Below are positions 1 to 21,156 of a stretch of DNA of 21,156 nt, in pieces. The notes under the pieces are model-generated. The model did no database searches, had not been told where the DNA came from, and saw only the letters and a list, made by a program, of their open reading frames with translations. The stretch spans positions 1-21,156 of the IMG/VR virus record IMGVR_UViG_3300044949_000390, one strand, 5' to 3'. Each line of letters opens with the position of its first letter. Within the stretch, counting starts at the first letter, position 1. Origin of the DNA: a virus. Made by a program: the position numbers and the translations under genes.

Positions 1-117
1 AGTGCCTGTACCCGGCTGAGTGCCTGTACCCGGCTGAGTGCCTGTACCCGGCTGAGTGCCTGTACCCGGCTGAGTGCCTGTACCCGGCTGAGTGCCTGTA
101 CCCGGCTGAGTGCCTGT
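1..117. repeat. 18-bp tandem repeat at the window edge (Thr-Gly-Thr-Gln-Pro-Gly)
   Basis: Six perfect head-to-tail copies of an 18-bp unit (plus strand AGTGCCTGTACCCGGCTG) fill 1-108, and part of a seventh follows. In the minus-strand frame each unit adds one Gly-Thr-Gln-Pro-Gly-Thr hexapeptide, so copy-number changes keep the frame open. The array probably began before base 1. Confidence 0.97.
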
Positions 118-3100
118 GCTTGTACCACCACCTGTATCCGCAGGGGGTTGGGTGTCCGCAGGAGGTTTAGTGTCCGCAGGAGGTTTAGTGTCCGCAGGAG
201 GTTTAGTATCTGCAGGAGGTTTGGTGTCCGCAGTGGATTCAGTCTTGATGTCGGGAACTTTTGGCTTGTTAGCCTGCTCATCTTTCCATTTGTCGTACTC
301 TTGGCTCGTAAGATCGCCAAACAAATTGTTTACTAGATCGATTGCGTCCCTGAGTTCTCTCTCCGCGCTAGAGCGCTCTGACGGATTGTCACTGTCTTGC
401 TTGAAGGTCCAATCATCTAACGCACGATCTAACTGCGTAAACGCCTCATCGCGAACTTCAGGGGGAACTTGTTGGGTTGGCTCGCCAGTCTCTCCAGCGC
501 CGCCAGTCTCTCCAGCGCCGCCAGTCTCTCCAGCGCCGCCAGTCTCTCCAGCGCCGCCAGTCTCTCCAGCGCCGCCCGCTCCCCCAGTGCTGTCCGCTCC
601 CCCCTGCTGTGACGCCGTTCCATCAGCAGCGCGATCCCCGTACAAATCTTTGACGAGATCAGTAGCCGTTTTGCCTTGGTCCCCAGTATCCCCAGCTTGA
701 GCGGGGAGATCGGTTGCCCCCGCTTCAGCGGCTTTCCCCCGAGTATCAAGCTCCGCAAGTTGGTCTGGCGGTAAAAATATTTCTACCGCGCCGTCTGGCA
801 GTCCATTGCCAGTGCTGTCTTTGGGGACAGCATAAGTTTTGCCTTGAATAACCAGCAGGTCGAACTCAGGGTCGGACGTTCTGTGTAGGACGCCGCCCGT
901 ACCAGGATCCCTGCTTATGAGCGGCAGGGCAAAAGCAGGTTGCTCTCCCGGCGCCTCTCCACCCGTAAATCCGGGGCCAAACACCACGCCCGGCGCTCCG
1001 CTATCGGGCTCGTATCCATAGCCAAACAACGCTGATACGACTCGATCACCAACAGCTTGCGCAGCAGGGGGCTGCGTTTCAGTACCGATACCGCCTTCAC
1101 TGCCGATCCCACCTTCGATTTCGCCGGGTAACGCGCCGCCAGTGCCGGAGACATAGATATTTCGCGGCATGTCTTCCGGCGCAAAATCCTGCACCCCGTT
1201 TAGGAAGTCATCGGCGTTCTTGCGTAAATCGCCAAACGCACCTTCGATCGCTTCCTCAGACAAATTCTCAGCCTGCATTTTGCCGAGAATCTCTCTAAAC
1301 CCAACGCGCGCGGTTTCGTTTGCGCGATCTTCAAGCCCAGCAAATAATTTTTCTTCCAATCTTTGCGCGAAGGACTTCGTACCAACATCCGATGTACCAG
1401 CAGAAGCAACATCGCTGACAGACTCACCGACGGTCGTCGGCGGGGCTTTGATCTCTTCCCAGTCATCGAGCTGGTCATTGAACTTGTCGACCGCAGCGCG
1501 GCGCTCTTCGGGCGTGCTGTCACGGTCGTTCATTACTGCGTCGTATTCACGGCGAGCTTGGTCCGGCCCACTGAACCAATCGGACGTAAAGCCTTCGTCC
1601 CGCGCCGCATTACGAAGATCAGTGAATCGATCATCCGCATCCATCGTGTCGTCAAACAGCGTCCTAGCCGTTTGCTGCGTAGCTTCGTACTCTTGCCCCG
1701 CCGTTTTTACTCGCTCGGCTTCTTGTGCTTGCCACTCCGGCGTCTCGCGAATGAGGCTATAAATCCGCCCCGGCTTAGACTGCTCTTCTTCTGGCTCGTG
1801 ATACCCAAGCAGACCAGACTTCTCCAGCTGCTCATCCGTAATCGTGTATTTGTCCGTATCAAACCCGGCGGCCTTGATCATATCGCGGGCTTCTTCCGCA
1901 TCGATCGTAGCCTCATCCCATCGGGACCCTAAGTCTTCTTTAATCGACTCTTCCGAAAACTGCCCAACAGTGCCGCGCTCGCCGACTATGTCGTCTGCAA
2001 AGAGTTGGGCATCTGCATCATTGAACCCCTGCTCTCGCGCAGCGCTAAATGCCTCGTCCCATGTCGTTGTGCTCTCATCCAACACGCGTGCGCCTTCCGC
2101 CGCAGCGTCTCGCGCAAGATCCACCCCGGTGGTCTCAACAAGGTCTTGATACTCAGGGAGCATCTCCCCTAACTGCGTTGTAAACGTATCTCGGTCAAGC
2201 AGAAGGTCATCGAACTGGTCCTGCAGGCCCGGCTCATCATCGGTACCAACAACCGGAGCGACAATCTCGTTGTAATCGCCGATCAGATCGTTCAGTTCAC
2301 TTAGTTCTTCTTCATAGCGCCCCGCCAGAAACGTGATGGATTCCGTTGAATCCGTTGCCGGGTCAAACGAATTGACATCCTCAACAAGCCGGTTGTATAG
2401 ATTCTCTACATACTTCTCTTGCGGCGCGACCATCCGCTCTTGGAAGCTCGCCGCTTTGTTCAGGTGCCGCTGGATCTCAGACTGAGTATCTGCAAGCTCT
2501 CGGTTTGTTCGGCGAAGATCCGAAGCAGCGCTATTGACCGCCGTGCCTATGGCAGTGTTAGCGATAGAAGCACCGACGGCCTCATCCCACGGTTTGCCAG
2601 CTAGGATTGCTTTCGTTGCTGCAGTGGTAGCGTTGAGAATTAGCTTGTCATCAAACTGCTTCGGATCTAACTTGAATTCTGTACGGACAATATTTGTAAT
2701 CAGGCCCGTTACGCCCCCGGTGATCGCCCCCTTGAGGATCTCATCAAAATTGCGCCCTGTCGCAGCCCCCGCACCGGCATTGGTTAGGACAGACGTGACC
2801 AACGCCTTGTTGGCCGCCGACATCCCTTCTGAGACGCCTTTAGCAAGCTGCCCACCAAGGTATGCCCCAGCAACGCCCAGAACAAAATGCTCCATCTTCC
2901 CACCGCGCAGGGCGGTGGACGCAGCACTAACAAGGATTGGGGGGACGCCAATCGACGTGAGGCCAAGCGAAGCAATCGTAGGAAGGGGGTTACTGACAAT
3001 ACCTTCGATTGTCTTCCCCAGCGTCCCGCCAACCTTCTCAACGACTCCAACTACGCCGCCAAGGACACCTTCAACAACGTTGACAGCTCCGCGTACAAAG

Positions 3101-3168
3101 CCGGATAGATCCTCGCCGACGTCTTCCGCCCGTTCTTGCACCCACTTTATAGGGTTCCATCCCATCAT
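1..3168 (-). CDS. Giant virion/internal protein, partial (C-terminus beyond left edge)
   Basis: The minus strand stays open from the ATG at 3168 to base 1 (1056 codons), so the protein is longer than the window shows. The start overlaps the stop of the 94-residue gene upstream. Two in-frame ATGs sit at 3168 and 3165, and a GAGGAG Shine-Dalgarno just upstream fits the second slightly better. Residues about 20-165 are rich in Gly, Ala and Val, with amphipathic or membrane-active-looking segments. Residues about 210-330 look like coiled coil. Up to about 650 the chain is acidic and charged, with loosely recurring modules of the type Ala-Arg-x-x-Gly-Phe-x-x-Asp. The remainder is low-complexity, with hexapeptide arrays at about 866-895, 976-1011 and 1018 onward. 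No enzyme motif is visible. Large last-in-operon proteins of this kind in podoviruses are often internal or ejected proteins; that role is inferred from position and composition only. It could instead be a surface protein. Confidence 0.85.
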   Translation of the reverse strand, partial: MMGWNPIKWVQERAEDVGEDLSGFVRGAVNVVEGVLGGVVGVVEKVGGTLGKTIEGIVSNPLPTIASLGLTSIGVPPILVSAASTALRGGKMEHFVLGVAGAYLGGQLAKGVSEGMSAANKALVTSVLTNAGAGAATGRNFDEILKGAITGGVTGLITNIVRTEFKLDPKQFDDKLILNATTAATKAILAGKPWDEAVGASIANTAIGTAVNSAASDLRRTNRELADTQSEIQRHLNKAASFQERMVAPQEKYVENLYNRLVEDVNSFDPATDSTESITFLAGRYEEELSELNDLIGDYNEIVAPVVGTDDEPGLQDQFDDLLLDRDTFTTQLGEMLPEYQDLVETTGVDLARDAAAEGARVLDESTTTWDEAFSAAREQGFNDADAQLFADDIVGERGTVGQFSEESIKEDLGSRWDEATIDAEEARDMIKAAGFDTDKYTITDEQLEKSGLLGYHEPEEEQSKPGRIYSLIRETPEWQAQEAERVKTAGQEYEATQQTARTLFDDTMDADDRFTDLRNAARDEGFTSDWFSGPDQARREYDAVMNDRDSTPEERRAAVDKFNDQLDDWEEIKAPPTTVGESVSDVASAGTSDVGTKSFAQRLEEKLFAGLEDRANETARVGFREILGKMQAENLSEEAIEGAFGDLRKNADDFLNGVQDFAPEDMPRNIYVSGTGGALPGEIEGGIGSEGGIGTETQPPAAQAVGDRVVSALFGYGYEPDSGAPGVVFGPGFTGGEAPGEQPAFALPLISRDPGTGGVLHRTSDPEFDLLVIQGKTYAVPKDSTGNGLPDGAVEIFLPPDQLAELDTRGKAAEAGATDLPAQAGDTGDQGKTATDLVKDLYGDRAADGTASQQGGADSTGGAGGAGETGGAGETGGAGETGGAGETGGAGETGEPTQQVPPEVRDEAFTQLDRALDDWTFKQDSDNPSERSSAERELRDAIDLVNNLFGDLTSQEYDKWKDEQANKPKVPDIKTESTADTKPPADTKPPADTKPPADTKPPADTQPPADTGGGTSTGTQPGTGTQPGTGTQPGTGTQPGTGTQPGTGTQPGTGT
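134..241. repeat. 18-bp tandem repeat (Thr-Lys-Pro-Pro-Ala-Asp)
   Basis: Six 18-bp units lie head to tail. The three central ones (152-205) are identical (GTGTCCGCAGGAGGTTTA on the plus strand), and the outer ones differ by a few bases. They encode Thr-Lys-Pro-Pro-Ala-Asp hexapeptides of the giant virion protein, likely an extended proline-rich linker. Confidence 0.95.
484..573. repeat. 18-bp tandem repeat (Gly-Gly-Ala-Gly-Glu-Thr)
   Basis: Five perfect copies of an 18-bp unit (GCCAGTCTCTCCAGCGCC on the plus strand) encode Gly-Gly-Ala-Gly-Glu-Thr in the giant virion protein. Degenerate copies flank the array, for example 574-591. Its sequence is unrelated to the two other 18-bp arrays in the same gene. 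Confidence 0.96.
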
Positions 3169-3449
3169 TGCTCCTCAGAGATGGTTAGCTCTGCGGCTTC
3201 AAGGGCTTTAGCAAACTCAAGCATGTTCTCGCGCATAGCCTCCCTTGGGTCCGCGCTTAGCACCGTAAAGGTAACCTCATTGTTCGGCAACAGGCGCACC
3301 CAGAACAGCGTGTTTGCAACGCGGACAATCCGATGGGTATCGGCTTCGATGCTCTTCGCCATCACGTAGTAGATCTTGCGCCAATCCTGCCCGCTCTTCT
3401 GGACGCCGGGATCCCGCTGAACGATCTCTTGCGTAGTCAGCTCTTTCAT
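3165..3449 (-). CDS. Conserved hypothetical phage protein, 94 aa
   Basis: A small soluble protein with no signal peptide or membrane segment. The N-terminal third is charged, the middle looks like a small beta sheet (Val-Arg-Val-Ala-Asn-Thr-Leu-Phe-Trp-Val-Arg) and the C-terminus is an acidic helix rich in Glu and Ala. Its start forms an ATGA overlap with the stop of the 217-residue gene, and its stop overlaps the start of the giant protein gene, so it is translationally coupled on both sides. I do not recognise a named family. Position suggests an accessory to the giant protein or to the tail, which is inference only. Confidence 0.8.
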   Translation of the reverse strand: MKELTTQEIVQRDPGVQKSGQDWRKIYYVMAKSIEADTHRIVRVANTLFWVRLLPNNEVTFTVLSADPREAMRENMLEFAKALEAAELTISEEQ

Positions 3450-4099
3450 ACAGCGCTCACAAAGGACAGGGTTGCGACGACCGACGGAATAGACGGCATG
3501 GCAAACGGAGACGTAATAGCAGCGTAGGCTTCCATCGATACGGCTGTGTTGTCCACCGCAGCAAACATCTTAACGAAATCCCCGGCAGTAAGCTGCACGT
3601 AGAAGTTAGCCGCTGCGATTGCGTGTCCATCAACTCCGCCGTGTCTTGAAACAATTGAAAACTGACTACCAGTTCCGGCTACGTCAGTGCTATTAATTCT
3701 TAACCAAATCCATGCGTCGTGGATCTGAGCTGAAGTGTTCCGCCACTGCACACTAAATTGGTAGTTGTAGATGCCGCTTACCTCAACCCCAATCCCGTTC
3801 GTCCCGTCGTTTGTGCAGGCGGAAAGAAAATCGTTTTCGTCAAACGTAATCTCAGTCGCCGTGTTGGCCGTGAACGTCTTATCAGTTGTGCGCTGTATGG
3901 CTGCGTAGGGGAAGTACAGATTTGACCCCCCGGGGGGCACCCCCGGCAGGGGTGGGCTGATCAGGCTGTTGTAGGACTGCGTAAGCCGGTTGTAGAACAA
4001 CCGCTGCACACTGTTTAACTGGTCTTGATACGGGCGATCGTACTGATCCGTCGCTTGCGGAAGCGCCGGGGTAGCAACCTTGAGGATCTGCGCGGCCAT
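3446..4099 (-). CDS. Virion structural protein with jelly-roll-like C-terminal domain
   Basis: 217 residues. An N-terminal segment of about 55 residues contains an amphipathic helix (Asp-Gln-Leu-Asn-Ser-Val-Gln-Arg-Leu-Phe-Tyr) and a Pro/Gly-rich linker. The C-terminal ~150 residues look like a beta sandwich of the C1q/TNF type: alternating strands with aromatic positions, a His-Gly-Gly-Val-Asp-Gly motif, an Ala-Ala-Asn-Phe-Tyr-Val strand, and a final Ser-Val-Val-Ala-Thr-Leu-Ser-Phe-Val strand. Similar proteins are common in environmental podoviruses next to the nozzle gene, usually unnamed. The domain suggests a trimeric decoration or short fibre at the tail, but the fold is judged by eye. 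The start codon follows directly on the nozzle gene stop (TAGATG). Confidence 0.8.
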   Translation of the reverse strand: MAAQILKVATPALPQATDQYDRPYQDQLNSVQRLFYNRLTQSYNSLISPPLPGVPPGGSNLYFPYAAIQRTTDKTFTANTATEITFDENDFLSACTNDGTNGIGVEVSGIYNYQFSVQWRNTSAQIHDAWIWLRINSTDVAGTGSQFSIVSRHGGVDGHAIAAANFYVQLTAGDFVKMFAAVDNTAVSMEAYAAITSPFAMPSIPSVVATLSFVSAV

Positions 4100-6454
4100 C
4101 TAGCGCTTCCCGTCAGGCCGCATATCAAGGCGCGGAGCGCCTAGCTGCCACGTCACACCAAGCCCCGTTGACTCCACTTTCATCGCTATCTGTCGCCCGC
4201 GTATCCGAGTGTAGATCTGCCCAGTGAACTGTTCGATCGGCAGGGTTGCAGTCCGCGTAATCGTTCGATAGCTCTGGTTGGCGACCGAATGATTGGCATC
4301 CGTTGCGGTGTTGACTGAATAGCCAGACCCGGAGTTCTGCATTGGAAGTAGGTACATCGTAGCAGCGGGCGCGTTTGCCGTCGAGTTGGCGAACGTCATG
4401 TCCGGCAGGACCCGCCAGACAAACATGAACTGGTGGCCGTCGTCGAGGTCGAACTGCGCAGAGGTGATCGAAGCAGTGATCGGGAGCGGCGTTCCTGTAA
4501 CGTTGTCATCAAGCCCTTGCTCATGGTTCACAAGGTTGTTGGCGTAGGTCGCCGCAAGGGGGTAGTCCCGCACTCCCGAATCCAGCCATGCGGTGCGCGC
4601 CATCTGCCCGTAGTACCACACCCCCCGTCCGCCTTGCGCATTGGCTTCGAGGTAGTTGTAGATCACGTAGCGATCGATTGTGTCAGAGCCGGCGGAGCAG
4701 TAGAACCACCAGACTTCGTTGAAACCTTCGTTGGTGCCCGCAAACACCTGCTGAAACTGCAAGGGGTTGATATCCTCAAAGATGTAGCGGCGCAGATCGC
4801 AATTAAGCGGCTGCGTGCGGCCATCGTACATATAGAACTTGTCTTTCCCCATCCAGTACGACACACCGTTCGTAAAGGCCACTGCGTTCTGGCTTGCAAT
4901 CGAGATGTTGTCGCCTTGGATCTGAGCACCCCAGACATCCGGTGCGCCAAGGTATTGAAGCGAGTACAGCGCTGAGTCCGTCCAGACCAGCACCTCTTGC
5001 CGTGACTGTGTAGCCGCAACGATCTCGGACCCGCGAGAAAGCCTGAGCGAACCCGCCTGATTGGTTGCATCGGGCGTCCAGTTGTAGGGGTCTTCTTGGT
5101 CAGACCAGCGGATCAGCATTGGGTCAAACGTGGCGCTGCCCTCAGGCGTACACCCCATCGCAAACAGAAACCGGTTGATGTCCGACACCAAGATGACGTT
5201 TTGCGAAATGGGTACGCCAGACGCGCCGCCGTAACTGGAGAGCGGTTCTGCTCGCGCAGAGATGCTATGCGTACCAGATTGCGTGCCCGTCGTAGCGATA
5301 GGCGACCCACCGGCGGTGCTCGACACGTTAAACGCAGTCCCGCTTGAGTTCACCACGTAGTACAAGGTGCCGGCGGAAAGCCCCGTGGGCAGGGCCCCGG
5401 TTGTCAGCAGGCGAATGGGCGTGCCGTTTGCGAATGGCACACTAGTTGAAATGACCGCAGGTGAAGCGATCGTAATCGACACGCTAGGCGGAAGCACGCC
5501 AATCGTCGCGTCCCAGTAGTAGATCTTCCCACCCCGGTAGCCAAAGACGAGGTCTTCTCCGAAGTTCTGCTGGCTCCAGAGCCGAAAAGGCTCTGTTGAA
5601 CTCCCGCCCGTCCCCCAGACGCCGCTACCCCACAAGCCCGCACCCCACCCTACCGTCGGCACCGCGTCGGAAGGACCTACGTTAATTTGATAGAGGGCTT
5701 GTACCGTGCCTCCACCTGACGCAACGCTGGGTGAGGTTGCTTTTGCAGCCACCTTATGCGTTCCACTTTGCACCGAGCCAAGCGTACTGATGGCCGCGCC
5801 ACCTGAAGTGGCAGAAAGCTGGAAGGTATAACCAGCAGTGCCTACAACGTAATACGGCGTTCCAGCAACAAACGGAGAGGGCAAGGCGCCAGTCGTAGAG
5901 AGCGTGACCTCGACGCCGTTAGCAAGCTGATTCTGGCAGGTCAGCACCGCTGGGTTTGCCGAGGTAATCGTAACTGGAACTTCGGTACTGACCGTGTACG
6001 ACGTCGTACTGACTAGCGTGAGCGAATACTCACCAAGGAGCGTAATTCCGCCGATGGCGGAACTACCGTAAAAGCTGACGTAGTCTCCGTCGATATAGCC
6101 GCCGTTGGCGTCGGTGACTGTGATAGTTGATGACCCGCTGGTCGTGGCAAACGGATTGGTCAGTGTGACCGAGGTCCGCAAAGGCGTTACGTCGTAGTAC
6201 GCGCCGCCCTGCTCGATGTAGAACTTGATGTTGGTGCCGACGCCAAGAAGCTTTTGAGAGCCAAGCGTCACCCAACTCCACAACGAACGGCAGAGTCCAA
6301 GGAACGTATTGCTGGAGATGCGCTCCCAGCCACCAATCTTCTCGGGCGTGCCTTGCCGGAAGCGAACCTTCTCAGACTCGTACCATCCGCCTTCGTTGGT
6401 GTACCGCGTGTTCTCACGGTTGACGCCGGGCTTTAGCAGAAGTTTTTTAAGCAT
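4100..6454 (-). CDS. P22 gp10-like packaged-DNA stabilisation / tail nozzle protein
   Basis: 784 residues. The N-terminus has the pattern of this family: short Lys/Leu stretch, Gly-Val-Asn-Arg-Glu-Asn-Thr, then Gly-Gly-Trp-Tyr-Glu-Ser-Glu-Lys-Val-Arg-Phe-Arg. Recurring Trp/Gly strands follow, as in a beta-propeller (for example residues 301-315 and 505-545). In P22 the gp10 family forms the hub below the adaptor and closes the channel after packaging; the SU10 nozzle has an equivalent role. Two related ~75-residue domains are inserted at about 163-238 and 326-402, sharing Thr-Thr-Gly-Ala-Leu-Pro, Ala-Gly-Thr-x-Tyr-Tyr-Val-Val and Gln-Ser-Gly-Thr-His. They help explain why the protein is much longer than P22 gp10 (about 470 residues). 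The gene lies two bases after the lysozyme stop. Confidence 0.82.
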   Translation of the reverse strand: MLKKLLLKPGVNRENTRYTNEGGWYESEKVRFRQGTPEKIGGWERISSNTFLGLCRSLWSWVTLGSQKLLGVGTNIKFYIEQGGAYYDVTPLRTSVTLTNPFATTSGSSTITVTDANGGYIDGDYVSFYGSSAIGGITLLGEYSLTLVSTTSYTVSTEVPVTITSANPAVLTCQNQLANGVEVTLSTTGALPSPFVAGTPYYVVGTAGYTFQLSATSGGAAISTLGSVQSGTHKVAAKATSPSVASGGGTVQALYQINVGPSDAVPTVGWGAGLWGSGVWGTGGSSTEPFRLWSQQNFGEDLVFGYRGGKIYYWDATIGVLPPSVSITIASPAVISTSVPFANGTPIRLLTTGALPTGLSAGTLYYVVNSSGTAFNVSSTAGGSPIATTGTQSGTHSISARAEPLSSYGGASGVPISQNVILVSDINRFLFAMGCTPEGSATFDPMLIRWSDQEDPYNWTPDATNQAGSLRLSRGSEIVAATQSRQEVLVWTDSALYSLQYLGAPDVWGAQIQGDNISIASQNAVAFTNGVSYWMGKDKFYMYDGRTQPLNCDLRRYIFEDINPLQFQQVFAGTNEGFNEVWWFYCSAGSDTIDRYVIYNYLEANAQGGRGVWYYGQMARTAWLDSGVRDYPLAATYANNLVNHEQGLDDNVTGTPLPITASITSAQFDLDDGHQFMFVWRVLPDMTFANSTANAPAATMYLLPMQNSGSGYSVNTATDANHSVANQSYRTITRTATLPIEQFTGQIYTRIRGRQIAMKVESTGLGVTWQLGAPRLDMRPDGKR

Positions 6455-6456
6455 AG

Positions 6457-6927
6457 TTACGCCTTTAAGTACAACGCCCGCTCATCGTTTCTGCGAGTCA
6501 CCAGCCCCGGCAACACCTTCCCGGCGCTCAGGTTCCACTTCTTGAACTCCTCAGAAGCGCCTTCGTAGTCTTCCCGGTTGTGCTTCTGCCGCAGCGTGCT
6601 GGCTTGAAGATTACCTAAACCGACGTTGAAAGCAAAGCTAGCGAGTGCCAGATGGCGATTGCTAAGAGGAGCCACAGAACATAGTCGGAGTACCCCCGGC
6701 AAAAACCGCTGAAGATCTTCTTGAAGTAGCGCATCGACTTCTGCCTCTGTCAGTGTTCTGTCCCAGCCCTCGGGGATTGGAAGCTCTAGGCGGCGTTCAT
6801 AGGGCACCTTGAGATGCGAGGGGTCAATGACGTGGCCCACGCCCACGGTCCAAAGTCGCGCCGGGCATCGGTATGGGCGGTATCGCACCCCCTCATGGTG
6901 CTTGAGCATTTTGATCAGCGCGTTCAT
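6457..6927 (-). CDS. Endolysin: phage lysozyme, GH24 (muramidase)
   Basis: 156 residues, a normal length for a T4/P21-type lysozyme. The active-site region reads Leu-Lys-His-His-Glu12-Gly, then Cys21, then Trp-Thr27-Val-Gly-Val-Gly-His. The spacing Glu-8-Cys-5-Thr matches the GH24 catalytic pattern Glu-8-(Asp/Cys)-5-Thr, so this is the Cys variant of the triad. Later motifs are typical: Leu-Thr-Glu-Ala-Glu-Val-Asp-Ala-Leu-Leu, Ala-Leu-Ala-Ser-Phe-Ala-Phe-Asn-Val-Gly and a C-terminal Gly-Leu-Val-Thr-Arg-Arg. It would hydrolyse peptidoglycan at host lysis. No signal peptide or signal-anchor is present, so release depends on a holin. The start is the ATG overlapping (ATGA) the holin stop; a longer frame to 7077 exists but would overlap the holin gene almost wholly. 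Confidence 0.95.
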   Translation of the reverse strand: MNALIKMLKHHEGVRYRPYRCPARLWTVGVGHVIDPSHLKVPYERRLELPIPEGWDRTLTEAEVDALLQEDLQRFLPGVLRLCSVAPLSNRHLALASFAFNVGLGNLQASTLRQKHNREDYEGASEEFKKWNLSAGKVLPGLVTRRNDERALYLKA

Positions 6928-7430
6928 TTTTTGCTGAACGCTTGGCTTCCAAACCAGAACGAAATCACTGACGCCCAGATGATCTGAGTGTCGGCGTCCC
7001 ACAGAGTAGCGATTACTTCTGCAAACGGAGTGCCCAGCTTCCACGCGTACACCGCGCCGAAGAGGTTGATGAAGCAAAGAAGAGCAAACATCCCGTAAGT
7101 GATGACGGGCCGCACCAGCGCGCGAGCGTTGATCACCCAGCGACTTGCGCCTTCGCCGATTGCGATGTCATGTGCGTACAGGGCTTGTTTCTCAGCTAAC
7201 GCTGTCTGCGCCATCGTCACATCTGCACTGACCTGAAGCTGATCCGTCCTGATCTCCTCAACGCGCGCCTGTGCTTCAAAACCTGCCTTTCTGAGTTCTA
7301 GTTCCCGCTCAATCTGCATCCGCGCGAGGTTCAGTTCATGCGCCTTGTCTGCCCGGTCTTGGAAGAATCCAAGGAGTTTAGGCAAGCCCCCAGCGAGAAA
7401 GGAGAGAAGAGTCGTAAAAAGGGTGATCAT
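6924..7430 (-). CDS. Three-TM holin (GTA_holin_3TM-like)
   Basis: 168 residues. A hydrophobic segment at about 3-22 is followed by a charged helix at about 24-85 (Arg-Ala-Asp-Lys-Ala-His-Glu-Leu, then Arg-Met-Gln-Ile-Glu-Arg-Glu-Leu). Two more membrane segments lie at about 108-130 and 146-164. This layout and the N-terminal motif resemble the 'holin of 3 TMs' family known from gene transfer agents and many proteobacterial phages. It would form the membrane lesion that frees the lysozyme, whose gene follows with an ATGA overlap. Its own start overlaps (ATGA) the stop of the 148-residue gene. The strong context makes a lysis role likely; the exact family is from recall of its pattern. Confidence 0.8.
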   Translation of the reverse strand: MITLFTTLLSFLAGGLPKLLGFFQDRADKAHELNLARMQIERELELRKAGFEAQARVEEIRTDQLQVSADVTMAQTALAEKQALYAHDIAIGEGASRWVINARALVRPVITYGMFALLCFINLFGAVYAWKLGTPFAEVIATLWDADTQIIWASVISFWFGSQAFSKK

Positions 7431-7873
7431 TTTGCCTCCAGATTAAAACTGAGGTTCTTTGGGTAGGAGACTGTTCTATCCCCTTCCGGGCACTTGTACT
7501 TGATGGTTGCAAGCAAAGTGGCTTTTCCGGGCTGCATCTCAGACTTGACGCTCAATGTGTAGGTAAAGGTGTCAATCTCTGGACTGGCTGGGCCGGAGAA
7601 CTTGGGGTTCGATGGGACCGCCTCATGCACCATGCCCTTGCCGTCTCGGATACTTGGGATGAACGATTCCACCGAGCAGTCATCGCGCTTCTTGATCCTC
7701 GCCACCGTGACCTCAATCGGTTGCCCGATTTGTGCAGAAGGGATCTTAAAGTGCTCCGGTGCCCAGACGATAATCGGGCTTTCCAGCCAACCCACCTTAT
7801 CCACCAAGGTGTAGCCACCTCCCAGCGCAGCAACGCTGGCAGCAACAGTCCCGATTGTCTTGGAAACATCCAT
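7427..7873 (-). CDS. Membrane-anchored protein of unknown function in the lysis cassette
   Basis: 148 residues. Residues about 6-24 form a short hydrophobic, Gly/Ala-rich segment that could be a signal-anchor or weak TM helix. The rest is soluble and beta-rich, resembling an immunoglobulin-like sandwich, with two cysteines (about 68 and 130) that could pair in the periplasm. No lipobox is visible, so this is not an outer-membrane spanin lipoprotein. It lies between a two-TM protein and the holin, coupled to the latter by ATGA, which points to lysis or envelope function by position only. The family is not recognised. Confidence 0.75.
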   Translation of the reverse strand: MDVSKTIGTVAASVAALGGGYTLVDKVGWLESPIIVWAPEHFKIPSAQIGQPIEVTVARIKKRDDCSVESFIPSIRDGKGMVHEAVPSNPKFSGPASPEIDTFTYTLSVKSEMQPGKATLLATIKYKCPEGDRTVSYPKNLSFNLEAK

Positions 7874-7877
7874 CTCG

Positions 7878-8339
7878 TTACTTTTGCGTGGTGACTACAT
7901 CGTCGCCCTTAGAAACCGTCACCCGGCCCTCGGTCACATCCACTTTCATGGAAGGCTCCTTCCGGTCGAGCTTGTCTAAACGCTCAATAAGCGAATTGAT
8001 CACTGCGAACTCAGGCCTCTCCTGCTTCGGATTAGCCCCGGCGATACCGTTCAGCATGGCTATAAGAGCAGTCAGGGCTGCACTGACCAAGCCGATGACG
8101 GCAGCGATCTTGGACTCTTCTAATAAGAGGCTAGCCCCAACACCGACGATGACGATAGCGGTGATGTATGCCAGACCATGCTTTCCAATCGCTTTCCCGG
8201 CGACTTCCTTAGCCGCAGACTCCGCTTCCAACCTTTGTAGCTCAGCCTTGGCCTGAGCCTTCAGCATACGGATTTCGTGCCTCACCGGGATATCTCGGCT
8301 AACGTAAGCATCATTAGAACTATGAACGCCATCAGCCAT
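7878..8339 (-). CDS. Two-TM membrane protein with flanking charged helices (possible holin-like or lysis accessory)
   Basis: 153 residues from the ATG at 8339. A GTG at 8348 is also in frame, but GAGG lies eight bases before the ATG and supports it. A charged helix rich in Lys, Ala and Glu precedes two hydrophobic segments: Gly-Leu-Ala-Tyr-Ile-Thr-Ala-Ile-Val-Ile-Val, and Ala-Ala-Val-Ile-Gly-Leu-Val-Ser-Ala-Ala-Leu-Thr-Ala. The C-terminal ~45 residues are soluble and end in a charged strand pattern. This two-TM hairpin with cytoplasmic ends is compatible with a second holin or an antiholin, but no family motif proves it. It is the first gene of the lysis cassette, after the longest non-coding gap in the window (8340-8402, 63 bases), where I see no clear promoter or hairpin. 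Confidence 0.78.
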   Translation of the reverse strand: MADGVHSSNDAYVSRDIPVRHEIRMLKAQAKAELQRLEAESAAKEVAGKAIGKHGLAYITAIVIVGVGASLLLEESKIAAVIGLVSAALTALIAMLNGIAGANPKQERPEFAVINSLIERLDKLDRKEPSMKVDVTEGRVTVSKGDDVVTTQK

Positions 8340-8402
8340 ACTAGCCACCTCACGTTGAACTATTTAGCCGATCTACCAGCGAAAGTATTTCACTCCGGCG
8401 TC

Positions 8403-10988
8403 TCATCCGCGAGCGGCGAGTTGCCGCTTTAGATCGTCAATCTGGGCTTGAAGTTCTTGCACCGCCTTAACCAGCACGGGTATAAGTGTACCCGGAGCAG
8501 CTTCGAGGCGCTCAGGGTTGATGTCGTGGACCAGCCCCGGCAGCGTGACTCCGTGGTCGGCTTGGGCCTGTCGAAGTTCTTGAGCGATAAACCCGAACTC
8601 CGGCACGTCTACTTTGCCCCCATCCCGAGTGTTCCAGACAAACGAGACCGGATGCAAACGCTGGATAAAGCTTACCCCCAGCGGGATGTCCTGCACGTCC
8701 TTCTTGTCCCGCGCATCGGAGAGCGCAGTGATGGTCGTGACTTGGCAGCGTAGGGTGGCAATCGACGAGTTGCCAAGGGTGATTTCATTGGAGACTGTGG
8801 CGGTAGACGAGGCTGCGTTGTAGCCAAGGATGAGGTTATTCGCCCCTGATGTAAGCGTAGATGCGACGCTATAGCCAAGAACCGTATTATTGTTTCCAGT
8901 GACTGTTGAAGTAGAAAATGCGTTGGATCCAATTGCTGTGTTGCCGGAGCCGGTCGTTAAATTAATAGCCGCGCGGGTCCCAAATGCAGTATTGTCATCA
9001 GCAATAGATCCGCTAAGCGCGAAAGATCCTACTGCAGTATTGTTATTATTAGTAATGATTGCATCAAGCGCTTGATATCCAATCGCCACATGCTCGGCAC
9101 CAGAGATGTTTTCCGACAAAGCTTCATGGCCGATCGCTATAACATTATTTGCAGAATATCGAGCGGTTCTAAAACCGATGCCTATACTATAAGTTGGGTT
9201 GGCATTTGAAATTGAAGAGGACCCAATAGCGATGTTATAAGCGCCAGTGGAAATTGCTCCCCCAGCACTGGCCCCGAGTATAACATTATTGCTCCCGCTA
9301 TCAATGCTACCGCCGGCTGACGCGCCGTATACTGTGTTTGCCGCGCCACTCGTTAACGCAAACAAAGACTGAAATCCAACCGCTGTGTTGTTATTCCCGG
9401 TTGCGGTTCCATTGATAGCCTGATAACCAATTGCAGTATTTGCAGAAACCGCTCCACCGCCCCGCCCAAAGTTAATTCCGGCTATGGTGAGCGTATTTGT
9501 AGTTTTGTTCCACGTAAAGTCTGCATCTCCACCGAAGGACCCGCCGTCGTTAAACTGGACTTGCGTCGTTGACCCCCCGGGGGAACCGCCGCTTACCGTT
9601 GCCCAAGACGTATTCGTGCCGTCGGTCGTAAGGTACTTCCCGTTGTTTCCGGTCTGTGACGGCGCAAGAGCGTTGAACGCCGCGCTTGCGGTAGTCTGCC
9701 CGGTACCGCCGTTAGCAATTGCTAGCGTACCCGCAAGGGTCACCACACCGGTGGTAGCCGTGTTTGGCGTAAGCCCTGTCGTACCTGCCGAGAATGACGT
9801 AACGCCGCTTGCAGCGGCGGCCACCCAAGACAGCGTGCCCGTCCCATTGGTGCTCAAGACCTGTCCATTTGTACCGTCAGCGGCAGGCAGTGTGTACGTC
9901 GCAGACCCCGCTATGGCGGCGCCTTTCAACCCCACGTAGCCAGAGGTAGAGCCTGACAGGCGAAGCAAAGGAAGCACGACCGCGCCCGTGCCGTTGGGCG
10001 TAAGGTTGATTGCCCCGTTTGCTCCGTCCTCAATAGTGATGGAGCCGGAGTTCGTTCCTGAGTTGGTGTTTAGGATTAGATCGCCCGCACCGTTGGAAGT
10101 AATGGTGACATTCGCTCCGGAATCGCCTACACGGATTGTGTCTGCGTCTAGCTGAACGTCGCCCGTGCCGTTCGGGGCCAACGTGATGTTGCCGTTGGTG
10201 TCCGTTGAGGACAGCGTGTTCCCTTCAAGCCGTAGATTGTCTACGTTGAGTAGCGTTGATACCGTTACCGCGCCAGTGGAGTCCGCAATCGTGATGGCGG
10301 AAGCGCCATCGTTTGCCTTGATGTTAGTGACTTGCAGGTTGGTCGTCGTGACGAGGGCTGTCAGAACTGACGTCTCGCAGTAAAGAGTTCTCCACGACTT
10401 GGCCGTCGAACCCAGATCCCGCGCATTGTCGGTGGAAGGAAGCAGGTCCGTGTTGAACTGGCCGGTGGCGGTGATGGTGTCCGTTGCCGCGTCGCCCAGC
10501 GTGGTGTTCCCATTGACGGTCAGGTTGCCTGAGAGCGTCGCATTGACGAAGGACGTCACGCATTGATTGACGTTGGTGCCATCGCAGAACAAGAAGGCAG
10601 TCTCGCCCGCAGGGATGGCTACGCCCGGGTCCGGCGGGGCCGGAGGGACATTTGTTGCTTTAACCGTGACCGCAAAAGATGTACCGTTCTTAACTACATA
10701 CATCTTGGACGCCGCTGGGCAGGTGACATCCCCCGGCCCAATAAGCGCACTACCGCCGGATCCGGTAGCCAACACAAGCATTGCGCAGCGTGATTCAGAG
10801 CTTGTGCCGTCAGCGGTGGTGAGCGTATGTGAAGTGTTGCTTGTCCACGTGCTGATCGTAGCTAGCCCTGCCACTGCCTGCTCAACCATCGAGGTAATGT
10901 TGTCGTTCACAACCGTACCCCATGTGCCGGATAGCTCTCCGGTCACCGGCAGGGCCAGTTTAAGGATGGGGGTGTAGGCAGTGGTCAT
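8403..10988 (-). CDS. Tail fibre with beta-roll repeats and C-terminal peptidase S74 chaperone
   Basis: 861 residues. The N-terminal part (about 1-500) is Thr/Gly/Asn-rich, with strands typical of long phage fibres, including recurrent Ala-Pro-Asn-Gly-Thr-Gly and Ala-Asn-Gly-Gly-Thr-Gly-Gln-Thr-Thr motifs. About 13 copies of a 17-residue repeat of the Asn-Thr-Ala-Val-Gly type follow (about 515-745). The last ~105 residues are an S74 (endosialidase-type) intramolecular chaperone: Ser757-Asp-Ala-Arg-Asp-Lys762 has the catalytic Ser-x4-Lys spacing, then Phe-Gly-Phe-Ile-Ala-Gln-Glu-Leu and a final coiled coil. S74 domains trimerise the fibre and then cut themselves off just before the Ser, so mature fibres probably end near residue 756. 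The protein likely binds a cell-surface receptor. The start has GAGG upstream. Confidence 0.93.
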   Translation of the reverse strand: MTTAYTPILKLALPVTGELSGTWGTVVNDNITSMVEQAVAGLATISTWTSNTSHTLTTADGTSSESRCAMLVLATGSGGSALIGPGDVTCPAASKMYVVKNGTSFAVTVKATNVPPAPPDPGVAIPAGETAFLFCDGTNVNQCVTSFVNATLSGNLTVNGNTTLGDAATDTITATGQFNTDLLPSTDNARDLGSTAKSWRTLYCETSVLTALVTTTNLQVTNIKANDGASAITIADSTGAVTVSTLLNVDNLRLEGNTLSSTDTNGNITLAPNGTGDVQLDADTIRVGDSGANVTITSNGAGDLILNTNSGTNSGSITIEDGANGAINLTPNGTGAVVLPLLRLSGSTSGYVGLKGAAIAGSATYTLPAADGTNGQVLSTNGTGTLSWVAAAASGVTSFSAGTTGLTPNTATTGVVTLAGTLAIANGGTGQTTASAAFNALAPSQTGNNGKYLTTDGTNTSWATVSGGSPGGSTTQVQFNDGGSFGGDADFTWNKTTNTLTIAGINFGRGGGAVSANTAIGYQAINGTATGNNNTAVGFQSLFALTSGAANTVYGASAGGSIDSGSNNVILGASAGGAISTGAYNIAIGSSSISNANPTYSIGIGFRTARYSANNVIAIGHEALSENISGAEHVAIGYQALDAIITNNNNTAVGSFALSGSIADDNTAFGTRAAINLTTGSGNTAIGSNAFSTSTVTGNNNTVLGYSVASTLTSGANNLILGYNAASSTATVSNEITLGNSSIATLRCQVTTITALSDARDKKDVQDIPLGVSFIQRLHPVSFVWNTRDGGKVDVPEFGFIAQELRQAQADHGVTLPGLVHDINPERLEAAPGTLIPVLVKAVQELQAQIDDLKRQLAARG
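8760..9440. repeat. 17-residue (51-bp) beta-roll repeat array in the S74 fibre
   Basis: About 13 units follow the pattern Ala-Ile/Val-Gly-x-x-Ala/Ser-x-x-x-x-x-Thr/Ser-Gly-x-x-Asn-Thr. The first clear units are Ala-Ile-Gly-Tyr-Gln-Ala and Ala-Val-Gly-Phe-Gln-Ser, and the last are Val-Leu-Gly, Ile-Leu-Gly and Thr-Leu-Gly. The units are more diverged from each other than those in the longer fibre. The pattern resembles the head repeats of YadA-type trimeric adhesins. Confidence 0.85.
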
Positions 10989-11000
10989 GGGGGTCCTCAG

Positions 11001-11156
11001 TTACGCTTGGGGTTGATCTGCGGCTTGTAGCTGGGATTCAGCTTGCGCTTTGACTTTCCCGAAGACGGCGACCGCCATCTCAAGGGGTAGCTTGCCGAGA
11101 CCGGCCAGCAGGATGTTCAGCTCTTCAACAGTCAGGGTGATGGTCACTTCTTTCAT
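11001..11156 (-). CDS. Small conserved phage protein, 51 aa
   Basis: A short acidic-amphipathic protein beginning Met-Lys-Glu-Val-Thr-Ile-Thr-Leu-Thr-Val-Glu-Glu-Leu-Asn, followed by Leu-Ala-Gly-Leu-Gly-Lys-Leu-Pro-Leu-Glu and a helix with Lys-Ala-Gln-Ala. Small proteins with this Leu-Thr-x-Glu-Glu ... Leu-Gly-x-Leu-Pro pattern are common beside fibre genes of environmental phages, with no known function. Its ATG overlaps the stop of the 108-residue gene (ATGA), which sets the start; a longer frame to 11408 is open but would lie inside that gene. It lies 12 bases before the S74 fibre gene, so it may be a fibre assembly helper (inference). Confidence 0.8.
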   Translation of the reverse strand: MKEVTITLTVEELNILLAGLGKLPLEMAVAVFGKVKAQAESQLQAADQPQA

Positions 11157-11479
11157 GCTTGGCTCCAAGGTAAAGGTGTGTTTTGGGGTGAAACAGGTGG
11201 GTTGATCATCGAATTCAGTTGGCCCTGCACGCAGGCTTCGAAGTTTGACACACCTTGCGGGCCGAGCGCCGTCTGAACCCAGCCGATGACGATTTCGGGG
11301 GTCAGGTCCGTATAGGGCACGAACGTACCTTCTTGAACGGTGAACTGCGTGTTGCCGCCGATGGATGCGGTGTACTGGCCGTCTACGCCAGTCAGGGTCC
11401 ACAGACAATTAACAACGAACCCCGGCTCGGGGGTGTCGAGGGTGTACATCTGGTCGATGGTCCATGCATAGGTTGTCAT
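11153..11479 (-). CDS. Small phage protein resembling the DUF7936 family, 108 aa
   Basis: The protein starts Met-Thr-Thr-Tyr-Ala-Trp-Thr-Ile-Asp-Gln-Met. A Val-Val-Asn-Cys-Leu-Trp-Thr-Leu-Thr-Gly-Val-Asp-Gly-Gln-Tyr-Thr strand pair follows, then Phe-Val-Pro-Tyr-Thr-Asp-Leu-Thr-Pro-Glu and Val-Ile-Gly-Trp-Val, and a proline-rich end with Leu-Pro-Trp. This sequence plan is shared by many small phage proteins found next to fibre genes and grouped, as I recall, as DUF7936; function is unknown. It sits between the two fibres in a three-gene block and is coupled downstream by ATGA. No membrane segment or signal is present. Confidence 0.82.
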   Translation of the reverse strand: MTTYAWTIDQMYTLDTPEPGFVVNCLWTLTGVDGQYTASIGGNTQFTVQEGTFVPYTDLTPEIVIGWVQTALGPQGVSNFEACVQGQLNSMINPPVSPQNTPLPWSQA

Positions 11480-11481
11480 GG

Positions 11482-11739
11482 TTAGACTCCGGTTGGGGGA
11501 TTCGGATCATACGGCTGGGGCGATGGCTGGCTCCAAGCATATGTGGCGATGTTGAGGTAGTAAGCCTCATCAAGCACCGTGGATGCCTGCGGATCGTTGG
11601 GCACGAGAACACAACGCCAATAGGTTGACGAGATGACAACACCGTCCTTGAGAACATCGGTGCTCTTGCGAACTCCAATGCACCCGTTGGGTTGGATGTC
11701 AAATTGAGAGATGTAGGTGACTTCGGTGAATGTAGACAT
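11482..11739 (-). CDS. Small conserved phage protein between the fibre genes, 85 aa
   Basis: The protein is beta-rich. The central motif Gly-Val-Arg-Lys-Ser-Thr-Asp-Val-Leu-Lys-Asp-Gly-Val-Val-Ile-Ser-Ser-Thr-Tyr recurs, with variation, in small fibre-linked phage proteins that I recall but cannot name. The C-terminus is proline-rich (Gln-Pro-Ser-Pro-Gln-Pro-Tyr). AAGGAA lies upstream of the ATG. It follows the long fibre gene by 15 bases and precedes the 108-residue gene by two. A role in fibre assembly or attachment is inferred from position only. Confidence 0.78.
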   Translation of the reverse strand: MSTFTEVTYISQFDIQPNGCIGVRKSTDVLKDGVVISSTYWRCVLVPNDPQASTVLDEAYYLNIATYAWSQPSPQPYDPNPPTGV

Positions 11740-11754
11740 GGTGATTCCTTTTGT

Positions 11755-14700
11755 TTACGCAGAACGATAAACAACTGTTGCAAGAATAATTCCAGTTGCT
11801 TGCACTGCTGCTGGGGCATCTTGCCCACCTCCAACAGGTATGTTCATCACCCGCATATAGGACACATTGTTAGAAATCTGCAAAACTTGAGTATTGTTGG
11901 CGCCATACACAGTTGCAGTGCCCATGCCGTTAATTGGGCCGCCACCGTATGCGTTTACAACATTCTCGGAAGTAAACGGCAAACCCCCAATGTTGATATA
12001 TCCTGTACCAGTAGCAGAAGTCCAATCAACACGGAAGATGCAAGTCACCAAATTTCCAATCTTTGTGTATCTGCCTGTTTGTATCGTATAGCTTGTTGTT
12101 CCTGCGGTCGTTTCCCCAAACACCGTTGGCGTCCACGTGCCTTCTTCGTAATCGTCCAGCGTGTTGGCGTTGCTTGAGGCGGATTGGGTGGCGGGGAAGG
12201 TGATGCCTGTTTGATTAAGTTGTGCGCCGTTTGCAGGGGTTCCAAGCGTGTTATACGCAACAGCGCCCGTGCCGTCTTGGGCGACATTTCCAATCAAGTT
12301 TCCGTTGTAAAAAAATCTTTGATAACTGACCCCAGAGGCAACTCCTGTTGCGTGCCCAAAATCAGCAAAAGTGTTGCCAGGGCTATAGGCAAAATAACTT
12401 CCGGTGTTAGTAAGCGTAAACGCACCGACAAAGAAATTTCCATTGTCGTCAAAATATCCCCTTGGATTCCCGTCTCCATCGGAAAGAACAATCCGATTTG
12501 AAAGAGTGCGGATGTCGAGGCCACCTTGGTTGCCGTCGTAGCCGCCAAGAACCGTGTTGTTGGAGCCGGTGGTGATGTAATAGCCTGCGCCACTCTGGCG
12601 AGTGCTGTTGCCCCCAATCAGCGTGTTGCCGACACCCGTAGTGACGCTGTACCCAGCAGTAGTTCCAACAACGGTGTTCCATGCAACTGTGCCGGTAGAA
12701 AGGCTGTACCCGGCGTTGATGCCAACTGCCACGTTGTATCCGGAGGTGGTGGCCGAATAACCCGCCTGCCTGCCGATAAAAGTGTTGTTGGCAGCGGTGG
12801 TGCTGCTGTACCCCGCCTGATAACCTACAGCAGTGTTGTTATTGGCCGTGGTGTTGGATTGGAGTGCTTCAAAACCTATCGCAGTATTGTTTTCCCCGGT
12901 TGTATTTGAATCAAGTGAACTTCTTCCCAATGCCGAATTAAACCTACCTGATGTATTGGCTGCACCGGATGCATCGCCAACAAACACATTAAACCCCGCA
13001 GTGGTAGCGTACCCAGCCGCACGGCCAATGAAGGTGTTGTACTCGCCGGATTGATTGCTATACCCCGCCTGATAACCAACTGCCGTGTTGTTGGAGGCGG
13101 TGGTGTTTTGACCTAGCGAGCCTGCGCCCAAAGCAGTGTTGTAACTGCCTGTGGTGTTAAAATTCAAAGCGGTGTAAGAACCACCAAGTCCACCAACTGC
13201 TACATTGGCTGTACCAGTGGTGTTGCTATATGCGGCCGCATAACCAACAGCAGTGTTGTTAGAGGCGGTGGTGTTGAAGTAAAGGGCAAATGTCCCGATT
13301 GCTGTGTTGTAGTCTGCCGCCGTCTGGCTCTTCAGTGCCTGATAGCCAAAAGCAGAGTTGTAGACGCCCCCGTTGTCTGTGTAAATGGCTTGGTAGCCCA
13401 TAGCAGTGTTACTGCTGCCCGTGGACTTTGTGTACAGAGCCTGATAACCAACAGCAGTGTTGTTAGAGGCGGTGGTGGTGTTGGCAAGTGCGGACATACC
13501 CACGGATGTGTTGTAACTACCCGTGGTTGTTTGATAACCGGCATTGTCACCAACTACCGTGTTGTAACTGCCCGTAGTATTGCTGTAAGCGGCTTGATAA
13601 CCAAGAAATAGATTGCGCGTTCCAGTGCTATTCGTATATCCCGCCTGATAGCCTACAGCGGTGTTGTTAGAGGCGGTGGTGTTGGAGAATAAAGCATCAC
13701 CACCAAGCGCAGTGTTGTACGCGCCAGTTGTCGTAAAACGCAAAGAGTTGACACCCACTGTGGTGTTGTAGGAACCCGTAGTAACCGCATAACCGGCACG
13801 ATGCCCAACGCCGACATTCTGTGTCGCGCCATTTGTGGAATACAGGGCCTGATACCCAAGTGCAGTTAGAACAGTGCCCGTAGAGTTCGTATAACCTGCC
13901 TGATAACCAATAGCAGTAAGTTCAGTGCCTGTGGTGTTTGTGTACGCTGCTTGGTAACCAACAGCGGTGCCGCCAGAGGCGGTGGTGTTGGCGTATAACG
14001 ACCACATACCAAGCGCGGTGTTGTAGCTGCCGGTAGTGTTTGCAATAAGCGAAGCAGTGCCGAATGCCGAGTTGTGCTCGCCTGTGGTGTTAGCGAGCAG
14101 TGCAACCTGACCAACGCCTGTGTTGTACCCTCCGGTGGTGTTAACGTTGAGTGCCCGTTCGCCAACTGCCGTAAGCCCCGATGCTGTCGTAGATGAGGCA
14201 AGAGCGGCCCGTCCAACGGCCACGTTCGCAACGCCTGTAGTGTTAGCGAACATGGCAAGATAGCCAACAGCGGTATTGTCGGAGGCGGTGGTGCTTTGTC
14301 CTAATGCGCTGATGCCGATTGCGGTGTTATAACTTCCTGTTGAATTTTCTTGCAATGCGGCGTACACACCAGCACCACCTGATCCAAACGATGCATTGCG
14401 TGTTCCTGTGGTTGTGTTGCATTGCGAGTTACGACCAAATGAGGAGTTAAATTCTCCGGTCGTATTTAATCGCAATGAACTGTCACCAAAGGCGTCAAGA
14501 GTTCCGGTCGTATTACTGTACCCAGCCTGATAGCCAACAGCGGTATTGTTGGAGGCGGTGGTGTTGGAAAGGAGGGCTTGAGAGCCGATTGCCGTGTTAT
14601 TCCCTCCGCTGGAGCCAGAAGCGCCGCTTTGCAACGCAGACCATCCGAGCGAGGTGTTGTTGGTTCCAGTTGTGGTGTAGTAACCCGCTTGGAAACCAAC

Positions 14701-15528
14701 ATGCGTGTTATTTGCGCCCGTAGACGAATATCCGGCAGTCTGCCCAATAAACGTCCCATAAGCAGCATTTGTTGAGTAACCGGCTTGGTATCCAAGAGCA
14801 ACCGTGCCGCCAGAGCCACTGGTGTACGAGTACAAAGACTGATATCCAACAGCGGTGTTGCTAGAGGCGGTGGTGTTGGAGTAGAGAGCCGCTTGCCCAA
14901 TAGATGTATTGTTCGATCCAGTAGTCGTTGAATGCCCTGCCTGAGAACCAACTGCGGTGTTATAGAGACCTGTGGTGTTGTTTCTCGCTGCTAGTCTTCC
15001 AATTGCTGTTAACTCGTTTGCGGTTGTATTACTTAGCCCAGCCTCTGATCCGATAACGGTGTTTGCGACTCCTGTCGTATTAGCCGCCAAAGCACTCGCA
15101 CCCACCGCAGTGTTGGTGGACACAGCACCGGCTCCACGGCCTACGGTGACTCCGTAGATAGATGCGTCTAACGAGGTTGTGAGCGTTCCGGCAATAGAGA
15201 CATTTGTAGCAGTGTCGTAATAGACAGACCTGCCAGCAGGGTATGTACAGAAGACATCCTTAGTCCCGGCTGAGAAGCTGACAAGACTTCCACCGTTAGA
15301 CGACGCTAGAACCGTATCCCGGCTGAGCGTAGTACCCGACGCGGTATACGTACCAATCCCCACCTCCCACTCGTTCACTCCCGGCAGGTTGATGGTGTAG
15401 TACGTGGTATTCCCATTACCGATAGCTGAGAAGCTCTGAAAACCTGCTACCGCCCCGGCGAGGGTAATAGTCCCGGTCCCAAGAGTTGTGGTCGTTTCTC
15501 TAACACGGTCTTTGACGACTAACGGCAT
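11755..15528 (-). CDS. Long tail fibre/adhesin of about 50 beta-roll repeats
   Basis: 1257 residues. The N-terminal ~125 residues are a fibre-attachment domain seen in many phages: Lys-Asp-Arg-Val-Arg-Glu-Thr-Thr-Thr-Thr, Gly-Phe-Gln-Ser-Phe-Ser-Ala-Ile-Gly, and Leu-Ser-Arg-Asp-Thr-Val. Residues about 141-1000 are a tandem array of roughly fifty 17-residue repeats (consensus Ala-Val-Gly-Tyr-Gln-Ala-Gly-Tyr-Ser-Asn-Thr-Thr-Gly-Ser-Tyr-Asn-Thr), like the left-handed beta-roll of YadA-type adhesins. The C-terminal ~250 residues hold Asp-Asp-Tyr-Glu-Glu-Gly-Thr-Trp-Thr-Pro-Thr, a common fibre tip motif, then a beta-sandwich-like end. No S74 chaperone is present, unlike the second fibre. The protein is probably a trimeric receptor-binding or surface-adhesion fibre. 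AGGTGAAG precedes the ATG. Confidence 0.93.
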   Translation of the reverse strand: MPLVVKDRVRETTTTLGTGTITLAGAVAGFQSFSAIGNGNTTYYTINLPGVNEWEVGIGTYTASGTTLSRDTVLASSNGGSLVSFSAGTKDVFCTYPAGRSVYYDTATNVSIAGTLTTSLDASIYGVTVGRGAGAVSTNTAVGASALAANTTGVANTVIGSEAGLSNTTANELTAIGRLAARNNTTGLYNTAVGSQAGHSTTTGSNNTSIGQAALYSNTTASSNTAVGYQSLYSYTSGSGGTVALGYQAGYSTNAAYGTFIGQTAGYSSTGANNTHVGFQAGYYTTTGTNNTSLGWSALQSGASGSSGGNNTAIGSQALLSNTTASNNTAVGYQAGYSNTTGTLDAFGDSSLRLNTTGEFNSSFGRNSQCNTTTGTRNASFGSGGAGVYAALQENSTGSYNTAIGISALGQSTTASDNTAVGYLAMFANTTGVANVAVGRAALASSTTASGLTAVGERALNVNTTGGYNTGVGQVALLANTTGEHNSAFGTASLIANTTGSYNTALGMWSLYANTTASGGTAVGYQAAYTNTTGTELTAIGYQAGYTNSTGTVLTALGYQALYSTNGATQNVGVGHRAGYAVTTGSYNTTVGVNSLRFTTTGAYNTALGGDALFSNTTASNNTAVGYQAGYTNSTGTRNLFLGYQAAYSNTTGSYNTVVGDNAGYQTTTGSYNTSVGMSALANTTTASNNTAVGYQALYTKSTGSSNTAMGYQAIYTDNGGVYNSAFGYQALKSQTAADYNTAIGTFALYFNTTASNNTAVGYAAAYSNTTGTANVAVGGLGGSYTALNFNTTGSYNTALGAGSLGQNTTASNNTAVGYQAGYSNQSGEYNTFIGRAAGYATTAGFNVFVGDASGAANTSGRFNSALGRSSLDSNTTGENNTAIGFEALQSNTTANNNTAVGYQAGYSSTTAANNTFIGRQAGYSATTSGYNVAVGINAGYSLSTGTVAWNTVVGTTAGYSVTTGVGNTLIGGNSTRQSGAGYYITTGSNNTVLGGYDGNQGGLDIRTLSNRIVLSDGDGNPRGYFDDNGNFFVGAFTLTNTGSYFAYSPGNTFADFGHATGVASGVSYQRFFYNGNLIGNVAQDGTGAVAYNTLGTPANGAQLNQTGITFPATQSASSNANTLDDYEEGTWTPTVFGETTAGTTSYTIQTGRYTKIGNLVTCIFRVDWTSATGTGYINIGGLPFTSENVVNAYGGGPINGMGTATVYGANNTQVLQISNNVSYMRVMNIPVGGGQDAPAAVQATGIILATVVYRSA
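12530..15110. repeat. 51-bp (17-residue) repeat array with higher-order structure
   Basis: Roughly fifty 51-bp units encode the beta-roll. A well-conserved DNA block (plus strand AGAGGCGGTGGTGTTG and variants, encoding Asn-Thr-Thr-Ala-Ser-Asn-Asn) recurs near 13270, 13470, 13670, 13975, 14280, 14550 and 14865. These intervals are about 200-310 bases, or four to six basic units, so the array has a second, longer period. A few units carry short insertions, for example near 14610 (Ser-Gly-Ser-Ser-Gly-Gly). Confidence 0.92.
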
Positions 15529-15535
15529 ACTTCAC

Positions 15536-16045
15536 CTATACGGTAGGAATGATTGTCCAGCCTGTTCCCGGGCTGACCGTAATCTGAATCCAATTTGCAT
15601 TCTGAGTGTCATCTACCGGTTCCCACAAGCCCCGGCGGGTAACCGCGTCAGAGCCGGTTGCAGACTCCGATACCGAAGCCAAGAACGTAACGGTCGTGGT
15701 CAAGGAATCAGCGGCGGTAGAAGACTCTGAGACGGAGACGACGAAGGTAACGGCAGTAGCAACCGAATCCGCGCCTGTCGCGGACTCAGAAATAAAGTTG
15801 GGGAAGGAGACGAGTGAGGCAACGGAGTCGGCAACGGTGCTGGACTCCGATACGCTAGAGTTGATTTGGAAGGTAGAGGAAACAGTATCAGAACCTGTTG
15901 CAGACTCTGAGACCGACGACAGGAACGTAACAAGACTGCTGACGGAGTCAGCGCCTGTGGCGGACTCAGATATGACGGGGGAGTAAAACGTACCCCCAAC
16001 CGTTGAGAACGGGAGTTCTGCAAAAGACCCGGTTGAAAAGGCCAT
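15536..16045 (-). CDS. Repeat protein with 20-residue Ser-Glu-Ser-Ala-Thr repeats
   Basis: 169 residues. After a 24-residue N-terminus (Met-Ala-Phe-Ser-Thr-Gly-Ser-Phe-Ala-Glu-Leu-Pro), six 20-residue repeats run to about residue 136: Val/Ile-Ser-Glu-Ser-Ala/Ser-Thr-Gly/Val/Ala-Ala/Ser-Asp-Ser-Val, then about nine variable, mostly beta-forming residues ending in Ser. The C-terminal ~33 residues contain Trp-Glu-Pro-Val-Asp-Asp-Thr-Gln and Gly-Trp-Thr-Ile-Ile-Pro, a non-repeat cap. The regular acidic/Ser/Thr pattern suggests a small beta-solenoid or stalk. It lies seven bases before the long fibre gene, so a fibre-base or decoration role is plausible but unproven. No enzyme motif is seen. Confidence 0.85.
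   Translation of the reverse strand: MAFSTGSFAELPFSTVGGTFYSPVISESATGADSVSSLVTFLSSVSESATGSDTVSSTFQINSSVSESSTVADSVASLVSFPNFISESATGADSVATAVTFVVSVSESSTAADSLTTTVTFLASVSESATGSDAVTRRGLWEPVDDTQNANWIQITVSPGTGWTIIPTV
15638..15973. repeat. 60-bp tandem repeat (20-residue Ser-Glu-Ser units)
   Basis: Five full and one partial 60-bp units are diverged at the DNA level but share the codons for Ser-Glu-Ser-(Ala/Ser)-Thr-x-x-Asp. The period is distinct from the 51-bp repeats of the fibres. Confidence 0.9.
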
Positions 16046-16056
16046 ACCCCACCATG

Positions 16057-16236
16057 TTAAACAGCAATCAGATCGTCTTCCAAGAACCAGCGTTCTTGTT
16101 CATTCCCGTCCACATCAGTCCACTTCAGAAGGCAATACACATTGCCGTCTTCATCCATTCGGAGGGCTAGAACAGGGCCGGAGGGATTAATCTGCCGGAC
16201 TTTGACTTCATCACCCTTCTTGAATTTGGTAGCCAT
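16057..16236 (-). CDS. Small SH3-like protein (DUF2158/YodC-like), 59 aa
   Basis: The protein is Met-Ala-Thr-Lys-Phe-Lys-Lys-Gly-Asp-Glu-Val-Lys-Val, then Pro-Ser-Gly-Pro-Val-Leu, Asp-Glu-Asp-Gly-Asn-Val-Tyr-Cys-Leu-Leu-Lys-Trp, and Glu-Arg-Trp-Phe-Leu-Glu-Asp-Asp-Leu. This order of strands and the Lys-x-Gly-Asp-x-Val start fit the small beta-barrel of YodC/DUF2158-type proteins, which are widespread and poorly understood. The ATG at 16236 overlaps the upstream stop by one base (TGATG); a GTG one codon earlier is less likely. It sits among virion genes, so it may be a small capsid or tail component (inference). Confidence 0.8.
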   Translation of the reverse strand: MATKFKKGDEVKVRQINPSGPVLALRMDEDGNVYCLLKWTDVDGNEQERWFLEDDLIAV

Positions 16237-16757
16237 CACGCAGCATCCAGACTGAAGGTGTACGTAACGGTTAGGGTATCGCCGTTCACAACGCTCCTGT
16301 CCCCGGGCGACTGAAAGTCAGCGGCGGAGAACAAGATTCCAGTATTACCCGGGCTTTTAGCGGCAACCGACGTTAAAAACGCGCCACCAACCGTTACTGA
16401 ACTCGTAATGCTATACGTGGCAGGCGAAGCTGAGTTGCTAATAACCGACGGGTCAGCAGTGGTGGCCGTACCAAACACGCATTGCGGGCGATTTGCCCCT
16501 GAATAGTCAGTCACTTCCGTCCAGCCGCCATGAGACGACATCGTGTCACCAGCGGCGGGGTTGTTGGTAGACGAAGCGCCGTACAGCCCGATATACCAAG
16601 CGGCAGTGTAACCAGCCCCGGTAAAGTACTTGGTGTTCATGTCTTGCAGGCCGCCGTTTACGACAAGGTTCGGTGTCTCCGCCGTCCACTTAATCTGACC
16701 TTCCGAGTCCCGGCATACAACCTTAAACACACCGCCGGCTTTAGAGCGCTCTTCCAT
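16236..16757 (-). CDS. Conserved phage virion protein, 173 aa
   Basis: The N-terminus reads Gly-Gly-Val-Phe-Lys-Val-Val-Cys-Arg-Asp-Ser-Glu-Gly-Gln-Ile-Lys-Trp, followed by Asn-Leu-Val-Val-Asn-Gly-Gly-Leu-Gln-Asp-Met-Asn. A beta-rich body has Ala-Trp-Tyr-Ile-Gly-Leu-Tyr and Ser-Ser-His-Gly-Gly-Trp-Thr-Glu-Val, and the C-terminus has Val-Asn-Gly-Asp-Thr-Leu-Thr-Val-Thr-Tyr. I recall this motif set from many tailed-phage structural proteins next to fibre or neck genes; no specific role is established. A strong ribosome site (GAGGTGAAA) precedes the ATG. It lies eight bases after the 138-residue gene and is coupled to the SH3-like gene. Confidence 0.85.
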   Translation of the reverse strand: MEERSKAGGVFKVVCRDSEGQIKWTAETPNLVVNGGLQDMNTKYFTGAGYTAAWYIGLYGASSTNNPAAGDTMSSHGGWTEVTDYSGANRPQCVFGTATTADPSVISNSASPATYSITSSVTVGGAFLTSVAAKSPGNTGILFSAADFQSPGDRSVVNGDTLTVTYTFSLDAA

Positions 16758-16765
16758 GTTTCACC

Positions 16766-17182
16766 TCAATTGCTTGAACGGATCAAAGCCGTGGTAGCTG
16801 TATCACCCGGCATTGTGACCGTAAATGTGTTTATGCAGGTTTTGTCAGACCCGAAATCCAGTACCACGATTGACCGATTGGCTTTGCTGGCATTGTAGAG
16901 CAGCGCGCACCGAGTGGTAAAGGCTGCCGGGACCCAGAGCACGTTGTTGAACGTCACCCATGCAGTGTAGCCACTGCTGTTAATTGTCACCCCGGTTACT
17001 ACGTTTCCACCTGCGCTGTACCCCGTGCCCGTAATCTCATTTTCCGTGGTGTAGACGGTCGTAGACGCATCCAAGTTGGCTTCCGCCGTATACAGCGCGA
17101 GCTTCAGCGTGTCCGTTAGCAGGTTGTGGATAGCCTCATACAACTCCGCCTTAAAGCTGGTGGTCTGGGTCTGGACGATCAT
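16766..17182 (-). CDS. Conserved phage virion protein, 138 aa (beta-sandwich-like)
   Basis: The protein starts Met-Ile-Val-Gln-Thr-Gln-Thr-Thr-Ser-Phe-Lys-Ala-Glu-Leu-Tyr, with a short helix (Ala-Ile-His-Asn-Leu) and then alternating strands: Leu-Lys-Leu-Ala-Leu-Tyr-Thr-Ala, Thr-Gly-Thr-Gly-Tyr-Ser-Ala-Gly-Gly-Asn-Val-Val, Ala-Trp-Val-Thr-Phe-Asn and Ile-Val-Val-Leu-Asp-Phe-Gly. The C-terminus has Phe-Thr-Val-Thr-Met-Pro. Such proteins often follow the adaptor gene in environmental podoviruses and are regarded as structural; the precise role is unknown. Its ATG overlaps the adaptor stop (ATGA). There is no signal or membrane segment. Confidence 0.83.
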   Translation of the reverse strand: MIVQTQTTSFKAELYEAIHNLLTDTLKLALYTAEANLDASTTVYTTENEITGTGYSAGGNVVTGVTINSSGYTAWVTFNNVLWVPAAFTTRCALLYNASKANRSIVVLDFGSDKTCINTFTVTMPGDTATTALIRSSN

Positions 17183-18108
17183 TTGACCGGGTTCCTTACC
17201 TGCCCATCACGATAAGCATCCATACGCTGCTTGCCGTCGCCAAGATTCTTGAGAAGCGCCAGTGATTGGCCGTAGAGCTGAGCGTACATATCCATCTGCT
17301 CTTTCTCGGCCTTCATGAACCGAGCAGCTTCAACAACCGTAGCGTTCAAAAGCGCTGAGTCAAAGTTCTCGCCTAGCCAAGTGACACCGCTTGCGTTGGT
17401 GACTGCAGAAACGGAGATGCTAAAGCCGGAACCTGTCCCGCCGATGCTCGACGCATCGCAAGACAACGTATTCCCCACTGCGTAGAACACGCCGGGGTTT
17501 TGAATCGTGACCGAGGTCACCGCACCGCCGGAAACAACAATCCGAGCTGTTGCACCAGAGCCAGAACCGCCCGTGAGAGCTACACCGTTATACGTCCCGT
17601 TGGTGTACAACGAGCCCGCCGTGATGGCCCCCAGCGTATTCAACGCACCCTGAACGATAGACTCAGGGTAGTAGTAATAGTGCAGCTCAACGTAGTACGC
17701 CAGATCGGGCGTAGGGCCTACGATGAACGAGAGTTCCGTCTCCAGATCTGACCTTGGCCCGAAGATCGCGTAGTACTTGGGTACGCCCTTGGAGTTGGGC
17801 GGCGGGTACGCTTCGCGGATGAAGTTCACATCCTTGTTGATCAAGTACGAGTACGTACCGGTGTTGAGAACACCGTTGACAACCCCCGTGATTACGGCAA
17901 GAGAGTAGGTAGACAGGTAGTCCGTCGGCGCAGATAGATACTGATTATCAGTGGTCAACTGCCCATAGACGTTCTTGCGCAGATTGGCAATCTGCACAGA
18001 GTTGTAGATGATCTGTTCGGCCTGACGGACGAACATCGCCATCTGAGCATCGGTGAAAGTGTTCTCAACGATGTTCGCAACATTGGTTGCCAACTCAGTG
18101 TATTGCAT
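17179..18108 (-). CDS. Portal-tail adaptor protein (SU10-adaptor-like) with inserted beta domain
   Basis: 309 residues. Helical N-terminus (about 1-55, Phe-Val-Arg-Gln-Ala-Glu-Gln-Ile-Ile-Tyr-Asn-Ser), then Ile-Arg-Glu-Ala-Tyr-Pro-Pro-Pro-Asn-Ser-Lys-Gly-Val-Pro-Lys-Tyr-Tyr and Ile-Val-Gly-Pro-Thr-Pro-Asp-Leu-Ala-Tyr. The Glu-Leu-His-Tyr-Tyr-Tyr-Tyr-Pro-Glu-Ser strand follows. The C-terminal part has Thr-Trp-Leu-Gly-Glu-Asn-Phe-Asp-Ser-Ala-Leu-Leu and ends in a helical region with Met-Asp-Ala-Tyr-Arg-Asp-Gly-Gln. This matches the adaptor of phage SU10 and relatives, which links portal to nozzle. Residues about 155-238 are an extra Gly/Ser/Val-rich domain (Ser-Gly-Ser-Gly-Ala-Thr-Ala-Arg-Ile-Val-Val) that looks inserted between two core strands. 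The family call is from recalled motifs. Confidence 0.85.
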   Translation of the reverse strand: MQYTELATNVANIVENTFTDAQMAMFVRQAEQIIYNSVQIANLRKNVYGQLTTDNQYLSAPTDYLSTYSLAVITGVVNGVLNTGTYSYLINKDVNFIREAYPPPNSKGVPKYYAIFGPRSDLETELSFIVGPTPDLAYYVELHYYYYPESIVQGALNTLGAITAGSLYTNGTYNGVALTGGSGSGATARIVVSGGAVTSVTIQNPGVFYAVGNTLSCDASSIGGTGSGFSISVSAVTNASGVTWLGENFDSALLNATVVEAARFMKAEKEQMDMYAQLYGQSLALLKNLGDGKQRMDAYRDGQVRNPVK

Positions 18109-18111
18109 AGC

Positions 18112-18264
18112 TTACGCCATCGGCCCACGGGCCATCACGCCCTTAGTTGCAGCACCAGTCCCACGAATCTTGATGCCCGTAGTCTTGACGTTCTTCTCCG
18201 GATAGCCCGAATTCTTCAGGTCTACCTTGGGAGCCGGCTTCGGCTGATTGGAATCTTTCTTCAT
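18112..18264 (-). CDS. Tiny basic hypothetical protein, 50 aa
   Basis: The protein starts Met-Lys-Lys-Asp-Ser-Asn-Gln-Pro-Lys-Pro-Ala-Pro-Lys and ends Gly-Thr-Gly-Ala-Ala-Thr-Lys-Gly-Val-Met-Ala-Arg-Gly-Pro-Met-Ala. It is highly basic and probably disordered. Its ATG lies one base after the stop of the 58-residue gene, and its stop is three bases before the adaptor start, so it exactly fills the gap and fits the operon frame. Codon choice looks like its neighbours. The Ala-x-Lys-Gly-Val/Met-Ala-Arg-Gly-Pro-Met-Ala end is reminiscent of small proteins in uncultured phages, but no function is known. It is supported by spacing and composition, not by a recognised domain. Confidence 0.65.
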   Translation of the reverse strand: MKKDSNQPKPAPKVDLKNSGYPEKNVKTTGIKIRGTGAATKGVMARGPMA

Positions 18265-18265
18265 C

Positions 18266-18442
18266 TCAAGCCCCAGTCATGCGGGTACGCCGCATCGGCT
18301 TCTGTTGGTTTGCAACCTTCGCGAGGTTACGCCCAAGTTGTTTCATCTGAAGATTGGTCTTGCCGCCCTTGGCAAACTTCGTAGGCTTTTTGCCCGGGTG
18401 CATGTTGGCTTCATGCTTATGCACCGCTTTCTTAGCGTCCAT
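18266..18442 (-). CDS. Small basic hypothetical protein, 58 aa
   Basis: The protein reads Met-Asp-Ala-Lys-Lys-Ala-Val-His-Lys-His-Glu-Ala-Asn-Met-His-Pro-Gly-Lys-Lys-Pro, then Lys-Phe-Ala-Lys-Gly-Gly-Lys-Thr-Asn, a short amphipathic helix (Leu-Gly-Arg-Asn-Leu-Ala-Lys-Val-Ala) and a basic end (Arg-Arg-Thr-Arg-Met-Thr-Gly-Ala). A perfect Shine-Dalgarno (AGGAG) lies seven bases before the ATG, strong evidence for a real gene. The Ala-Lys-Gly-Gly patch is shared with the other small basic proteins of this operon. A nucleic-acid-binding or capsid-associated role would fit the charge, but this is only inference. Confidence 0.75.
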   Translation of the reverse strand: MDAKKAVHKHEANMHPGKKPTKFAKGGKTNLQMKQLGRNLAKVANQQKPMRRTRMTGA

Positions 18443-18450
18443 GTTGACTC

Positions 18451-18840
18451 CTAAGTCGTCACTATCGTTACTGTACCAACAGACGTGACTGCCACCAAGT
18501 AATTCGGCGTCAGCCCCGCATCATTTGCACTTGCTCCGCCTACCGGATTCCAGCCCCACTGAATCTCGCGTGAGCCGCCAGTCAGGTTGCCGTCAGCATT
18601 CACGCCGGCGGTTACGTACGTTGTGTCCCTGCGAGGATTCCGCAAAGCTTGCGGGTCGTCTACAGGATACATACCCAATTGCAACTGGGGGTGATCTGGG
18701 TCCCAGCACTCCCGGCACACTAACACATTGACAGGCTTGGTCTTGACAATCAGTGTGCGAAGGTCGCGCAGGCGGAAGCGCAGGCCACAGCGATCACAGA
18801 TCGCAATAGCCTTCTTGCCGCTGGCAAACCGATTACCCAC
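18451..18840 (-). CDS. Zinc-ribbon-like phage protein, 129 aa
   Basis: The N-terminal half has a four-cysteine site: Cys-Asp-Arg-Cys-Gly near residue 15 and Cys-Arg-Glu-Cys-Trp-Asp-Pro-Asp-His-Pro near residue 48, most likely one bound zinc ion. The C-terminal half is a low-complexity beta-like stretch (Gly-Gly-Ser-Arg-Glu-Ile-Gln-Trp-Gly-Trp-Asn-Pro-Val-Gly-Gly) ending in a Val/Thr-rich strand. Homologous-looking proteins sit between connector and adaptor genes in many uncultured phages; their role is not known. The start is GTG, overlapping the upstream TAG by one base (TAGTG), which is good evidence despite the unusual codon. It may be a minor head-tail or DNA-binding protein. Confidence 0.85.
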   Translation of the reverse strand: MGNRFASGKKAIAICDRCGLRFRLRDLRTLIVKTKPVNVLVCRECWDPDHPQLQLGMYPVDDPQALRNPRRDTTYVTAGVNADGNLTGGSREIQWGWNPVGGASANDAGLTPNYLVAVTSVGTVTIVTT

Positions 18841-19769
18841 TACATCACTCCACCGATGAAGGCCCGGCGCGGCACGAGACGAACTGCAGCTTTCTCACGG
18901 TCTTCACCTGCCGCCAAGTTGAACTGCTCGTCGTACGCCGCTTTCAGCATGTCGAGCCGAGGCATCAGCTCCGGCACTTTCATCGCGATGTAGTACGCAA
19001 GCCCCGCCACCACGCACGGCAGGAATCGGAAGTTCATGTCTGCAGTTTCAATGCCGTTGCCGGCGTCCTGCACGCGCCTCATGCGCCAGTACACGAACTG
19101 ATAAGTCTGCGAGTTGTCCGGCGTGGGCCACACTGTGATGGCCGGCAGGTTGGGGTTGTAGACCGTAGCCCCCGAGGAATGCCCCGCTGCAGTCGTTCCG
19201 TTCTGTCCACGCACCACACCGCCTAGACTATTACCGTCCAGCCAGCCATAGTAGATGTCTTCGGACCCGAGACGGATGAAACCGGCAGAGGCAAGGTTTG
19301 CGGTTGAGGAGAGTGTGATAGTGGTTGTGGAACTGGTGATGGTCCCGTTGAGCGTAGCGCCCGTGGGCGATACCTGCCCTGACAACCGTTGCACCCAGAC
19401 CTGAATGGGACGCCCCGGAGCTAGCTTGTTCGGGATTGTAGCGTAGGTGGAGACCGAGATGCGGGTGATGTTCAGGTCTGCCTGCGTTGAGGCAGCGTTT
19501 TGCCCCGTGCGAATGACGTGATCGAGCAGGTCGATGGTATCAAGGGGGAGAGCATAGGTGTTCAGCCCGGGCGTCAGGGTCAGCGTACCCTGCTCGATTG
19601 TCCACATGTTGATGCCACGATTTTGCCACTCAATGGTCATCAAGTTCATAGACCGGCGAGCAGTTCGCAGGTCATAGCCAGAACGCATCTCGCGCCCAGC
19701 CCGCTCCCACGCCTCTTCAGCGATGTCTGTGAACTCTAAGTTGAACGCCGTGGTGCCGGTAGTGGTCAT
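18840..19769 (-). CDS. Head-tail connector-like protein (P22 gp4 / T7 gp11-like) with inserted beta domain
   Basis: 309 residues. The helical N-terminus (Asp-Ile-Ala-Glu-Glu-Ala-Trp-Glu-Arg-Ala-Gly-Arg-Glu, then Ala-Arg-Arg-Ser-Met-Asn-Leu-Met-Thr-Ile-Glu-Trp-Gln-Asn-Arg-Gly) has the layout of head-completion/tail-connector proteins such as P22 gp4 and T7 gp11. Core strands follow (Thr-Tyr-Ala-Leu-Pro, Ile-Thr-Val-Trp-Pro-Thr-Pro). The C-terminal helices have Phe-Leu-Pro-Cys-Val-Val-Ala-Gly-Leu-Ala-Tyr-Tyr-Ile-Ala and Tyr-Asp-Glu-Gln-Phe-Asn-Leu-Ala-Ala-Gly-Glu-Asp-Arg-Glu. Residues about 134-206 are an extra beta domain with Thr-Thr-Thr-Ile-Thr-Leu-Ser-Ser-Thr-Ala and Arg-Gly-Gln-Asn-Gly-Thr-Thr-Ala-Ala-Gly-His. 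The family is well known in uncultured phages; the exact connector role is inferred. Its ATG overlaps the upstream stop (ATGA). Confidence 0.85.
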   Translation of the reverse strand: MTTTGTTAFNLEFTDIAEEAWERAGREMRSGYDLRTARRSMNLMTIEWQNRGINMWTIEQGTLTLTPGLNTYALPLDTIDLLDHVIRTGQNAASTQADLNITRISVSTYATIPNKLAPGRPIQVWVQRLSGQVSPTGATLNGTITSSTTTITLSSTANLASAGFIRLGSEDIYYGWLDGNSLGGVVRGQNGTTAAGHSSGATVYNPNLPAITVWPTPDNSQTYQFVYWRMRRVQDAGNGIETADMNFRFLPCVVAGLAYYIAMKVPELMPRLDMLKAAYDEQFNLAAGEDREKAAVRLVPRRAFIGGVM

Positions 19770-19999
19770 CGAAATCTCGCAGTCTTCTGAGCAATCCCTT
19801 TAGGCTGGGCTACAAACTGCTTGCCCTTAGCTTTCCCGGCTCGCTTGGCCTTCGTAGTCGCTGCGTACTCAGCAGGGCTAAGAGACTTGATCGCTGCCTC
19901 TGGCAGATACCGCTCCCCCGTTTTAGAGGAGGGCTTTCCGCTTTTGGTCCGCCACTTCTGCGCGGTCCAGTCAGAGAGCGATTTCTGCGGGGCTTTCAA
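19766..19999 (-). CDS. DUF5872-like small protein, C-terminal-half type, 77 aa
   Basis: A strongly basic protein with Lys-Ser-Leu-Ser-Asp-Trp-Thr-Ala-Gln-Lys-Trp-Arg-Thr-Lys-Ser-Gly-Lys, Thr-Gly-Glu-Arg-Tyr-Leu-Pro, Leu-Ser-Pro-Ala-Glu-Tyr-Ala-Ala-Thr-Thr-Lys-Ala-Lys-Arg-Ala-Gly and Gly-Lys-Gln-Phe-Val-Ala-Gln-Pro. As I recall, this is the second half of DUF5872 proteins; function is unknown. The start is TTG, overlapping the upstream stop as TTGA. The first-half motif lies in the gene just upstream, so the pair is either two naturally split genes or one gene broken by a one-base shift. Its own stop overlaps the connector start. Confidence 0.8.
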   Translation of the reverse strand: MKAPQKSLSDWTAQKWRTKSGKPSSKTGERYLPEAAIKSLSPAEYAATTKAKRAGKAKGKQFVAQPKGIAQKTARFR

Positions 20000-20283
20000 T
20001 CTTTGTACCCGCCGCCAGCGGCCTTGTACTTCTTTGCCAAGAGCTGGGCTTTACGGGCCGACCACTGGCCTGCACCAGTCCCCTGCGTTGCCTGCCCTTT
20101 GATCTGATTGAACAAGGCTTTACGCATCCCGGGCTTGGTGTAGTTACCCGCTTCATTGACCTTAGACTTAACTTCACCACCCTCAGCGTACTCGTAGAAC
20201 GCCGTGTCATCGCGCCGCTGCTTGCGCTTGGGCCCGGGCATTTTGTTGGGGTTGATCGCCCCCATGCCGCGTGAAGACATCAT
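19996..20283 (-). CDS. DUF5872-like small protein, N-terminal-half type, 95 aa
   Basis: A basic protein. The N-terminus is low-complexity (Met-Pro-Gly-Pro-Lys-Arg-Lys-Gln-Arg-Arg-Asp-Asp-Thr-Ala-Phe), with Tyr-Ala-Glu-Gly-Gly-Glu-Val in the middle. The C-terminus has Asn-Tyr-Thr-Lys-Pro-Gly-Met-Arg-Lys-Ala-Leu and Gly-Gln-Trp-Ser-Ala-Arg-Lys-Ala-Gln-Leu-Leu-Ala-Lys-Lys-Tyr, then Gly-Gly-Gly-Tyr-Lys-Asp. This C-terminal block is the first half of the DUF5872 pattern as I recall it. A GGAGACC ribosome site stands before two tandem ATG codons. Its high charge would suit a DNA- or capsid-binding protein, but that is inference. Confidence 0.82.
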   Translation of the reverse strand: MMSSRGMGAINPNKMPGPKRKQRRDDTAFYEYAEGGEVKSKVNEAGNYTKPGMRKALFNQIKGQATQGTGAGQWSARKAQLLAKKYKAAGGGYKD

Positions 20284-20292
20284 GGTGGTCTC

Positions 20293-20595
20293 CTAGATCA
20301 TCCGACCTTTAGTCTTGCCCCGCTGAGCACAGCCATCCGCACGCTTGGAGGCGGACCCGACCGATCCACCTTTGGCGTAGCCAGCTTCTTGGTACGCTTC
20401 GTACTCGCGCGCGGCCTCGGGCACGGACTCACGCATCTCTTTTGCGGCCCGGATGTCATCACGCGCAGACTTCGCCATCGTAGGCATGAAGCGAGACATG
20501 ATGTCTTTCTCGCCCGCGATACCTTTCTGCATCATCTCGCGAGACCGCGCAAGCTTTGACCGTTCTTTTTCAGTGGGCTTACGGTACGTTGCCAT
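20293..20595 (-). CDS. Small charged phage protein with Gly-Lys-Thr-Lys-Gly tail, 100 aa
   Basis: Residues about 5-75 are a charged, helical region (Glu-Lys-Glu-Arg-Ser-Lys-Leu-Ala-Arg-Ser-Arg-Glu-Met-Met, then Asp-Ile-Arg-Ala-Ala-Lys-Glu-Met-Arg-Glu), probably coiled coil. The C-terminus reads Tyr-Ala-Lys-Gly-Gly-Ser-Val and Arg-Ala-Asp-Gly-Cys-Ala-Gln-Arg-Gly-Lys-Thr-Lys-Gly-Arg. That tail is shared with the gene upstream and with proteins I recall from uncultured marine and freshwater phages. Function is unknown. The ATG lies one base after the upstream stop. It could be a scaffold-like or DNA-associated minor protein, which is speculation. Confidence 0.82.
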   Translation of the reverse strand: MATYRKPTEKERSKLARSREMMQKGIAGEKDIMSRFMPTMAKSARDDIRAAKEMRESVPEAAREYEAYQEAGYAKGGSVGSASKRADGCAQRGKTKGRMI

Positions 20596-20596
20596 G

Positions 20597-20965
20597 TCAG
20601 CACTTCCCGCCGCCCATCATGCGGACCTGCGTGCCCTTGGTCTTGCCCTTCTTGGCAATACCGTCAGCAGCGCGCGTGTAGCCACCGGCAGAGTAGGCTT
20701 TACCGCCTTTCTTCATGCCCTTCATCTCGGCCATCTCGTGCTTGACCATCGACTTCGGAGCGCCCTTCTTTTTCATGAAGGCCAGCTCTTTACCCATCAT
20801 CTTTTTCGATTCTTTCATGTCACCACCTCGGTTAAAGTTGCGGCCTTTGTCGGCCTGCATGAATTCCTTGCCAACCTTTTGTGGGATGCCAAGGCGTTTA
20901 GAAGCTGCGGGGTCATTAGCGACCATCGCCATCAGATTGTGTTGAGCTTTGCTCTTGCTTGGCAT
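20597..20965 (-). CDS. Small basic phage protein (DUF3008-like start, Gly-Lys-Thr-Lys-Gly tail), 122 aa
   Basis: The protein starts Met-Pro-Ser-Lys-Ser-Lys-Ala-Gln-His-Asn-Leu-Met-Ala, a pattern I recall from DUF3008-type phage proteins (Ser-Lys-Ala-Gln-x-x-Leu-Met). The middle is Lys/Met-rich and helical (Lys-Lys-Met-Met-Gly-Lys-Glu-Leu-Ala-Phe-Met-Lys-Lys-Lys-Gly). The tail reads Ser-Ala-Gly-Gly-Tyr-Thr-Arg-Ala-Ala-Asp-Gly-Ile-Ala-Lys-Lys-Gly-Lys-Thr-Lys-Gly, then Gly-Gly-Gly-Lys-Cys. A very strong ribosome site (GGGAGGG) precedes the ATG, which justifies the 50-base overlap with the holin-like gene. Function is unknown. Because of its charge it may bind DNA or the portal/capsid interior, but nothing shows this directly. 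Confidence 0.83.
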   Translation of the reverse strand: MPSKSKAQHNLMAMVANDPAASKRLGIPQKVGKEFMQADKGRNFNRGGDMKESKKMMGKELAFMKKKGAPKSMVKHEMAEMKGMKKGGKAYSAGGYTRAADGIAKKGKTKGTQVRMMGGGKC

Positions 20966-21143
20966 TTGCCCTCCCAGTAAAACCTTTTACTGTGTCGGTT
21001 TCCCAGATTCGGATTGCAAACCATATTACGGTTAACACCCCGCCAATCAAACCAACAATAGGCGGAAACCATTGCATAAAACCAGCAACGCCCACAACAA
21101 CGGCAGCGCCATCAGCAGCGGTTTTGATTTCTTGTGCGTTCAT
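20916..21143 (-). CDS. Small holin-like membrane protein, 75 aa
   Basis: After a 12-residue N-terminus, hydrophobic segments (Ala-Val-Val-Val-Gly-Val-Ala-Gly-Phe and Ile-Val-Gly-Leu-Ile-Gly-Gly-Val-Leu-Thr-Val-Ile-Trp-Phe-Ala) are separated by Trp-Phe-Pro-Pro. An Ile-Arg-Ile-Trp-Glu-Thr-Asp-Thr-Val motif and a polar, charged tail follow. Two TM segments with a cytoplasmic tail and the Arg-Ile-Trp-Glu-Thr motif match small podovirus holins as I recall them. It would permeabilise the inner membrane at lysis. It is far from the lysozyme (about 14 kb), so it may act with the other candidate holin or have another role. Its last 50 bases overlap the next gene. Confidence 0.72.
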   Translation of the reverse strand: MNAQEIKTAADGAAVVVGVAGFMQWFPPIVGLIGGVLTVIWFAIRIWETDTVKGFTGRANAKQEQSSTQSDGDGR

Positions 21144-21144
21144 C

Positions 21145-21156
21145 TCAGCACTTCCA
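21145..21156 (-). CDS. Possible last codons of an upstream gene (partial)
   Basis: Read on the minus strand, the right edge gives Trp-Lys-Cys-stop, one base before the holin start. The 11 bases GGAAGTGCTGA are the same as at the end of the 122-residue gene (near 20597-20607), whose last residues are Gly-Lys-Cys. This hints at a related gene upstream, but twelve bases cannot prove it. Confidence 0.3.
   Translation of the reverse strand, partial: WKC

Follow-up and report, generated by a model that had tools for sequence, protein, structure and literature searches.

The window analysed here, a 21,156-base IMG/VR virus record, carries its recognisable genes on the minus strand, including a lysozyme (PF00959), two fibre genes in total and a stabilisation-like structural protein (4100-6454) with 28-38% identity to podovirus proteins. 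The larger fibre gene is laid out as follows.

11755-15528 (-), fibre gene, 1257 aa (open frame; PHROG profile matches)
15154-15528 (-), N-terminal anchor, aa 1-125 (kept in siblings with an unrelated downstream part)
12508-15153 (-), array of 51 units with consensus NTAVGYQA(L/G)YSNTT(G/A)S(Y/N) (unit delimitation; AF2 on 12 units)
11758-12507 (-), array end cap (GNQGGLDIRT..IVLSDGDGNPR) and C-terminal domain with DDYEEGTWTPT (conserved in relatives)

Repeats and fibre-related domains are also found elsewhere in the window. The second fibre (8403-10988, minus strand) contains few similar units and ends in a C-terminal intramolecular chaperone, Peptidase_S74 (PF13884). Directly upstream of the larger fibre, a small protein (15536-16045, minus strand) carries degenerate repeats around SVSESATGADSV, with longer repeat versions in the related records L166 and L190. 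A large protein cut by the contig end (1-3168, minus strand) includes, at 1-610, perfect 18-bp repeats coding GTQPGT, KPPADT and GETGGA-like hexapeptides. At 17179-18108 (minus strand), residues about 150-240 of the product match portions of numerous unrelated PHROGs for baseplate and tail-fibre proteins, as a decorative domain inserted there would.

A preliminary description of this DNA had proposed a long fibre of about 50 17-residue repeats at 12530-15110. The repeat number was borne out, with 51 units from aa 126 to about aa 1007, 42 of them exactly 17 aa long and the remainder 13-23 aa; the array does lie in the proposed place, although the limits given fell slightly short of the actual 12508-15153. 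Lag autocorrelation of the fibre protein peaks at 17, 34, 68, 51 and 85 residues; positions 17 residues apart are identical in 36% of cases. A profile search matched the protein to phrog_23837 (E 5e-127), phrog_6002 (E 3.5e-111) and phrog_4636 (tail spike, E 2.3e-94), with 9-10 stretches matched over the repeat region, and by this profile evidence the window fibre belongs to the phage 17-residue fibre repeat family that these PHROGs represent. Relatives of the fibre were found by tblastn in 130 phage records, and they occur in at least 585 viral contigs. The end cap and C-terminal domain are common to many of them, and the anchor is 93-96% identical to that of three relatives (L085, L163 and L092).

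AF2 modeling of 12 units with 24 related rows predicted a regular β-solenoid with one turn per 17-residue unit (pLDDT 80.7; the AF2 predictions are of monomers only), in agreement with the earlier suggestion that each unit might be one turn of a β-roll. The array had also been compared with YadA heads, whose unit has 14-15 residues. YadA-type head repeats (PF05658, trimeric autotransporter adhesins) are likewise short repeats of (N)xAxG type, and the window array is predicted to be a β-solenoid; its unit, however, has 17 residues and stands in a phage tail context. Membership was not supported by Pfam, sequence profile and fold searches: at E<=1 the window protein was not hit by PF05658 (YadA_head), no solved YadA-type head was recovered by sequence profile search, and none was among the 50 best fold matches listed for the 12-unit model. 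This model matched predicted viral adhesion-like proteins and had no PDB match at E<=0.001. Among 25 related segments, PF05658 appeared in one (E 0.098) and weak Pfam signals for left-handed β-helix families in five. Since neither Pfam nor PDB gave a significant YadA match, the comparison is kept as an analogy of style only. The model of the C-terminal domain (pLDDT 61) is good only in the middle, and this better part gave weak fold matches to tailspike and lactococcal receptor-binding heads (best E 3e-3), resemblances that would fit a receptor-binding tip but are no proof of one.

Within the array, the TTA[SN] junction occurs 11 times, nine of them in a canonical DNA form. We use the term island for the stretch of about 55-60 bp around NTTAS that is conserved as DNA, and count positions from T0, the first Thr of TTAS. 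The nine islands, with the evidence for each, are:

14824-14880 (-), island 1 (TCCAACACCACCGCCTCTAGCAACAC...) (codons; family profile)
14512-14568 (-), island 2 (codons)
14242-14298 (-), island 3, STTASD form (codons)
13936-13992 (-), island 4, NTTASG form (codons)
13630-13686 (-), island 5 (internal exact repeats; codons)
13426-13482 (-), island 6 (internal exact repeats; codons; 34-nt exact match to island 7)
13222-13278 (-), island 7 (internal exact repeats; codons)
13054-13110 (-), island 8 (codons)
12802-12858 (-), island 9, NTTANN form (codons)

T0 of the nine canonical junctions lies at aa 219, 323, 413, 515, 617, 685, 753, 809 and 893, so that neighbors are 168-312 bp, or 3.3-6.1 units, apart; the preliminary description was right that an NTTAS(N)N block returns every few units. 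In related arrays, the junctions are spaced at a median of 5 units (IQR 4-6.4, 556 intervals).

The island consensus is roughly 5'-TCCAACACCAC(A/C)GC(A/C)TCTAACAACACTGCTGT(A/T)GGTTATCAGGCGGGGTATAGC-3', and its reading frame and phase never vary. Over the window array as a whole, paired codons for one residue at one unit position are identical in 36.9% of cases, compared with 33.1% after codon shuffling, which indicates that most of the array is close to saturation at synonymous sites. Nevertheless, the array holds 14 exact repeats of at least 16 nt (16-34 nt), against 1.2 expected from codon shuffles, and almost all of them are located at the TTAS junction. Across 110 junctions in 32 related arrays, codon agreement exceeds what the codon usage of each gene predicts only in the stretch between about codons -4 and +15, counted from T0. 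NTTG junctions in the same arrays display essentially no excess; a late rise in this control at +15 to +17 arises because the next unit is often an island.

A set of 180 arrays retrieved by protein similarity, with 591 junctions, showed the same preference: ACC is used at T0 in 80% (20% expected), TCC two codons upstream in 56% (10% expected) and GGG at codon +13 in 61% (10% expected). The preference decays within about 60 bp, and TTG junctions lack it at the equivalent positions. In arrays of low, mid and high GC3, the ACC fraction is 0.71, 0.81 and 0.87 in islands versus 0.10, 0.16 and 0.25 elsewhere; host codon bias is therefore no explanation, as the preference is present in AT-rich and GC-rich arrays alike. 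The islands are thus conserved as DNA across phages whose arrays have otherwise diverged at synonymous sites.

All 261 motif hits (261/261) lie in the sense frame of such arrays and never outside them, and no inverted recombination sites of shufflon type were found among these hits; the genes considered in the window fragment likewise include no evident site-specific recombinase. Islands are present in the cultured Roseobacter phages CRP-1 and CRP-7. A scan of bacterial genomes with the long island pattern gave 0 hits, and a shorter pattern hit a single contig of an uncultured betaproteobacterium MAG (L431, 6582-6608), possibly phage or prophage DNA; the island is therefore not a common bacterial or prophage sequence. 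In the window, the second fibre (8403-10988) is without a canonical island; it is 96% identical in L163, whereas the larger fibre is hypervariable.

Conservation of this kind could reflect a function of the nucleic acid itself: the island might form a hairpin in RNA or DNA, bind a protein or pause translation, and breakpoints would be a by-product. The strength of the synonymous conservation would suit such a role, as would the folding of a single island (z -2.6) and the rarity of several island codons in low-GC phages. The motif, however, never stands outside arrays, and the same codons are retained where they are common, so codon rarity is not the rule. The hairpin itself was rejected: over 99 islands, 68% of cells were paired, against 67% with partners shuffled. 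We consider a nucleic-acid function of the island unlikely.

The preliminary description had explained the recurrence by growth of the array through duplication of multi-unit blocks, so that the recurring block would mark successive copies of an ancestral multi-unit repeat. The spacing of 3-6 units agrees with this, and the longest internal match, of 34 nt, lies at exactly 4 units. Homology nevertheless ends at the island edges: self matches within the window array remain below 50 nt, and a self duplication of at least 100 nt is present in just 12 of the 206 related arrays. Similarity between units is scarcely higher at lags 4-6 than at other lags, and the same island stands at non-orthologous places in other phages. 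Internal duplication of blocks, absent from this array and rare among its relatives, is accordingly highly improbable as the cause, and the proposed mode of growth is not supported. In our reading, the NTTAS block recurs because it belongs to a short DNA island common to the arrays of different phages, which would serve as a site of module exchange.

Comparison between arrays, mostly from short-read metagenome contigs, showed where sharing occurs. Between arrays with no other detectable homology, exact matches of at least 23 nt link 1002 of 6300 array pairs, compared with about 137 after codon shuffling, and 73% of such matches start in islands, which make up 17% of array length. When 216 arrays were compared all versus all, the longer shared segments, 80-98% identical, started on islands of both arrays in 13 of 47 cases and ended there in 25 of 59. 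Because conserved islands can draw alignment ends to their edges, a uniform-position null was replaced by simulated in-frame, in-phase random transplants, matched in length and identity and run through the same blastn as the real arrays; these placed 3.5% of starts and 5.2% of ends at islands (binomial p 5e-9 and 4e-17). The first set had partly been fetched by the motif itself, and the test was therefore redone without motif-selected contigs. In 180 arrays fetched by protein only, 9/31 starts and 8/34 ends lay on islands, versus 2.6% and 3.3% in simulation (p 6e-8 and 1e-5); an earlier, smaller protein-only subset had given 2/17 starts (p 0.12, not significant) and 5/18 ends. The p-values are only approximate, since events share arrays, and the majority of breakpoints are not on islands. 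Where different fibre genes have a segment in common, its start and end coincide with islands far more often than those of random transplants do.

Gene conversion could also have carried the NTTASNNTAVGYQAGYS unit from array to array in recent times, without the unit having any present part in exchange. The islands do resemble a cloud of variants around one sequence, as a recent expansion would leave them; such an expansion, however, gives no reason to expect islands at the ends of long shared segments. Taken as the whole account we rate it as rather unlikely, and it overlaps with exchange at islands, as recombination there would itself spread them.

Individual cases illustrate the exchange. 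One module of the window array is shared with the phage contig L344:

14531-14880 (-), module from island 1 into island 2, common to L344 (93.1% identity over 350 nt)

Its ends lie at -6 and +31 nt relative to T0 in both arrays. In the pair L241/L252, the loci are 95-98% identical on both flanks, and the middle of the fibre is replaced from +45 of an island. The two near-identical genes differ in fibre length by 267 nt, consistent with the earlier expectation that recombination could change the length without breaking the frame. This natural pair, with one replaced stretch starting at an island, is a good test case for reads. In L163, the products of the flanking genes are 83-97% identical to those of the window, and the fibre, of 1431 aa, is collinear with the window fibre only at its two ends. 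In L084 and L087, the neighboring structural genes are 97-100% identical to the window and the anchor is common, followed by a different protein from about aa 112. In L083, a sibling with 97-100% identical neighboring structural genes, the larger fibre is replaced after the first ~112 residues by a homolog of the second fibre.

Metagenomes supplied most of these contigs, and misjoins classically arise at repeats of 20-60 nt; the apparent swaps might be chimeras in which sequences of different phages were fused at the recurring island during short-read assembly. The shared segments bounded by islands, however, fall short of 100% identity, at about 80-98%. The islands are also shorter than a typical read, and synonymous conservation within each contig is independent of joins. 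Given the identity of the modules and the presence of islands in the cultured CRP-1 and CRP-7, we regard assembly chimerism as very unlikely.

We therefore favor, with a probability of roughly 0.75, homologous recombination at the islands that shuffles modules of 3-7 units of the β-solenoid shaft between co-infecting phages. The tail fibre would have a long shaft of tandem 17-residue β-solenoid turns with a DNA island every 3-7 turns, and in co-infected cells crossovers would take place at the islands. Each crossover would join whole modules in frame and re-spread the island, which would explain why islands stay alike while modules diverge; crossovers at these sites preserve both frame and phase. 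The agents are probably phage annealing recombinases, which would need about 23-27 nt of identity. A published estimate of the minimal pairing segment is 23-27 nt with Redbeta and 31-34 nt with RecA (PMC3945230); with matches of at least 23 nt concentrated in islands, the islands supply roughly the identity that annealing recombinases require. Annealase genes were found in 5 of 18 partial related records (ERF in four, Sak4-type in one, RecT in none), most of these records being incomplete, and no recombinase is visible within the 21-kb window fragment. The outcome may be combinatorial variation in fibre length and side surface, and thereby in adsorption. It is from sequence comparison that we infer recombination as the agent, its enzyme class, the co-infection setting and the effect on adsorption.

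In a stronger form of this proposal, the islands would be kept specifically as joints for recombination, forming an exchange code shared across species of aquatic phages and making the shaft a combinatorial cassette system with a common connector. Their upkeep would then be due to selection for evolvability or to a recombinase recognising the islands. We put this forward tentatively, as an extension that we consider rather unlikely.

Fibre mosaicism is known, but the reason for the positions of the joints usually is not; in the present arrays the sequence itself reveals where they lie. A hypervariable fibre is split by a connector of about 60 bp, found in phages that are not otherwise alike, into modules that share one frame and can be exchanged. 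This makes it possible to predict breakpoints, to trace exchange partners among uncultured aquatic phages and to test directly the identity needed by phage recombinases in nature. Short-read assembly of arrays with a common connector calls for care.

The PHROG families phrog_23837, phrog_6002 and phrog_4636 (virion structural protein or tail spike) have the same 17-residue repeats as the window fibre, but their descriptions mention neither islands nor an exchange of modules. In the limited literature library searched, periodic DNA connectors within a repeat shaft were not described, and nothing was found on the repeat peptide. That tail fibres are mosaic, and that T-even phages exchange segments between conserved motifs, is established (Tetart 1998, cited in PMC7468147; PMC10684548): short conserved stretches in or beside the host-recognition gene act as joints for the exchange of variable segments between phages, as proposed here. 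The portions considered of three papers offer a plausible mechanism and a wider setting of fibre mosaicism similar to the window case, namely Rad52-like phage recombinases that carry out relaxed homologous recombination (PMC3945230), pan-genomes of phage genes whose variants shuffle (PMC7468147) and domain mosaicism of tail fibres (PMC10684548); unlike the window case, those portions describe no repeat-array islands fixing the joints. Arrays of the window type share with the T-even genes conservation of the joints at the DNA level and, from comparative evidence, exchange breakpoints at them. The T-even motifs are situated in the gp37/gp38 region, whereas in arrays of the window type the joints are periodic inside a tandem-repeat shaft, are found in diverse uncultured phages and allow the unit number to change. 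The T-even fibre genes are thus the precedent, and what appears to be new here is the periodic connector within the repeat shaft.
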